A stretch of DNA of 64,000 bases from Hallella seregens ATCC 51272. Lineage in GTDB: Bacteria; Bacteroidota; Bacteroidia; Bacteroidales; Bacteroidaceae. Shown one piece after another: positions 1 through 64,000 of the stretch. A program made the position numbers and the translations under genes. Below the pieces are notes generated by a model. That model saw only the letters and a list, made by a program, of their open reading frames with translations. It was not told where the DNA came from and did not search any database. Location of the stretch: NCBI RefSeq assembly GCF_000518545.1, contig NZ_JADU01000007.1, positions 97,091-161,090 on the forward strand. The letters run 5' to 3'. How positions within the stretch are numbered: position 1 is the first letter of the stretch; every line of letters begins with the position of its first letter.

Positions 1-1
1 C

Positions 2-913
2 ATGCTCCGCGACACGCTACGGCTTGATACGGCCCGCTATGTGGTTGCTGCCGTGGCTTATCCCTCGGCTTACGATGCTTCAGAGACCGTTTGCGACTGG
101 GCCATCAGCACTTCCGGCCAGCCTTTCCGCAATGGCGCGCCCGCTTCGCTCCAGCTTGTCGGGCGCGAGGTCCGCGTTGAACTGTTTCCCGTGACCGGGT
201 CTTTCTATCACAGCGCGATCGATCCCACGCTCTGCTCGGGCGACAACACCCACAGCGTCTACTCGCCGGCCAGTGCGCCGCGCGTCATCTGCGTGGGAGC
301 CACGGCCTATCGCACGCAGTTTGTCAATTATTTGGGTAACCTGATGGTCTATGATAACGGGACCGACGGCCGTCGTACTCCCTATTCCGCCGTGGGCCCT
401 ACGTGGGATGGGCGGCTGAAACCCGATGTCATGGCACCGGGACAGAACGTTGTTTCCTCTTATAGCAGCTTCTACCTGGAGCACAATCCAACGGCCCGCG
501 ACCTCACCTCCGACGTGCGCCACTTCACGTATGGCGGCCGCACCTATGCCTGGAACAGCAATGGAGGCACCTCCATGGCCTCGCCCGTGGTGGCCGGTGT
601 CATAGCTCTTTGGCTCCAGGCCGACCCTAAACTCACCCCCGAAGACTGCCTGGAGGTGATGGCTTCGACTTGTCGTCATCCCGACCCCACCCTCCATTAT
701 CCCAACCAGCTCTACGGACACGGCGAGATAGATGCCTATGCAGGGCTTCAGGCTGTCCTGGCACGGCAGGCCGCAGGCGTCGCCGTGGTGTCGCCCCGAC
801 CGAGCGCTTCGGCCATCTATAGGCTTGATGGCCGCTATGCCGGCACGGATGTGTCCCGTCTGCAACGGGGCATCTATGTCCGTGCGGGGCAGAAAATCGT
901 CGTTCGTCATTAA
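2..913 (+). CDS. Secreted subtilisin-like (S8) serine protease, C-terminal part
   Basis: This is the 3' part of a gene that begins before the window, so the first in-window ATG is probably not the true start. The subtilase catalytic serine lies in the motif GTSMASPVVAG (about base 570), preceded by the typical RLKPDVMAPG-like stretch near base 415. The Asp and His of the triad must lie upstream. The protein ends with a short tail, GIYVRAGQKIVVRH, of a kind also found at the ends of the GH53 and GH13 enzymes in this window, which suggests a shared sorting or anchoring signal. It is followed after 5 bases by the FAH-family gene and probably shares its transcript. The substrate cannot be inferred. 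Confidence 0.85.
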   Translation: MLRDTLRLDTARYVVAAVAYPSAYDASETVCDWAISTSGQPFRNGAPASLQLVGREVRVELFPVTGSFYHSAIDPTLCSGDNTHSVYSPASAPRVICVGATAYRTQFVNYLGNLMVYDNGTDGRRTPYSAVGPTWDGRLKPDVMAPGQNVVSSYSSFYLEHNPTARDLTSDVRHFTYGGRTYAWNSNGGTSMASPVVAGVIALWLQADPKLTPEDCLEVMASTCRHPDPTLHYPNQLYGHGEIDAYAGLQAVLARQAAGVAVVSPRPSASAIYRLDGRYAGTDVSRLQRGIYVRAGQKIVVRH

Positions 914-918
914 GAATC

Positions 919-1536
919 ATGAAGATATTTGCCATTGGTATGAACTACGCCCTGCACAATAAAGAGTTGCACGGCACGTTATTGAAACCGGATGAACCGG
1001 TGATTTTCCTCAAGGCCGACTCCAGTTTGCTCAAGGATCACAAGCCGTTCTTCATCCCCGACCACCTGGGACGCATTGAATACGAGACGGAGATGGTGGT
1101 GCGTATCTGCAAGCTGGGCAAGACGGTGCCCGTGAGATTTGCGCCCCGCTACTATGATGCCGTCACCGTAGGAATAGACTTTACGGCCCGCGAACTGCAG
1201 AAAAGGCTGTCGCAGAAAGGGCAGCCTTGGGACCTGTCCAAGGGATTTGACGGGGCGGCGTGCCTCGGCGAGTGGGTGCCCAAGGAGAAGTTTCTCGACA
1301 TTCAGGCCCTCCATTTCCATCTGGACATCAACGGAAAGACCGTCCAGCAAGGGTGCACGGCCGACATGCTCTACCGTGTGGACGAGATCATCTCCTACAT
1401 CAGCCGCTTCTATACCCTCAAGACGGGCGACATTCTCTATACCGGAACGCCGGCCGGAGTGGGGCCGGTGCATGTCGATGACCATTTGGAGGGCTATCTG
1501 GAAGACCGTAAGGTGTTGGAGTTCAATTGTAAATAA
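919..1536 (+). CDS. Fumarylacetoacetate hydrolase (FAH) family protein
   Basis: The 205-residue product matches the FAH fold family, which cleaves or decarboxylates small diketo acids with a divalent metal. The visible signs are GMNYALHNKE near the N-terminus, the acidic metal-binding stretch IEYETEMVV (about residues 54-62), GIDFTARELQ, and the late GDILYTGTPAGVGPV. It has no signal peptide and is likely cytoplasmic. Bacteroidota often carry such a short FAH protein of unknown exact substrate. It sits 5 bases after the protease gene and 16 bases before porU, so co-transcription is likely, although no functional tie is evident. Confidence 0.85.
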   Translation: MKIFAIGMNYALHNKELHGTLLKPDEPVIFLKADSSLLKDHKPFFIPDHLGRIEYETEMVVRICKLGKTVPVRFAPRYYDAVTVGIDFTARELQKRLSQKGQPWDLSKGFDGAACLGEWVPKEKFLDIQALHFHLDINGKTVQQGCTADMLYRVDEIISYISRFYTLKTGDILYTGTPAGVGPVHVDDHLEGYLEDRKVLEFNCK

Positions 1537-1552
1537 AGGAGTTTTTCAGGCC

Positions 1553-4500
1553 ATGAGAATAGACCGCCATGCTTGGGCCGTGCTTGCCGCCCTGTGCCTT
1601 TGCACCACGATGCAAGCCCAACGATTCTTCAATCTCACTTCCGACGAGGTGCGGGTAGACTCTGTGCTGCCCCAGTTTGCCTATTCCGTTCCCCTCGACG
1701 GGGCGTGGCAGGACTCTGTTTATACCGCTTCCATTCTCTATCCTGAGTTTATAGACATGACTCTTCAGGACGTGAACAACTATCGTTTGCTCTCGTCCGA
1801 CTCCCTGCCTGCCCTGCCGCAGCTGGCCCAGCGCATCGTTCTCGACCGCAAGCGAGGGGCTCTGGAGGTGCAGTTCTGCCCACTGGTTTATCGTGAAGGA
1901 CGGTATCAAATCCTTGTCAGTTTCATGTTGCGGGTGGACGCCCGCGTGCAGAACCGTGCCGTTCGGCGCGCTGCGGCTCTCACCCGGGCCACGGCGGCGT
2001 CCTCGCGTTATGCCGCCCACTCCGTGCTGGCCACGGGTGCATGGGCCAAGATCAGGGTGCCGTCCACCGGGGTCTACCAGCTCAGCGAGTCGCTCATCCG
2101 CCAGGCCGGCTTTACCGATTTGAGCAAAGTGCGGGTCTATGGCTATGGCGGCAACCTGCAAAATGAGGTTCTTCGGGCCAAGGATTTACAGGAACTCGAC
2201 GACCTTCGCGAGGTGCCCACCTGCACTGTGGGCGGCAAACGGCTGTTTTTTGCCCGTGGGCCGGTGAGCTGGAGCAGCAACACGGCGGCCCGACGCACCC
2301 GCAATCCCTATTCCGACTACGGCTATTACTTCCTCACCCAGACGGCCGACGCACCGGCTCAAGTCGATTCTGCCACCTTTGTCTCGGCTTTCTATCCCTC
2401 CGCCGACGACTATCACAGCCTTTATGAAGCCGATGGTTACAGCTGGTATCACGGCGGACGCAATCTCTTCGACCGTGAGAGCACGGCTGTGGGGAGCACC
2501 CGTCGCGTGGTGATTGGCAACCGCAGCCGTTCCGCCTCGGGCCTGCTCTCGGTCAATATCTCTGCCGGAACAGTGAGCCAGGCCCAGATATTGCTCAATG
2601 ATTCCGTGCTCGGCACGCTCACCGTCAGGCTGTACGGCGAGTTCGACAAGGGCAATGAGGCATCCGGCACCTACCGGGTCGCAGGACTTCATGCCACAGA
2701 TACGGTGAAGATACGCGTGCTTTCCGGCGGCCCCGTGCGTCTCGACTATGTGTCGATGGCGTGGACTGATGCCGCCGAGACCCCCCGCTTGTCGGCCGTC
2801 ACCGCCGTTCCCGAGTATGTTTACCGCATTACCAATCAGGATCTTCACGCCGATGGCGCGGCCGATATGGTCATCATCATTCCCACTTCACAGAAACTTC
2901 TGGCCCAGGCCCAGCGTCTGGCGGCTTTCCACGAACGGCACGACTCGCTGCGTGTGCGCATCGTTCCGGCCGACGAACTCTATAACGAATTCTCCAGTGG
3001 AACCCCTGATGCCAATGCCTACCGCCGTTATCTCAAGATGCTTTACGATCGCGCCGAGACCCCGGCAGACATGCCCCGCCACCTGTTGCTCTTTGGAGAC
3101 TGTGTGTGGGACAACCGAATGCTCACCAATGAATGCCGCAACTTCAATCCCGACGACTACTTGCTCTGCTTCGAGAGTGAGAATTCTTTCAACGCAGTGA
3201 GGTGCTATGTCGACGACGGTTTCTTCTGTTTGCTCGACGACGGCGAGGGCGGCGATCCCCAAAGCTCAGACAAACTCGACATGGGCGTGGGCCGTTTCCC
3301 GGTCACCACGGCCGAAGAGGCCAAGGCCATGGTAGACAAAACCATCGGCTATGCCACCAATTCCAATGCCGGGGCCTGGCAGAACGTGCTGATGTTCATG
3401 GGTGACGACGGCAACAGGAACCTGCACATGAAGGACCTCGACGAGGCCGCCAACGACATTGCAGCCCGTTATCCCGACTATTTGGTCAAGAAAGTGATGT
3501 GGGATGCCTATACCGGAGAGACATCGGCGGCGGGCAACAGCTACCCCGAGGTGAGCAGCATCGTCAAGCAGCAGCAGCAGGCCGGCGCGCTCATCATGGA
3601 CTATGCCGGCCACGGCCGCGAGGATCAGATCTCGCATGAAGTCGTTCTCAAGCTCTCCGATTTCGAGCATTTCACCAACAAGAACCTGCCGCTTTGGATC
3701 ACGGCCTCGTGCGACATCATGCCTTTCGACGGCACCACACCCACCATTGGCGAGGCCGCCGTGCTCAATCCCAACGGCGGAGCCGTGGCTTTCTTCGGCA
3801 CCACGCGCACGGTTTACGCCGATTACAACAAGCTCATCAACATGGCGTTCCTGCGTTTGGTGCTCAGCCGTCCCAATGGCAAGGCCATGACGTTGGGCGA
3901 AGCCCAGCGACAGGCCAAGAATCTGATGATTACTTCCGATGCCGACCGCACCACCAACAAGCTGCAGTATTCGCTGCTCGGCGACCCCGCACTGTCTCTT
4001 TGCCTGCCCTCTCTCTCGGCCGTGGTCGACTCCATCAATGGCGTGGCCCTCTCTCCGTCGGCTCCTGTCAAGCTGCGCGCCGGCAGCAAGGTGCGCCTGT
4101 CCGGGCACATCGAGCAGGCTTCCGACTTTGACGGCGTGGTGACGGCCGTGGTGCGCGATGTGCGGCAACTCATCACCTGCAAGCAGAATGCCAGTGCTGA
4201 GACCACCAAGGCCTTTACTTTCTACGACCGTCCCGGCACGCTCTACAGCGGTTCCGACAGTGTTCGGCAGGGCCGCTTTAGCCTTTCGTTTGCCGTTCCA
4301 CGCGACATCAGCTACTCCGACGAGAGTGGACTCATCAACCTCTACGCAGTCAACACGGCCCGTACGCTCACGGCTCACGGCACCGAGGATGGTTTCACTC
4401 TGAGCGGTTCCGACGAGACGGCGATGGATTCCGTGGGCCCTAAAATCTACTGCTACCTCAATACCGCACAGTTCCAGAACGGTTCGGCCGTCAATCCCAC

Positions 4501-5092
4501 GCCCTATTTCGTGGCCCGGCTCACCGATGCCGACGGCATCAACGCCTCGGGCAGCGGCATTGGGCACGACATGCAGCTCATTATAGACGGCGACGCCTCG
4601 AAGACCTACACGCTCAACGACCATTTCCAGTTCGATTTCGGCACCTATACCAGCGGTTCTACCTATTATAATATACCCACCTTGGAGCCCGGCCGCCACA
4701 CGCTGCTCTTCCGGGCATGGGATGTTCTCAACAATCCCTCCACAGCCACGCTCGAGTTTACCGTGGTCAAGGGCCTTGTGCCATCCATCTATAGCGTCGA
4801 TGTGTCGGCCAATCCCGCCTCCACCAACACCACGTTTATCGTGAACCACGACTTCTCAGGCTGCACCATGGACGTGTCCATCGACGTGTTCGACATGAGC
4901 GGACGGCTGCTCTGGACCCATAGCGAGCGTGGCGTTTCTTCTCCGGGGGCCTACACCATAGACTGGGATCTCTGCCAGGATGGCGGGAGTCGGTTGCCCA
5001 CTGGCGTGTACCTTTACCGCGTGCGGGTGGCCAGCGACGGCAGTGCCGAGGCCTCCAAGGCACGGAAATTAGTCGTCATCAGCAATAAATAG
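1553..5092 (+). CDS. porU: Type IX secretion system sortase PorU
   Basis: PorU is the gingipain-fold (C25) sortase of the type IX secretion system. It removes the C-terminal signal of secreted cargo and attaches the cargo to surface lipopolysaccharide. The 1179-residue product starts at ATG 1553 with a signal peptide (MRIDRHAWAVLAALCLCTTMQAQ, shown here only to justify the start); an upstream in-frame extension overlaps the FAH gene and is rejected. The caspase-like dyad is visible as His687 in DYAGHGRED and Cys720 in TASCDIM. The C-terminal about 80 residues form a type-A sorting domain (DMSGRLLW, GVYLYRV). porV follows directly, the same order as in Porphyromonas gingivalis. Confidence 0.95.
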   Translation: MRIDRHAWAVLAALCLCTTMQAQRFFNLTSDEVRVDSVLPQFAYSVPLDGAWQDSVYTASILYPEFIDMTLQDVNNYRLLSSDSLPALPQLAQRIVLDRKRGALEVQFCPLVYREGRYQILVSFMLRVDARVQNRAVRRAAALTRATAASSRYAAHSVLATGAWAKIRVPSTGVYQLSESLIRQAGFTDLSKVRVYGYGGNLQNEVLRAKDLQELDDLREVPTCTVGGKRLFFARGPVSWSSNTAARRTRNPYSDYGYYFLTQTADAPAQVDSATFVSAFYPSADDYHSLYEADGYSWYHGGRNLFDRESTAVGSTRRVVIGNRSRSASGLLSVNISAGTVSQAQILLNDSVLGTLTVRLYGEFDKGNEASGTYRVAGLHATDTVKIRVLSGGPVRLDYVSMAWTDAAETPRLSAVTAVPEYVYRITNQDLHADGAADMVIIIPTSQKLLAQAQRLAAFHERHDSLRVRIVPADELYNEFSSGTPDANAYRRYLKMLYDRAETPADMPRHLLLFGDCVWDNRMLTNECRNFNPDDYLLCFESENSFNAVRCYVDDGFFCLLDDGEGGDPQSSDKLDMGVGRFPVTTAEEAKAMVDKTIGYATNSNAGAWQNVLMFMGDDGNRNLHMKDLDEAANDIAARYPDYLVKKVMWDAYTGETSAAGNSYPEVSSIVKQQQQAGALIMDYAGHGREDQISHEVVLKLSDFEHFTNKNLPLWITASCDIMPFDGTTPTIGEAAVLNPNGGAVAFFGTTRTVYADYNKLINMAFLRLVLSRPNGKAMTLGEAQRQAKNLMITSDADRTTNKLQYSLLGDPALSLCLPSLSAVVDSINGVALSPSAPVKLRAGSKVRLSGHIEQASDFDGVVTAVVRDVRQLITCKQNASAETTKAFTFYDRPGTLYSGSDSVRQGRFSLSFAVPRDISYSDESGLINLYAVNTARTLTAHGTEDGFTLSGSDETAMDSVGPKIYCYLNTAQFQNGSAVNPTPYFVARLTDADGINASGSGIGHDMQLIIDGDASKTYTLNDHFQFDFGTYTSGSTYYNIPTLEPGRHTLLFRAWDVLNNPSTATLEFTVVKGLVPSIYSVDVSANPASTNTTFIVNHDFSGCTMDVSIDVFDMSGRLLWTHSERGVSSPGAYTIDWDLCQDGGSRLPTGVYLYRVRVASDGSAEASKARKLVVISNK

Positions 5093-5127
5093 GCCGTTGC
5101 GGCGTTTATGGTGTAGTGTTTTGCCGC

Positions 5128-5150
5128 CAGTCATGGTTCGGCCATGGCTG
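5128..5150 (+). terminator. Hairpin between porU and porV
   Basis: A 9-bp stem (5128-5136 with 5142-5150, one G-U pair) and a 5-base loop follow the porU stop by 35 bases. There is no U tract directly after it, so it could be a weak terminator or an mRNA-stabilising hairpin. Confidence 0.35.
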
Positions 5151-5189
5151 TGCGGCTTTCTTTATTTCAAGGACAATCAACAATAGCAG

Positions 5190-6386
5190 ATGAACAGAAT
5201 CTTGAGAACGTGGATGGCCGGCATGGCCTGTATGGCGGCCACAGGAGCCGTTGCCCAGGACAAGGCCAATATGTTCAATCCCGTCAATGCCTCGGTCACT
5301 TCGCAGACCTTTGCCCCCGACGCCCGTTCGGCCGGTATGGGCGACGTGGGTGTGGCTACCGATCCCGACGCCACATCGCAGTACTGGAATCCCGCCAAAT
5401 ATCCTTTCACCGTGAGCCGTGCCGGCGTGGCACTCAACTATACGCCGTGGCTGCGCCAGCTCGTCAACGACATGGGCCTGGCCTATCTCTCCGGTTACTA
5501 CCGCATTGGTGACTACAGCGCGGTGTCCAGTTCGCTGCGTTATTTCTCGTTGGGCGAGGTGCAGTTCGAGTCAAGCCAGAGCGGAGGCGCCGCGATGACC
5601 ATCAATCCCTACGAGATGTCGTTCGATGTGGCCTACTCATTGATGCTTAGCGAGAAGTTCTCCATTGCCGCCGCGGTGCGCTGGATCTACTCCGATCTCA
5701 CCTACGACTACACCAGCGACACGGCCCCCGGCTCGGCCTTCGCCGCCGACTTGGCCGCCTATTATCAGAATTATATCAACCTGGGCGACCGCGAGTGCCA
5801 GTTGGGACTGGGGCTTAACATCTCCAATGTCGGCAGCAAAATCAACTTCGGCGGAGACGATCGCAGTGAGTTCATCCCCACCAACCTGCGTCTTGGTGCC
5901 TCGCTCATGGTGCCCATTGACGAGTACAACCGGTTCACCTTTGCCGCCGATGCCAACAAACTGCTAGTGCCTACCCTGCCCACGGAGGCGCAATACAAGG
6001 AGGCCCGCGACAAGGACAGGTACAACGACTACGACGATTACGTGCGCAAGAAGTACTATGACCTCTCTTCCATCAGCGGTATTTTCAAGAGTTTCAGCGA
6101 CGCTCCCGGCGGATTCAAGGAGGAATTGCAGGAGGTGCAGTGGAGCCTCGGCGCCGAATACACTTACCACGACCAGTTCACCCTGCGCGCCGGCTACCAT
6201 GACCAGAATGCCAACAAGGGCAACCTGAAATACTTCACCGTGGGCGCCGGCTTCAAGATGAGCGTCTTCTCGCTCGATGCGGCCTATGTCATCGCCACGG
6301 CCAAGAGCAACCCGCTTGACCAGACACTCCGCATCACCATGAGTTTCGACATGGACGGCATCAAGGATTTGTTTAATAGAAGATAA
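5190..6386 (+). CDS. porV: Type IX secretion system outer-membrane protein PorV (LptO)
   Basis: PorV is the outer-membrane beta-barrel of the FadL type that hands T9SS cargo from the translocon to PorU. The 398-residue protein has a signal peptide ending in GAVAQ and the conserved start of the mature protein (NPVNASVTSQTFAPDARSAG), then the family motif GMGDVGVATDPDATSQYWNPAKYPF-like region described here by its positions 46-70. The C-terminus is a run of amphipathic strands ending in a terminal barrel strand (RITMSFDMDGI). It follows porU by 97 bases. Together they show that the organism has a T9SS; the other T9SS genes are outside the window. Confidence 0.95.
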   Translation: MNRILRTWMAGMACMAATGAVAQDKANMFNPVNASVTSQTFAPDARSAGMGDVGVATDPDATSQYWNPAKYPFTVSRAGVALNYTPWLRQLVNDMGLAYLSGYYRIGDYSAVSSSLRYFSLGEVQFESSQSGGAAMTINPYEMSFDVAYSLMLSEKFSIAAAVRWIYSDLTYDYTSDTAPGSAFAADLAAYYQNYINLGDRECQLGLGLNISNVGSKINFGGDDRSEFIPTNLRLGASLMVPIDEYNRFTFAADANKLLVPTLPTEAQYKEARDKDRYNDYDDYVRKKYYDLSSISGIFKSFSDAPGGFKEELQEVQWSLGAEYTYHDQFTLRAGYHDQNANKGNLKYFTVGAGFKMSVFSLDAAYVIATAKSNPLDQTLRITMSFDMDGIKDLFNRR

Positions 6387-6416
6387 CTCCATAACTCCTT
6401 TCAAAACCAAAGAACC

Positions 6417-6905
6417 ATGCAACGAATAGGAATGGGTTACGATGTCCACAAACTTGTGGAGGGCCGCGCCCTCATCCTGGGAGGCATCCGGATAGACCAC
6501 ACGCAGGGGTTGCTGGGCCACAGCGATGCCGACGTGCTGATACATGCCATCTGCGACGCCCTGCTCGGGGCGGCCAACCTGCGCGACATAGGCTATCACT
6601 TTCCCGATACAAGCGATGCCACGCTCAATATGGACAGCAAAATCATCCTGCAAAAGACGGTCGGGCTCATTGCCGCCAAGGGTTATCGCCTGTGCAACAT
6701 CGATGCCACGGTGTGCGCCGAGCGGCCGAAGATCAATCCTCACATCCCTGCCATGAAGGTTTGTCTGGCCCAAGTGATGGGCTGCGACGAGGATCAGATC
6801 AGCATCAAGGCCACCACTTCCGAGCGAATGGGCTTTGTAGGCCGCGAGGAGGGCATGGCCGCCTATGCCGTCTGCCTGATCGAGCGGCTGCCGGCAACCG
6901 ATTGA
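6417..6905 (+). CDS. ispF: 2-C-methyl-D-erythritol 2,4-cyclodiphosphate synthase
   Basis: IspF makes MEcPP from CDP-methylerythritol 2-phosphate in the non-mevalonate isoprenoid pathway. The 162-residue length is normal for the family. Visible signatures are GMGYDVH (metal ligands Asp and His), LLGHSDADVLIHAICDALLGA and the C-terminal TTSERMGFVGREEG. The start follows porV by 30 bases, across a short AACTCC repeat, so it may be read through from porV. The upstream pathway enzyme IspD is encoded separately at 13259-13957 on the other strand. Confidence 0.96.
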   Translation: MQRIGMGYDVHKLVEGRALILGGIRIDHTQGLLGHSDADVLIHAICDALLGAANLRDIGYHFPDTSDATLNMDSKIILQKTVGLIAAKGYRLCNIDATVCAERPKINPHIPAMKVCLAQVMGCDEDQISIKATTSERMGFVGREEGMAAYAVCLIERLPATD

Positions 6906-6967
6906 GCGGCAACCGACAGCCCATAGCACCGACAGTTTTCTCCTATATTCATTTCCTACCAACGAGA

Positions 6968-7001
6968 ATACGCCGGAACTCATCAACGAGCTCCGGCGTA
7001 T
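6968..7001. terminator. Strong hairpin after ispF, possibly bidirectional
   Basis: A perfect 10-bp stem (ATACGCCGGA with TCCGGCGTAT) encloses a 14-base loop. It lies 62 bases after the ispF stop and could end plus-strand transcription. On the minus strand it lies just downstream of a possible 17-codon ORF and could end that transcript. Confidence 0.55.
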
Positions 7002-7010
7002 AGCCTATGT

Positions 7011-7064
7011 TTAACTAAAAAACTTTTTTAAATCGAATGAAAGCCTCACGGTTTTCATTGTCAT
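7011..7064 (-). CDS. Candidate 17-residue peptide gene
   Basis: A minus-strand reading frame starts at ATG 7064 (alternatively ATG 7058) and would encode MTMKTVRLSFDLKKFFS, ending in TAA. It is preceded by GGATGACA and lies about 95 bases downstream of a good minus-strand -7 box (7158-7165). A perfect hairpin (6968-7001) follows at once. Promoter, AU-rich leader, tiny ORF and terminator therefore line up as one small transcription unit. An ORF this short can arise by chance and no family was recognised, so the call rests on context. It could instead be a non-coding RNA. Confidence 0.35.
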   Translation of the reverse strand: MTMKTVRLSFDLKKFFS

Positions 7065-7157
7065 CCGTTAAACAATCTATCAAATCTACCTTAAACCTAA
7101 TAACTAAAAACCTAAATCTATTACTAACCTAAACAATCTATTAACCTTTTGACGTTG

Positions 7158-7165
7158 CAAAGGTA
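7158..7165 (-). promoter_or_regulatory. Minus-strand -7 box (TACCTTTG) for a small transcript
   Basis: The minus strand reads TACCTTTG, a match to the Bacteroidota -7 consensus TAnnTTTG. Transcription from here would run left through an AU-rich leader containing two copies of ATAGATTGTTTA (7069-7080 and 7130-7141), the 17-codon ORF and the hairpin at 6968-7001. No annotated gene otherwise uses it, since ispF is on the opposite strand. Confidence 0.45.
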
Positions 7166-7315
7166 CGACGATTTCCGGCAAGCCGCAACACTTTTCCCTT
7201 GCTTTCCTGCAAAAGGCCCCGTTTTCTTGATGCAAATCAACGAATGTGTACGGACACAATGCTAATTTAGGCCTAAAACAGCCTGTTTGGCCGCTATCTT
7301 TTGAAATGATTTTAT

Positions 7316-7323
7316 TACCTTTG
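7316..7323 (+). promoter_or_regulatory. -7 box (TACCTTTG) for the glycosyltransferase pair
   Basis: TACCTTTG matches the Bacteroidota -7 consensus and ends 20 bases before the ATG at 7344, which predicts a very short leader. A clear -33 element at the usual spacing was not seen. Confidence 0.5.
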
Positions 7324-7343
7324 CCATTAAATCAGTATTGCAC

Positions 7344-8618
7344 ATGAGAGTACTCATCGTAAATACAAGCGAGAAAACCGGGGGGGCGGCCGTGGCTGCC
7401 GGCCGGCTGATGGAGGCCCTGAACAACAATGGGGTCAAGGCCAAGATGCTGGTGGGCGACAAGCAGACCGACAACATCATGGTGGCCGGCCTGCCCCGGC
7501 CTTGGCTGCAGCGGTGGAACTTCCTGTGGGAACGGTTCTGCATCTTCGCGCATCTGCACTTCTCGCGCGAGCATCTCTTCGAGATCGACATGGCTAACGC
7601 CGGTACCGACATCACCTCGCTGCCCGAATTCAGCGAGGCCGATGTCGTCCATCTCTCCTGGATCAACCAAGGGATGCTCTCGCTGGGCTCCATCCGCAAG
7701 ATTCTTCGCAGCGGCAAACCCGTGGTCTGGACCATGCACGACCTGTGGCCGGCCTCGGCCATCTGCCACTATGCACGAGGCTGTGCAGCCTTCAAGACGG
7801 GTTGTCACCACTGCCGGCTGCTGCCCGGCGGAGGCTCGGTCAACGATCTTTCGGCCCGTGTCTACGCCCGTAAGCAGAAGATTTACCGCAACAGCAACAT
7901 CCACTTTGTGACGTGCAGCAAGTGGCTGGCCGACCAAGCCCGGCAGAGCAGACTGCTTGCCGGCCTCTACGTGGAGCCCATTCCCAACCCCATCGACACC
8001 CGTGTCTATGCCCCACGCGACCGTCGGGAGTGCCGCAGCCGGCTGCAACTGCCCGTGGACAAGCGTGTCATCCTTTTCGTGTCGCAGCGTGCTACGATGG
8101 AGCGCAAGGGCATGACCTACTTGGTGGAGGCCGTGAGGCAGTTGGCCGAAAGCCGTCCCGATATGGCTGCCGACACAGTGGTGGCTATCCTCGGCGGCCA
8201 CTCCGAAGACGTGGTCGCCCAGCTGGCCCTGCCCGCTTTCCCCTTGGGCTATGTGAGCGACGAGCGGAAGATTGTGGATGTCTACAATGCAGCCGACGTG
8301 TTCGTGCTGCCGTCGCTCGAGGACAACCTGCCCAACACCATCATGGAGGCCATGGCCTGCGGCGTGCCCTGCGTGGGTTTCAAGGTGGGCGGCATCCCCG
8401 AGATGATCGACCACCGGCGCAATGGCTACGTGGCCGCCTTTCGCGATGCGGCCGATTTGGCCGCGGGCATCCGCTGGGTGCTCGCCGAAGCCGACTATGC
8501 CGACCTGCAACGCCAGGCCCTTTCCAAGGTGGCCGCCAGCTATTCGCAGCGGTCGGTGGCCATGCGCTACATCGAGGTGTACAATCAGGCCATGGCTTTT
8601 AAAGACTATTCCTTATGA
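7344..8618 (+). CDS. GT-B glycosyltransferase, GT4-like
   Basis: The 424-residue product belongs to the GT-B group. The N-terminus MRVLIVNTSEKTGGAAVAAGRL is a typical donor/acceptor cleft start, and the C-terminal half has the GT4 pattern VLPSLEDNLPNTIMEAMACG followed by GVPCVGFKVGGIPEMI with the conserved E..E spacing. The ATG at 7344 is preferred to a TTG six bases earlier. A middle section with several cysteines (CHYARGC, CHHC) is often seen in Bacteroidota GT4 proteins. The gene overlaps the next glycosyltransferase by 4 bases, so the two are probably translated together and act on the same surface glycan; no polymer genes are nearby. Confidence 0.88.
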   Translation: MRVLIVNTSEKTGGAAVAAGRLMEALNNNGVKAKMLVGDKQTDNIMVAGLPRPWLQRWNFLWERFCIFAHLHFSREHLFEIDMANAGTDITSLPEFSEADVVHLSWINQGMLSLGSIRKILRSGKPVVWTMHDLWPASAICHYARGCAAFKTGCHHCRLLPGGGSVNDLSARVYARKQKIYRNSNIHFVTCSKWLADQARQSRLLAGLYVEPIPNPIDTRVYAPRDRRECRSRLQLPVDKRVILFVSQRATMERKGMTYLVEAVRQLAESRPDMAADTVVAILGGHSEDVVAQLALPAFPLGYVSDERKIVDVYNAADVFVLPSLEDNLPNTIMEAMACGVPCVGFKVGGIPEMIDHRRNGYVAAFRDAADLAAGIRWVLAEADYADLQRQALSKVAASYSQRSVAMRYIEVYNQAMAFKDYSL

Positions 8619-9379
8619 TTACGTTCTCCCTTATCACCTGCACTTACAATGCCGGTCACGAAATCCAGCGCACGCTCGACAGTGTGCTGGCCCAGACGTA
8701 CCCGGCCGTGGAGCACCTCATTGTCGACGGCCGGTCGGCCGACGACACCGTGGCCCGTGCCGAAGCCTACCGGCAACGGTCGGCCGAGGCCGGCAACGGC
8801 CACCGCGTGAGCGTGACGTCGGAGCCCGACGACGGCCTCTACGATGCCATGAACAAGGGGCTGGCCCGTGCCACGGGTGATTATGTGGTGTTTCTCAATG
8901 CGGGCGACGTGCTGCCCTCGGCCGACACGCTGGAGCACGTGGCGGCCAGTGTGGGCGAGGGTGAGCGGCTGCCCGGCGTGCTCTACGGGCTGGCCGATAT
9001 TGTGGACGACGAGGGCCGCTTCCTGCGTCACCGGCAGTTGCAGCCGCCGGCCGTGCTCTCGTGGCGGTCGTTCCGCCACGGCATGCTGGTGTGCCATCAG
9101 GCTTTCTATGCCCGCCGCGACCTGGCACAGGCCACGCCCTACGACCTGCGCTACCGCTTCTCGGCCGATGTGGACTGGTGCATCCGGGTGATGAAGCGGG
9201 CCGAGGACGCACGGTTGCCGCTGCGTGGCGTGGGCGAGGTGCTGGTCAATTACCTCGACGGCGGCATGACCGTTCGGCACCACCGTGCCTCGCTGCTCGA
9301 GCGTTTCCGCGTGATGACCCGCCACTACGGCTGGCTCTCCACGGTGGCCATGCACCTGTGGTTCGTGGTGCGCAAGTAG
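8615..9379 (+). CDS. GT2-family glycosyltransferase
   Basis: The 254-residue protein has the GT-A layout of family GT2: the start ITFSLITCTYNAGHEIQRTLDSVLAQ, the nucleotide-sugar acid pair in SEPDDGLYDAMNKG and a DVDWCIRV motif in the acceptor region. It resembles WcaE/colanic-type family 2 enzymes that transfer one sugar during polysaccharide assembly. Its ATG overlaps the previous stop (ATGA), which shows translational coupling. A short hydrophobic C-terminus (VAMHLWFVV) may touch the membrane. Sugar specificity cannot be read from the sequence. Confidence 0.88.
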   Translation: MITFSLITCTYNAGHEIQRTLDSVLAQTYPAVEHLIVDGRSADDTVARAEAYRQRSAEAGNGHRVSVTSEPDDGLYDAMNKGLARATGDYVVFLNAGDVLPSADTLEHVAASVGEGERLPGVLYGLADIVDDEGRFLRHRQLQPPAVLSWRSFRHGMLVCHQAFYARRDLAQATPYDLRYRFSADVDWCIRVMKRAEDARLPLRGVGEVLVNYLDGGMTVRHHRASLLERFRVMTRHYGWLSTVAMHLWFVVRK

Positions 9380-9420
9380 GGCGACGCGTGCTTCGACCGC
9401 CCTGCCGCCTTGGGGTCTGC

Positions 9421-9530
9421 GCGATTGCGGCGTAACGGCCGTGCGATTGCGGCGTGGCGGCCGTGCGATTGCGGCGTGGCGGCCTCGCGTTTACGGCGTA
9501 AAACACATGCGATTGCGGCTTCTTCATTCT
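9421..9530. repeat. 22-bp tandem repeat array A (5 units)
   Basis: Five head-to-tail units of exactly 22 bp start at 9421, 9443, 9465, 9487 and 9509. Units 1-3 are nearly identical (GCGATTGCGGCGT, then variable, then GGCC). Unit 4 matches the form seen elsewhere (GCGTTTACGGCGT). The array lies in a convergent gap between the GT2 gene and the M23 peptidase gene. A 22-base unit does not keep a reading frame, so the array is unlikely to be coding. It belongs to the same family as arrays B, C and D. Confidence 0.85.
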
Positions 9531-9584
9531 GCGGCCACGCCCTCTTTGTTTCGTCCTCTCCCTTTTGGCCTGTTGCCAAACGCA

Positions 9585-9619
9585 AGCATCCCCCGTCGGA
9601 CTGGCCGGCGGGGGATGCT
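9585..9619. terminator. Bidirectional hairpin terminator in the convergent gap
   Basis: A 15-bp stem (9585-9599 with 9605-9619, one G-U pair) has a 5-base loop. It lies between the plus-strand GT2 gene and the minus-strand M23 gene and can serve both. Confidence 0.7.
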
Positions 9620-9653
9620 GTGTGTTGGGGTGTAGGCGGAAGCCGCAGGACGG

Positions 9654-10622
9654 CTACACGTAGCGAATGATTTGTCCGGGCCGCACGGTCTGGTTCTTGC
9701 GGTAGCCGTTGAGCCGGCAGATGACGTCGACCGTCACGCCGCATTTCTTGGCAATCGACTCGAGGGTGTCGCCCTTGAGCACCTTGTAGTAGACGCGCTC
9801 GGGCACATTGGCCGCGTTGCGCACGGCCGTGGAGGCCGTCTCTTCGCTGTGGCCCACCTCGCCATAAATCTGGTCTCGCGTGTAGCCGCCGTTGCCAACC
9901 TTGCCGCGTTCGCGGGTAGCCACGTCCGACTCACGCTCGTAGGTGGCCTTGTTGAATACGTACTGGTCGGCCACCACGTCCTGATTGCGGAAGTCGAAGA
10001 AGAGCGCCGGGTTCAGGGCCACGCCGCAGAGGCGCGTCTCGAAGTGGAGATGGGAGCCGGTGCTGCGGCCTGTATTGCCGCCCAGGCCTATGGGTTCGCC
10101 CACCCGCACGTTCTGATTCTCGGTGACAAGCTGCTTGGACAGGTGCCCGTAGATGGTCTCCAAGCCGTTGGGGTGACGGATGACGATGTAGTTGCCATAG
10201 CCTCTACCCTCGTATCTCACCACGCGCACCTTGCCCGAGAAGGCGGCGCGGATGGTGTCGCCGATGTAGACCTTGATGTCGAGGCCCTTGTGCTGGCGGC
10301 CCCAGCGGCTGCCGAAGTTGCTGGTTACCACGCGGCTTGGCGTGGGCATGCAGAAGTGGCGCAGGTTGATGACAAAGGAATCGGGCAGCTCGGTGGTGCG
10401 GTGTGCGTAGCGGTTGTCCCAGTCGTCCCCATAAAGTTGAGCTGCGGGGGACTGCAGGTTTTCTTTTTCTACGAAAGCGCGGACTTCGATGGAGTCGAGC
10501 TTTTTGGCGCGGCGGTCGACGGGAGCTTGCCGGGCCAGCAGGTCTTGCCCGCAGACGGGCTCCGCCGCCAAGGCAAAGAGGAGGGATAGGGCAAGTGTCT
10601 TTATTGTCGTCTTAAAAGTCAT
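9654..10622 (-). CDS. M23 metallopeptidase with C-terminal LysM domain
   Basis: This is a secreted peptidoglycan endopeptidase of the lysostaphin type. The 322-residue protein has a signal peptide (cleavage near AEPVCGQ, residues 20-26). The M23 zinc site is complete: His111 and Asp115 in HKGLD, His160 in YGHLS, and His191 and His193 in HLHFE. A single LysM domain (about residues 278-322, starting KVLKGDTLESIAKKCGV) binds the glycan strands. LysM at the C-terminus is a common Bacteroidota arrangement. The gene stands alone and is transcribed leftward from a candidate -7 box near 10753-10760. Confidence 0.92.
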   Translation of the reverse strand: MTFKTTIKTLALSLLFALAAEPVCGQDLLARQAPVDRRAKKLDSIEVRAFVEKENLQSPAAQLYGDDWDNRYAHRTTELPDSFVINLRHFCMPTPSRVVTSNFGSRWGRQHKGLDIKVYIGDTIRAAFSGKVRVVRYEGRGYGNYIVIRHPNGLETIYGHLSKQLVTENQNVRVGEPIGLGGNTGRSTGSHLHFETRLCGVALNPALFFDFRNQDVVADQYVFNKATYERESDVATRERGKVGNGGYTRDQIYGEVGHSEETASTAVRNAANVPERVYYKVLKGDTLESIAKKCGVTVDVICRLNGYRKNQTVRPGQIIRYV

Positions 10623-10752
10623 CTATATTGTTTTCTTTATAGGTTTTGGCCTTCCGCGGAGCCATCGACGGCATGACAAACAGCGGTCATGCCAACCCCG
10701 AAAACCAATTGACGGGCAACACGAGAGCTCTGCCAATTTTCGGAAGACCCGA

Positions 10753-10760
10753 CAAAGATA
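10753..10760 (-). promoter_or_regulatory. -7 box (TATCTTTG) upstream of the M23 peptidase gene
   Basis: The minus strand matches TAnnTTTG. The implied leader is about 125 bases. A -33 element was not identified. Confidence 0.45.
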
Positions 10761-11039
10761 CTAAAAAAATGCCGCCAACGCCCTCCTCTTAACAGAAATT
10801 ATGGTCTATTTAACACATTATGCTCGTTTCCCCCTACGCGTTAACAGTTAAATAACACAAAGGGAAGCATTTCAGTCCGCTGCTTGACCTATCGCAAGTC
10901 GTTGGGAAAAACAGAACAACATTTGCCGTATTCAGAATGGAATGTGTCCGACCGCGCGTTGCGAATGATATGGCCGCACTCCTCGAAAAGGCTGTTTCGA
11001 CATGGTGTCCGCCCATTTGTGCATGGCTCCCGGCCGCCA

Positions 11040-11056
11040 TTCGGCCCACGGCCGAA
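11040..11056 (-). terminator. Hairpin downstream of recG
   Basis: A perfect 7-bp stem (TTCGGCC with GGCCGAA) with a 3-base loop lies 64 bases after the recG stop. No U tract follows it. Confidence 0.35.
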
Positions 11057-11119
11057 AGCCACCCCGTGGCGTGACGGACGGTGCCAAGCAAGGGGATATG
11101 GGGGAGGGCATGGTGCGGC

Positions 11120-13222
11120 TTAGCTGATGGCCGCCCAGTTCACGTGGGTCTTGCGCAGCTCGCGCAGGTGGTTCCAGAGTAGGGCATAGTCGGATTTCCG
11201 GCACTGGGGGTCGTCGTCGATGATGCGCTGGGCCTCGTCGCGGGCCATCTGCACAAGCTGGCCGTCGCGGGCAATGTCGGCAATCTTCAGGTCGAAGGCC
11301 ATGCCGCTCTGCTGGGTGCCCTCGAGGTCGCCGGGGCCGCGCAGCTTCAAGTCGGCCTCGGCAATGCGGAAACCGTCGTTGGTGTCGCACATGATGTCGA
11401 TGCGTTTGCGTGTCTCGGCCGAGAGTTCGTAGCCGGTGACGAGGATGCAGTAGCTCTGTTTGGCCCCGCGTCCCACGCGTCCGCGCAGCTGGTGGAGCTG
11501 GGAGAGGCCGAAGCGCTGGGCCTCGAGAATGACCATGACCGAGGCGTTGGGCACGTTGACGCCCACCTCGATGACCGTGGTGGCCACGAGGATCTGCGTC
11601 TCGCCGCTGACAAACTTCTGCATCTCGGCCTCTTTCTCGCGGGCCTTCATCTTGCCGTGGACCTTGCTCAGACGGAACTCCGGGAAGATGTCGCAAAGCG
11701 AGCGGAAGCCGTCTTCCAGGTTCTTGAGGTCCATTTTTTCGCTTTCCTCAATGAGCGGGAATACGATGTAGACCTGCCGCCCCTCGCGAATCTGCTGGCG
11801 TATGCCGTTGTAGAGCGAGGTGGTCTGGTTGTCGTATTTGTGCAAGGTCTGGATGGGCTTGCGGCCGGGAGGCAGTTCGTCGATGACGCTCACGTCGAGG
11901 TCGCCGTAGATGGTCATGGCCAACGTGCGCGGAATGGGCGTGGCGGTCATGACGAGGATGTGGGGCGGACGCTCGCTCTTGTGCCACAACTTGGCCCGTT
12001 GGGCCACGCCGAAGCGGTGCTGCTCGTCGACGACGGCCAGCCCCAGCCGGCGGAACTGCACGGTATCCTCGATGACGGCGTGGGTGCCCACGAGGATGTC
12101 GATGTCGCCCGAGGCCAGCCGGCCGAGCACTTCGCGCCGCCGCTTGCCCTTGACGACGCCCGTGAGCAGGGCCACGCGCACGTCGGAGTCCCGAAGAAAC
12201 GCGCGGATGGTGTCGAGGTGCTGCTCGGCCAGAATCTCGGTGGGGGCCATGATGCAGGCCTGGTAGCCGTTGTCGATGGCGATGAGCATGGTGAGCAGGG
12301 CCACGAGTGTCTTGCCCGAACCCACGTCGCCCTGGAGCAGACGGTTCATCTGGCGGCCTGTGCGCATGTCGTTGCGTATCTCGTGCATCACGCGCTTCTG
12401 GGCCCCGGTGAGGGCAAAAGGCAGGTGATCGTTGTAAAAAGAGAGGAAAGCGCGGCCGATGCGGCCGAAGATGTAGCCCTGGTATTTCTGCCGATGCTCG
12501 GCGGCATAGCGCAGGATGTTGAGCTGCACGTAGAACAACTCCTCGAACTTGAGGCGCACCTGCGCGCGCTGCACGTCGTCGAGGCTCTGCGGGTAGTGAA
12601 TCTTGCGGAAAGCATCTTCGCGCGACATGAGGTGAAGGCGGCCTGTCATCGACGGGAGCAGCGTCTCGGCGATGGCCCCCGGCGGGATGCGGGTCACGAG
12701 GGCCTTGGTGAGTTTCTCGATGGCGCGCGAGGTCATGCCCATGTTTTTCATCTTCTCCGTGGTGACGTAACAGGGCTGCATGCCCATCTCGGACAGCTTC
12801 ACGTCGGTGGCTTTCTCCATGTCGGGGTGGGCAAACTGGTAGCGGCCCTGAAACACGGTCGGCTTGCCGAAAACGATGAACTCCTCGCCCACCTTGTAAT
12901 TCTGGTAAACATATTTGGTGCCATTGAACCACACGAGGTCGACGACGCCGTGGCCGTCGGTGAAATGCCCGACGATGCGCTTCTTGCGGGGCCCCATGGT
13001 AAACTCCTCGAAGCTCAGAATGCGGCCCTTGACCTGCACAAACGGCATGTCACCCGTGAGTTCGTCGATGCGGTATATCCGCGTGCGGTCCACATATTTA
13101 TAAGGATAATACTCCAGCAGGTCGCGCCACGACTTGATGTTGAGCTGGCTGCCCAGAATCTCTTTCCGGCGTGGGCCCACGCCGGCGAGGTACATGATGT
13201 CTTGGTCTAAGATGGTGGGCAT
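11120..13222 (-). CDS. recG: ATP-dependent DNA helicase RecG
   Basis: RecG remodels stalled replication forks and branch-migrates Holliday junctions. The 700-residue length is normal. The N-terminal wedge/OB domain (about 1-200, with the OB strand VQVKGRILSFEEF) is followed by superfamily 2 helicase motifs: Walker A GDVGSGKT (298-305), motif II DEQH (399-402), motif III TATPIPRTLA, and motif VI QLRGRVGRG. The C-terminus contains the RecG-type region after GRGAKQSYCILVTG. The start at 13222 (MPTILDQDIMYLAGVGP) fits the family N-terminus. The gene lies 36 bases after ispD and is probably co-transcribed with it. Confidence 0.97.
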   Translation of the reverse strand: MPTILDQDIMYLAGVGPRRKEILGSQLNIKSWRDLLEYYPYKYVDRTRIYRIDELTGDMPFVQVKGRILSFEEFTMGPRKKRIVGHFTDGHGVVDLVWFNGTKYVYQNYKVGEEFIVFGKPTVFQGRYQFAHPDMEKATDVKLSEMGMQPCYVTTEKMKNMGMTSRAIEKLTKALVTRIPPGAIAETLLPSMTGRLHLMSREDAFRKIHYPQSLDDVQRAQVRLKFEELFYVQLNILRYAAEHRQKYQGYIFGRIGRAFLSFYNDHLPFALTGAQKRVMHEIRNDMRTGRQMNRLLQGDVGSGKTLVALLTMLIAIDNGYQACIMAPTEILAEQHLDTIRAFLRDSDVRVALLTGVVKGKRRREVLGRLASGDIDILVGTHAVIEDTVQFRRLGLAVVDEQHRFGVAQRAKLWHKSERPPHILVMTATPIPRTLAMTIYGDLDVSVIDELPPGRKPIQTLHKYDNQTTSLYNGIRQQIREGRQVYIVFPLIEESEKMDLKNLEDGFRSLCDIFPEFRLSKVHGKMKAREKEAEMQKFVSGETQILVATTVIEVGVNVPNASVMVILEAQRFGLSQLHQLRGRVGRGAKQSYCILVTGYELSAETRKRIDIMCDTNDGFRIAEADLKLRGPGDLEGTQQSGMAFDLKIADIARDGQLVQMARDEAQRIIDDDPQCRKSDYALLWNHLRELRKTHVNWAAIS

Positions 13223-13258
13223 GATGAATCGAGGCCAATTTTTTTCCTTTTTACCTCT

Positions 13259-13957
13259 TTACTTCTTTTCTCTTTTCCCTTTTTCCCCTTTTAATTGGCA
13301 GAGTGCCTCGCCCACCAACAGGTCGAACGGCGTGGTGAGTTTGATGTTCTCGCGGTTGCCTTCGACCATGGTCACCTGGCAGCCAAGGCTCTCAACGACT
13401 GAGGCATCGTCGGTAAAGCTGTCGCGATAGGGCTGGGCAAAAGCCTGGCGGGCCAGGGAAATGTCGAACACCTGGGGGGTCTGCACCGTGCGGAAGTGTG
13501 CGCGCATGACGTTGTTGCCGTGGCCGCGGTCCACATAGCGCAGCGTGTCGGTGACAGGCATCACGGGTATGGCGGCATAGTCTTCGCGGGCTGCGTCGAA
13601 GCAGCGACGGATGACCTCCGGCGAGACAAAGGGGCGCACGCCGTCGTGGATGGCCACGAGGCCCTCGGCGTCGGCGGGAATGCAGGCCAGGCCGCGCTGC
13701 GAAGAGGCAAAGCGCGTGTCGCCGCCGTCGGTTAGGGTGTGGGGAATGTCGAAATGATGTTGTGTGCAGAGCTGTTGCCACAGGGGTTGCTGGTCGTGGG
13801 GCAGCACGAGGATGAGGGAAAGGTCGGGGCTGAAAGCGTGGAACTTTTCCAGCGTGTGCATGAGCACCGGCCGGCCGGCCAAGGGCAGAAACTGCTTGGG
13901 CAGGTCGCCGCCCATGCGCAGCCCCTTGCCTCCGGCCACGATGATGGCATAGTCCAT
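13259..13957 (-). CDS. ispD: 2-C-methyl-D-erythritol 4-phosphate cytidylyltransferase
   Basis: IspD couples MEP to CTP to give CDP-methylerythritol, the third step of the non-mevalonate pathway. The start at 13957 (MDYAIIVAGGKGLRMG) puts the nucleotide-binding loop at the normal place; an in-frame ATG 24 bases upstream is less likely. The 232-residue protein shows the substrate loop GGKGLRMGGDLPKQFLPL, VAIHDGVRPFVS and TDDASVVESLG. The last dozen residues (KGEKGKREKK) are lysine-rich, come from a low-complexity stretch of DNA and are probably not functional. It lies between the DJ-1-like gene (39 bases upstream) and recG. Confidence 0.95.
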   Translation of the reverse strand: MDYAIIVAGGKGLRMGGDLPKQFLPLAGRPVLMHTLEKFHAFSPDLSLILVLPHDQQPLWQQLCTQHHFDIPHTLTDGGDTRFASSQRGLACIPADAEGLVAIHDGVRPFVSPEVIRRCFDAAREDYAAIPVMPVTDTLRYVDRGHGNNVMRAHFRTVQTPQVFDISLARQAFAQPYRDSFTDDASVVESLGCQVTMVEGNRENIKLTTPFDLLVGEALCQLKGEKGKREKK

Positions 13958-13996
13958 AGGGTTGTCTTGATGTTGGAACAAGCGGCGGCGCGCGTC

Positions 13997-14569
13997 TCAG
14001 CCGCGCGACTCCATGAGATGAACGTACATCATGCCCTGCTGTATTTCGCGCATTTGGTCCTCGCCAACGAAGTAGCCCAGGATGCGGTAAGCGTAGGGCA
14101 GAGTGGCGGCGGGACCCTCGCCGGTGATGATGTTGCCGTCTTCTTGCCACAGGCGGGCCGTGTAGTCGGCCCCGGTGAGGAACTTCTCGAAGCCCGGGTA
14201 GCAGGTGGCTTGCCGGCCTTGCAGCAGTCCGATGGCGCCGAGCACCATCGGGGCGGCGCAGATGGCACCGATGCGGCGGCCGTGCTCGTGCTGGCGGAGC
14301 AGGGCCTGGCACACGCCCTCGTGGGCCTTGAGGTTGGCAGCCCCTGGCATGCCGCCGGGTAGCAGGAGCATGTCGGCATCGGCAAAGTCGCCGCCCTGCT
14401 CGAATCGCATGTCGGCCTTGAGGGTCACGCCGTGTGCGGATTCCACGAAATCGGAGCCCGTGACGCTTACTGTCTTCACCTCGACACCGCCGCGGCGCAG
14501 GATGTCGACCGGGGCCAGTGCCTCGATTTCCTCGAAACCGGTGGCCAGAAATTCATAAACTTGAGCCAT
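13997..14569 (-). CDS. DJ-1/PfpI family protein (YajL/ThiJ-like)
   Basis: The 190-residue product from ATG 14569 (MAQVYEFLATGFEEIEALAPVDILRRGG) is a DJ-1 family member; the longer upstream frame crosses the promoter and is rejected. The nucleophile-elbow cysteine sits in GAICAAPMVL (about residue 103), with the partner Glu in the N-terminal FEEIEA. The late motif TGEGPAATLPYAYRIL is typical of YajL/DJ-1. Family members act as protein or small-molecule deglycases or oxidative-stress chaperones; the exact role here is open. It heads the minus-strand group with ispD and recG and has its own -7 box at 14635-14642. Confidence 0.9.
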   Translation of the reverse strand: MAQVYEFLATGFEEIEALAPVDILRRGGVEVKTVSVTGSDFVESAHGVTLKADMRFEQGGDFADADMLLLPGGMPGAANLKAHEGVCQALLRQHEHGRRIGAICAAPMVLGAIGLLQGRQATCYPGFEKFLTGADYTARLWQEDGNIITGEGPAATLPYAYRILGYFVGEDQMREIQQGMMYVHLMESRG

Positions 14570-14634
14570 AGTCTTGATGGGATTAGTTGCCGTTTGCGGC
14601 CAATTGGCATCGCGTCGGGCCGTTAAATACTGTA

Positions 14635-14642
14635 CAAACTTA
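14635..14642 (-). promoter_or_regulatory. -7 box (TAAGTTTG) for the DJ-1/ispD/recG group
   Basis: The minus strand reads TAAGTTTG, matching TAnnTTTG, 65 bases upstream of the ATG at 14569. It faces away from the divergent prolyl oligopeptidase promoter. Confidence 0.5.
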
Positions 14643-14739
14643 CGAAAAAAATCTACTTTCGGGCCCGTGGCGTGTGTTAATTTAGGATAAAACGGCATAT
14701 TCGTTGGTCGTAGAACGGCTTTTGTTGACGATTTTGCGT

Positions 14740-14747
14740 AAATTTGC
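14740..14747 (+). promoter_or_regulatory. -7 box (TAAATTTG) for the prolyl oligopeptidase gene
   Basis: TAAATTTG matches TAnnTTTG and lies 46 bases upstream of the ATG at 14794. A TTTTG at 14721-14725 is nearer than the usual -33 spacing. Confidence 0.5.
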
Positions 14748-14793
14748 AAGAGTAGCCAAACAGACTGCACACAAACTCGAAGACGAGAGACTT

Positions 14794-16899
14794 ATGAAGA
14801 AAACATTATGGCTGTCGGCCCTTGCCCTTTCGGCAACGTCGGCTATGGCGCAGCACATTCAGTATCCTGCAGCCCCGAAAGACGGTACCGTGGACGAATA
14901 TTTTGGTGTAAGAGTGCCCGACCCTTTCCGCCCTTTAGAGAATGACACCAGTGCCGAGACCCGTGCTTGGGTCGAGGCAGAGAATGCCGTGACGGCTGCC
15001 TATCTGGGCAAAATCCCGTTCCGCAGCAAGCTCATGGCCCGGTTGAAAGCCGTGGCGAACTATGAAAAGGTGGGAGTGCCCTTTGAACAGCACGGCGCGT
15101 GGTACTGCTATCGCAACGACGGATTGCAGAATCAGAGCGTGCTCTACCGGCTGGATCGGCTGGGCGGCACGGGGCAGATGTTTCTCGATCCCAACGCTTT
15201 GAGCACGGATGGAACCGTTGCCCTGCGGGGCGTCAGCTTCTCCAACAATGGCAAATACATGGCTTATACCATCTCGAGAAGCGGCAGCGACTGGCAGGAA
15301 ATCTATGTCAAGGACGTGAAAACAGGCCGCGACCTGCCCGACCATATCCGCTGGAGCAAGTTCAGTGGAGCCGCTTGGTACGGCGATGGATTCTACTACA
15401 GTGCCTACGATGCGCCGGAGAAAGGCAGGGAATTCAGCAGCAAGAACGAGGTGCACAAGGTGTACTACCACCGCATGGGCACGCCGCAGAGCGAGGATGT
15501 GCTCTTCTATCAGAATCCCGCCTACCCTCTGCGCTTCTACAGTGTCTCGGTGAACAAGGAGGAAACGCTGATGTTTCTCTATGAGGCGGGTGCCGGATCG
15601 GGCAACAATCTCTACGTGCGCGACCTGCGCGTGCCCGGCTCCCAGTTCATCCAGATGACGGCGAACATGGACCTGCAGTATTCGCCCGTACAGACCATAG
15701 GCGACAGCATCTACCTCTACACCAACGACGGCGCGCCCCGCAACCGCCTGATGGTGACCACGGTGCAGCGTCCGGGCTTTGCGGAGTGGCAGGAACTGGT
15801 GCCCGAGGGCAGCGGTGTGCTCGAGGGTGTGACCTTTACCAACGGCCGGATGATACTGGAATACAGCCAGGATGCTTCGAGTCATGCGTACCTCTATACG
15901 CTGGAAGGGCGTCGGCTGCACGAGATCAAGCTGCCCTCGGCAGGCAGTGCCTCGTTCTACGGCAAGCGCGAGTTGAAGGAGTGTTTCTACAGCTTTTCCT
16001 CGTTCACCGTGCCCGGCACGGTCTACCGCTACGATGCCGAACAGGATCGCAGCACCGTCTACGCGCAGCCGAAAGTGAACTTCAGGCAGGGCGATTTCGT
16101 GACCGAGCAGGTGTTTTATACCAGCAAGGACGGCACGCGCGTGCCGATGTTTCTCACCTATAAGAAAGGATTGAAGCGCGATGGACGGAATCCTGTGTAC
16201 CTCTATGCCTACGGCGGGTTCAACATTTCGCTGCCCCCCTCGTTCTCTTCCATGCGCATTCCTTTCCTCGAGAGCGGGGGCATCTATGCCCAAGCCAACC
16301 TGCGCGGCGGCAGCGAGTATGGCGAAGAGTGGCACCAGGCCGGTACGAAGATGCAGAAGCAGAACGTGTTCGACGACTTTATCGCCGCTGCCGAGTGGCT
16401 CACCAGCAATAAATACAGCAGCAAGGACAAGCTCGCCATCGTGGGAGGCAGCAACGGCGGACTGCTCGTCGGTGCGTGCATGACGCAACGCCCCGACCTC
16501 TTCAAGGTGTGTGTGCCCGAGGTGGGCGTGATGGACATGCTGCGCTACCACCGCTTTACCATCGGATGGAACTGGGCTCCCGACTATGGAACGAGTGCCG
16601 ACAGCAAGGAAATGTTTGAGTATCTGCGGGTCTACTCGCCCCTGCACAACCTGAAACCCGGCACCCGCTACCCGGCCACGCTCGTCACCACGGCCGACCA
16701 CGATGACCGTGTGGTGCCGGCCCACTCGTTCAAGTTCGCCGCCACGCTGCAGGAGTGTCAGGCGGGCGAGGCTCCGGTGCTTGTCCGCATCGACAGCAAG
16801 GCGGGGCACGGAGGTGGAAAGCCGCTGGCCAAACAGCTCGAAGAGTATGCCGACATCTACAGCTTCATCATGCAGAATCTGGGTATGAAGTATAAATAA
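14794..16899 (+). CDS. Prolyl oligopeptidase family serine peptidase (S9A)
   Basis: The enzyme cleaves short peptides after proline. The 701-residue protein starts at ATG 14794 with a signal peptide (ending near TSAMAQ), so it is probably periplasmic, unlike the cytoplasmic animal enzyme. The N-terminal YPAAPKDGTVDEYFGVRVPDPFRPLE region (positions 25-50) is diagnostic. A seven-bladed propeller fills about 80-430. The catalytic triad is Ser553 in GGSNGG, Asp in DHDDRVVP and His in AGHGGGKP. It is monocistronic or leads into nadK, 67 bases downstream. Confidence 0.94.
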   Translation: MKKTLWLSALALSATSAMAQHIQYPAAPKDGTVDEYFGVRVPDPFRPLENDTSAETRAWVEAENAVTAAYLGKIPFRSKLMARLKAVANYEKVGVPFEQHGAWYCYRNDGLQNQSVLYRLDRLGGTGQMFLDPNALSTDGTVALRGVSFSNNGKYMAYTISRSGSDWQEIYVKDVKTGRDLPDHIRWSKFSGAAWYGDGFYYSAYDAPEKGREFSSKNEVHKVYYHRMGTPQSEDVLFYQNPAYPLRFYSVSVNKEETLMFLYEAGAGSGNNLYVRDLRVPGSQFIQMTANMDLQYSPVQTIGDSIYLYTNDGAPRNRLMVTTVQRPGFAEWQELVPEGSGVLEGVTFTNGRMILEYSQDASSHAYLYTLEGRRLHEIKLPSAGSASFYGKRELKECFYSFSSFTVPGTVYRYDAEQDRSTVYAQPKVNFRQGDFVTEQVFYTSKDGTRVPMFLTYKKGLKRDGRNPVYLYAYGGFNISLPPSFSSMRIPFLESGGIYAQANLRGGSEYGEEWHQAGTKMQKQNVFDDFIAAAEWLTSNKYSSKDKLAIVGGSNGGLLVGACMTQRPDLFKVCVPEVGVMDMLRYHRFTIGWNWAPDYGTSADSKEMFEYLRVYSPLHNLKPGTRYPATLVTTADHDDRVVPAHSFKFAATLQECQAGEAPVLVRIDSKAGHGGGKPLAKQLEEYADIYSFIMQNLGMKYK

Positions 16900-16966
16900 G
16901 GACAGGCCTTGCCCGTGGCACGCCTCTACAAAAACATGGAATCCGAACCCCATCACCCGTCAGCCT

Positions 16967-17845
16967 ATGAAGAAACTGCGCTTTGCCCTCTTTGGTAACG
17001 AGTACCAGGTCAATAAGTCGGTGGCCGTGCGGCAGCTCGTCGACACGCTGCGTGCCCACGAAGCCGAGGTCTATTTCGACCGTCCCTACTATGAATTTCT
17101 CGTCAAAAGCGGCGAGGAGCCTTGGTGTTCGGGCGTATTCGATGATTACAATTTCGACGTGGACTATGTGATTTCACTGGGCGGCGACGGCACTTTCCTG
17201 CGTGCTGCCAGTAAGGTGGGGGCCAAGGGTACGCCCATCCTCGGGGTGAACATGGGTCGGCTGGGCTTTCTGGCCGAAGTGTTGCCGGGTGAGGTGGGCT
17301 GCGCCATCGACGAGATTTATGCCGGAGAATGCCGTGTAGAGCGGCACACCGTGATTATGATCGAGGCCGAAGGCGAGCCCATCGAGGGCTCTCCCTATGC
17401 TCTGAACGACATCGCCCTGCTGAAACGCGACAACGCTTCGATGATTTCCATCCGGTGTAGTATCAATGGCGAGTACCTCGTGACCTATCAGGCCGACGGC
17501 CTGCTCATCGCCACACCGACCGGTAGCACGGCCTACAACCTCTCCACGGGCGGGCCCATCGTGGTGCCGTCGGCCGATACACTCTGCATCACTCCCGTGG
17601 CTCCCCACAGCCTAAACATCCGGCCCATCGTGGTTAAGGACGACAGTGTGATACGGCTTGAGGTGGAAAGCCGCAGCCACAACTTCCTCGTGGCCATCGA
17701 CGGACGGTCGGAAAAGCTGTGCGAGGGCACGCAAATCACCATCCGCAAGGCCCCCTACGAGGTGCAAATGGTCAAACTGCGGTCAGCCCGCTACTTCTCC
17801 ACGCTGCGCGAGAAGCTGATGTGGGGAGCCGACCAGCGCGGATAA
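16967..17845 (+). CDS. nadK: NAD kinase
   Basis: NadK phosphorylates NAD to NADP. The 292-residue protein shows the ATP/NAD-binding GGDGTFLRAASKVGAKGTPILGVN region (around residues 72-95), NMGRLGFLAEV, the conserved NDIALLKRD and the helix-turn TGSTAYNLSTGGPIV pattern. Length and motif order are normal for Bacteroidota. It has no signal peptide. It precedes the ABC exporter gene by 23 bases, so the two may share a transcript. Confidence 0.97.
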   Translation: MKKLRFALFGNEYQVNKSVAVRQLVDTLRAHEAEVYFDRPYYEFLVKSGEEPWCSGVFDDYNFDVDYVISLGGDGTFLRAASKVGAKGTPILGVNMGRLGFLAEVLPGEVGCAIDEIYAGECRVERHTVIMIEAEGEPIEGSPYALNDIALLKRDNASMISIRCSINGEYLVTYQADGLLIATPTGSTAYNLSTGGPIVVPSADTLCITPVAPHSLNIRPIVVKDDSVIRLEVESRSHNFLVAIDGRSEKLCEGTQITIRKAPYEVQMVKLRSARYFSTLREKLMWGADQRG

Positions 17846-17868
17846 ACCCTTGAGACCCGAGACAGAAC

Positions 17869-19569
17869 ATGCGTATGCAACTCTTTAGACAGAACCCCTT
17901 GAGACGGTTGGGCCGGTTGATGGCGGGCTCTAACAAATACTCGGCCCGCAGCATTCTGCGCTGGTTGTGGTGGGCCTGGCGCGGCAATCGGCTGCAGGCC
18001 GTGCTCAATGCCCTTATAGGTCAGGCCTCGGTGGGGGTGTCGCTGGCCCAGGTGTGGGCGGTGCAGCACGCCGTCGATGTGGCTTCGGGCGTGGTGGCGG
18101 GCTCCATCTACTGGGCCGTGGCCCTGATGGGCGGCCTTGTTTTGTTTGATTTTGCACTCAATATCTCCAGTGTGTGGGTGCGCAATATTCTTGGCATCCG
18201 TGCACAAAACCGCATGCAGCAGCACATGCTCGACCGCATCCTGCGATCCGAGTGGCACGGCAAAGAGAAGCACCACTCCGGCGATGTGCTCAACCGTTTG
18301 GAGATAGACGTGAACAATGTGGTGGGCTTTCTCACCGAGACCATTCCCAACACGCTCTCCGTGCTCACGCTGTTCGTGGGTGCTTTCTGCTATCTTTTCG
18401 TCATGGATGCCCGCCTGGCGCTCATCACAGTGGGCATCATTCCGGTGTTCATAGCCGCCAGCAAGGTCTACGTTCGCCGGATGCGCCACCTCACGCGTGC
18501 CGTCCGTTCGTCGGATTCCAAGGTGCAGAGCGTGCTCCAGGAGACCATTCAGCACCGCATGCTCATCAAGACACTGGAGAGCGAAGAGCCTATGGTGGGG
18601 CGGTTGGAGACCACACAGTGCGAGCTTCGCCAGCGCGTGGTGCGCCGAACGCTCTTTTCCGTGTTCAGCAATCTGGTGATCAACCTGGGCTTTGCCATGG
18701 GTTATTTGGTGGCTTTTCTCTGGGCGGCCCTGCGCATGTCGCATCACAGCCTCACCTTTGGCGGCATGACGGCTTTCCTGCAACTGGTGAACAGGATACA
18801 GAGTCCGGCGCGGAGTCTCACCCGACTGGCCCCGGCTTTTGTCTCTGTGTTCACTGCGGCAGAGCGCTTGATGGAGCTTGAGGAGGACCGACTTGAGGAA
18901 CGGGGCGCTCCCATTGACCTCGACGGGGCCTGCGGGGTGCGCTTCGTTCATGCGTCATACCGCTATGACGACATCGACGGCGACGTGATACGCGACCTGA
19001 GTTTCGACTTCTACCCGGGCTCGTGCACGGCCATTCTCGGCGAAACGGGTGCGGGCAAGACCACGCTGGTGCGTATGATTCTGGCCCTCTTGGCTCCGCA
19101 GAAAGGGCGGGCCGAGGTCTACAACGCCCACCGCCACTATGTGCTCTCGCCCCGGCTGCGCTGCAATTTCGTGTACGTGCCCCAAGGCAACACGCTGATG
19201 AGCGGCACCATCCGCGACAATCTGCGGCTGGGCAAGCTCAGTGCCACCGACGAGGAGATGTACGAAGCCCTGCACAAGAGCTGTGCAGACTTCGTGATGG
19301 ACCTGCCGGCAGGGCTCAACACCGAGTGCGCTGAGGCCGGCGGCGGCCTCTCCGAAGGCCAGGCCCAGCGCATCGCCATTGCCCGTGCGCTGCTGCGCGA
19401 CCGCAGCATCATGCTTTTCGACGAGGCTACTTCAGCCCTCGATCCCGAGACAGAGCGGCAGCTTTTGCGCAATATCCTGTCGGCTCGGAACAAGACCGTC
19501 ATCTTCATTACCCACCGCCCGGCCGTGGTGGACTACTGCGACCAGACATTAAGAATCGAGAAAATATAA
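17869..19569 (+). CDS. ABC exporter, fused permease and ATPase
   Basis: The 566-residue half-transporter has an N-terminal six-helix membrane domain (about 45-320) and a C-terminal ATPase. Walker A is GETGAGKTT, the signature is LSEGQAQRIAIA, Walker B is IMLFDEATSALD and the H-loop is ITHRPA. The subfamily resembles MsbA/lipid- or peptide-type exporters that work as homodimers. A four-codon-shorter start at the second Met is possible. The cargo cannot be told from sequence. The next gene, a thioredoxin-TonB fusion, begins 14 bases after the stop, which suggests one transcript. Confidence 0.9.
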   Translation: MRMQLFRQNPLRRLGRLMAGSNKYSARSILRWLWWAWRGNRLQAVLNALIGQASVGVSLAQVWAVQHAVDVASGVVAGSIYWAVALMGGLVLFDFALNISSVWVRNILGIRAQNRMQQHMLDRILRSEWHGKEKHHSGDVLNRLEIDVNNVVGFLTETIPNTLSVLTLFVGAFCYLFVMDARLALITVGIIPVFIAASKVYVRRMRHLTRAVRSSDSKVQSVLQETIQHRMLIKTLESEEPMVGRLETTQCELRQRVVRRTLFSVFSNLVINLGFAMGYLVAFLWAALRMSHHSLTFGGMTAFLQLVNRIQSPARSLTRLAPAFVSVFTAAERLMELEEDRLEERGAPIDLDGACGVRFVHASYRYDDIDGDVIRDLSFDFYPGSCTAILGETGAGKTTLVRMILALLAPQKGRAEVYNAHRHYVLSPRLRCNFVYVPQGNTLMSGTIRDNLRLGKLSATDEEMYEALHKSCADFVMDLPAGLNTECAEAGGGLSEGQAQRIAIARALLRDRSIMLFDEATSALDPETERQLLRNILSARNKTVIFITHRPAVVDYCDQTLRIEKI

Positions 19570-19583
19570 ACCACAGACAGCTT

Positions 19584-20501
19584 ATGAAGAAAGTTTTGCT
19601 GGCAGTTGCGCTGCTGAGCGCATGCCTCTCAACGCTGCATGCACAGAAAAAGAGCGAAGACCTTGATACCAAATACGGAGCCGAACTGCTGAAGCCCGGC
19701 ACCCAGGCCCCCGACTTCAGTCTGCCCGACACCGATGGACAACTCGTGAACCTTAGACACGAATACAGCGATGGCTATACGGTTATCGACTTTTGGGCCT
19801 CTTGGTGCGGCGACTGCCGCCGGGAAATGCCGGCCGTGAGCAAGCTTTCCGAACAGTATTTCGAGGATGGCGTGCAGTTTGTCGGCGTGTCGTTCGACAC
19901 CGATTCAGCGCAGTGGAAGAAGTGCGTGCGGGAGAAAAACAAGATGATTGGCAAGCAGGTGTCTGAGCTGAAGAAGTGGAAGGAGACGCAGGTGTCCAAG
20001 GATTATCACATCAACTGGATTCCCACGCTGTACCTGCTCAACCCCGATGGCACGGTAAACCTGGGCACGGTAGATGTGAACAAGCTGTCGGATCGTCTGT
20101 CCGAGCTCAAGGCGGCCGGCAAGTTTGAGCCTTACCAACAGAAGATGCCGGAGTTTCCTGGGGGAGTACCGGCGTTGATGCAGTTTGTGAAAGGCCATCT
20201 CCGTTTCCCCAAGACTTGCGAGAAACTGGGTGCTAAGGCCCGTGTCGTGGTGTCGTTTGTGGTCGATCGTGACGGTTCCGTCAGTGACTTGGCCATCAGT
20301 AACTATACGCAGATAGGCAGCATAAAGGTCAAAGGCCCTGTGACGGTGGACGAAATCAAGGAACAGGAGACGCTCTGCCGCACGCTTTTCACGCAGGAGG
20401 CCCTGCGTGTGGTGCGTGCCATGCCCTGCTGGAAGCCCGGCGAGAAAGCCGGTCGAAAGCAGAGAGTAAAATACAACATGCCTTTCAAGTTTGCTTATTA
20501 A
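19584..20501 (+). CDS. TlpA-like thioredoxin fused to a TonB C-terminal domain
   Basis: The 305-residue protein has a signal peptide (about 1-20, ending LHAQ). A TlpA/ResA-type thioredoxin domain (about 36-180) carries the active site WCGDC (Cys75 and Cys78). A region starting PEFPGGVPALMQFVKGHLRFP (about 189-210) matches the Bacteroidota TonB_C domain and runs to the end. The thioredoxin part should reduce disulfides in the periplasm, and the TonB_C part normally contacts outer-membrane receptors. There is no N-terminal membrane anchor for a classical TonB, so the second domain may serve in docking. It precedes the MacB-like transporter genes. Confidence 0.82.
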   Translation: MKKVLLAVALLSACLSTLHAQKKSEDLDTKYGAELLKPGTQAPDFSLPDTDGQLVNLRHEYSDGYTVIDFWASWCGDCRREMPAVSKLSEQYFEDGVQFVGVSFDTDSAQWKKCVREKNKMIGKQVSELKKWKETQVSKDYHINWIPTLYLLNPDGTVNLGTVDVNKLSDRLSELKAAGKFEPYQQKMPEFPGGVPALMQFVKGHLRFPKTCEKLGAKARVVVSFVVDRDGSVSDLAISNYTQIGSIKVKGPVTVDEIKEQETLCRTLFTQEALRVVRAMPCWKPGEKAGRKQRVKYNMPFKFAY

Positions 20502-20546
20502 TCCCCCAAACTGCAACTTTCTACTGCCGTTCAGCGTCTTTTCATC

Positions 20547-21269
20547 ATGATGATACACCTCAAAGACATCAACAAGACCTACTTTGGAGCCCAGCCCTTG
20601 CACGTGCTCAAGGGCATCAGTCTTGACATTGACGAGGGCGAGTTCGTTTCAATCATGGGTGCTTCAGGGTCGGGCAAGTCCACCTTATTAAATATACTCG
20701 GCATTCTCGACAACTATGACAGCGGTGAATACACGCTGGCCGACACGCTCATTCGCGACCTCAGCGAGAAGCGCGCCGCCGAATACCGCAACCGTTTCAT
20801 CGGTTTCATCTTCCAGAGCTTCAACCTCATCGGCTTCAAGACAGCCGTGGAGAACGTGGAACTGCCTCTGTTCTACCAAGGTGTGTCGCGCCGCAAGCGT
20901 CATCAGATGGCCCTCGACTATCTGGATCGGCTGGAGCTTTTGCCCTGGGCCGACCACTATCCCAACGAAATGTCGGGCGGACAAAAGCAGCGCGTGGCCA
21001 TCGCCCGCGCCCTCATCACCAACCCCAAGATTATTCTCGCCGACGAACCGACGGGTGCCCTCGACTCGAAGACGAGTGTGGAGGTGATGGCCCTGCTCAA
21101 GAAACTCAACGTCGAAGAGCGCAAAACCATCGTCGTGGTGACGCACGAGAGCGGCGTGGCCAACGAGACCAACAAGATTATCCATATCAAAGACGGACTC
21201 ATCGGCTGTATCGAGGAGAACCTCGACCACAACGCCTCGCCCTTTGGAGGCGCGGGACCGATGAAGTAA
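20547..21269 (+). CDS. MacB/LolD-type ABC transporter ATPase
   Basis: The 240-residue ATPase has Walker [10 protein letters not shown], the MacB/LolD-type signature [15 protein letters not shown], Walker [13 protein letters not shown] and the usual insert [15 protein letters not shown]. Start is ATG 20547 or the next ATG. Together with the two following FtsX-like permeases and the fusion protein it forms a MacAB-like tripartite pump (exporter of macrolides, peptides or lipids), although the outer-membrane TolC partner is not in the window. Its TAA stop (21267-21269) is the first three bases of an ATTCAAA element. Confidence 0.93.
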
Positions 21270-21300
21270 TTCAAAACTTAGGATTCAAAATTCACGATTT
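21267..21300. repeat. 34-bp ATTCAAA element, degenerate copy
   Basis: This 34-base stretch is a diverged copy (about 29 of 34 positions) of the element seen intact at 39004, 39681 and 45515. Its first three bases are the stop codon of the ATPase gene. It lies between that gene and the first permease gene. Confidence 0.7.
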
Positions 21301-21333
21301 CCTTCTCTTTTTTCTTGTCAAATACCAGTCTCT

Positions 21334-22596
21334 ATGCGTGATGTTCTCGAAGAAATATGGGCCACGGCCCGGCGCAACAAACTGCGCACGGCACTCACGG
21401 GCTTTGCTGTAGCCTGGGGCATTTTCATGCTCATCTTTCTGCTGGGAGCCGGCAACGGACTTATCAATGCCACCCAGCAGAACTCCGACCGCTTCATGGC
21501 CAACTCGATGCAGGTGAGTGGCGGTGTCACGTCCAAGGCCTATCAGGGACTGATGGAGGGCCGGGACATCACCCTTAACGACGCCGACATGCAGACTACT
21601 CTGCGTCGGCACGAGCAGGTAGTGGACACCATTGGGGCCACCATTGCGCAGGGCAGCGTGCAGGTTTCCGCGGCCGATAACTACGTGAACAGCACGCTTC
21701 GCGGCGTCTATCCCAATTTGCAGCAAATCAATAAGATAGTGATGCTCCACGGTCGCTTTGTCAATGATATTGACAATGCGCAGCAACGCAAGACGCTCGT
21801 CATCAGCGAGACGCAGGCACGCGAGCTTGTCGGCAACGGCAGCCTGGCCTCACTGGTGGGCCGCTACGTCAAGGCGGGGCAGTCGGCTTTCCGTGTAGTG
21901 GGCATCTATCAGAGCGATCAGAGCGGGATGAACACCGACGCCTATTGCGCTTTCACCACGCTTCGCGCGCTCTATAACCGCGGCGACAAGGTGGACAGAA
22001 TCGTCTTCACCTTTCACGGACTGGAGAGTCAAGAAGCCAATGAGGCTTTCGAGAAGCAGTACAAGGCCGAACTGAACACCAACCACCGGGCAGCCCCCGA
22101 CGACGATAACGCCGTGTGGATATGGAATCGCTTCACGCAGAACCTGCAAATGGAGATGGGAATGGGCATCATCCGCACGGCCTTGTGGATTATTGGCATC
22201 TTCACCTTGCTCTCGGGAGTCGTTGGTGTGAGCAACATCATGCTCATCACCGTGAAAGAACGTACGCGCGAGTTTGGCGTGCGCAAGGCCATCGGGGCCA
22301 CGCCGTGGTCCATCTTGCGGCTGATTATCATCGAGAGCATCATCATAACCACCTTTTTTGGCTACATCGGCATGATGCTCGGCGTGGCCGTCAACCAGTA
22401 CATGGATGCCACCGTAGGCCACATGCAGGTGGACTCCGGCCTGTTCAAGGCCACGATGTTCGTCAATCCCACCGTGGGATTCGACGTTTGCATCGAGGCC
22501 ACTGTGGTGATGATCCTCGCCGGTACCATGGCCGGCATCATTCCGGCACGCTGTGCCGCCCGCATCCGTCCCATCGAAGCATTGAGAGCAGAATGA
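21334..22596 (+). CDS. FtsX-like ABC permease, first of a pair
   Basis: The 420-residue membrane protein has one N-terminal helix (FAVAWGIFMLIFLLGAGNG, about 26-44), a large periplasmic MacB_PCD domain (about 45-270) and three C-terminal helices ending at GIIPARCAARIRPIEALRAE, the standard FtsX/MacB layout. It lies 64 bases after the ATPase gene and overlaps the second permease by 4 bases. Two different permeases imply a heterodimer served by the one ATPase. Confidence 0.92.
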   Translation: MRDVLEEIWATARRNKLRTALTGFAVAWGIFMLIFLLGAGNGLINATQQNSDRFMANSMQVSGGVTSKAYQGLMEGRDITLNDADMQTTLRRHEQVVDTIGATIAQGSVQVSAADNYVNSTLRGVYPNLQQINKIVMLHGRFVNDIDNAQQRKTLVISETQARELVGNGSLASLVGRYVKAGQSAFRVVGIYQSDQSGMNTDAYCAFTTLRALYNRGDKVDRIVFTFHGLESQEANEAFEKQYKAELNTNHRAAPDDDNAVWIWNRFTQNLQMEMGMGIIRTALWIIGIFTLLSGVVGVSNIMLITVKERTREFGVRKAIGATPWSILRLIIIESIIITTFFGYIGMMLGVAVNQYMDATVGHMQVDSGLFKATMFVNPTVGFDVCIEATVVMILAGTMAGIIPARCAARIRPIEALRAE

Positions 22597-23837
22597 AAAT
22601 AGACATCGATACTTACCGTGAAATTCTCGACACGCTGACGCGCAACAAGACGCGATCGCTGCTCACCGGCTTCGGCGTGTTCTGGGGCGTGTTCATGCTC
22701 GTGGCCCTCATCGGGGGCGGTGCCGGCCTGAAAGAGTTGCTCTCGAACAATTTCGCCGGCTTCGCCACCAACTCGGCCATCGTCTTTGCACAGCCCACCA
22801 CCAAGCCCTGCGACGGCTTCCGGAAAGGCCGCGAGTGGAATATGGAATATAAAGATGTGGAGCGGCTGCGGGCCCAGGTGCCCGAACTCGACGTGGTGTC
22901 GCCCGTCATCTCCATGTGGCAGCGCACCGTGGTCTTCGGCGACAAGAAGACCACGGCCTCGGTCAAGGGGCTGCTGCCCGAGTATGCACGCGTGGAAGAG
23001 CCCAGCCTGTACTACGGCCGCTATCTCAATCAGATGGACATGGCCCAGCGGCGCAAGGTGTGCGTGCTTGGCAAGAAAGTCTACAAGTCGCTCTTTCCCG
23101 GCGGCGGCGACCCTTGTGGACAGCTGGTTCGCATCGACTCGATGTATTTCAACGTGGTGGGTGTAGACTATAGTTCGGGCAACATGAGCATCAACGGCTC
23201 GGCCGAGGAGAGTGTGGTCGTGCCGCTTACACTGATGCAACAGGCCTACAATATGGGCAGCGAGGTGCACCTTATCTGCGTCACCGGCAAGCCCGGCGTG
23301 ACGATGAGCCGCATCACGCAGCACATCCGCGGGGTCATTGCACGGGCCCATCACGTGGATCCCATGGACGAGAAAGCCGTGTCGGTGTTCAACACCGAGG
23401 TGATGTTCGGCATGGTCGACAGTCTGTTCAAGGGGGTCAACTTCCTCATCTGGCTGGTGGGCATCGGCACTTTGCTGGCTGGAGCCATCGGCGTGAGCAA
23501 CATCATGATGGTGACCGTGCGGGAGCGCACCACCGAGATTGGCATTCGGCGGGCCATCGGGGCCACGCCGCGCATGATTCTTTCGCAGATTGTTTCCGAG
23601 AGCATTGTGCTTACGGCCGTGGCCGGCATGAGCGGCATCCTGCTGGCAGTCATCATTCTACAGATGCTAGAGGTGGGCAATACCACCGACGGCATAGCCT
23701 CGGCCCACTTCCAAGTGGGCTTCTGGACGGCTCTGGGGGCCGTGGCCTTGCTGAGCGTGCTCGGCGTGCTGGCCGGTCTGGCACCGGCTGCACGGGCCAT
23801 GAGCATCAAGCCCGTGGATGCCATGCGCGACGAGTAG
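22593..23837 (+). CDS. FtsX-like ABC permease, second of a pair
   Basis: The 414-residue product starts at ATG 22593, overlapping the preceding stop (ATGA). It repeats the layout of its neighbour: N-terminal helix (FGVFWGVFMLVALIGGG), MacB_PCD periplasmic domain with the TTASVKGLLPEYARVEEP region, and three C-terminal helices ending APAARAMSIKPVDAMRDE. The conserved coupling-helix sequence RERTTEIGIRRAIGATP contacts the ATPase. The pair probably arose by duplication. Confidence 0.92.
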   Translation: MKIDIDTYREILDTLTRNKTRSLLTGFGVFWGVFMLVALIGGGAGLKELLSNNFAGFATNSAIVFAQPTTKPCDGFRKGREWNMEYKDVERLRAQVPELDVVSPVISMWQRTVVFGDKKTTASVKGLLPEYARVEEPSLYYGRYLNQMDMAQRRKVCVLGKKVYKSLFPGGGDPCGQLVRIDSMYFNVVGVDYSSGNMSINGSAEESVVVPLTLMQQAYNMGSEVHLICVTGKPGVTMSRITQHIRGVIARAHHVDPMDEKAVSVFNTEVMFGMVDSLFKGVNFLIWLVGIGTLLAGAIGVSNIMMVTVRERTTEIGIRRAIGATPRMILSQIVSESIVLTAVAGMSGILLAVIILQMLEVGNTTDGIASAHFQVGFWTALGAVALLSVLGVLAGLAPAARAMSIKPVDAMRDE

Positions 23838-23848
23838 GCTCGGTTGAC

Positions 23849-23877
23849 AGCCCTCCCGGACATGGATGGGGAGGGCT
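23849..23877 (+). terminator. Hairpin between permease and fusion-protein genes
   Basis: A perfect 9-bp stem (AGCCCTCCC with GGGAGGGCT) with an 11-base loop lies 11 bases after the permease stop. Since the fusion-protein gene follows in the same direction, it may be a partial terminator that lowers downstream expression. Confidence 0.4.
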
Positions 23878-23940
23878 CCCGACTGTGGGAATCCTTGGAG
23901 AACAGGGCATGCGCACATAGGAATTAAACAAGCAAAAGAT

Positions 23941-25053
23941 ATGAAAAGGTACATCAAGTTTATGGTGGCAGCGGTGGTGCTGCTGATTTTCGTGGGCACT
24001 TTTGTGTTTCTGTGGATGAAGAGCCGTCCGCAGGCCGATGCCTACGAGGAGTTTTCGCCGGTGGTGCGCGACATTCGCAAGACCACCATCATCACGGGAA
24101 AGATAGAGCCGCGCAACGAAGTGAACGTGAAACCGCAGATTTCGGGCATCATCACCGACATTTACAAGCAGGCCGGCCAGCATGTGGAGGCGGGCGAGGT
24201 GATAGCCAAGGTCAAGGTGATACCCGACATGAGCCAGCTGTCGTCGGCCCAGTCGCGGGTGCGGCTGGCCGAAGTAAATGTGCGCCAGGCACGGGTGGAC
24301 TACGACCGCGAGAAGACGCTCTACGACAAGGGGCTGGTTTCGGGCGACGAGTACGACAAGAAACGGCAGACCTACGACCAGGCCCGCGAGGAGCTGCGCG
24401 CCGCCAGCGACAACCTGGAGGTGGTGCGCGACGGCGTGTCGTCGCAGAACGCCAACACCAGTTCCACGCTCATCCGCTCCACCATCAGCGGCCTCATCCT
24501 CGACGTTCCGGTAAAGGTGGGCAACACGGTGATACTCTCCAACACATTCAACGACGGTACCACCATTGCCACCGTGGCCAACATGGGCGACCTGATTTTC
24601 CGGGGCAACGTGGACGAGACCGAGGTGGGGCAGATTGTAACAGGCATGCCCATGAAGATAACCATCGGTGCTTTGCAGAACGAGAAGCTCGGCGCCTCGC
24701 TCGAATACATCTCGCCCAAGGCGGTGGAAAGCAACGGAGCCAACCAGTTTGAGATTAAGGCGGCCGTGCACAGCGTGGGCGGCACGCAGATTCGTTCGGG
24801 CTACAGTGCCAATGCCGAGATAGTATTGGCCGAGGCCCGTGGTGTCGTCACGGTGCCCGAGAGCGCCATTGAGTTCAGCGGCAACGACACTTATGTGTAT
24901 CTGGTGGGCGGCACGCCCGAGGCCAAAACCTATACCCGCCGCAAGGTAACCACTGGCCTGAGCGACGGCATCCATATTCAGGTGAAGAGCGGATTGGGCA
25001 AAGGCGACAAGGTGCGCGGCCCGAAGATTGTGAAGGACAGTGAAGGGAAGTGA
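23941..25053 (+). CDS. MacA-like periplasmic membrane fusion protein (HlyD/RND family)
   Basis: The 370-residue adaptor starts at ATG 23941 with an N-terminal membrane anchor (FMVAAVVLLIFVGTFVFLW, about 6-24). It then has a lipoyl-like half (GKIEPRNEVNVKPQISGIITDIY), a helical hairpin (about 95-165, rich in charged residues) and beta-barrel segments with TISGLILDVPVKVGNTV. It links the inner-membrane MacB-like permeases to an outer-membrane channel. Here it follows the permeases rather than preceding the ATPase as in E. coli macAB. Confidence 0.92.
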   Translation: MKRYIKFMVAAVVLLIFVGTFVFLWMKSRPQADAYEEFSPVVRDIRKTTIITGKIEPRNEVNVKPQISGIITDIYKQAGQHVEAGEVIAKVKVIPDMSQLSSAQSRVRLAEVNVRQARVDYDREKTLYDKGLVSGDEYDKKRQTYDQAREELRAASDNLEVVRDGVSSQNANTSSTLIRSTISGLILDVPVKVGNTVILSNTFNDGTTIATVANMGDLIFRGNVDETEVGQIVTGMPMKITIGALQNEKLGASLEYISPKAVESNGANQFEIKAAVHSVGGTQIRSGYSANAEIVLAEARGVVTVPESAIEFSGNDTYVYLVGGTPEAKTYTRRKVTTGLSDGIHIQVKSGLGKGDKVRGPKIVKDSEGK

Positions 25054-25075
25054 TGATTCCCCAACCAACATCCCC

Positions 25076-25837
25076 ATGGTCAAGCTCAACAACAACTTCC
25101 TGCCCCAGGATGGGCAGTACCAGCACCTGCTGGTCTACAAGAAAGCAGAGTGCATTTGCGACCTCACTTTCTACTTCTGCCACCACTTTCTCGACAAATA
25201 CAAGGATCGTACCGTGGACCAAATGATTCAGGCGGCGCGCTCGGGCAAGCAGAATATCGTAGAGGGAACGGCAGCGTCGGCCACCTCGAAAGAGACGGAA
25301 ATCAAGTTGATGAATGTGGCCAAGGCCAGCCATCAAGAGTTGTTGGAGGACTATCGCGACTATCTTGCCCACCACGGCTTCCGGGTATGGCAGCCTGGCG
25401 ATGCCAAATACGAGCAGGTGCGCCGGGCCTGCCGGGCCCACAACGACCGCGAATACTACATGCGCGACATCGACAAACGCAGTGACGAGGCACTGGCCAA
25501 TATCTGCATCACGCTCATCTGCCAGGAAGACCAGATGCTGCGCAACTACATAGAGAAGCTCAAACAGAAGTTTCTGGAGACCGGCGGCATCAAGGAAGAG
25601 ATGACGCGCGGCCGTCTGGCCTACCGTCAGCAGCACCCGCAGAGCCACCAGTACCCGGCCAACGACCATGAGTATGCCCGCCGCTGCGACGAGCTCATAC
25701 GGCGCGAACAGGCCGCCTTGCAGCGCGAACAGCAGTTGGCAGCCCGCGAACGTCAGCTCGCCATCCGTGAGCAGGAAATAGCCCGGCTACTCAGAATGGC
25801 GGGAAGTGAGGGAATAGGGGAGGATAAGCAGCCGTAG
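25076..25837 (+). CDS. Four-helix-bundle protein with coiled-coil tail
   Basis: The 253-residue protein (ATG 25076; an upstream GTG at 25040 overlapping the previous gene is less likely) has an N-terminal helical domain of the four-helix-bundle type related to the proteins encoded in 23S rRNA intervening sequences, with the motif ARSGKQNIVEGTAASATSKE. The C-terminal third (about 205-245) is a charged coiled coil rich in REQ/ARE repeats. It is 22 bases after the fusion-protein gene and probably the last gene of that operon. The function is unknown; a structural or oligomerising role is a guess. A smaller relative lies at 39047-39427. Confidence 0.75.
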   Translation: MVKLNNNFLPQDGQYQHLLVYKKAECICDLTFYFCHHFLDKYKDRTVDQMIQAARSGKQNIVEGTAASATSKETEIKLMNVAKASHQELLEDYRDYLAHHGFRVWQPGDAKYEQVRRACRAHNDREYYMRDIDKRSDEALANICITLICQEDQMLRNYIEKLKQKFLETGGIKEEMTRGRLAYRQQHPQSHQYPANDHEYARRCDELIRREQAALQREQQLAARERQLAIREQEIARLLRMAGSEGIGEDKQP

Positions 25838-25910
25838 GAGGGGATAGGTGCCTATCATTTCCTATCCAAAGCCTATCACCACCTACCAAATCCTATGCCC
25901 TCCCATCGGC

Positions 25911-27248
25911 TTACCGCACGATTTTCTTGCCCCCTTGGACATAAACCCCGCGGCGTAAGGGGGCATTGGCAGGCAGTTGCACCCCTTGGAGGGTATAGAC
26001 GGGCGAGGCATCCGAGGTGTTGGCAGAGGACTGGGAGGCGTTGACAGAAGGTTGGGAAGCACCGGCAGAGGGCTGGAAAGTGCCGGCCGCTGGCCGAGAG
26101 CTGCCAGCGAGGGGCGGGGCAGCGATGCCCGTGGGGTCGAGCCCGACAAACCGTTGCAGCTCGAAAAGGGCGGCGAGGGGGCGGCCCGTGTTCTGCGTAT
26201 AGAGCGAGGCATTCCACCAGGAACTGCGGGCCGGATTCTTATCGGCCCAGAACTCATTGTCTTCGGGCAGCCACCAGAAGAGGCCGGTGACGCGGCTGTG
26301 TCGGGCGAGCTCGCCGATGAGGTCGAGCGTGAACTGCCTCTGGCCGGCCTCGGTCACGGGCCATGCTCGCTGCACGGCACTGCTGTAGTCGCCATTGAGC
26401 GACCAGCGGGCCCCGTAACCCGTCTCTACAATCATGATGTCTTTGTCAGCATGCTGCGCCTCCAGCGTGGTGAGGGTGGAGGCGAGGGTGGAGAGCGGGC
26501 CGTGGTAATCGGGGTAATAGCTCAGCCCGATAATGTCGTAGTCCACCCGGTTGCCCAGCGTATTGTAGAAAGTGGTGACGTTCCAGGCACTGCTCAGCTC
26601 GGTGTGGACAATGATTTTGGCCTGTGGACACACCTCGCGGCAGCCCTTGATGCCGGCCTGCAGATAACTGACGAAGTTGGAAAAGCTGCCCGTGTCGTAT
26701 TGGGAGCCGTCGGGATAGCAGCGCCCGGTGGGCCAGAGCATGCCGAATGTCACCTCGTTGCCCGGCTGAATGAGGTCGGGAGCCACGCCGTTGGCCTTGA
26801 GATGTTCCAGGCAGCGCACGGTGTAGCGGTACACGCTGTCGGCCAATACCGAGGGGTCTGAGCTGGTCCAGGCCGATGGTGTGGCGTGCTGCCCCGGGTC
26901 GGTCCAGGTGTCGGAGTAGTGGAAATCGAGTATCAGCGCATAACCTTCGGCCTTGATGCGGCGGGCCAGGGCCGTCACGTAGTCGAGGTCCTGGCGCACG
27001 CCCTCCTGCCGGTGGGCGGCCGGAGCCTTCGACGGGTCGACGAAGAGGCGCACGCGCATGGCGTTCCACCCGGCCTCCCGACCCAGATAGGGCAGGAGCT
27101 GCACCTGCGTGCCGTGGGTGTCGAGATAGTGCACGCCGTGCTCTTCATAGGTGGGCAGCAGCGAGATGTCGCCGCCCACATACTTCTGCGCCCCGGCCAG
27201 CAGCGGGCAGAGACACAGCAGGGAGAATAGTTTTTTGATGTTGTTCAT
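25911..27248 (-). CDS. GH53 endo-beta-1,4-galactanase, secreted
   Basis: The enzyme cuts beta-1,4-galactan side chains such as those of pectin type I arabinogalactan. The 445-residue protein starts at ATG 27248 (a TTG two codons earlier is rejected) with a signal peptide ending LLAGAQ. Family signs are GGDISLLPTYEEHG, NAMRVRLFVDPS, the acid/base Glu in QPGNEVTFGMLWP and the nucleophile Glu in MIVETGYGARWS. Five degenerate 7-residue repeats rich in Ser, Ala, Gln and Pro (about 382-416) form a linker, followed by the tail RGVYVQGGKKIVR. It is the only galactan enzyme here, next to the starch genes. Confidence 0.92.
   Translation of the reverse strand: MNNIKKLFSLLCLCPLLAGAQKYVGGDISLLPTYEEHGVHYLDTHGTQVQLLPYLGREAGWNAMRVRLFVDPSKAPAAHRQEGVRQDLDYVTALARRIKAEGYALILDFHYSDTWTDPGQHATPSAWTSSDPSVLADSVYRYTVRCLEHLKANGVAPDLIQPGNEVTFGMLWPTGRCYPDGSQYDTGSFSNFVSYLQAGIKGCREVCPQAKIIVHTELSSAWNVTTFYNTLGNRVDYDIIGLSYYPDYHGPLSTLASTLTTLEAQHADKDIMIVETGYGARWSLNGDYSSAVQRAWPVTEAGQRQFTLDLIGELARHSRVTGLFWWLPEDNEFWADKNPARSSWWNASLYTQNTGRPLAALFELQRFVGLDPTGIAAPPLAGSSRPAAGTFQPSAGASQPSVNASQSSANTSDASPVYTLQGVQLPANAPLRRGVYVQGGKKIVR
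26001..26105 (-). repeat. 21-bp coding repeat in the GH53 linker (5 units)
   Basis: Five 21-base units encode the heptads GSSRPAA, GTFQPSA, GASQPSV, NASQSSA and NTSDASP. They lie between the catalytic domain and the short C-terminal tail, where a flexible linker is expected. Confidence 0.7.
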
Positions 27249-27274
27249 CGTCAATCAGTTTGGGTTGATGGCTG

Positions 27275-27282
27275 CAAAGGTA
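27275..27282 (-). promoter_or_regulatory. -7 box (TACCTTTG) for the GH53 gene
   Basis: The minus strand matches TAnnTTTG, 26 bases upstream of the ATG at 27248. No LacI-type operator was found near it, so the GH53 gene does not look like part of the starch regulon. Confidence 0.5.
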
Positions 27283-27297
27283 CGAAAAGAAAACAGG

Positions 27298-27332
27298 AGT
27301 AGGGGAGGTTGGCCAAGCCAACTTCCCCTACT
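27298..27332 (-). terminator. Terminator after the amylase gene
   Basis: A 16-bp stem (27298-27313 with 27317-27332, one G-U pair) with a 3-base loop lies downstream of the amylase stop on the minus strand, and a T-rich run (TGTTTTC) follows shortly after. Confidence 0.75.
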
Positions 27333-27367
27333 CTTGAGAAAAAAACGGGAATTGCCGAGGCCGAAGC

Positions 27368-29404
27368 CTATTTCACCACTTTCTTTCCCCCGTGCACGTA
27401 GACGCCTTTCTGCGTGGGCCGACCGCCGAGGCGCATGCCCGAGAGCGTGTGCCAGGCCCCGTCGTCGCCCGTGGCCACGGTCATGCCGCGCTGAATGTCG
27501 AGTGTGGGGTTGGCCTCGGTGGTGCCGATGTTGTACCAGCCGCCGTCGGTAAAGGTCATGTCCTTGGTCTGGTTGGTGCCCACGCCGCTGCTGCCGTTGT
27601 TGAAGATAATCATCGCCGGCGGCGTGGTCTCCGTGCCATAGTAGCACCATTGCCACACATAGCCGCCGTCGCCGGCCTTGGCAATGCGGTAGACGTGCTC
27701 GTTGTCGCCCGGCCACGAAGCGTTGTTGTCGGGGGTGTAGTTGGCTCCATTCTCCACCCAGGCCCAGGCGTAGACGTCGGCTTCGCTGCCCCACGAGGCC
27801 GGTGCAATGAAGTAGGCGTGGTAGGTGTAGCCGGCGGGGGGAGTCTCATAGACCACGGGATCTTCCACTTCGCCCCCCTTGATGGTGTACTGTCGGATGA
27901 CGGTGTGGGTCACCTGCCCGCCCACAAGGAGCCCCACTTTGAGCGTGCAGTCCTGCCCGATGGCGACGCTTGTGCCGCTGTCCACGGTCGTGCCGTTGGA
28001 GGCCGAGGGGTCGGAACCGTCGGTGGTGTAGACCAGCCGGGCCCCGCCGTTGGCCGACACGGCCGTAAGCCGGGTGCTGAAGGCCTCGGCATAGGTGCCC
28101 GAGGGCTTGTCGGCAAAGGCCACCTCAGTGGAGGGCGAGAGGTACAGGGCGTAGTGCCGGCCGCTGAGCACCTTGACGTAACGGCTGGCGGCGGGGTCGG
28201 TGAAGCCGCTGCCCACGCAGACGAGCAGGGTGCCGCGGCTGCCGTTCACGGTGTTGGCATAGTAGGCCTTGCTGCTGCGGTAGTTGTTGTAGCTGCTCGT
28301 ATTGGTGACGCCGGCGGCCTTGCGCACGTCGATCATGGCCTTGATTTCGTTGGGGTAGGCCAAGTAATGCTTGTAGAACACGCAGGGTGTGCCCGGCATG
28401 GCCAGCATGTAGGCGTTGGCGGCCAGCGTGTCGCGGCGGATGGGATCCTGCTGGTTGGTGGCCGAACGCTGCTCGGTGTCGTGGTTTTCAACGAAAGTCA
28501 CGGCATACTGGCGGTAGGCGCCGTTGTCGTTGGAACTGCTCACGAGGGGCCAGTTGTCATCGTTTTGCTGCCCCAGGCGGCTCCAGTCGCCGCTGCCCAC
28601 GGCGTTGCGCACGGTGTAGCGGAACTGGAAGTCGAAGGCTGCCGTGGTCTTGCCGGAGCCATTGATTACGCTCTTGATCTTGGCGTCGCCGTCCCACACC
28701 TCGCCCACGGCGAACTTCGGGCCGGCGTAGTTGTTGTAGTCGGCCAGATGGCTGGGCGCAAATCCCTTGGCCACGTCGTAGCGGAAGCCCGTGTAGCCGA
28801 GGTCGTCGATGAGGTATTTGGCATAGGCCTTGACGATGGTTTGCACGTTCGTGCTCTTGTGGTCGAGGTCGCGGAAACCGCCGAAGTCTTCGCCCTCGTC
28901 GATGTTGCTGCTCAGCGTCACGCCCTCGAGGGTGGCTTGGCGGGCCGTGGCACCCCCGTCGTCGTTGGCCGTGATGTCCTGCGGCGTCATCTGATAGGTC
29001 ACGCCTTGGTAGGTCTCGGCGGGGAAAGTGAACCAGCCCGAGGTGCTGCGGTGGTTCACCACAACGTCGGCAATGGTGCCGATGCCTTTGTCCTTGAATG
29101 TTTTCATCATGGACCGCAGCTCGCTCTCACTGCCGAACGACGAGTTCTGGTTGAAGTAATAGTAAGGGTCGTAGCCCATGGAGAGGCCGCCTTGGGTCTT
29201 TCCGCTCTGCGGCACCCACACCAGGTCGAAGTATCCAGAGAAGTCGGCGGCCTGCCTTTCGAGGCGTGTCCACTTGGCATCCTTGAAGCCGTCCCAGTAG
29301 AATCCCTGCAGCATCACGCCGCCATAGTCGGCCGGCCATCCTTGGGCGGCCATGGTCATGGGCAGCGTCAGGGCTGCCATCATGAAAGTGTGGAAACGTT
29401 TCAT
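27368..29404 (-). CDS. Secreted GH13 alpha-amylase
   Basis: This is a starch-hydrolysing alpha-amylase. The 678-residue protein (ATG 29404, with ATG 29407 as an alternative) has a cleavable signal peptide (ending MTMAAQG) and not a lipobox, unlike the SusG lipoprotein of Bacteroides. The catalytic residues are Asp210 in GFRYDVAKG, Glu235 in VGEVWDG and Asp309 in FVENHDTE. A C-terminal starch-binding-type module (about 530-640, rich in Trp, with VWQWCYYGTETTP) precedes the tail KGVYVHGGKKVVK. The promoter at 29432 and the operator at 29494 link it to the LacI regulator at 37981. Confidence 0.93.
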   Translation of the reverse strand: MKRFHTFMMAALTLPMTMAAQGWPADYGGVMLQGFYWDGFKDAKWTRLERQAADFSGYFDLVWVPQSGKTQGGLSMGYDPYYYFNQNSSFGSESELRSMMKTFKDKGIGTIADVVVNHRSTSGWFTFPAETYQGVTYQMTPQDITANDDGGATARQATLEGVTLSSNIDEGEDFGGFRDLDHKSTNVQTIVKAYAKYLIDDLGYTGFRYDVAKGFAPSHLADYNNYAGPKFAVGEVWDGDAKIKSVINGSGKTTAAFDFQFRYTVRNAVGSGDWSRLGQQNDDNWPLVSSSNDNGAYRQYAVTFVENHDTEQRSATNQQDPIRRDTLAANAYMLAMPGTPCVFYKHYLAYPNEIKAMIDVRKAAGVTNTSSYNNYRSSKAYYANTVNGSRGTLLVCVGSGFTDPAASRYVKVLSGRHYALYLSPSTEVAFADKPSGTYAEAFSTRLTAVSANGGARLVYTTDGSDPSASNGTTVDSGTSVAIGQDCTLKVGLLVGGQVTHTVIRQYTIKGGEVEDPVVYETPPAGYTYHAYFIAPASWGSEADVYAWAWVENGANYTPDNNASWPGDNEHVYRIAKAGDGGYVWQWCYYGTETTPPAMIIFNNGSSGVGTNQTKDMTFTDGGWYNIGTTEANPTLDIQRGMTVATGDDGAWHTLSGMRLGGRPTQKGVYVHGGKKVVK

Positions 29405-29431
29405 CATCAACTTTTTAGTTTGGTTCTGCCG

Positions 29432-29439
29432 CGAAGATA
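29432..29439 (-). promoter_or_regulatory. -7 box (TATCTTCG) for the amylase gene
   Basis: The minus strand reads TATCTTCG, one mismatch from TAnnTTTG, 27 bases upstream of the ATG. The proximal edge of the LacI-type operator lies 55 bases further upstream. Confidence 0.45.
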
Positions 29440-29493
29440 CGATATTTTGGCACATCATCGTCTGTATGGGCTGAATCAATTGCCGTTCATTCC

Positions 29494-29509
29494 GTGCAAA
29501 CGATTGCGC
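29494..29509. promoter_or_regulatory. LacI-family operator upstream of the amylase gene
   Basis: GTGCAAACGATTGCGC resembles the near-palindromic operator bound by LacI-family regulators. It shares 14-15 of 16 positions with the sites at 37819 and 42737 and has the same spacing to its promoter. Confidence 0.7.
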
Positions 29510-29529
29510 GTAGAGGGGTGGAAGAGTAC

Positions 29530-29568
29530 ATAAGGGGACGGCCCCATGGCTGGGAGCCGCCCCCTTAT
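29530..29568 (-). terminator. Hairpin after the small membrane-protein genes
   Basis: A 13-bp stem with one mismatch (29530-29542 with 29556-29568) lies 17 bases downstream of the minus-strand stop at 29585. It separates the two small genes from the amylase gene. Confidence 0.6.
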
Positions 29569-29584
29569 GCGGTGCGTCAGAGAA

Positions 29585-29680
29585 TCAAACTCTGCTCTCG
29601 CGTTTGTCTTCTATGCAGATATAGACGTAAATGCCTATGGCAAACAAGGCCATCATTCCTATTAAAATAAAAGCTCCCAT
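29585..29680 (-). CDS. 31-residue membrane peptide
   Basis: A minus-strand ORF from ATG 29680 encodes 31 residues starting MGAFILIGMMALFAIGIYVY and ending in the charged IEDKRESRV. It is one membrane helix with a short cytoplasmic tail. A strong Shine-Dalgarno sequence (GGAGG) sits 6 bases before the ATG and overlaps the last codons of the preceding gene, which ends 3 bases upstream. This implies translational coupling. Strong ribosome sites are rare in Bacteroidota, which supports the call. The function is unknown. Confidence 0.65.
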   Translation of the reverse strand: MGAFILIGMMALFAIGIYVYICIEDKRESRV

Positions 29681-29683
29681 GGG

Positions 29684-29890
29684 TTACCTCCGTTTTTTAT
29701 TGCCCGTACTATTGATGATCTTCAACCCAATGACAACAATGGAAAGCACAATTATGGCAATCAGAATATACCAATACCATTTCCATGTTGCAATGCCACT
29801 GAAGAGCGTAGATAGCAAGACGGCAGTAAAGATATACTTGGCTACATCCAGTAACCAGTCTCCTATCTTTTCCTTGGTCTTGTCCTTCAT
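29684..29890 (-). CDS. Small membrane protein, DUF6722-like
   Basis: The 68-residue protein has a charged N-terminus (MKDKTKEKIGDWLLDVAKY) and two membrane helices (about 20-33 and 38-58), ending in a basic NKKRR tail. It resembles a small Bacteroidota family recalled as DUF6722; the family name is from memory and unverified. It is followed after 3 bases by the 31-residue membrane peptide. A good -7 box lies at 29927-29934. The base composition is much more A+T-rich than its neighbours, which is common for short membrane genes but could also reflect transfer. Confidence 0.7.
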   Translation of the reverse strand: MKDKTKEKIGDWLLDVAKYIFTAVLLSTLFSGIATWKWYWYILIAIIVLSIVVIGLKIINSTGNKKRR

Positions 29891-29926
29891 ACGAAATTAT
29901 AATGTAGAATATTCTCTTTTTCCCTA

Positions 29927-29934
29927 CAAATTTA
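29927..29934 (-). promoter_or_regulatory. -7 box (TAAATTTG) for the small membrane-protein genes
   Basis: The minus strand reads TAAATTTG, matching TAnnTTTG, 36 bases upstream of the ATG at 29890. Confidence 0.55.
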
Positions 29935-30024
29935 GGGGATATTCCTGAAAGAAGCAAATGATTCTCCCTTTTTCTTTTTACCCAATTCTTGGTCATGGTG
30001 CAGGCTTTGCGGTATCCACGCCCC

Positions 30025-30112
30025 GCGTCCACGCCGTGTTCGCCTCGTGTCTGCGGCGTAATCGCAGGGCGTTTGCGGCGTTTTCGTCCGGCGTTTACGG
30101 CGTGACGGCGGC
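30025..30112. repeat. 22-bp tandem repeat array B (4 units)
   Basis: Four 22-bp units start at 30025, 30047, 30069 and 30091. Units 3 and 4 read GCGTTTGCGGCGT and GCGTTTACGGCGT in their first 13 positions. The array lies between susF and the DUF6722-like gene, downstream of the sus terminator. Confidence 0.8.
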
Positions 30113-30156
30113 GGGATGGCAGGGGGAACGGCCCGGGCCGGGGCCGTGAGGGCAAG

Positions 30157-30191
30157 CAAAAGGGGCGGCTCTCCTTGCAGAGAACCGCCCC
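30157..30191 (-). terminator. Terminator of the susCDEF operon
   Basis: A 12-bp stem with one mismatch (30162-30173 with 30180-30191) is followed on the minus strand by TTTTG. It lies 29 bases after the susF stop and is a standard intrinsic terminator. Confidence 0.8.
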
Positions 30192-30220
30192 CGGCGTGGT
30201 AACATCTGATGAAGCAGAGG

Positions 30221-31654
30221 TTACTTTTTGGTCAGCGTGGCGTAGTGTTTGCCCTCGCAGCTCAGGTAGAGCTTCACGTCGTAGGTGCCGGCCTCCACGT
30301 TGATGTTGGCGCCATTGTTGGAGGTGAGCTTGTCGAGCGTGCCGCCCCATGAGGTCTTCCAGTCGTGGTTCATGCGGAATTTCAGGCCGCCCGTCTTGGC
30401 GAGTACCACGCCGTCGCCCTCCCATGCCCCGCTTGTCGGGTTGTAGGCAAGGTCGATGTCGGTCTTCCAACCATCGTCGCTGAAGTCGCCGATGAGCGAC
30501 ACAACGCTCACCTTGTCCAGGCTGTAGGTCATGGCTGTAAGGTCTACATTGACTGCGTAGAAGCCCGTTTCGGGGGCCGGGCAGTTGCTGCCGCCGTTGT
30601 CGGCAATCTTTCCTTCGCCGTTGTTCTCCCAGTCGCCCTCCCAGTTGTTGCTGTTGGGCATGAACTTGAACTCGCCGTTCAGGTACATGAATCCCTGGTA
30701 CTTGCCGTCCTCGCTGACGAGTGCCAGCGGGCAGGCAGCCTTGTCGCCCCAGCTGGTATTGGCCCCGCGCTCGTAGATATACTCGGCAAAGTTGAGGGCC
30801 GTCACCTTGTAGGTGGACTCCAGCATGTTGATTTCCACGCGTGCATACTTGGTTCCGGCGGGCACCTTGAGCGAGCCGTCGTCGGTCAGTTTGGCGCGGC
30901 GGTCGAGCTGTCCGGCAGTGCCGTCGGTGGCGTTCTGGCCGTTGCCCTCCTTGATTCCGAAGAGCTGGGTCCAGTCATCGCTGTTCACAATGGCGTCGCA
31001 GGCCTTGTCGTCGGCGATGGCAAACCAGCAGTCCTTGGAAGCATCGGCGATGGGGAACACGATGGTGAACACGGGATCGTCGTAGATGTTGGTCTCGCTA
31101 TGGGTGAATTTCAGGCTGCGGCTGGCTGCCGAGGCCGCCCAGTCGCTGTTGGGACCGCCTATGATGTAGTAGGCATTGGCAATGTCAGGCGTGACGGCGG
31201 TCACGGTGTAGTTCACGGTGCCGGCGTCGATGAGGACGGCCTGGCCGCTCTTGACGGCGTTCACATACACGTGGCCGCTGAAGGTGCGGGCCACGGGGTT
31301 CTTGCCATAAGCGGCCTCGATGAGCGACTGGATGTTGTCCTTGCTGGCTAGTCCCTCCATGGTGGCGCTCACTTCGGTGGCTGTTGTGGCGCCCTGCGGC
31401 GTGAGTTCCACGCGGGCGTTGGCCAGCGCGTAGCCCTCGGGCAGGGTGGCGGTGCTCAGCGTGAACACGGGAACGGTGGCGGCGTCGGCCGTCAGGGTCT
31501 GTGCGGCCACGGCCGTGGCGGTGAAGCCCGGAATGGTGATGGCATCCTCTTGAGGGTTGGACTGCGGGTTGGCCCAGTCGGTGTAGTCCTCACTGCAGGA
31601 CCCCATGAAGAGTCCTGTCAGTGCGAGCATGATATAAATAGATAGCTTTTTCAT
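30221..31654 (-). CDS. susF: SusF-like outer-membrane starch-binding lipoprotein
   Basis: SusF proteins bind starch at the cell surface without cutting it. The 477-residue precursor has a lipobox ending in Cys20 (FMGSC), an N-terminal Ig-like DUF5115-type domain (about 40-150) and later CBM-like modules, each with aromatic residues placed for starch binding (for example NNWEGDWENNG and FSDDGWKTD). The order susC-D-E-F on one strand and the spacing of 31 bases to susE fix its role. It ends the operon. Confidence 0.88.
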   Translation of the reverse strand: MKKLSIYIMLALTGLFMGSCSEDYTDWANPQSNPQEDAITIPGFTATAVAAQTLTADAATVPVFTLSTATLPEGYALANARVELTPQGATTATEVSATMEGLASKDNIQSLIEAAYGKNPVARTFSGHVYVNAVKSGQAVLIDAGTVNYTVTAVTPDIANAYYIIGGPNSDWAASAASRSLKFTHSETNIYDDPVFTIVFPIADASKDCWFAIADDKACDAIVNSDDWTQLFGIKEGNGQNATDGTAGQLDRRAKLTDDGSLKVPAGTKYARVEINMLESTYKVTALNFAEYIYERGANTSWGDKAACPLALVSEDGKYQGFMYLNGEFKFMPNSNNWEGDWENNGEGKIADNGGSNCPAPETGFYAVNVDLTAMTYSLDKVSVVSLIGDFSDDGWKTDIDLAYNPTSGAWEGDGVVLAKTGGLKFRMNHDWKTSWGGTLDKLTSNNGANINVEAGTYDVKLYLSCEGKHYATLTKK

Positions 31655-31685
31655 TCTTGTTGGTATTTAATCCTGAAGATGTGAA

Positions 31686-32870
31686 TTACTTGATCGAGCC
31701 GGTATCCTTGCTGAAATTCAGATAAATCTTCTGGCCGGCCGTGCAGCCCACGCGGGCCTGGTCGCCGCCGTTGCCGCGGTAGGAAATCTTGTCGCCGTCG
31801 ATGCCGACGATGAATTCCGACTTCCACCAGTCGTAACCGGGCACCTTGGCGTACATGCGCACGCAGCCGCCTTCGTCGGTTCCGGGCAGAGCGGGCAGAG
31901 CGGGCGACACAAATTCGCCGTCGGCCGTGGCGGGCACGCTGAATGCTTCGCCCTTGCCCTCGTCCCAGCCACCGATGGCTACGCCGATGAGGCGCACCTC
32001 GGGCTTGTTGAAGGTCACGGTGTAGCTCACGTCGCGGCCGCTCACCTTGGCTGTCACAATCATCAGATACCAGCCCGGATTCTTGGAGGCGATGTTGCCG
32101 CCTCCGTCCTGAATGTCGGTGCCCAGCTCACTCTCGGGGTCGATGGTGATGCCCGCGAAGCCTACTTCGCCGCCATCCCATGCCGTGGCCGTGTTGAACT
32201 TGATGCCCGATGCGTCGATGTAGACCATGTGCCAGAACTTGGCAGTCGTGTTGTCGTTGTCGCGCGAGCCGTTCACTTCGGTCATTGTCAGCGGGCTGTC
32301 CCACGACCAACCGCAGAAGTTGCCGGTGATGTAGAGGGCGCTCGGAGCCTGTGCGGCGGGCAGGGAGTAGGCGAGTTTCACGTTCTTCAGGCTCACCACG
32401 TTGGACACCACCTGGGTTGTGTCCATGGCTTGCTTGGTGGAAGCGTTCACAATCTTGGCCGTGGCGCGGAAGTACACCGGTACGGTCAGGGGGAAATCCT
32501 CGGCTTTCTTGCCGGCGTTGAGTTCCAGATTGGTCATGGTGCTGGCCACCTCATTGGCGTCGAGGACCAGCTGGGTGGAGGTGAAAGTCTGGCTCAACGT
32601 CACGGCATCGCTCATGTCTGCTTTCGTGGCCACGTCCACCGTGTACTGCGTGTAGACGGGGAAGCCGCCGTAGTTGGGCTGGCTGCAGGTGAGGTTGACG
32701 AACTGCGAGTGGGCCAGGTCAACCACGTTGTTCTCAGAAACGGCGGGCGTATTGAGCTGGAACGTCTTGGGAATCTGGAGCGTCGGGTTGGAGTCGTTGT
32801 CGTCTTCGCAGGCCGTGAAGAGGCCCACGGCGCAGAGCAGAAGAAAGGCTGACTTGAATATTGTTTTCAT
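31686..32870 (-). CDS. susE: SusE-like outer-membrane starch-binding lipoprotein
   Basis: The 394-residue lipoprotein (Cys21 in FTAC, followed by the acidic EDDNDSN that favours export to the surface) has an N-terminal SusE-type Ig domain (PKTFQLNTPAVSENNVVDLAHSQ region, about 34-140) and C-terminal starch-binding modules with GNFCGWSWDSP and GYDWWKSEF. It should bind malto-oligosaccharides beside SusC and SusD. It lies between susD (24 bases upstream) and susF. Confidence 0.9.
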   Translation of the reverse strand: MKTIFKSAFLLLCAVGLFTACEDDNDSNPTLQIPKTFQLNTPAVSENNVVDLAHSQFVNLTCSQPNYGGFPVYTQYTVDVATKADMSDAVTLSQTFTSTQLVLDANEVASTMTNLELNAGKKAEDFPLTVPVYFRATAKIVNASTKQAMDTTQVVSNVVSLKNVKLAYSLPAAQAPSALYITGNFCGWSWDSPLTMTEVNGSRDNDNTTAKFWHMVYIDASGIKFNTATAWDGGEVGFAGITIDPESELGTDIQDGGGNIASKNPGWYLMIVTAKVSGRDVSYTVTFNKPEVRLIGVAIGGWDEGKGEAFSVPATADGEFVSPALPALPGTDEGGCVRMYAKVPGYDWWKSEFIVGIDGDKISYRGNGGDQARVGCTAGQKIYLNFSKDTGSIK

Positions 32871-32894
32871 TGTCGTATGCTTTAAAGGGATTGA

Positions 32895-34520
32895 TTAATA
32901 GCCGTCGTTCTGTGTCAGGTTGCTGTTGACGGTGAGGTCGGTGGTCGGAATGGCGAAGATGTTCTTCCTGGCGTCGAAGCTTCTGCCGGCCTTGGTGCCG
33001 CCTTTCCACTGCCACATGTAGCTGTTGCTGCCGCCGAAGTAGCCGAATCGGATGAGCGTGGGCCGGCGGAGACCCTCGAAATAGAACTCGCGGCTCCACT
33101 CGTCGCAGATGTCTCTCAGCGAGAAACTGCCTGTGCGGGTCTGTGCATTGGCGCGGGTGCGCAGGGCGTTGATGTCGGCCGTACCGGTTGCCGTGGTGTT
33201 GCCGCCGTTGAGGCGAGCGTCACATTCGGCGTCGATCAGGTAGGCTTCGGCCACGCGGAAGAAGAAGAAATCGGTGTCGGGGAACTTCGAGTCGGTGGCA
33301 GTCGAGCCGTCGCTCTTCCAGTTGGAGAACTTGCCTACGGCGAAACCGTTGGTGAAGGTACCCACCTCGGTGTTTTCTACGGTGCGTCCAACGCCGTCGA
33401 AGATGGCGCGGTCGTCGTTGGCTGCGTCGGGCATGGCGTAGGCGTTCACGTTGGGAGCGTCGTTCTGCGGGAAGAACTTGGCGATGAGATCAGGCCGGCA
33501 ACGGTTGCCGCCCCAGGTCTGGGAGATGTTGTTGCCGGTGGTGCCGTCTTTCTTTACACACACGCTTCCGTCCATGCAGCCGGCCATGAGGAAGGTCGTC
33601 ACGCCGTAGGAGGTGGTGCGGTTGCCCTGTTGCAGAATCGGGAAGATGCCCTCTACGGAGGCTCCGCTCTCGCCGTTGTCGCCCAGGAACAGCTTCTGAT
33701 AGGCCGACCATTTCTGGCCGTTGGGATCGGTCGAAGCCGTGCTGTAGAGCTTGTAGTCGGAGCCAATCACGCGCTTGGCGTAGGTCTGCGCGTCGGCCCA
33801 GTGGGCTGTCCCCGTGTAAACCTCGGCGTTCAGGTAGAGCCGGGCCAGAAGCATCCATGCGGCTGCCTTGTCCACACGGCCGTAGCCGGCGTCGCTGGAC
33901 TTCTTGGCCTTGGGCTCGGAGAGCGCGGGTTCAATCTCCTTCAGCTCTTTTACGAGCCAGTTGAACAGGTCGGCGCGCTTGATTTGCGTGGGGTTGTTGC
34001 CGTCTGCGGCCAGCGTGAAAGGCACGTTGCCATAGAGATCCAGCAGCTCAAAGTAATTCAGGGCGCGGAGGAAACGCACCTCGGCTGTCTTGGTGGCGTC
34101 TTCCGAACTGAACCGATCCAAATACTGGTTGCACACCGTCACGCCGAAGTAGAGACGGTAGTAGAAACCGCGAAGCATGGGATGCGAGGCGTCGTAGGCG
34201 TTGTAGCAGAACGACGAGAGGCCCTCGTCGCCCCAGCCGCAAATGGCTTCGTCGGTGGTCAGCTCGTTGGCATTGAAGAGCTGTCGCACGTAGCCCGTGG
34301 TGCCGCCGTCGAGCCCGGCGATGTCGCAGTCATTGTCCTCGGCACCCTTGTTGCCGGATACTGCGAAGTTGGCATAGCACTTGTTGAAGAGCTGGCTGCT
34401 CTTGATCTGTGTCGTTTTGTTGGGGTCGAGCGGTTCAACCTCAAGGATGTCGCAGGAGCTCAAGCCCATCGACAGCACCAGAACGGCAGCAGGAAATATG
34501 TTTTTGATTAACTGTTTCAT
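32895..34520 (-). CDS. susD: SusD-like starch-binding outer-membrane lipoprotein
   Basis: SusD caps the SusC channel and delivers oligosaccharide to it. The 541-residue protein has a lipobox at Cys23 (GLSSC), the family N-terminus DILEVEPLDPNKTTQI and tetratricopeptide-like helices in the middle (RFLRALNYFELLDLYGNVPF, about 190-210). The C-terminus has the usual RRPTLIRFG pattern. The gene starts 18 bases after susC and is clearly co-transcribed with it. Confidence 0.95.
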   Translation of the reverse strand: MKQLIKNIFPAAVLVLSMGLSSCDILEVEPLDPNKTTQIKSSQLFNKCYANFAVSGNKGAEDNDCDIAGLDGGTTGYVRQLFNANELTTDEAICGWGDEGLSSFCYNAYDASHPMLRGFYYRLYFGVTVCNQYLDRFSSEDATKTAEVRFLRALNYFELLDLYGNVPFTLAADGNNPTQIKRADLFNWLVKELKEIEPALSEPKAKKSSDAGYGRVDKAAAWMLLARLYLNAEVYTGTAHWADAQTYAKRVIGSDYKLYSTASTDPNGQKWSAYQKLFLGDNGESGASVEGIFPILQQGNRTTSYGVTTFLMAGCMDGSVCVKKDGTTGNNISQTWGGNRCRPDLIAKFFPQNDAPNVNAYAMPDAANDDRAIFDGVGRTVENTEVGTFTNGFAVGKFSNWKSDGSTATDSKFPDTDFFFFRVAEAYLIDAECDARLNGGNTTATGTADINALRTRANAQTRTGSFSLRDICDEWSREFYFEGLRRPTLIRFGYFGGSNSYMWQWKGGTKAGRSFDARKNIFAIPTTDLTVNSNLTQNDGY

Positions 34521-34538
34521 TGTCGATTCCTATTAGAA

Positions 34539-37500
34539 TTAGAAGTTAAGATTCAGTCCGACCATGGCCGAGAAGGGGCGCGGGTAGACGTTGTTGTCGA
34601 TACCGCCGTACACTTCGGGGTCTATGCCGCTGTACTTGGTAATGGTGAACACGTTGTTCACGGCACCGTAGATGCGGCCGTTCAGGCCTGCCCATTTGCC
34701 GGCACGGAAGAGACTGTTGAAGCTGTAGCCCAGCGTGATGTTGTCACACTTGAGGAAAGAGCCGTTCTGCACGTAGCGGTCGGAGAGCACGGAGTAGGTC
34801 TCGTCCGATGTCCAACCGGCTGTAAGGGCCGAGATAGGGCGGTTGCTCAGGAACTCGTTGCGGTAGATGGCGGCCGAACCAACGTTGGCAGAGCCGGCCT
34901 CCAGGTTGTTGAACACATAGTTGCCGATGCTGGCACGGAGTGAGAAACCGAGGTCCCAGCTCTTGTATTCCAGGCGCGAGCTCAGGCCCATCGTCACCGG
35001 AGCCACGGGACTCTTGTAGAAATACTTGTCCTTTTCGGTAATCACACCGTCGCCGTTGCGGTCTACGACCACACCCTCCAGGGGCTTGCCGTCGGCCCCA
35101 TAAGCCTGCTGGAACACATAATAAGAGAAAGCCGGATGGCCCACGGCGTGTGCCTGGCAGTTGTTTCCGGTACCGGCCGAGATGCCTCCTACGGGGATAA
35201 AGTAGTCTTTCACATAGGCTTCGGTCAGCCGAGAGATATTGTTCTGGTTGTAGGTGAAGTTGTAATCGATCATCCAGTTCCAGTCTTTCGTCTGGATAGG
35301 ATTGAAGTGAATGGCTGCCTCCACACCGGTGTTGGTCATGTCGCCAACGTTCTTTGGCAGGGTGTTTTTAAAGGTAGAGCCTGCACCAACATTCACTGTA
35401 CTGATGAGGTCTGTGGTCTTGCGGTAGTACCAGTCGATGCTGCCACTGATGCGCTGATTGAGGATTCCCCAGTCCAGACCGATGTTGTAGGTCGTGGTCT
35501 TCTCCCAGGTCAGGGCGTGGTTGGTGGCTACCGGGCGTGCCAGCGATCCGTCACCGTCGATGTCATAATAGGAGGTGGGGTTCACATTCAGGTCGTAAGT
35601 GTCGTAGTAGGGATAGTCGCCGATGTCGGTTCCGAGGTTCTGCTGTCCGGTGGTGCCATAGCCAAGGCGTAGCTTCAGGTCGGACAACCAGGAGATGTCG
35701 CGGAACTTATTCTCGTCCTTGATGCGCCAACCGAAGGCGAACGACGGGAACACACCCCACTGTTTGTTGTCGTAAGGCTGCAGCCAATTGAAGCGACTCG
35801 AGCCGTCGGCACGCACCGTTGCAGTCAGCATATAGCGGCTGTCCATGAGAGTCCAGTTGGCACGACCGAAGAAAGAGAGCAGCTTACTGTGGGTGATAAA
35901 GTCGTAAGTCTTGTCGTTGTACTTGGTGCCGGCCTTCGAGGCATCGTTGTAACCGGCGCCATAATAGCCATAATAGTTGTTGTGCTGGCTGCGCCAGAAG
36001 CGCTGGAACTCCGAACCCAGCATGATGTCAAAGTGGTTTTTGGCCGGGTCGTTGAAGTCGTGGTAGTACTGCGCATAGGCGCTGGCCGTGAAGTTGCGCT
36101 TCAGAATCTTCTCCCATCCGTGGCTGCCGTAGTAGATGTTCTCAGGCGAGGCGGGATCAACGTCGGTCAGCTGCTTGCCCTCGGCAATGTCGTAGCCCAC
36201 GGTTCCGTGCAGACGCAGGTCTTCAAATCCCTGTATCTGATAGTCCACGTCAAGGTTGGCATTCAGGTCTTTGGAGTGCGCGCGGTCGTTTTTCAGGTTG
36301 AGCAGTGCCACGGGATTCTTGGTGGCGTTGTTGTTGTAGGTGTAGGCCCAGTTCTTGTCACCCAGTGGCGTGCCGGGCTGCGTCCACTCATAGTAGCCGC
36401 CGAAGTTGCTGTACATGGCATCGCTGCTCCGTACCGGCTTCGTGGGATCCATCCACACGGCTGCGCTGATGGCGTCGGTGTTGGCATATTTCGTGTCGGC
36501 ATACATGCCTTTCACGTTGATGTTGAACTTCAAGTGGTCGTTGAGCAGACTGGGACTCAGGTTTACAGATGCCGTGTAGCGGTCGAAATCTGAGGTCTTC
36601 AGGATGCCCTGCTCACCCGTATAGCCCACTGAAACGCGGTAGGGGAGCACTGTGCCGAGCGAGCCCGAAAGCGTCAAGGCATGGTCTTGAGTGATGGCCG
36701 TGCGGTAGATTTCCTCCTGCCAGTTGGTGTTTTCCTTGCCCAAAGCGTTCTGTACGGTCTGTTCCTGCGAGGTGCCTTTGTACAGATTGGTCACGAATTT
36801 GCGGTACTGATCGCCGTCCATCACGTCGATGGTCTTGCGCTTCATACTCACCGTGGCACTGCCGTTGTAGCTGATTTGCACTTTCTGTCCCTTGCGGCCT
36901 TTCTTGGTGGTGATGATGATGACACCGTTTGAACCGCGGCTTCCGTAGATGGCCGTGGCCGAGGCGTCTTTCAAAATGTTGAAACTCTCGATGTCCTGAG
37001 GGTTTACAATAGACAGCGCATTGGACAAACCTTTCACGCCATTGTTGTCCATGGGGATGCCGTCGATAACGATTAGCGGGTCGCTGTCGGCGTTGAGCGA
37101 GGCACCGCCACGGATGCGAATGGTTGCCTTGGAGCCGGGGGCGCCGCCCTCTGTGGTCACATTCACACCGGCAATCTTGCCCGAAATCATTTCCTGGGCG
37201 TTCACCACGAGTCCCTTGTTCTTGCCATCCGGCTTCAAGGCAGTCACCGATCCCGTGAGGTCTGACTTTTTCACGGCACCGTAACCAATAACTACCACCT
37301 CGTTGAGAGACTTCTCTTTGCCCTCCTGCAACGTGATGCTCATGTTGGAAGAAGCCGTTCCTTTGTAGCTTTCGTACCCGATATAGTCCACGGTTACCGT
37401 GGCTCCGGAGTTGGCGTTCAGTGTGAAATTACCGTCGATGTCGGTCACCGTCCCGCCCTGTTGTCCGTCTATACGGACCGTGGCGCCGATGACTGGCTCG

Positions 37501-37625
37501 CCAGTAGCATCCACTACATGTCCTTTGACAACCACTTGCTGACCAAACGCAGTGGCTGCGAGAGCAAGGCCACATGCTAATGTGACGGCTCTGCGAGGCA
37601 TTGTAATCTTTACCTGCTTCATCAT
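34539..37625 (-). CDS. susC: SusC-like TonB-dependent oligosaccharide transporter
   Basis: SusC imports malto-oligosaccharides across the outer membrane using TonB energy. The 1028-residue protein has a signal peptide (ending AFGQ), a carboxypeptidase-regulatory-like domain (about 32-110, starting VVVKGHVVDATGEPVIGATV), the TonB box region and plug (NEVVVIGYGAVKKSDLTGSV) and a 22-strand barrel ending VGLNLNF. The plug signature KDASATAIYGSRGSNGVIIITTKKG (about residues 231-255) is typical of the SusC family. It heads the susCDEF operon behind a promoter at 37758 and an operator at 37819. Confidence 0.96.
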   Translation of the reverse strand: MMKQVKITMPRRAVTLACGLALAATAFGQQVVVKGHVVDATGEPVIGATVRIDGQQGGTVTDIDGNFTLNANSGATVTVDYIGYESYKGTASSNMSITLQEGKEKSLNEVVVIGYGAVKKSDLTGSVTALKPDGKNKGLVVNAQEMISGKIAGVNVTTEGGAPGSKATIRIRGGASLNADSDPLIVIDGIPMDNNGVKGLSNALSIVNPQDIESFNILKDASATAIYGSRGSNGVIIITTKKGRKGQKVQISYNGSATVSMKRKTIDVMDGDQYRKFVTNLYKGTSQEQTVQNALGKENTNWQEEIYRTAITQDHALTLSGSLGTVLPYRVSVGYTGEQGILKTSDFDRYTASVNLSPSLLNDHLKFNINVKGMYADTKYANTDAISAAVWMDPTKPVRSSDAMYSNFGGYYEWTQPGTPLGDKNWAYTYNNNATKNPVALLNLKNDRAHSKDLNANLDVDYQIQGFEDLRLHGTVGYDIAEGKQLTDVDPASPENIYYGSHGWEKILKRNFTASAYAQYYHDFNDPAKNHFDIMLGSEFQRFWRSQHNNYYGYYGAGYNDASKAGTKYNDKTYDFITHSKLLSFFGRANWTLMDSRYMLTATVRADGSSRFNWLQPYDNKQWGVFPSFAFGWRIKDENKFRDISWLSDLKLRLGYGTTGQQNLGTDIGDYPYYDTYDLNVNPTSYYDIDGDGSLARPVATNHALTWEKTTTYNIGLDWGILNQRISGSIDWYYRKTTDLISTVNVGAGSTFKNTLPKNVGDMTNTGVEAAIHFNPIQTKDWNWMIDYNFTYNQNNISRLTEAYVKDYFIPVGGISAGTGNNCQAHAVGHPAFSYYVFQQAYGADGKPLEGVVVDRNGDGVITEKDKYFYKSPVAPVTMGLSSRLEYKSWDLGFSLRASIGNYVFNNLEAGSANVGSAAIYRNEFLSNRPISALTAGWTSDETYSVLSDRYVQNGSFLKCDNITLGYSFNSLFRAGKWAGLNGRIYGAVNNVFTITKYSGIDPEVYGGIDNNVYPRPFSAMVGLNLNF

Positions 37626-37757
37626 TTTTCGTTTTAAGTTAACCTATAATTTATAAATTGTTTACTCGTCTTTAGGCTCCAACTCCCTTTCCTGTGTGGT
37701 AGATAAATCGTTGATAATGGGAATGGTTAGCGGTGCTCGCGGCACACTTTCACGCTG

Positions 37758-37765
37758 CAAAAATA
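37758..37765 (-). promoter_or_regulatory. -7 box (TATTTTTG) for the sus operon
   Basis: The minus strand reads TATTTTTG, matching TAnnTTTG, 132 bases upstream of the susC ATG. The operator edge lies 54 bases further upstream. Confidence 0.6.
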
Positions 37766-37818
37766 AGCGTTATTTAATTGCCGTACACTTTTTTTAGCAC
37801 AAAATTGTCGAAACGGTC

Positions 37819-37834
37819 GTGCAAACGTTTGCGC
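37819..37834. promoter_or_regulatory. LacI-family operator between susC and the regulator gene
   Basis: GTGCAAACGTTTGCGC contains the perfect 12-bp palindrome GCAAACGTTTGC. It lies exactly midway between the two divergent -7 boxes, 54 bases from each, so the regulator may control both susC and itself from this one site. Confidence 0.8.
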
Positions 37835-37887
37835 AATTCAATGCAAACTTTGTAAAAAACGGTGTACCGTGTTCACGCCAAAATCCT

Positions 37888-37895
37888 TATTTTTG
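37888..37895 (+). promoter_or_regulatory. -7 box (TATTTTTG) for the LacI regulator gene
   Basis: TATTTTTG matches TAnnTTTG and ends 85 bases before the ATG at 37981. Its upstream edge is 54 bases from the operator at 37819-37834. Confidence 0.6.
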
Positions 37896-37980
37896 CAACG
37901 AGAAAGGCGCGGTTTGGCCTTTTTGGACGGCCGGCCGCGCTGCAAACGCAGTGATCTGCCCTTTAGACCTAATGTAGAAG

Positions 37981-39006
37981 ATGAAACAATCTGCACCTGT
38001 CACGATGAAAGATATAGCCGAGGCACTGGGCGTGTCGGTGGCTACGGTGTCGCGTGCCCTCAAGGACAGCCCGCGCATCAGCGGCGCACAGCGCGAGAAA
38101 ATAAAGAGGTACGCGCGCGAACATAATTATTATCCCAATGTGTTGGCCGAGAGTTTGCGCAACAGCCGCACCCGACCGCTCAAGATCATCGGCGTTATTG
38201 TACCCCAGTTTGCACATTTCTACTTTGCCTCAGTGCTTAGTGGCATCGAGCAGGAGGCCGCCTCGCGGGGCTACACCATTATGGTGGGACAGAGTGCCGA
38301 ACAGTACAACCGCGAGGTGTTGCTCTGCGAGCGGTTCTATGAGCACAAGGTGTGCGGCGTCATTGTTTCCCAAGCCAAGGACACGCAGCAGTACGAACAC
38401 TTCCAGAAACTCATGGACCACGGCATGCCTCTCGTGTTCTACGACCGCATCTGCACCGGCATCGACTGCAACCGTGTGGTGGTGGACGACTATCAGGGGG
38501 CTTTCAACGCCGTGACCCATCTCATCAATACGGGCTGCCGGCGCATTGCTTTCTACGGCTCTCCCATGACTCTCGAAATCTCCAAAAACCGCTACAACGG
38601 CTACCGCGACGCCCTGTTGCGCCAAGGCCTGCAGCCCGAGGAGCGGTTCTTCCGCATCTGCGACAACCGGGCCGACGCCGAGGCCATCACGCCCGGCCTG
38701 CTCTCACAGGGGGAGATTCCCGACGCTTTCTTCGCCGTGAACGACGATACGGCCATCGGTATTCTCTATACAGCCAAGCGTATGGGCTACCGCGTACCCC
38801 AAGACGTCTCCGTCTGCGGCTTCACCAACGGCTACCGCGCCGTGGCCTGCGACCCAATGCTCACCACCGTGGAACAGCGTGGTGTGCGCGTGGGCGAGGA
38901 GGCCACCAACATCCTTATCTCCAAAGTGGAGGGAGAAACTCCTCTGAACAAAGTGGAGAAACGCGTGGTGAGGACGCGGCTGGTCATCAGGGGAACAACG
39001 AAATAA
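37981..39006 (+). CDS. LacI-family regulator of the starch genes
   Basis: The 341-residue regulator has an N-terminal helix-turn-helix (TMKDIAEALGVSVATVSRAL, about 8-27) with the hinge helix (ESLRNSRTRPLKIIGV) and a periplasmic-binding-protein-like sensor domain (about 68-335). It replaces the SusR-type sensor seen in Bacteroides thetaiotaomicron. It is divergent from susC, and matching operators stand before the amylase, susC and malQ promoters. The upstream, fixed placing of these operators suggests activation, although LacI proteins usually repress. The effector is probably a maltose-type sugar. The TAA stop is the first three bases of the left inverted repeat (39004). Confidence 0.92.
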   Translation: MKQSAPVTMKDIAEALGVSVATVSRALKDSPRISGAQREKIKRYAREHNYYPNVLAESLRNSRTRPLKIIGVIVPQFAHFYFASVLSGIEQEAASRGYTIMVGQSAEQYNREVLLCERFYEHKVCGVIVSQAKDTQQYEHFQKLMDHGMPLVFYDRICTGIDCNRVVVDDYQGAFNAVTHLINTGCRRIAFYGSPMTLEISKNRYNGYRDALLRQGLQPEERFFRICDNRADAEAITPGLLSQGEIPDAFFAVNDDTAIGILYTAKRMGYRVPQDVSVCGFTNGYRAVACDPMLTTVEQRGVRVGEEATNILISKVEGETPLNKVEKRVVRTRLVIRGTTK

Positions 39007-39037
39007 TTCAAAATTCAGAATTCAAAATTCAAAATTA
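39004..39037. repeat. 34-bp ATTCAAA element, left inverted repeat of a cassette
   Basis: The element is built from 7-base ATTCAAA units and starts with the stop codon of the LacI-type gene. Its reverse complement recurs at 39681-39714 with 33 of 34 positions identical, so the two copies bracket a 711-base segment in inverted orientation. Confidence 0.85.
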
Positions 39038-39046
39038 CCGTGCGGC

Positions 39047-39427
39047 ATGAAGGAGTTGAACGATAATGTTGTTGTGATGAAGAGTATGGATTTTGCCGTG
39101 CGGTGCGTGCGGTTGGCCAAGTATCTGCGCGACACCCACCATGAATACGACCTGGCCAGCCAGATTCTTTGCAGCGGCACGAGCGTTGGCGCGAACGTGT
39201 GCGAGGCGTTGCGCGGACAGAGCCGGGCTGACTTTCGCGCCCGGATGAACATCTCTTTGCGTGAGGCCAACGAGTCGCAGTACTGGCTGGACTTGCTGTC
39301 TCGCGTGGGACTTATCTCCGAAAGGGAGTATCAAAGTTTGTTTGCCGATTGCACGGAACTGTGCAAACTCCTCATGGCTATCGTGAAGTCCACGGCCCAA
39401 AACAATGTGAATGGAACCCCAAAATAG
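39047..39427 (+). CDS. Free-standing four-helix-bundle protein (S23/rRNA-intron type)
   Basis: The 126-residue protein matches the four-helix-bundle family first seen inside intervening sequences of bacterial 23S rRNA. The signature is clear: the LRDTHHEYDLASQILCSGTSVGANVCEA region (about 28-55), then QSRADFRARMNISLREANESQYWLDLL. Family members form pentamers with a basic surface and may bind nucleic acid. The related Avd protein works with diversity-generating reverse transcriptases, but none is present here. The gene lies alone between inverted ATTCAAA repeats, between the regulator and transporter genes of the starch locus, which looks like an insertion. Confidence 0.88.
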   Translation: MKELNDNVVVMKSMDFAVRCVRLAKYLRDTHHEYDLASQILCSGTSVGANVCEALRGQSRADFRARMNISLREANESQYWLDLLSRVGLISEREYQSLFADCTELCKLLMAIVKSTAQNNVNGTPK

Positions 39428-39537
39428 TTAAAAGTCAGGCTGGCAGCCACTCCGTCAGCCTCATCTTATATCATCATGTCAGACCGTATAAAAAGTAAAA
39501 TCAACCCCCAAACAACGAAAAAATAGGATGTCGTCCA

Positions 39538-39669
39538 GTACGTCAACGCATGTCAGCCCGCGTATCACCGAATGATAGCCAGCGTATCACCGAATGATTG
39601 CCCGTGCGTCACCGGACGATTGTCAGTGTATCACCGGATAATTGCCAGCGTATCAACGGATGACCGCCT
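39538..39669. repeat. 22-bp tandem repeat array E (6 units, divergent)
   Basis: Six 22-bp units start at 39538, 39560, 39582, 39604, 39626 and 39648, with a partial seventh after them. The common form is GCGTATCACCG followed by RATGATTGCCA. The period equals that of arrays A-D, but the consensus differs beyond the leading GCGT. It lies between the four-helix-bundle gene and the right inverted repeat. Confidence 0.85.
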
Positions 39670-39680
39670 ACGCGTCAGCC

Positions 39681-39714
39681 TAATTTTGAATTTTGAATTT
39701 TGAATTTTGAATTA
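39681..39714. repeat. 34-bp ATTCAAA element, right inverted repeat of a cassette
   Basis: This is the inverted partner of 39004-39037. Its first eight bases, TAATTTTG, match the Bacteroidota -7 box and point toward the transporter gene. It also contains the TTG at 39700 that seems to start that gene. Confidence 0.85.
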
Positions 39715-41028
39715 AAAAACAAGCCCGATTTATCCTTTTGGGGCTTATGGAATCTGAGCTTCGGATTCTTCGGTGTGCAGATTGCTTATGCCCTGCAGAG
39801 TGCCAACATCTCGCGGATTTTCGCCACGCTCGGCGCCGATCCCCACAGTCTGAGTTACTTCTGGATACTGCCGCCGCTCATGGGCATACTGGTGCAGCCC
39901 ATCGTGGGCTCGTGTTCCGACCGCACCTGGACACGTTGGGGCCGCCGTATTCCCTACCTCTTCATCGGTGCAGCCGTGGCTGTACTGGTGATGTGTCTGC
40001 TGCCCAACAGTGGCTCTTTCGGCATGGCCGTGTCCACGGCCATGGTTTTTGGGCTCGTCTCGCTCATGTTTCTCGACACCTCCATCAACATGGCCATGCA
40101 GCCATTCAAGATGCTTGTAGGCGACATGGTGAACGAGCGGCAGAAGGCCAAGGCCTACAGCATCCAGAGTTTCCTGTGCAATGCAGGGTCGCTCGTGGGC
40201 TATGTGTTCCCCTTTGCTTTTGCCTTGCTGGGCATTGCCAACGTGGCTCCCAAGGGCGTGGTGCCCGACTCGGTGATCTACAGCTTCTATGTGGGCGCCG
40301 CCATCCTCATTCTTTGCGTCGTCTATACCGTGGTGAAAGTGAAAGAATGGAGTCCGCAGGAGTATGAACAGTACAACGGCAAGAAGACCGACAACGGGGC
40401 CTTGGACGACGAGGGCAGCGGCAACTGGCTGGTGCTGCTGCGCCATGCGCCCGCCACGTTCTGGAAAGTAGGCCTCGTGCAGTTCTTCTGCTGGTTTGCT
40501 TTTATGTATATGTGGACCTATACCAACGGCACTGTGGCCGCCAACTGCTGGGGCACCACCGATGTGACCAGCAGCGGTTACCAAGAGGCCGGCAACTGGG
40601 TGGGCATCCTCTTCGCCGTGCAGGCCATCGGTTCGGTGGTCTGGGCCCCCATCCTGCCCAAGTTCAGCAACCGCAAGATGGCCTATGCCGTGAGTCTGTT
40701 GCTGGGTGGCGTGGGCTTCGCGGCCTGTGCCGTGGTGCACGATCCCTACCTGCTCTTCGTGCCTTTCTTGCTCATCGGGGCTGCCTGGGCTGCCATGCTG
40801 GCCATGCCTTTCACCTTTGTCACCAATGCCCTGCAGGGTTATGGCCACATGGGTGCCTATCTGGGGCTCTTCAATGGCACCATTTGCATCCCGCAGATTG
40901 TGGCTGCAGCCATTGGCGGCACCTTGCTGGCCGTGGTGGGCAGTGTGCAGAGCCACATGATGATTGTGGCCGGCGTGAGTCTCGTGCTCGGTGCCGTTGC
41001 CGTGTCGTTCATCCGCGACGGCAAGTAG
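39700..41028 (+). CDS. MFS transporter, GPH/maltose type
   Basis: The 442-residue protein has 12 membrane helices and resembles the glycoside-pentoside-hexuronide type sugar:cation symporters found in starch loci, with the loop motif GSCSDRTWTRWGRRIPY between helices 2 and 3. It should take up maltose or short maltodextrins across the inner membrane. No ATG exists before helix 3. An in-frame stop at 39694 leaves only the TTG at 39700 (or ATT at 39697), inside the right ATTCAAA repeat, as start. The family N-terminus KPDLSFWGLWNLSFGFFGVQ begins a few codons later, so little is missing. A strong terminator follows at 41091. Confidence 0.9.
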   Translation: MNFELKNKPDLSFWGLWNLSFGFFGVQIAYALQSANISRIFATLGADPHSLSYFWILPPLMGILVQPIVGSCSDRTWTRWGRRIPYLFIGAAVAVLVMCLLPNSGSFGMAVSTAMVFGLVSLMFLDTSINMAMQPFKMLVGDMVNERQKAKAYSIQSFLCNAGSLVGYVFPFAFALLGIANVAPKGVVPDSVIYSFYVGAAILILCVVYTVVKVKEWSPQEYEQYNGKKTDNGALDDEGSGNWLVLLRHAPATFWKVGLVQFFCWFAFMYMWTYTNGTVAANCWGTTDVTSSGYQEAGNWVGILFAVQAIGSVVWAPILPKFSNRKMAYAVSLLLGGVGFAACAVVHDPYLLFVPFLLIGAAWAAMLAMPFTFVTNALQGYGHMGAYLGLFNGTICIPQIVAAAIGGTLLAVVGSVQSHMMIVAGVSLVLGAVAVSFIRDGK

Positions 41029-41090
41029 GCATAGCCCCCGTTTCTCTGCCGCCACGGCCCTGCCGTGCGTGCGTGGAGCCATGATGGTTT

Positions 41091-41134
41091 AGCCGTGGCA
41101 ACCCTGTCAGAGGGTTGCCACGGCTTTGATTTTT
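41091..41134 (+). terminator. Strong terminator after the MFS gene
   Basis: A perfect 15-bp stem (AGCCGTGGCAACCCT with its complement at 41111-41125) with a 5-base loop is followed by TTGATTTTT. It ends transcription 62 bases after the transporter gene. Confidence 0.88.
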
Positions 41135-41223
41135 CCCTACCATTGTGCCGTCATTCCCCCATCATTCCCTGGCCCCACTGCGCCAACCCTGCAATCGTCT
41201 TTTCATCACGGCGCAACGGCGTT

Positions 41224-41311
41224 GCGTTTACGCCGTCGTCGCCTCGCGTTTGAGGCTTTTTCACGCCACGTTTACGCCGCCATCGCACTGCGTTTGCGCC
41301 GTTGTCGCTGC
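41224..41311. repeat. 22-bp tandem repeat array C (4 units)
   Basis: Four 22-bp units start at 41224, 41246, 41268 and 41290, with a degenerate unit before them. Units 1, 3 and 4 follow the pattern GCGTTTRCGCCG, two or three variable bases, TCGC. The array lies just after the MFS terminator and upstream of the mgtC promoter. Confidence 0.8.
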
Positions 41312-41395
41312 GGCCCGACGGGGTGGCGGATGGCGTTGCGGGCCCTCGGGGCGCGTTTTCGGGCTGCCGGACTTGGCGGGTTGCCGATTTTTGCC

Positions 41396-41403
41396 TATTT
41401 TTG
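41396..41403 (+). promoter_or_regulatory. -7 box (TATTTTTG) for mgtC
   Basis: TATTTTTG matches TAnnTTTG and lies 32 bases before the ATG at 41436. This argues against translation of the longer upstream frame that runs through array C. Confidence 0.55.
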
Positions 41404-41435
41404 CAATGGGCTTTAATCCCCCAAATGCTTTGGTT

Positions 41436-42107
41436 ATGACAACGACAATGATTCTTCTCCGGCTGGCCGTGGCCGCCATCTTCGGCGGCCTCATCGGCCT
41501 CGAGCGCGACTATCGCTCCAAGGATGCCGGCTTCCGCACCCACGTGCTCGTGGCCCTGGGCAGCGCCCTGTTCATGATTGTGAGCCAGTATGGCTTTGCC
41601 GACATCATTGCCCACGGGGCTGTGGGCCGGTTCGATCCCTCGCGCGTGGCCGCCCAGGTGGTCTCGGGCATGGGCTTCCTCGGGGCCGGCTGCATCATCT
41701 TGCAGAAGAATGTGGTCAAGGGACTCACCACGGCCGCCGGCTTGTGGGTCACCTCGGCCATCGGTCTGGCCTGCGGTGGAGGCCTCTTCCTGCCCGCCGT
41801 GGCCACGGTGGTGCTACTGTTGCTCTGCCTGGAGGTCATCAACAGCAGTCTGCCTAAGATGGGGCGCACGGTCATCACCGTGGGCTTCACGGCCACCAGC
41901 AAGATGGCCGTCACCGCCGTGCTCGACCGTCTGCACGGTGAGGACATCGTCCTGGCCGCCTACGAGATGAAGCATGCGCCCACCGCCGAGGGCGATTGCT
42001 ACAAGGTGACGATGGAAATCAAGGTGCGGCGCGACCGCGACCAGCACCGGCTGCTCAACACTTATCTGGCCCAGTTTGATGACATTTCCATCGACAGCTT
42101 TGAGTAA
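41436..42107 (+). CDS. MgtC/SapB family inner-membrane protein
   Basis: The 223-residue protein has four to five membrane helices and the MgtC motifs GGLIGLERDYRSKDAGFRTHVLVALGSALF (about 17-46) and GMGFLGAGCI, followed by a C-terminal ACT-like soluble domain (about 150-223). The family is linked to growth at low magnesium and to control of the ATP synthase. The ATG at 41436 is chosen because the promoter at 41396 excludes longer forms. The gene interrupts the starch cluster and overlaps the PAP2 gene by 29 bases. Confidence 0.88.
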   Translation: MTTTMILLRLAVAAIFGGLIGLERDYRSKDAGFRTHVLVALGSALFMIVSQYGFADIIAHGAVGRFDPSRVAAQVVSGMGFLGAGCIILQKNVVKGLTTAAGLWVTSAIGLACGGGLFLPAVATVVLLLLCLEVINSSLPKMGRTVITVGFTATSKMAVTAVLDRLHGEDIVLAAYEMKHAPTAEGDCYKVTMEIKVRRDRDQHRLLNTYLAQFDDISIDSFE

Positions 42108-42699
42108 CCGCCCGTGGGCGGCCGGTGGTCTGCAGCCGGTTCGCCGGTGTGTGCTGGCCTTGTGGCTGCTGCTGCCGGGGCTGCCCGCCGTGGCTGCGCC
42201 CGGCGGCGGCGGCGCGTTGAGCTATGGGCCGGCCCTGTTGCCAGTGGCCGCCACCCTGGTGTTGAAGGCCGGCGGCGTGGAGAGTGCCAGCTCGTGGCGG
42301 CGGCTGGGCGTGGATGCGGTAGCCTCGCTGGCCCTCTCGTGTGGCACGGCCTATGCCCTGAAGCGGGCTGTGCGCGAGCGTCGGCCCGACGGGGCCGACC
42401 GTCATGCTTTCCCCTCGGGCCATGCCACGCTGGCCTTTGCCGGCGCGGCGGTGCTCGATCGGGAGTTTCGCCACGCCTCGCCGTGGGTTAGCGTGGCGGG
42501 CTATGCGCTGGCTGCGGGCGTGGCCGTGGAGCGGGTAACGAGCCGCCGCCACCGCTGGCACGACGTGGCGACAGGGGCCGCCCTCGGCGTGGGGGGTACG
42601 TGGCTCGGCTACTGGCTGGGCGACAAGCTCACGGGGGAACACAGCCGTTGGCAGCTGCATGTGGGTGCAAACGAGCTCACCTTGAACCTCGAACTTTGA
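42079..42699 (+). CDS. PAP2-family phosphatase
   Basis: The 206-residue protein has the three PAP2 motifs: KRAVRERRP, PSGHA and SRRHRWHD, with the catalytic histidines in the last two. A hydrophobic N-terminus (CVLALWLLLPGLPAVAA) is a signal peptide or membrane anchor, so the active site is periplasmic. Likely substrates are undecaprenyl diphosphate or phosphatidic acid. The start at ATG 42079 lies inside the last codons of mgtC, which implies coupled translation. It is rich in Ala, Gly and Arg, in keeping with the high G+C content. Confidence 0.85.
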   Translation: MTFPSTALSNRPWAAGGLQPVRRCVLALWLLLPGLPAVAAPGGGGALSYGPALLPVAATLVLKAGGVESASSWRRLGVDAVASLALSCGTAYALKRAVRERRPDGADRHAFPSGHATLAFAGAAVLDREFRHASPWVSVAGYALAAGVAVERVTSRRHRWHDVATGAALGVGGTWLGYWLGDKLTGEHSRWQLHVGANELTLNLEL

Positions 42700-42736
42700 G
42701 CTTTACCCTTTGAAATATGAAGTTCAAAGGACGAGA

Positions 42737-42752
42737 GTGCAAACGATTGCAC
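42737..42752. promoter_or_regulatory. LacI-family operator upstream of malQ
   Basis: GTGCAAACGATTGCAC is a near-palindrome, almost the same as the sites at 29494 and 37819. Its edge lies 55 bases from the malQ -7 box. Confidence 0.78.
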
Positions 42753-42806
42753 GTTCTTTTCCACACTTTGTGCAAAAGGCGGGGAGCGGTGTATGATAGT
42801 TTTTGT

Positions 42807-42814
42807 TATCTTTG
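42807..42814 (+). promoter_or_regulatory. -7 box (TATCTTTG) for malQ and the genes after it
   Basis: TATCTTTG matches TAnnTTTG and ends 27 bases before the ATG at 42842. Confidence 0.6.
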
Positions 42815-42841
42815 AACCAGAAAATATTTAACCTAAACTCT

Positions 42842-47708
<4,867 letters not shown>

Positions 47709-47774
47709 CCGTTTGGGCGGTCAAGGCGTTCCTTAATTCCTTAACTCCGTTGCTCTAAAATAATCACAACCCCC

Positions 47775-49757
47775 ATGCAATTGAAGAATATCTTTGTGTC
47801 TGCCCTCGCACTTTTAGGCATCCATGGACAGATGGAGGCCGCCCCGTCGACGGGAGGAGAGGGCAAGGATCTGTTTCGAGAGATAGTCTATTCGGCGAAG
47901 CAGACCGTCTTCAACCTGAATGCCCCCACTGCGGTGGATGCCGTTACAGGGGCCACATCGCAGTCGGCTGGCCGGTCCCCGCACGTCACCCTGCGCATCT
48001 ACGACCGGGGAGAGGGCGGCAAGGCCGTGAAGACGGTGAGGATGAAGAAGAGCGGCGACAACCGCTGGACGGCCACTGTGGGCGGAGATCTGAAAGGCAA
48101 GTTCTATACTTTCGACACGTCGCACGGCGAGACCGCCGGCGTGTTTGCCCGTGCCGTGGGGGTGAACGGCCGGCGCGGAGCCATCATCGACCTGCGCGAC
48201 ACCGACCCCGACGGCTGGGCACAGGACGTGCGGCCCGCACTGAAGTCGGCCGCCGACTTGGTGATTTACGAAATGCACCACCGCGACTTTTCCATCGACG
48301 CCTCGTCGGGGCTGGAGCACAAGGGCAAGTTCTTGGCCCTCACAGAGCCCAGAGCCATCGCCCATCTGCGGGCGCTTGGCGTGAACGCCGTGCACATCCT
48401 GCCCTCATTCGACTATGCTTCGGTGGACGAGACGCGGCTCAGCCAGCCGCAATACAACTGGGGCTACGACCCGCTGAACTATAATGTGCCGGAGGGTTCG
48501 TACTCCACCGACCCCTACGACCCCGTAGTGCGCATCCGTGAGTTCAAGCAAATGGTGCAGTCCCTGCACCGGGCGGGCATCCGTGTGATACTCGACGTGG
48601 TGTACAACCACACGTTCGACATCGACGGCAGCGGTTTCCAACGCACCTGGCCCGACTATTACTATCGCAAGACAGCCGATGGAAAATACTCCGACGGCTC
48701 GGGATGCGGCAACGAGACGGCCTCGGAACGGCCGCTGATGCGCGCTTTCATGCTGGAGAGCATGAAGTATTGGGCCACGGAATACCACATTGACGGCTTC
48801 CGGGTAGACCTCATGGGTGTGCACGATATAGAGACGATGAACCTCATTCAGCACGAGCTTACAGAGCTGGATCCCACCTTATTTATATATGGCGAGGGCT
48901 GGAGCGCGGGCACATGCGCCTATCCTTTGGACAAGTTGGCCGTCAAGGCGCACACCCTGCAGATGCCCGGCATAGCCGCTTTCAGCGACGATATGCGCGA
49001 TGCCCTGCGCGGCCCGTTCTCCGACGACAGCAAGGGGGCTTTCCTGGCTGGGCTTCCCGGTGAGGAAGAAAGCTTGAAATTCGGCATCGTGGGCGGCATC
49101 GCCCATCCGCAGGTAGACATGAGTCGGGTGAACTACGACAAGCAACCGTGGGCCGCCGAGCCCACGCAGCAGATCAGTTATGTGAGTTGTCACGACGACA
49201 TGTGCCTTGTGGACCGGCTGCGTGCCTCCATTCCCGGCATTGCACAAGACGAGCTTGTGCGGCTCGACCTGCTGGCCCAGACCGCCGTGTTTACGGCCCA
49301 GGGCATTCCGTTCATGCTCAGTGGCGAGGAAATGCTGCGCGACAAGAAAGGCGTGCACAACTCGTTCAACTCGCCCGACTCCATCAATCACCTCGATTGG
49401 AACAACCTCACGCGCTATCCGCAGGTGTTCGACTATTACAGCCGGCTCATCCAACTGCGCAAGAATCACCCTGCTTTCCGCTTGGGCACGGCCGAGCGCG
49501 TGCGCCGGCACCTCCGATTCTTGGATGCGCAACCCTGTGTAGTGGCCTATGCGCTGGAGAATTTGCAGGGCATTGACGCGTGGAACGACATCGTTGTAGT
49601 GCTCAATGCCAACCGCCAGCCCACCGTCGTGACCCTGCCGGAAGGCAGTTATACCGTGGTGTGCAGCGACGGACGCATCGACGAGCAGGGCCTACGGACC
49701 CTCCCGGGTGGCCGTGTAACCGTTGCCGCACAGTCGGCCTTGATCCTTCATAAGTAA
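47775..49757 (+). CDS. Type I pullulanase (GH13)
   Basis: The enzyme cleaves alpha-1,6 branches of amylopectin fragments. The 660-residue protein has a signal peptide (ending GQMEAAP), an N-terminal CBM48-like module (about 35-155) and a GH13_14-type catalytic domain with the pullulanase motif YNWGYDP, the nucleophile Asp345 in FRVDLMG, the acid/base Glu374 in YGEGWSAG and SCHDDM. It is shorter than large pullulanases and has no further CBMs. It follows susB by 66 bases and precedes the SusA-like gene by 37, within the same operon. Confidence 0.93.
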   Translation: MQLKNIFVSALALLGIHGQMEAAPSTGGEGKDLFREIVYSAKQTVFNLNAPTAVDAVTGATSQSAGRSPHVTLRIYDRGEGGKAVKTVRMKKSGDNRWTATVGGDLKGKFYTFDTSHGETAGVFARAVGVNGRRGAIIDLRDTDPDGWAQDVRPALKSAADLVIYEMHHRDFSIDASSGLEHKGKFLALTEPRAIAHLRALGVNAVHILPSFDYASVDETRLSQPQYNWGYDPLNYNVPEGSYSTDPYDPVVRIREFKQMVQSLHRAGIRVILDVVYNHTFDIDGSGFQRTWPDYYYRKTADGKYSDGSGCGNETASERPLMRAFMLESMKYWATEYHIDGFRVDLMGVHDIETMNLIQHELTELDPTLFIYGEGWSAGTCAYPLDKLAVKAHTLQMPGIAAFSDDMRDALRGPFSDDSKGAFLAGLPGEEESLKFGIVGGIAHPQVDMSRVNYDKQPWAAEPTQQISYVSCHDDMCLVDRLRASIPGIAQDELVRLDLLAQTAVFTAQGIPFMLSGEEMLRDKKGVHNSFNSPDSINHLDWNNLTRYPQVFDYYSRLIQLRKNHPAFRLGTAERVRRHLRFLDAQPCVVAYALENLQGIDAWNDIVVVLNANRQPTVVTLPEGSYTVVCSDGRIDEQGLRTLPGGRVTVAAQSALILHK

Positions 49758-49794
49758 TCCGAGGCAAACCGTAACACCCAAAATATCCCTTGAA

Positions 49795-51645
49795 ATGAAG
49801 AAACAACTTCTTACGTTGATACTGTTGGCACAGGCCTTTCTGATGAGCGCACAAGTGAAAATAGACCGTATAGACCCTACCGACTGGTATGCCGGCATGA
49901 AAGATCCCAGCCTGCAGCTGATGGTTTATGGCCAGAATATTGGGGCGGCCGACGTATCCACCGACTATCCGGGCGTGCGCCTCGACTCGCTTGTGCGCCT
50001 CGATTCTCCCAATTATCTGCTCGTTTACCTCAACCTGCAGGGGGCGCAGCCCGGCGAAATGACGCTCAGCTTCAGGCAGGGCAAGCAGAACAAACGCGTG
50101 AAATACCTGCTCAAGACCCGCGAAATGGCGGGCGAGAAGCACATGGGATTCACCAATAAGGACGTGCTCTATATGCTCATGCCCGACCGTTTTGCCAATG
50201 GCAATCCCAAGAACGACGCTTTCAAGACGATGCAGGACAAGCTGTGCGACCGCCGGGAACCCAGTCTGCGCCACGGCGGCGACCTGGAGGGCATCCGCCG
50301 GCACCTCAGTTATTTCAACGAATTGGGGGTCACGGCCCTGTGGCTCACCCCCGTGTTGGAGAATGACCGCCCGGCCGACGAGGGCAAGTACAGCACTTAT
50401 CATGGTTATGCCACGACCGACTACTATCGCGTGGACCCACGCTTCGGTACCAATGAAGACTATCGCCAGCTCGTGGATGAGGCCCACCAGCGGGGGCTCA
50501 AAGTGGTGATGGACATGATTTTCAACCATTGCGGCGACTTCCATCCGTGGAACAAAGACGTGCCTTCAGCCGATTGGTTCAATCATCCGGGCTACGGATT
50601 GCAGACCAGTTACAAGCTCACGCCCGTGTTCGACCCCTATGCTTCGCAGGTGGACAAGGATGAAACCATGGGCGGATGGTTCGTCTCTTCCATGCCCGAC
50701 CTGAACCAACGCAATCCCCATGTGATGAAATACCTCATTCAAAACTCCATGTGGTGGATCGAAACGGTGGGCATCGACGGCATCCGCATGGACACCTATC
50801 CCTATGCCGACCGCGAGGGCATGGCCCGGTGGATGGAAGCACTCGACCGCGAATACCCCAACTTCAACACCGTGGGCGAGATTTGGGTGACGGAACCCGC
50901 CTATACAGCCACCTGGCAGAAAGGATCGAGGCTCTCGGATTCCAACAGTTATCTGAAGACAGTCATGGACTTTGCCCTCTACGATCGCCTGAATCAGGCC
51001 AAGAACGAGGAGACCGACGACTGGTGGAAAGGGCTCAACCGCATCTACAACGTGCTGTGCTACGACTACGTGTATGCCAACCCGCGGAGTGTGATGGCGT
51101 TCATCGACAACCACGACACCGACCGTTTCCTGGGCAATGGCAAGGACACCACGGCTCTGAAACAGGCTCTTGCCCTGCTGCTCACCATCAATCGCATTCC
51201 CCAACTCTACTACGGCACGGAGATATTGATGAACGGAACCAAGGAGACGAGCGACGGCAACGTGCGCAAGGACTTCCCCGGCGGGTTCCCCGGAGACGCC
51301 CGCGACTGCTTCACCCCGGCCGGACGCACGCGTGAGGAGCAGTCCATGTTTGCGTGGTTGAGCCGGCTTCTCCACTGGCGGCAGGGCAATGCTGTCATCA
51401 CCGAGGGCACGCAGACGCAGTTTATCCCTTGGAAAGGCGTCTATGTCATAGCCCGTCGGCATGCGGGGCACACGGTGCTCACCGTCCTCAACGGCAAGCA
51501 CGGCGAGGCCTCGATGGCTGTTCGACGTTATGCCGAGGTGATAGGCAGCCACACCCAGGCCACCGACGTGCTGACCGGAAAGCGTGTTGACCTGACCAAG
51601 GACATCCCCTTGGCCGGCCGCGAAACGCTGATACTGGAATACTAA
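49795..51645 (+). CDS. susA: SusA-like neopullulanase (GH13)
   Basis: SusA cuts imported maltodextrins in the periplasm to maltose and panose-type products. The 616-residue protein has a signal peptide (ending FLMSAQ), a CBM34/N-terminal Ig-like domain (about 22-110) and the GH13 residues Asp333 in GIRMDTYPY, Glu362 in VGEIWV and Asp441 in DNHDTDR. The domain C strands end RETLILEY. It is the last gene of the malQ operon and is followed by a hairpin terminator at 51672. Confidence 0.94.
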   Translation: MKKQLLTLILLAQAFLMSAQVKIDRIDPTDWYAGMKDPSLQLMVYGQNIGAADVSTDYPGVRLDSLVRLDSPNYLLVYLNLQGAQPGEMTLSFRQGKQNKRVKYLLKTREMAGEKHMGFTNKDVLYMLMPDRFANGNPKNDAFKTMQDKLCDRREPSLRHGGDLEGIRRHLSYFNELGVTALWLTPVLENDRPADEGKYSTYHGYATTDYYRVDPRFGTNEDYRQLVDEAHQRGLKVVMDMIFNHCGDFHPWNKDVPSADWFNHPGYGLQTSYKLTPVFDPYASQVDKDETMGGWFVSSMPDLNQRNPHVMKYLIQNSMWWIETVGIDGIRMDTYPYADREGMARWMEALDREYPNFNTVGEIWVTEPAYTATWQKGSRLSDSNSYLKTVMDFALYDRLNQAKNEETDDWWKGLNRIYNVLCYDYVYANPRSVMAFIDNHDTDRFLGNGKDTTALKQALALLLTINRIPQLYYGTEILMNGTKETSDGNVRKDFPGGFPGDARDCFTPAGRTREEQSMFAWLSRLLHWRQGNAVITEGTQTQFIPWKGVYVIARRHAGHTVLTVLNGKHGEASMAVRRYAEVIGSHTQATDVLTGKRVDLTKDIPLAGRETLILEY

Positions 51646-51671
51646 GTCTTTCTACGGTCCTGTTTAAAGGC

Positions 51672-51707
51672 AAGGGCCTTGTTGCCATAACCGGCGACAA
51701 GGCCTTT
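51672..51707 (+). terminator. Terminator after the susA-like gene
   Basis: A 15-bp stem (51672-51686 with 51693-51707, two G-U pairs) with a 6-base loop lies 26 bases after the stop. No strong U tract follows. Confidence 0.7.
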
Positions 51708-51756
51708 ATCGTCTTAAAATTAAGGGTAAATCATTGCTTGGGCAAAAAAAATCAAG

Positions 51757-51764
51757 TACCTTTG
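51757..51764 (+). promoter_or_regulatory. -7 box (TACCTTTG) for purL
   Basis: TACCTTTG matches TAnnTTTG, with a TTG (51734-51736) 20 bases upstream as a -33 candidate. It ends 39 bases before the purL ATG. Confidence 0.65.
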
Positions 51765-51803
51765 CATCATAGTATCACACCTTAATTATTAAACAGGAAG
51801 ATT

Positions 51804-54800
51804 ATGATTCTTTTCTTTAAGACTCCTAAGGAGAACATCATTGCCACTGAAATGGACCATCGGCCCAGTGAGCAGGAGACAAAAGAACTGTGCTGGCTCT
51901 ATGGCGATGCCGAGCCATTGAGGGCCGAGAAGCTGGAAGGCTTCTTTGTTGGACCGCGTCGCGAGATGATCACTCCATGGAGTACGAATGCCGTTGAGAT
52001 AACCCAGAACATGAGTCTCAATGGCATTTTGCGTATAGAAGAGTTCTTCCCGGTGAAGAGTGAGGCGGCCGACCACGACCCGATGCTCCAGCGCATGTAC
52101 CGCGGTCTGGACCAGAACGTCTTCACGGTGAACCATGAACCGGAGCCCATCAGGCACGTGGACGACCTGGAGAAGTTCAACGAGGAGGAGGGTTTGGCCT
52201 TGAGTCCTGAAGAAATAGAATACCTGCACAAGATCGAGAAAGCAAACGGCCGCCCGCTTACCGACTCGGAAATTTTCGGCTTTGCCCAAATCAACTCCGA
52301 GCATTGCCGCCACAAAATCTTCGGCGGAACGTTCATTATCGACGGCGAGGAGCGCGAGTCGAGTCTCTTTGCACTGATTAAGAAGACCACAAAAGAGAAT
52401 CCCGGCAAGATACTTTCGGCTTACAAGGACAACGTTGCCTTTGCGCAGGGCCCGGTGGTGGAGCAGTTTGCACCCGAGGATCAGAGCACAAGCGACTGGT
52501 TCCGCGTGAAGCCCATTGAGAGTGTAGTCTCTCTGAAAGCCGAGACCCACAACTTCCCGACGACCGTCGAGCCGTTCAACGGCGCTGCTACAGGCACAGG
52601 CGGCGAGATACGCGACCGCATGGGCGGCGGCGTGGGCAGCTGGCCCATTGCCGGCACGGCCGTGTACATGACGAGTTACCCCCGCAGTCTCTCCACCGGC
52701 ACCCCCTCCGCTGACGCCGCTCCGATGGGAGAGGGCAGCGGGCATGCCGATACAACAGCACGGCGTGCGTGGGTAGACAGCATCCCGGAACGCCCTTGGC
52801 TCTACCAAACACCCGACCAAATCCTCATCAAGGCCTCGAACGGCGCCAGCGATTTCGGCAACAAGTTCGGCCAGCCGCTGATTGTCGGCTCAGTGTTGAC
52901 CTTTGAATACCAGACCTCATCCGCCGACACAGCAACACGCCCGGACGGCACTCCCCTCCCGTCGGAGGGGTCGGGGGCTGCCCCGCAGGTCTATGGCTAC
53001 GACAAAGTCATCATGCTGGCAGGCGGCGTGGGCTATGGTAAGAAGCGCGACTGCCTGAAGAAAGAGCCCCGGCCGGGCAACGAAATCGTGGTCGTGGGCG
53101 GCGACAACTACCGCATCGGACTGGGCGGCGGCTCGGTGTCGAGCGTGGACACCGGCCGCTACACCAGCGGCATCGAGCTGAATGCCGTGCAGCGAGCCAA
53201 CCCCGAAATGCAGAAACGTGCCTACAATCTGGTGCGCGCCTTGGTCGAAGAAGACGTGAATCCCGTGGTCTCCATCCACGACCACGGCTCTGCCGGCCAC
53301 CTGAACTGCCTCTCCGAACTGGTGGAGGAGTGTGGCGGCGAGATAGACATGACCAGGCTGCCCATCGGCGACAAGACCTTGAGTGCCAAGGAAATCATCG
53401 CCAATGAGAGCCAGGAGCGCATGGGATTGCTCATTGACGAGAAGCATCTCGACCATGTGAAGCGCATCGCCGAGCGTGAGCGTGCCCCACTGTATGTGGT
53501 GGGCCGCACCACGGGCGACGCCCACTTCAGCTTCAGGCAGGGCGACGGCGTGAAGCCTTTCGACCTCGACGTGGCCCAGATGTTTGGCCATTCGCCCAAG
53601 ACGGTGATGCGCGACGAGACCGTGGTGCGCCACTACGAGGATGCCGTCTACTCGGTGGAGCATCTGGACGAATACCTCAACAACGTGTTGCAACTGGAAG
53701 CAGTGGCCTGTAAGGACTGGCTCACCAACAAGGTGGACCGCTCGGTGACGGGCAAGGTGGCCCGCCAGCAGACGCAGGGGCAGGTGCAACTGCCGCTGAG
53801 CGACTGCGGCGTCGTGGCGCTCGACTACCGTGGTGAGAAAGGCATTGCCACGGCCTTGGGCCATGCCCCCCAGGCCGGCATGGCCGATCCGGCCGCCGGA
53901 AGCGTGCTGAGCGTGGCCGAGAGCCTCACCAATATCGTGTGGGCACCCGTGGCAACAGACGTGAATCATCCCTACCCCGTGCAGAACTTGAACCTCTCGG
54001 CCAACTGGATGTGGCCCTGCCGCAGCCAGAAAGGCGAGGACGCCCGCCTCTACACGGCCGTCGAGGCCCTGAGCGACTTCTGCTGTAGCCTGGGTCTGAA
54101 CGTGCCCACGGGCAAGGACTCGCTCTCGTTGAGCCAGCAATATCCCGACGGGCGCAAGGTTATTGCGCCGGGCACGGTCATTGTGACGAGCGGCGCCGAG
54201 GTGAGCGACGTGAAGCAAACCGTGAGTCCTGTGATGGTGAACGACAAGAATTCCTCGCTCTACTACATCGACTTCAGCTTCGACAGGCTCCGTCTGGGCG
54301 GTTCGGCCTTGGCCCAGACGCTGGGCAAGATAGGCAGCGACGTGCCCACGGTGAAGAACCCGGAGTACTTCGCCGACTGCTTCAACGCCGTGCAGGAACT
54401 CATCAAAAAGGGATGGATCATGGCCGGACACGACATATCGGCAGGCGGTCTCATTATCACGTTGCTGGAGATGACGTTTGCCAATGTCGAGGGCGGCATG
54501 CACGTAAACCTGCACGATGTAGCCCCCGAGAGCGGAGACGACGTGGTGAAAATGCTCTTTGCCGAGAACCCGGGCGTGGTCATTCAGGTGAGCGACCAGC
54601 ACAAGAAAGACCTGCGTGAATACTTTGAAGCCAACGGCATCGGCTATGCCAAGATAGCCTATCCCACGCCCGCCGAGCGCAAGATAGTGGTGGTGAAGGG
54701 CGACTTCCACCATGAGTTCGACATCGACGCCCTGCGCGACACGTGGTACAAGACCTCCTATCTGCTCGACCGCAACCAGAGCCGGAACGGCATGGCACGC

Positions 54801-55778
54801 AAGCGTTGGCTCAACTACAAGAAGCAGCCGCTGGAGATGAAGTTCGCCGACGGCTTCCAAGGAACCTTTGTTTCGCTCGGCCTGAACCCCGACCGGTGGA
54901 AAGAAGAGGGGAAGAATTCAAAATTCAAAATTCAAAATTCAAAATTCACAGACTACAGTTTACAGTTCACAGACCATAGTTCACAGCTCAAAGACTACGG
55001 TTCACAGCCCGAAGACCAAAGGCCTTGTGCCGCCATCATCCGTGAAAAGGGAACGAATGGCGAGCGTGAGATGGCCTATGCACTGTGGTTGGCCGGCTTT
55101 GAAGTCAAGGATGTGATGATGACTGACTTGATAAGCGGCCGCGAAACACTGGACGAGGTGAACATGATTGTGTTCTGCGGCGGCTTCTCCAACTCCGATG
55201 TGCTCGGCTCTGCCAAGGGATGGGCGGGCGCTTTCCTCTTCAATCCCAAGGCCAAGGAGGCGCTCGACCGCTTCTATGCCCGCCCGGACACGCTGTCGCT
55301 CGGTATCTGCAACGGGTGCCAACTCATGGTGGAGCTCAACCTTATCAATCCTGAACACAAGCACCGCTCGCACCTGACGCACAACCAGAGCCGGAAGTTC
55401 GAGAGCCAGTTCCTCAGCCTTTCCATCCCCCGGAACGAGAGCATCATGCTGGGAAGTCTGGGTGGCAGCAAGCTCGGCATCTGGGTGGCCCACGGCGAGG
55501 GCCGTTTCTACCTGCCCGAACCCGAGGACCATTACAACGTCGTGGCCAAGTACAACTATGCCGAATATCCCGGCAACCCCAATGGCAGCGACTACAACGT
55601 GGCCGCCATCTGCTCGGCCGACGGCCGCCATCTGGCCATGATGCCGCACCCCGAGCGGTCTGTCTTCCCCTGGCAGAACGCCTGGTACCCGGCCGACCGC
55701 CGTGCCGACGAGCTGACACCGTGGATGGAAGCCTTTGTCAACGCCCGCAAGTGGGTGGAGGAAAGGCTCGAAAAATAA
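51804..55778 (+). CDS. purL: Phosphoribosylformylglycinamidine synthase, single-chain, with in-frame repeat inserts
   Basis: PurL makes FGAM from FGAR, glutamine and ATP in purine synthesis. The 1324-residue protein has the synthetase domains (LKAETHNFPTTVEPF, GASDFGNKFGQPL, GGDNYRIGLGGGSVSS) and a C-terminal glutaminase with Cys1169 in GICNGCQLM. It appears about 80-90 residues longer than the usual Bacteroidales enzyme. Three low-complexity stretches explain this: residues about 294-330 (GTPSADAAPMGEGSG), about 372-396 (GTPLPSEGSG) and about 1037-1073 (an ATTCAAA element plus three 21-base units). All keep the reading frame, and the catalytic motifs are intact, so the enzyme is probably active. 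Confidence 0.95.
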   Translation: MILFFKTPKENIIATEMDHRPSEQETKELCWLYGDAEPLRAEKLEGFFVGPRREMITPWSTNAVEITQNMSLNGILRIEEFFPVKSEAADHDPMLQRMYRGLDQNVFTVNHEPEPIRHVDDLEKFNEEEGLALSPEEIEYLHKIEKANGRPLTDSEIFGFAQINSEHCRHKIFGGTFIIDGEERESSLFALIKKTTKENPGKILSAYKDNVAFAQGPVVEQFAPEDQSTSDWFRVKPIESVVSLKAETHNFPTTVEPFNGAATGTGGEIRDRMGGGVGSWPIAGTAVYMTSYPRSLSTGTPSADAAPMGEGSGHADTTARRAWVDSIPERPWLYQTPDQILIKASNGASDFGNKFGQPLIVGSVLTFEYQTSSADTATRPDGTPLPSEGSGAAPQVYGYDKVIMLAGGVGYGKKRDCLKKEPRPGNEIVVVGGDNYRIGLGGGSVSSVDTGRYTSGIELNAVQRANPEMQKRAYNLVRALVEEDVNPVVSIHDHGSAGHLNCLSELVEECGGEIDMTRLPIGDKTLSAKEIIANESQERMGLLIDEKHLDHVKRIAERERAPLYVVGRTTGDAHFSFRQGDGVKPFDLDVAQMFGHSPKTVMRDETVVRHYEDAVYSVEHLDEYLNNVLQLEAVACKDWLTNKVDRSVTGKVARQQTQGQVQLPLSDCGVVALDYRGEKGIATALGHAPQAGMADPAAGSVLSVAESLTNIVWAPVATDVNHPYPVQNLNLSANWMWPCRSQKGEDARLYTAVEALSDFCCSLGLNVPTGKDSLSLSQQYPDGRKVIAPGTVIVTSGAEVSDVKQTVSPVMVNDKNSSLYYIDFSFDRLRLGGSALAQTLGKIGSDVPTVKNPEYFADCFNAVQELIKKGWIMAGHDISAGGLIITLLEMTFANVEGGMHVNLHDVAPESGDDVVKMLFAENPGVVIQVSDQHKKDLREYFEANGIGYAKIAYPTPAERKIVVVKGDFHHEFDIDALRDTWYKTSYLLDRNQSRNGMARKRWLNYKKQPLEMKFADGFQGTFVSLGLNPDRWKEEGKNSKFKIQNSKFTDYSLQFTDHSSQLKDYGSQPEDQRPCAAIIREKGTNGEREMAYALWLAGFEVKDVMMTDLISGRETLDEVNMIVFCGGFSNSDVLGSAKGWAGAFLFNPKAKEALDRFYARPDTLSLGICNGCQLMVELNLINPEHKHRSHLTHNQSRKFESQFLSLSIPRNESIMLGSLGGSKLGIWVAHGEGRFYLPEPEDHYNVVAKYNYAEYPGNPNGSDYNVAAICSADGRHLAMMPHPERSVFPWQNAWYPADRRADELTPWMEAFVNARKWVEERLEK
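52697..52770 (+). repeat. In-frame GC-rich insert 1 in purL
   Basis: This G+C-rich, partly self-complementary stretch encodes GTPSADAAPMGEGSG and HADTTARR in a loop where relatives have a short PRTEADRPW-like link (recalled, not compared). It resembles insert 2 in DNA and peptide (GTP, then EGSG), in the same orientation and frame. Confidence 0.6.
52921..52986 (+). repeat. In-frame palindromic insert 2 in purL
   Basis: The insert contains a perfect 7-bp hairpin (CCCCTCC 52953-52959 with GGAGGGG 52964-52970) followed by TCGGGGG. This is the form of a GC-rich hairpin often seen between genes in Bacteroidota. It encodes ADTATRPDGTPLPSEGSGAA within purL. Confidence 0.65.
54914..55014 (+). repeat. 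In-frame ATTCAAA element plus 21-bp repeats in purL (insert 3)
   Basis: Bases 54914-54950 are a copy of the ATTCAAA element with its first base changed from T to G. They are followed by three 21-base units (54952-54972, 54973-54993 and 54994-55014), encoding DYSLQFT, DHSSQLK and DYGSQPE. The insert falls in the linker between the synthetase and glutaminase domains. Confidence 0.85.
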
Positions 55779-55796
55779 TTCAATGAGGGAGTTAGG

Positions 55797-55886
55797 GAGT
55801 TAAGGAGTGATGGAGTTAAGACAAATGGTTGGAGGGAAGAAAACGTCCCAATAGCCTGTTGTCTTAACTCCATCACTCCTTAACTC
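55797..55886. repeat. Long perfect inverted repeat after purL
   Basis: A perfect 28-bp inverted repeat (55797-55824 with 55859-55886) surrounds a 34-base loop. The arms consist of degenerate AACTCC/GGAGTT units, and weaker pairing extends outward. It lies in the 132-base gap between purL and the chromate transporter and could form a terminator-like hairpin, or be an element related to the shorter AACTCC runs at 6384-6400 and 47731-47749. Confidence 0.8.
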
Positions 55887-55910
55887 CGTCACTCCAATAA
55901 TTTCCAACGC

Positions 55911-56438
55911 ATGTACAGAACCCTTTTCACCACCTTTTTCAAGATTGGCGCATTCACCCTTGGGGGAGGATACGCCATGATTCCGATTATCGAAAGCGAG
56001 GTCGTGAACAAGAACCGGTGGATTGGCAAGGACGAGTTCATCGACCTGATAGCCATTGCCCAGAGCTGCCCCGGCGTGTTTGCCATCAACCTCGCCACCT
56101 TTATCGGCTACAGGTTGCGCGGCCATCGCGGGGCGGTGTGCACCACGGTGGGCACCGCGCTGCCGTCGTTTCTCATCATCTTGATGATTGCCATCGCCTT
56201 CCATCAGTTCATGGACGTGGGGTGGGTGGCCGCCATGTTCAGGGGCATCAGGCCCGCCGTGGTGGCCCTCATCGCCGTGCCCACGTTCAGTCTGGCCAAA
56301 AGCGCACGCATCAATCTGGCCAACTGCTGGATTCCCGTGGCCTCGGCCCTGCTCATCTGGGCCTTTGGCGTGAACCCCATCTGGATTATCATTGCCGCCG
56401 GCGTGGGCGGCTACGTATACGGGAGGATGGCCTTATGA
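55911..56438 (+). CDS. Chromate transporter, first half (short-chain CHR)
   Basis: The 175-residue membrane protein is one of a pair of short CHR-family proteins. It has the N-terminal signature FFKIGAFTLGGGYAMIPIIE and DLIAIAQSCPGVFAINLATFIGYR, then about five membrane helices. In the long-chain form, the two halves are fused. It overlaps the second half by 4 bases. The family exports chromate; the true substrate in gut or oral Bacteroidota may be another anion. Confidence 0.9.
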   Translation: MYRTLFTTFFKIGAFTLGGGYAMIPIIESEVVNKNRWIGKDEFIDLIAIAQSCPGVFAINLATFIGYRLRGHRGAVCTTVGTALPSFLIILMIAIAFHQFMDVGWVAAMFRGIRPAVVALIAVPTFSLAKSARINLANCWIPVASALLIWAFGVNPIWIIIAAGVGGYVYGRMAL

Positions 56439-57010
56439 TCTTCGTCCAGCTGTTCGTCACGTTCTTTGAGATAGGCCTTTTCGGCTTCGGCGGCGGCTAC
56501 GGCATGCTGTCGCTCATCCAGACCGAGACCGTGGTGCGCCACCACTGGCTCTCCACGGCCGAGTTCACCAACATCGTGGCCATCTCGCAGATGACGCCGG
56601 GGCCCATTGGCATCAACTCGGCCACCTACTGCGGCTACACCGCCGTGCACAATGCCGGCTATGGTTTGTGGCTCTCTTGCCTCGGTTCGGCCACGGCCAC
56701 GTTTGCCCTTGTGCTGCCCTCGTTCTTGCTGATGATACTCATCAGCAAGATGTTCATGAAGTACACGAAGACCGCCGCCGTGCAGCACGTCTTTGCCGGA
56801 CTGCGTCCTGCCGTCGTGGGGTTGCTGGCCGCCGCCACGCTGCTGCTCTGTAACGATGAGAACTTCTCCAGCCCGAGCGTCAGCCCCTGGCAGTTCGGCA
56901 TCAGCCTTGCACTCTTCGCCGCCACCTTTGTGGGCACGATGTGGTTCAAGGTCAACCCCATCCGCATGATTTGCTATGCGGCGCTGGCCGGTCTGTTGCT
57001 GCTCTATTGA
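56435..57010 (+). CDS. Chromate transporter, second half (short-chain CHR)
   Basis: The 191-residue protein starts at ATG 56435, inside the previous stop (ATGA). It repeats the family signature FFEIGLFGFGGGYGMLSLIQ and AISQMTPGPIGINSATYCGY. The two halves should form a heterodimer with opposite topology. It ends 47 bases before the GH43 gene. Confidence 0.9.
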   Translation: MIFVQLFVTFFEIGLFGFGGGYGMLSLIQTETVVRHHWLSTAEFTNIVAISQMTPGPIGINSATYCGYTAVHNAGYGLWLSCLGSATATFALVLPSFLLMILISKMFMKYTKTAAVQHVFAGLRPAVVGLLAAATLLLCNDENFSSPSVSPWQFGISLALFAATFVGTMWFKVNPIRMICYAALAGLLLLY

Positions 57011-57057
57011 GGGCACGGCCGCACTCCGTTTTGATTCATTTTAACCCCTCACCACTT

Positions 57058-58155
57058 ATGAAACGACCCCCCTTGGCCCTCACGCTCTGCGCCGTGCTCT
57101 CCGCTGTTGCGGCGCAGGCCCAGCCCGCCGACCCCGCGCCCGCCGCGCCCCTGCGCCCCCTGACCTTCACCACCGACACGCCTTTCGTACACGACCCCGT
57201 GCTGGCCTTTGAAGACGGACGCTGTTATCTCTTCTGCACGGGCACGAACATCGGCGCCATGACCTCGGCCGACCGCCGCACTTGGCACGTGCAGCGCGAC
57301 GGCGTACTCCGCGACATTCCGCAGTGGACGCGCGACAGCGTGCCCGGATTCGACCGCCACGTCTGGGCCCCCGACGTCATTCGCTGGCACGGCCGCTGGT
57401 GGATGGCCTACAGTTGTTCCACGTTTGGCAAGAACACCTCGGCCATTGGGCTGCTCTCGGCCACGTCGCTGGCCGCTGCCGACTGGCACGACGGTGGCTG
57501 CCTGGTGGCCAGCCGCGAGGGCCGCGACAACTGGAACGCCATCGACCCCAACTTCGTTGTTGACGACGACGACCGCTTGTGGATGGCGTGGGGCTCGTTC
57601 TGGGACGGCATTCAGCTGGCTCCCCTCACGGAGGCTACGGCCCCCGACGGCCGCCTGACGCTGCGCCTGGCCGCCCCGCCACAGACCATAGCGCGCCGCT
57701 ACGCTCCGGGAGCGCCCTACCAGCAGGAGAATCCCACGTCGCGCCATGCCGGCACCAACGCCATCGAGGCCCCGTTCATCTTCCGCCACGGCGGCTACTA
57801 CTATCTCTTTGTGAGCTGGGACTACTGCTGCCGCGGCAGCCAGAGCACCTACCGCGTGGCCGTGGGCCGCAGCCGGCATGTGGCCGGACCCTACGTGGAC
57901 CGCCAGGGGCGGCCCATGACCGAGGGCGGTGGCACCGAGGTGTTCGGGGGCGACGGCCACACTTTCGAGGCCGCCGGCCACTGCGCCGCCTATGCGCTGC
58001 CCGCCGCCGGGGATGTGAAAGGCACCGACCTCTTCGTCTGCCACGGCTACTCCATCCCGCTGCAAGGCCAGTCGGTGCTGGTGCAGCGTGCCATCAAATG
58101 GAAGAAAGGCTGGCCTGTCCTGTCGGCGGAACCAGCCTCTTCGCGGGCCCGTTGA
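57058..58155 (+). CDS. GH43-family glycoside hydrolase, secreted
   Basis: The 365-residue protein starts at ATG 57058 with a signal peptide (ending AAQAQ). The five-bladed propeller motifs of GH43 are visible: PFVHDPVLAFEDG (base Asp), WAPDVIRW, IDPNFVVDDDDRLWMAWGSF (pKa-modulating Asp) and NAIEAPFIFRHGGYYYLF (acid Glu). The pattern resembles the arabinan endo-1,5-alpha-arabinanase group. No other arabinan genes are near, so the substrate is a guess. It may be read from the chromate transporter transcript or alone. Confidence 0.88.
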   Translation: MKRPPLALTLCAVLSAVAAQAQPADPAPAAPLRPLTFTTDTPFVHDPVLAFEDGRCYLFCTGTNIGAMTSADRRTWHVQRDGVLRDIPQWTRDSVPGFDRHVWAPDVIRWHGRWWMAYSCSTFGKNTSAIGLLSATSLAAADWHDGGCLVASREGRDNWNAIDPNFVVDDDDRLWMAWGSFWDGIQLAPLTEATAPDGRLTLRLAAPPQTIARRYAPGAPYQQENPTSRHAGTNAIEAPFIFRHGGYYYLFVSWDYCCRGSQSTYRVAVGRSRHVAGPYVDRQGRPMTEGGGTEVFGGDGHTFEAAGHCAAYALPAAGDVKGTDLFVCHGYSIPLQGQSVLVQRAIKWKKGWPVLSAEPASSRAR

Positions 58156-58202
58156 CTGGCCCGCCTTGGGCTCTTCCACCGTCTTTTTTTGTTCAGGCCG
58201 CT

Positions 58203-58312
58203 TGGCTTGCGCCGTTTTCGCCTCGCGTTTGCGCCGTCATCGCCCCGCGTTTACGGCGCGATCGCGTGGCGTTTACGCCGTTGTCGCGCGGCGTTTGCAC
58301 CGCCATCGCGCC
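58203..58312. repeat. 22-bp tandem repeat array D (5 units)
   Basis: Five 22-bp units start at 58203, 58225, 58247, 58269 and 58291. Units 2-5 begin GCGTTTRC and have TCGC near positions 16-19 after two variable bases. The array lies in the gap after the GH43 gene and before the OmpA-like gene. Confidence 0.85.
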
Positions 58313-58431
58313 GCCGCCGCGGCATGCAGCCGGCAGGTTGGCGAAGTCGGGGAGAGTGAACGATGCGTTATTTCTTGCCCCGTGTTGTGATAAAATGTAA
58401 TCCAAAAGGCTTGTTTGTGAACGAAAAGTCG

Positions 58432-58439
58432 TAACTTTG
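58432..58439 (+). promoter_or_regulatory. -7 box (TAACTTTG) for the OmpA-like gene
   Basis: TAACTTTG matches TAnnTTTG, with TTG (58411-58413) 18 bases upstream as a -33 candidate. The implied transcript has a leader of about 225 bases. Confidence 0.6.
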
Positions 58440-58445
58440 GCCGTG

Positions 58446-58670
58446 CAAACCTAAGTGCAACCATTCATGAAGAATGGTTTTCGGCCGTTGTTTCCCTCGT
58501 TGCCCCAGGCTTGGACAGCCGGCCCGGACGATAGGGACGCAGCCCGCCGAAAGCGGTTAAATAAACCTAACGCAATGCAACAATCAGGCGGCTGGGCCGT
58601 CTAAAGGGTAACTGGCAATGGGAGAAGCCCGCCACCCTATGGTAAAATCACAACTAAAAATGAGAACAAT
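58446..58670 (+). ncRNA. Long leader or small RNA upstream of the OmpA-like gene
   Basis: The region between the promoter at 58432 and the ATG at 58671 has no ORF but can fold. An 8-bp hairpin (58459-58466 with 58472-58479) is followed by TTTTCGG, and later G+C-rich stretches such as AGCCCGCC near 58605-58640 may pair with upstream GGGC runs. It could be a regulated 5' leader or a separate small RNA ending before the gene. It does not match a riboswitch that I can name; the GCCCGCCAC segment alone is not enough for a cobalamin switch. Confidence 0.35.
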
Positions 58671-59528
58671 ATGAAAAAGAACATCTTAGTGCTGACCCTG
58701 CTGGCAGGTGCGCTGCTCGTTACGGGCTGCGCCAGCAAGAAGGAATTGCAGAATTGCCAGAACGAGAATCGTGAGCTCACGGCCAACTATCAGGACGCCA
58801 AGGAGCAGCTGGCCGCCTCACAGGCCCGTTCGGCCTCGTTGCAAGAGCAGCTGGCCCAGCAGAAGACCGACTATGCGGCCCTGCAGCGCAGCCTGGACAA
58901 GAGCCTGGCCAATACGAGTGACAACAACGTGAACATTTCCAAACTCGTCGACCAAATCAACGAGTCGAACCAGTACATACGCCATCTGGTGGAGGTGAAG
59001 AGCAAGAGCGACTCGCTCAATATGGTGCTCACCAACAACCTGACACGCTCTCTGAGCAAGGAGGAAATGAAGGAAGTGGACGTCCAAGTGCTCAAAGGCG
59101 TGGTCTATATTTCGCTTGCCGACAACATGCTTTACAAGAGCGGAAGCTACGAAATCAACGACCGGGCCGAGGAAACGTTGAGTAAAATTGCCAAGATTAT
59201 CACCGACTACAAGGACTACGACGTGCTCATCGAGGGCAATACCGACAATGTACCCATCAACACCGACGCGGCCTCGATGCGCAACATCCGCAACAACTGG
59301 GACCTTTCGGCCCTGCGCGCCTCCAGTGTGGTGCAGTATCTCATCGACCGCTTCGGCGTGGCTCCCAAGCGGCTCACGGCCGGTGGACGCGGCGAATTCA
59401 ACCCCGTGGCCTCCAACGACACCGAGGTGGGCAAGCAGCGCAACCGCCGCACGCAAATTATCATCACGCCGAAGCTCGACCAGTTTATGGACCTCATCGA
59501 CAAGGCACCCGAAGACAGCAACAAGTAA
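58671..59528 (+). CDS. OmpA-family lipoprotein
   Basis: The 285-residue protein has a lipobox (LLVTGC, Cys20), a coiled-coil region rich in Gln, Glu and Ala (about 22-115) and a C-terminal OmpA domain (about 150-265) with EGNTDNVPINTD and NWDLSALRASSVVQYLI, which binds peptidoglycan. It should tie the outer membrane to the cell wall. It lies alone behind a long leader, with the isocitrate dehydrogenase gene 161 bases downstream. Confidence 0.92.
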   Translation: MKKNILVLTLLAGALLVTGCASKKELQNCQNENRELTANYQDAKEQLAASQARSASLQEQLAQQKTDYAALQRSLDKSLANTSDNNVNISKLVDQINESNQYIRHLVEVKSKSDSLNMVLTNNLTRSLSKEEMKEVDVQVLKGVVYISLADNMLYKSGSYEINDRAEETLSKIAKIITDYKDYDVLIEGNTDNVPINTDAASMRNIRNNWDLSALRASSVVQYLIDRFGVAPKRLTAGGRGEFNPVASNDTEVGKQRNRRTQIIITPKLDQFMDLIDKAPEDSNK

Positions 59529-59689
59529 CGGCGTGTGTGTCAAGACAAATGACTGGGTTTGACGCGTAGGAGCACACCCCGTGGGTATCCGTGGGCTTTG
59601 TTCGGCTTTCGGTCTTATGGGGCGCATGCTTCTGCGTTGCGGCAACAACCCGGCGTTTTGGCACACTCGTTCATTGAAAAAGACAGGTT

Positions 59690-60892
59690 ATGGAGAAAAT
59701 CAAGATGACGACCCCGCTGGTCGAAATGGACGGCGACGAGATGACTCGAATCCTTTGGCAGATGATTAAGGAAGAGCTCATCCTGCCCTTTGTCGACCTC
59801 AAGACGGAATATTATGACCTTGGTCTGCCCAACCGCGACCGTACAAACGACCAGGTGACCGTCGACTCGGCCCGTGCTGCATGCAAGTATGGCGTGGCCG
59901 TGAAGTGTGCCACCATCACGCCCAACGCCCAGCGCATGGACGAATACCACCTGCACCACATGTGGAAGAGCCCCAACGGCACCATCCGTTCCATCATGGA
60001 CGGCACGGTGTTTCGCGCTCCCATCACCATCCCGAGCATACGGCCCGTGGTGCGCAACTGGGAGAAGCCCATCACCATTGCCCGTCATGCCTACGGCGAT
60101 GTGTACAAGAGCGTGGAGCTGAAAGTGGACGAACCCGGCACGGCGCGGCTGGTGTTCGAGGGCCGGAGCGGCCGCAGACAGGAGGTGGAAATACACGAAT
60201 TCGAGGGCTCCGGCGTGTTGCAGGGCATGCACAACACCGACAAAAGCATCCGTTCGTTTGCCCACAGCTGCTTCAAGTTTGCCGTAGACACGCGGCAAGA
60301 CCTGTGGTTTGCCACCAAGGACACCATATCGAAGACCTACGACGCACGCTTCCGCGAGATCTTTGAAGAGGTGTACGAGCAGGACTACAGGGAGCAGTTT
60401 GCCCGGCTCGGCATCGAATACTTCTACACTTTGATAGACGATGCCGTGGCGCGCGTCGTGCGGTCGAAGGGCGGATTCATCTGGGCCTGCAAGAATTACG
60501 ACGGCGATGTGATGAGCGACATGCTCTCCACGGCCTTCGGCTCGCTGGCCATGATGACGTCGGTGCTCGTCTCGCCCGACGGCAACTACGAGTTCGAGGC
60601 GGCCCACGGCACCGTGACCCGCCACTATTACCGCTATCTCAAGGGCGAGGAAACCTCGACAAACCCCATGGCTACCATCTTTGCATGGAGCGGTGCCCTG
60701 CGCAAACGCGGCGAGCTGGACGGTCTGCCGGCCCTCGTGCACTTTGCCGACCGGCTGGAGGCGGCCTGTCTTGACACGCTCAATGCCGGCATTGCCACCA
60801 AAGACCTCGTGGGGCTCATGGAGGGTGTGGAGCCCCGGGCCGTGAATTCGGCCGGCTTCATAGCGGCCATCCGTGAGCGGATTGTGCTCTGA
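59690..60892 (+). CDS. icd: NADP-dependent isocitrate dehydrogenase (eukaryote-like type)
   Basis: The enzyme oxidises isocitrate to 2-oxoglutarate with NADP. The 400-residue protein is of the dimeric type also found in eukaryotes: EMDGDEMTRILWQMIKE (about residues 12-28), the substrate region SPNGTIRSIMDGTVFRAPI and the metal/NADP sites in DGDVMSDMLSTAFGSLAMMTSVL and AAHGTVTRHYY. In fermenting Bacteroidota it mainly supplies 2-oxoglutarate for glutamate. An alternative start at Met6 is possible. A hairpin terminator follows at 60905. Confidence 0.95.
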   Translation: MEKIKMTTPLVEMDGDEMTRILWQMIKEELILPFVDLKTEYYDLGLPNRDRTNDQVTVDSARAACKYGVAVKCATITPNAQRMDEYHLHHMWKSPNGTIRSIMDGTVFRAPITIPSIRPVVRNWEKPITIARHAYGDVYKSVELKVDEPGTARLVFEGRSGRRQEVEIHEFEGSGVLQGMHNTDKSIRSFAHSCFKFAVDTRQDLWFATKDTISKTYDARFREIFEEVYEQDYREQFARLGIEYFYTLIDDAVARVVRSKGGFIWACKNYDGDVMSDMLSTAFGSLAMMTSVLVSPDGNYEFEAAHGTVTRHYYRYLKGEETSTNPMATIFAWSGALRKRGELDGLPALVHFADRLEAACLDTLNAGIATKDLVGLMEGVEPRAVNSAGFIAAIRERIVL

Positions 60893-60904
60893 CAAGAAAG
60901 TCGT

Positions 60905-60933
60905 GAGGGGAGTCGCATGGTGCGGCTCCCCTC
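60905..60933 (+). terminator. Terminator after the isocitrate dehydrogenase gene
   Basis: A 13-bp stem (60905-60917 with 60921-60933, one G-U pair) with a 3-base loop lies 12 bases after the stop. Confidence 0.75.
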
Positions 60934-60966
60934 GCGACTTGATGTACGGTAGAAGTCTGTGAGCGT

Positions 60967-60997
60967 AGAAGAAGTGAGGACCGGCCGCACTTCTTCT
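60967..60997 (-). terminator. Hairpin after the BamE-like gene
   Basis: A perfect 10-bp stem (AGAAGAAGTG at 60967-60976 with its complement at 60988-60997) has an 11-base loop. It lies 36 bases downstream of the minus-strand gene ending at 61034, facing the terminator of the convergent gene. Confidence 0.6.
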
Positions 60998-61033
60998 GCT
61001 ATGGCTGGGTGGGCGCGGATGCCATACGGGCAG

Positions 61034-61381
61034 TTACCGCTGTGGGCCGGCCGGTTGCGACGACTCGGGAGCCTTGGGATAGACGTAGGGGAAGGAGTCT
61101 AAGGAGACCACGCGGCCGTCGCGGAAACCGATGAGCACCACGTCGTAGTCGCCGTTGAGGCACACGTTCTTGTGGTATTCCCACTGTTCGATGCCGTTCT
61201 CCATGAAGCGCCGGTACTTGGGTTCGCCTTTCATCGCGGAGAGAACTTGCTGCTGAGTCTGGCCCTGATGTATCTTGCTGATTGCTTTCAGCTGCCCGCT
61301 CATCCCAAGGGCGGCACATGACGACAGCAGCAGGGGGAAGAGAAAGAGCTGCAGTCCGCGCAAAATGTTTTTCTTGTTCAT
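61034..61381 (-). CDS. Small lipoprotein with BamE/SmpA-like domain
   Basis: The 115-residue precursor has a lipobox (LLLSSC, Cys22). The mature part (IHQGQTQQQVLSAMKGEPKYRR, then GIEQWEYHKN) has the fold pattern of SmpA/BamE proteins: a short helix after I.(x)G.t..QV, then beta strands with a W.Y motif. True BamE helps assemble outer-membrane proteins, but many small lipoproteins share this domain and do something else. It is 54 bases downstream of the YitT-family gene on the same strand. Confidence 0.75.
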   Translation of the reverse strand: MNKKNILRGLQLFLFPLLLSSCAALGMSGQLKAISKIHQGQTQQQVLSAMKGEPKYRRFMENGIEQWEYHKNVCLNGDYDVVLIGFRDGRVVSLDSFPYVYPKAPESSQPAGPQR

Positions 61382-61435
61382 GGCTGTTTATTGTTGTGTT
61401 TAATCTTTTTCTAACCCGTAAGCCCGCCGAAAACC

Positions 61436-62350
61436 TCATTCTATGGCCTTGGCATGCTCTGTAGTCTGCGGCCGGGGTTTCACCTTGAACTTGTCGAATC
61501 CCTCGCCGTAGACGCCGATCACGTTGGTTTGCGTGACAAAAGCCTTGGGGTCTATCTCGTTGATGATGGAGAAGATGATGCTGCTCTCGCGGCGCATGGC
61601 CATGATGAAGAGCATCTTCACGCCGTGCCCCGTGTAGAAGCCGTGGGCCTCGATGATGGTTGCGCCGCGGTGGGGATAGACGGCAATGCGCGAGGCGATC
61701 TCCTGATACTTGTCCGAGATGATGAAAAACTGTACGCTGCGGTGGGTGGACTGCACCACTTGGTCCACGCAGAAACTCGTCACCCAGAGCACGACATAGC
61801 CGTAGATGACCTTTTCCCAGTCGTGAAATACCAGGTAGGACGAGGAAATGATGAAGATGTCGCAAATCATAATGACACGGCCCAGCGAGATGTCGCGGTA
61901 CTTGTTCACGATGGCCGCCACGATGTCGGTGCCTCCGGTGGATCCGTGGAACGAGAAGCCCAGTCCCACGCCCGAGCCGCAGAAGATGGCTCCAATGATG
62001 CTGGCCATGAAGGGTTGGTCGTGAAGCAGGCGCATGTCCGCGCCGTGTTGCCGTGTCAGAACGGTCATGGTGGTCAGTGCAATGACGGCATAGATGGTCT
62101 TGATACAGAATTTGAAGCCCAGAATGCGCAGGGCCGCCACCAGCAGGACGGCGTTGATGGCAAAGTAGGTGTACTGAACGGGAATGCCTGTGCCCCAAAA
62201 CACAACCGAAGCGATGCCCGGAACGCCCCCCGTGGTGATGCTGTTGGGCAGCAGAAAGATGTTCCACCCGATGCAGTAGGAGAGCATTCCGATGAGAATC
62301 ATCACATAGTCGCGAATTTCATTCACTAACGTTGTCTTCTTGAAATTCAT
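61436..62350 (-). CDS. YitT-family membrane protein (DUF161/DUF2179)
   Basis: The 304-residue protein has five or six membrane helices in the first two thirds (for example VMILIGMLSYCIGWNIFLLP and the glycine-rich FCGSGVGLGFSFHGSTGGTDIVA), followed by a soluble DUF2179 domain (about 215-290). The GSTGGTDI motif is conserved in this family, thought to be transporters of unknown substrate. It has no obvious promoter box close by and lies between cysE and the BamE-like gene on the same strand. Confidence 0.9.
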   Translation of the reverse strand: MNFKKTTLVNEIRDYVMILIGMLSYCIGWNIFLLPNSITTGGVPGIASVVFWGTGIPVQYTYFAINAVLLVAALRILGFKFCIKTIYAVIALTTMTVLTRQHGADMRLLHDQPFMASIIGAIFCGSGVGLGFSFHGSTGGTDIVAAIVNKYRDISLGRVIMICDIFIISSSYLVFHDWEKVIYGYVVLWVTSFCVDQVVQSTHRSVQFFIISDKYQEIASRIAVYPHRGATIIEAHGFYTGHGVKMLFIMAMRRESSIIFSIINEIDPKAFVTQTNVIGVYGEGFDKFKVKPRPQTTEHAKAIE

Positions 62351-62420
62351 GGTGTTTGGTTTAAATGCAGTCTGTTTTTTCTTCCCGTCACCTTGATGAC
62401 GGTCTCCCGATGCTCGGTAG

Positions 62421-63326
62421 CTAAATCCCCAGGCCGCCGGAGAAGCTCAAGTCCTGCGACTTGCCTTGCAGGACAAGAGAGCCAGGCGGCACGCTGTGGG
62501 TGAGCCAGACGTTGCCGCCCACCACCGTGTCGTGCCCAATGGTAATGCGTCCCAGCAGGGTGGAATTGGAGTAGACGGTCACACGGTCTTCGATGATGGG
62601 GTGGCGTGGAACCGAGAGTCGGGCCATGTTGCGGCCGGCCGGCTGGGGTCGGTCGGGGTGTCCGGCGCCAAGAGTCACGCCCTGAAACAGGCGTACATGG
62701 TTGCCAATGACACTGGTCTCGCCGATAACCACGCCTGTGCCGTGGTCGATGGAGAAGTGAGTACCTATCCGGGCTCCCGGGTGGATGTCGATGCCGGTCA
62801 GGGCATGGGCCTGTTCGGTGATGATTCGCGGGATGACGGGAATCCCCATTTCGTACAGTTCGTGGGCCACCCGGTAGTGGATCATGGCCAGAATGACCGG
62901 ATAGGAGAAAATCACTTCACTGTAGGAACGGGCCGCTGGGTCGTCGGCGAAGACGGCTTCCACGTCGGTGTAGAGCATGTTTTTAAGTTCGGGCAGCCGG
63001 TCTATGAACTGTTGGGTCAGGCGGTCGCCCTCTTTTTTGGCCTGCTGCGTGTCGTGCTGGTTGAAGAGCAGGGCCAAGGAGGTCTGTTGTTTCAGCAGAC
63101 AAACGAGACGTTCCATGTTCACGCCGATGTGGTATGAACGGATGTCGCTGTCGATTTGTCGCTTGTCAAAGAATCCGGGAAACACCATCATCTTCACCAG
63201 CGACACGATTTCGCCCAATGTTTCGACCGATGGCAGCTGGGCCTCATGGTCGGGGAGCATTCGTGCTTCGGCATCCGTCACTTGAGTGAGCAGGGCCACA
63301 TTCTTTTGGAACACCTCGTCGTTCAT
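62421..63326 (-). CDS. cysE: Serine O-acetyltransferase
   Basis: The enzyme acetylates serine to O-acetylserine, the first step of cysteine synthesis. The 301-residue protein has an N-terminal helical domain (about 1-165) and a left-handed beta-helix of hexapeptide repeats starting near IDIHPGARIGTHFSIDHGTGVVIGETSVIG (about 188-217), with the catalytic His in SIDHGTG. The long N-terminus is the EpsC/SatA type seen in Bacteroidota. It is transcribed from a -7 box at 63350. Confidence 0.93.
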   Translation of the reverse strand: MNDEVFQKNVALLTQVTDAEARMLPDHEAQLPSVETLGEIVSLVKMMVFPGFFDKRQIDSDIRSYHIGVNMERLVCLLKQQTSLALLFNQHDTQQAKKEGDRLTQQFIDRLPELKNMLYTDVEAVFADDPAARSYSEVIFSYPVILAMIHYRVAHELYEMGIPVIPRIITEQAHALTGIDIHPGARIGTHFSIDHGTGVVIGETSVIGNHVRLFQGVTLGAGHPDRPQPAGRNMARLSVPRHPIIEDRVTVYSNSTLLGRITIGHDTVVGGNVWLTHSVPPGSLVLQGKSQDLSFSGGLGI

Positions 63327-63349
63327 TTCGGTTGATTGGTTTTACGGCG

Positions 63350-63357
63350 CAAAGATA
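63350..63357 (-). promoter_or_regulatory. -7 box (TATCTTTG) for cysE
   Basis: The minus strand reads TATCTTTG, matching TAnnTTTG, 23 bases upstream of the ATG at 63326. Confidence 0.6.
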
Positions 63358-63642
63358 ATACTTTTTTCTTTGAACATGGAACAATGTCCATCGAACTTTA
63401 TAATGCTGATACAGGAAAAACAAGACGGAGCAGTTTGCCATAGAGTATGGTGTTCGTAGTTAGATAAGGTGGTGAAGCCAAGAGTCGGTTGCTGTGCTTT
63501 GGAGATCATTGAGGGTGATGCTCGCCTCGATCGCCGCTTTTTCTCGCGCATATATATAATAATGTGAGTTCTGTTTTTGTGTCCTTTATTTGTCCGTTAA
63601 AGCGAAAAATTCGTTTTTCATCTGTATTTTTTTGTGGGATTG

Positions 63643-63674
63643 TTTGGTTGTTTTGGTTGCAATGTCTACCTTTG
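63643..63674 (+). promoter_or_regulatory. rRNA operon promoter
   Basis: A -33 TTTG (63643-63646) is followed after 20 bases by the -7 box TACCTTTG (63667-63674), a full match to the Bacteroidota promoter. It lies about 290 bases before the 16S gene. Confidence 0.75.
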
Positions 63675-63713
63675 CACTCGCTTTCCGCCTGTGTGGCGGT
63701 TTGCGTTTAGGAA

Positions 63714-63728
63714 AGAGTTCTTTGAAAG
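63714..63728 (+). promoter_or_regulatory. BoxA-like antitermination site in the 16S leader
   Basis: AGAGTTCTTTGAAAG resembles the boxA element (TGCTCTTTAACA in E. coli) that lets NusB/NusE keep rRNA transcription going. It occurs at the same place in other Bacteroidota rrn leaders as I recall them. Confidence 0.5.
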
Positions 63729-63963
63729 TATTTACATAGACAGAGTAGTAGTACAAGAAGCAAGTCCCCGTTCCTGTTTTTATTGGGTTTCGGGGAATTG
63801 GGTATGAATGAGAACCGTCCGATTCATTTTGGATGAGATTCACAGGTTTTACTTGAACTTCGATACATTTTCAGGCGTTCTGTGACAGGCAAGACGTCGT
63901 GCTTTCATTTGCCGTGGGGCATTGGCCTTGTGGTGATTGTAGGTACGTACAATGTTATATTTT

Positions 63964-64000
<37 letters not shown>

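Follow-up and report, generated by a model that had tools for sequence, protein, structure and literature searches.

What is the 711-bp segment (positions 39004-39714) that separates the gene for a LacI-type regulator (37981-39006) from that for an MFS transporter in Hallella seregens ATCC 51272? The segment lies in a 64,000-nucleotide stretch of DNA that we analyzed as a whole (the window). An initial annotation placed it between these two neighbors, as we also found, and suggested a small mobile or mobilized element without its own transposase, with inverted ends, one gene for a four-helix-bundle (4HB) protein, and six 22-bp repeats. We conclude that this cassette belongs to a widespread family of elements. 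It has the following parts.

39004..39037, + strand: left arm, a 34-bp AATTCAA heptamer array (repeat analysis, TRF)
39047..39427, + strand: S23/IVP four-helix-bundle gene, 126 aa (PF05635, TIGR02436)
39513..39688, + strand: 22-bp tandem repeats in the interval from the gene to the right arm (TRF core 39556-39663)
39671..39720, + strand: right end and subterminal sequence, recurring elsewhere in the genome
39681..39714, - strand: right arm, an inverted heptamer array

The ends of the cassette are terminal inverted repeats made of oppositely oriented heptamer arrays. The arms at 39004-39037 and 39681-39714 are identical at 33 of 34 positions (97%) when compared as an inverted repeat, exactly as first annotated, and each is a 4.6-copy tandem array of the 7-bp unit AATTCAA (TRF). 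In RNA the single mismatch would form a G.U pair, which allows pairing along the full 34 positions. No inverted repeat was found inside a single arm at the search's minimum length of 12. The arms also touch the neighboring reading frames: the first bases of the left arm, TAA, are the stop codon that continues the LacI frame, and the right arm includes the TTG (39700) that opens the MFS frame, the ATGAAACAR-type start of relatives being absent. Among the 44 open reading frames of at least 100 aa in the window, the 4HB gene had the highest complementarity between its flanks (31.5; the runner-up scored 11.0). Rfam reported no RNA family at the gathering threshold in 38700-39950, and there were no reverse transcriptase and no template or variable repeats inside the 711 bp.

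The 22-bp repeats do not appear to be the core of the element. TRF reported 4.9 copies at 39556-39663 and a 22-nt register can be traced across 39513-39688, which makes six repeats a fair description. A role for them as the core is unsupported, as there are four other 22-bp arrays in the window and an ORF-less copy elsewhere in the genome (L268) shares the right end of the cassette and carries other repeats; the sequence at 39671-39720 is 94% identical over 50 bp to that beside the right arm of this copy. Tandem arrays of GCGTTTACGCCG-like 22-bp units are located at 9421-9519, 30052-30103, 41223-41312, and 58207-58314 of the window, with no link to heptamer arms in the parts inspected.

The enclosed gene encodes a member of the S23/IVP family. 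The protein scored 92 bits against PF05635 (cut-off 33.8) and 100.5 bits against TIGR02436 (cut-off 24), bearing out its first assignment as a four-helix bundle, and it shares the fold of the solved members of the family. PF05635 was the sole Pfam match, and the protein is not a RAYT tyrosine transposase. The cassette encodes no recognizable transposase, nuclease, or reverse transcriptase. PADLOC gave only one partial, weak match to defense systems (E 0.0011), PHROGs gave none, and no recent, near-identical copy of the 4HB gene of the window was found. The window also contains a gene for a longer 4HB protein with a suffix domain (25076-25834; TIGR04258 76 bits, TIGR02436 30.7 bits); a period-7 array was absent from the locus fetched for this IVP-like gene (L002).

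The ends of the cassette belong to a class of arrays that is dispersed throughout the genome. The array pattern had 65 and 53 (overlapping) matches in the genome and none with the reversed control. In a DNA search of the genome, 60 matches were listed, 56 of which were counted as array units at 35 sites (units within 1 kb being merged), and 48 of the 56 had aligned lengths of 31-39 nt. A 4HB gene was absent from 34 of the 35 sites. Neighboring units no more than 1 kb apart formed eight inverted pairs, all AATTCAA...TTGAATT and none in the opposite arrangement, and 13 same-strand pairs. The 4HB gene lies within one inverted pair, and the remaining seven pairs enclose 60-231 bp. Among 57 units in fetched loci, there were 24 sense and six antisense placements close behind the stop codon of an open reading frame, and 30 units had neither. 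We therefore rejected unique terminal repeats as the ends of the cassette: of the original description, inverted ends, a single gene, no transposase, and probable mobility hold, and the ends themselves are dispersed arrays. We read the gene-free sites as ORF-less relatives of the cassette because the inverted pairs have a single topology (8:0) and because the abundance of arrays tracks the cognate 4HB subfamily (see below).

Related heptamer arrays are present in the window at 21269-21299, 45516-45547, and 54915-54948. The last of these opens a stretch (54915-55016) in which a 4.9-copy AATTCAA array is followed by 21-bp repeats, in frame within purL (FGAM synthase), adding NSKFKIQNSKF... to the protein. 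Directly behind the purL stop codon (55786-55895) is an ORF-less hairpin, an inverted pair of GGAGTTAA 8-mer arrays, a second array type with 21+15 pattern matches in the genome. There is also a 207-bp repeat that opens with an AATTCAA array; its two full copies, the only ones among the matches listed in this genome, are 93% identical (C3:80582-80788, L264 1283-1489; C3:105904-106110, L265 1105-1311).

Inverted arrays flank 4HB genes in many other genomes, as the initial annotation had proposed to check. For each match, we compared the 350 bp before it with the 450 bp after it and scored their complementarity, using a threshold score of at least 14. The threshold was reached at 24 of the 30 best-scoring TIGR02436 loci of the genus, at 15 of 30 TIGR02436 loci of the phylum (the other 15 fell below it), and at one of 27 ParE control loci of the genus (three of 30 were too short). 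Inverted arrays flanked 29 of 30 genus loci of the window's 4HB subfamily, the window included. Across phyla, 47 of 80 loci were flanked and 33 were below threshold; mismatched pairings of these loci reached it in 21 of 800 cases. With oriented and narrower flanks, the counts were 18/29 (genus), 12/30 (phylum), 29/29 (window subfamily), and 39/79 (cross-phylum). The pattern is thus nearly universal in the window's 4HB subfamily and partial elsewhere. Loci scoring at least 16 included, according to record titles, members of Bacteroidota, Chloroflexi, Planctomycetota, Acidobacteria, Clostridia, Cloacimonadota, Parcubacteria, Alphaproteobacteria, and Deltaproteobacteria. In 44 of the 55 genus loci in which both neighbors were called (59 were examined), both were co-directional with the 4HB gene.

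The arms share a length and a period. Over 86 loci scoring at least 16, the median arm length was 34 nt, and the best period was 7 in 57 and 8 in 24. A period-7/8 array was present on either side of the gene in 28/29 loci of the window subfamily, 21/28 of the genus, 8/30 of the phylum, and 45/78 across phyla; shuffled flanks had none. We considered whether period 7 is maintained because it provides every frame with a stop or start codon. Stops in three frames were found in the left arms of 47 of 86 loci and the right arms of 33 of 86, compared to a shuffled expectation of 16.9, an effect too weak for a rule. Neutral slippage, in which AT-rich heptamer microsatellites have arisen by chance beside a small gene, is highly improbable. 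Heptamer arrays are indeed common in this genome, also occur solo, and are even found within the purL frame. However, the units are mostly of one length, the inverted pairs have a single topology, the ParE controls were almost always negative, and the arms match each other and follow the protein, as described below.

The two arms of a locus match each other better than they match arms of other loci in the same gap. In the frdA-frdB gap (neighbors identified by Pfam), 12 loci have differing units, and median complementarity was 16.25 within a locus and 9.0 between loci. The corresponding medians were 23.0 versus 14.75 for LacI-MFS, 27.0 versus 10.5 for pta-ackA, and 26.25 versus 21.25 and 28.25 versus 23.0 at two further sites. 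At one site (c8-c10) the order was reversed (26.5 within, 28.75 between); loci there share one unit. Across the seven species with a filled LacI-MFS gap, 216 of 238 cells were paired and 11 of 34 pairs had changed on both sides, a level of pairing reached by none of 500 shuffles, with a register set by hand that favors pairing. Folding 741 nt as RNA gave a 34-bp outer stem whose loop contains the gene (z -4.25, 20 shuffles). Homogenization of arrays by recombination could resemble selection on the stem.

The type of array follows the subfamily of the 4HB protein. For loci at different gaps, protein similarity and arm similarity were correlated (Mantel r 0.46, 86 loci, 0/1000 permutations). The correlation was r 0.66 in 44 genus loci and r 0.37 in 42 non-genus loci (0/1000 permutations each), with same-gap pairs removable only among the genus loci; linked inheritance could be a source of it. 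The pta-ackA gap illustrates the association: B-type 4HB genes (L085, L088, L089) have GGAGTTA arms there, and a window-type gene (L241) has AATGCTTA arms. The same association appeared in the number of arrays per genome. The median number of AATKCA (A) arrays was 4 in 69 genomes with a window-type 4HB gene and 0 in 31 genomes with none or a weak match (P 2e-5), and that of GGAGTT (B) arrays was 5 in 25 genomes with a B-type gene and 0 in 75 without (P 1e-4). The crossed tests gave P 0.24 for A arrays on the B-type protein and P 0.022 for B arrays on the window-type protein, the latter tested alone. In a joint rank regression, t was 4.46 (A) and 3.50 (B) for the array's own protein and -0.32 and 1.28 for the other; these statistics, like the other 100-genome comparisons, treat related genomes with kinship ignored. 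Some genomes have arrays despite having no strong window-type 4HB match (G016, 52 matches; G101, 17; G003, 12; G018, 12).

The gap between the LacI and MFS genes is filled in some species and empty in others. We surveyed this genome and 39 others, 23 of them from the same genus. The MFS gene was matched in 17 same-genus genomes, with LacI also matched in 15 and its end read by eye in two, and none of the 17 has a 4HB gene between the two. The LacI end was no more than 230 bp from the MFS motif in 16 of these genomes, and in G016 the matches were 206 bp apart. Several of these gaps contain short arrays built from other units (L038, L039, L040, L042), and one has an ORF-less hairpin (L036). Besides the window, the gap was filled in six other species, all of them among the 30 loci retrieved from a 249-genome search, so that filled and empty sites come from different samplings. 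The initial annotation had named two observations that would refute mobility, repeats found equally often without a 4HB gene and the lack of any empty site; the repeats do stand without such a gene at most of their sites, and empty sites do exist. It had also proposed a search for target-site duplications. We found none, with empty sites too diverged (69-75% identity in the MFS part) to place exact junctions and a left end that is fused to the stop codon, and we saw no movement in the present lineage.

At the filled sites, the arms supply stop and start codons to the neighboring genes. By reading, six of the seven sites have a left arm continuous with the LacI stop TAA, and six of seven have an MFS frame that starts within the right arm (with ATG at five sites and TTG in the window); in G503, ATGAAACAA is retained behind the right arm. 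The seven 4HB proteins of this gap do not group as a single clade (AU p 0.023); repeated filling of the gap, or an exchange of what it contains, is therefore probable. Between the window and G549, synonymous divergence of the 4HB copies (0.71) exceeds that of the neighboring MFS genes (0.49). Multiple copies also occur within one genome. In G110, three 4HB copies sit in separate gaps of a single operon that also contains MBOAT and glycosyltransferase genes, and the second and third copies share 84.7% identity across 674 bp of intergenic sequence. In this polysaccharide operon (L307, G110:C4:44200-51500), the three elements are co-oriented, and their arms appear to consist of ~21-bp units with small palindromes and TTGAAC. 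In several same-genus species, 4HB elements are found in the frdA-frdB and pta-ackA gaps of core metabolic operons (e.g., L069, L088), as if these gaps were tolerant landing places.

We consider it probable that the cassette is a compact element whose 4HB protein recognizes its own type of array and promotes the spread of array-ended units into the spaces separating co-transcribed genes. Its anatomy is established: a 4HB gene lies between two inverted arrays of a genome-dispersed 7-bp repeat. In the cell, the arms would close a 34-bp RNA stem with the gene in its loop, and binding of the array or hairpin by the predicted recognition protein would drive copying. Because no transposase, nuclease, or reverse transcriptase is recognizable in the element, another enzyme, a putative helper, would have to carry out the chemistry. 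The ORF-less hairpins would be non-autonomous progeny.

Two other explanations could account for part of these findings. The cassette might be a resident module for mRNA processing or regulation. In that case its intergenic stem would be cut by RNase III or tune expression, its 4HB protein would be an RNA-binding regulator that has been domesticated, and the arrays would serve as regulatory sites of the host and not as mobile units. The co-directional neighbors, the frequent sense placement of arrays behind stop codons, and the covariation of the arms are consistent with this, and RNase III has been reported to cut the stem of a 23S rRNA intervening sequence (IVS) in vitro (PMC4990558). We nevertheless think it unlikely, as the patchy occupation of a single gap, the presence of several lineages there, three copies in one operon, and the unrelated host genes involved fit spreading better. 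Alternatively, a host transposase might act on the array ends of an ordinary inverted-repeat cassette in which the 4HB gene is a passenger. Inverted ends and ORF-less, MITE-like pairs would be expected of such a cassette, and the internal minisatellite has a parallel in the BrickBuilt MITE of Porphyromonas gingivalis (PMC4596501). However, the enclosed gene is repeatedly of the same family across many phyla, the end sequence follows the enclosed gene, which is not predicted for a passenger, and there is no visible target duplication; we regard this explanation as quite improbable.

If the 4HB protein does act on its own arrays, the consequences would extend beyond this locus. Structures of the S23/IVP family were solved in 2006-2007 (2GSC, 2RLD), and the family was still called functionally uncharacterized in 2024 (PMC11270868). 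Reading the cassette as a likely self-spreading element would give this long-orphaned family a role. The link to arrays also yields testable predictions in both directions, with every protein predicted to target its own array and every type of array to have its cognate protein as driver. Should movement be shown, bacteria would have elements with hairpin ends whose spread depends on a small protein that has no transposase domain. A broader proposal, which we hold only tentatively and consider somewhat doubtful, is that there is a separate class of transposase-free elements in which S23/Avd-like proteins read unit-specific RNA hairpins of heptamer arrays and drive intergenic copying with another enzyme. 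On this view, many unexplained 7-8-bp tandem repeats of bacterial genomes would descend from such elements as non-autonomous progeny, with the rRNA intervening sequences being a lineage that became established in rRNA.

A word search of the open-licence literature found no paper linking the S23/IVP family with heptamer arrays, although such a link could be in print elsewhere. Heptamer repeats are known from Cyanobacteria as STRR sequences. The TAACTGA repeats of Beggiatoaceae, Cyanobacteria, and Bacteroidetes are, like the arrays described here, short intergenic heptamer arrays with a patchy distribution across phyla, and unlike the inverted arms of the cassette they are described as nearly all direct (PMC4679880). 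Horizontal spread was suspected for them with no evident mechanism of transfer, and the terms "S23" and "helix bundle" are absent from the main text of that paper (PMC4679880). The BrickBuilt MITE resembles the cassette in being intergenic and multi-copy, with inverted-repeat ends and an internal 23-nt minisatellite; in the available portions of its description, a 4HB gene goes unmentioned and the ends are not described as heptamer arrays (PMC4596501).

The closest relatives by protein are the rRNA intervening sequences. The 23S rRNA IVS of Coxiella burnetii has an S23p ORF of the same family as the one ORF in a stem-loop of terminal inverted repeats, a stem of 28 bp versus 34 here, and a similar size class (428 nt versus 711 bp) (PMC4990558). 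The IVS is inside rRNA whereas the cassette is between protein genes, LacI and MFS, and heptamer arrays and dispersed ORF-less copies go unmentioned in the available portions of that report (PMC4990558). IVP ORFs are also reported in rRNA-gene insertions of CPR bacteria, where insertions with and without an ORF coexist (PMC11270868). In fold, the cassette protein may resemble Avd of diversity-generating retroelements (PDB 4DWL, 8UB7/8UB8; PMC10053308). In organization, a close parallel is REPIN/RAYT, which is described as having dispersed short repeats, inverted hairpin-forming doublets, and a cognate gene for each repeat group (PMC3116915). Traits of this type are present here, with eight inverted doublets among 56 units and a repeat type tied to the 4HB subfamily. 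RAYT is a tyrosine transposase (PMC3116915), whereas the cassette gene encodes a four-helix bundle and its units are heptamer arrays; the cassette is best read as an IVS-like and REPIN/RAYT-like element in which an S23/Avd-like protein would replace the transposase.
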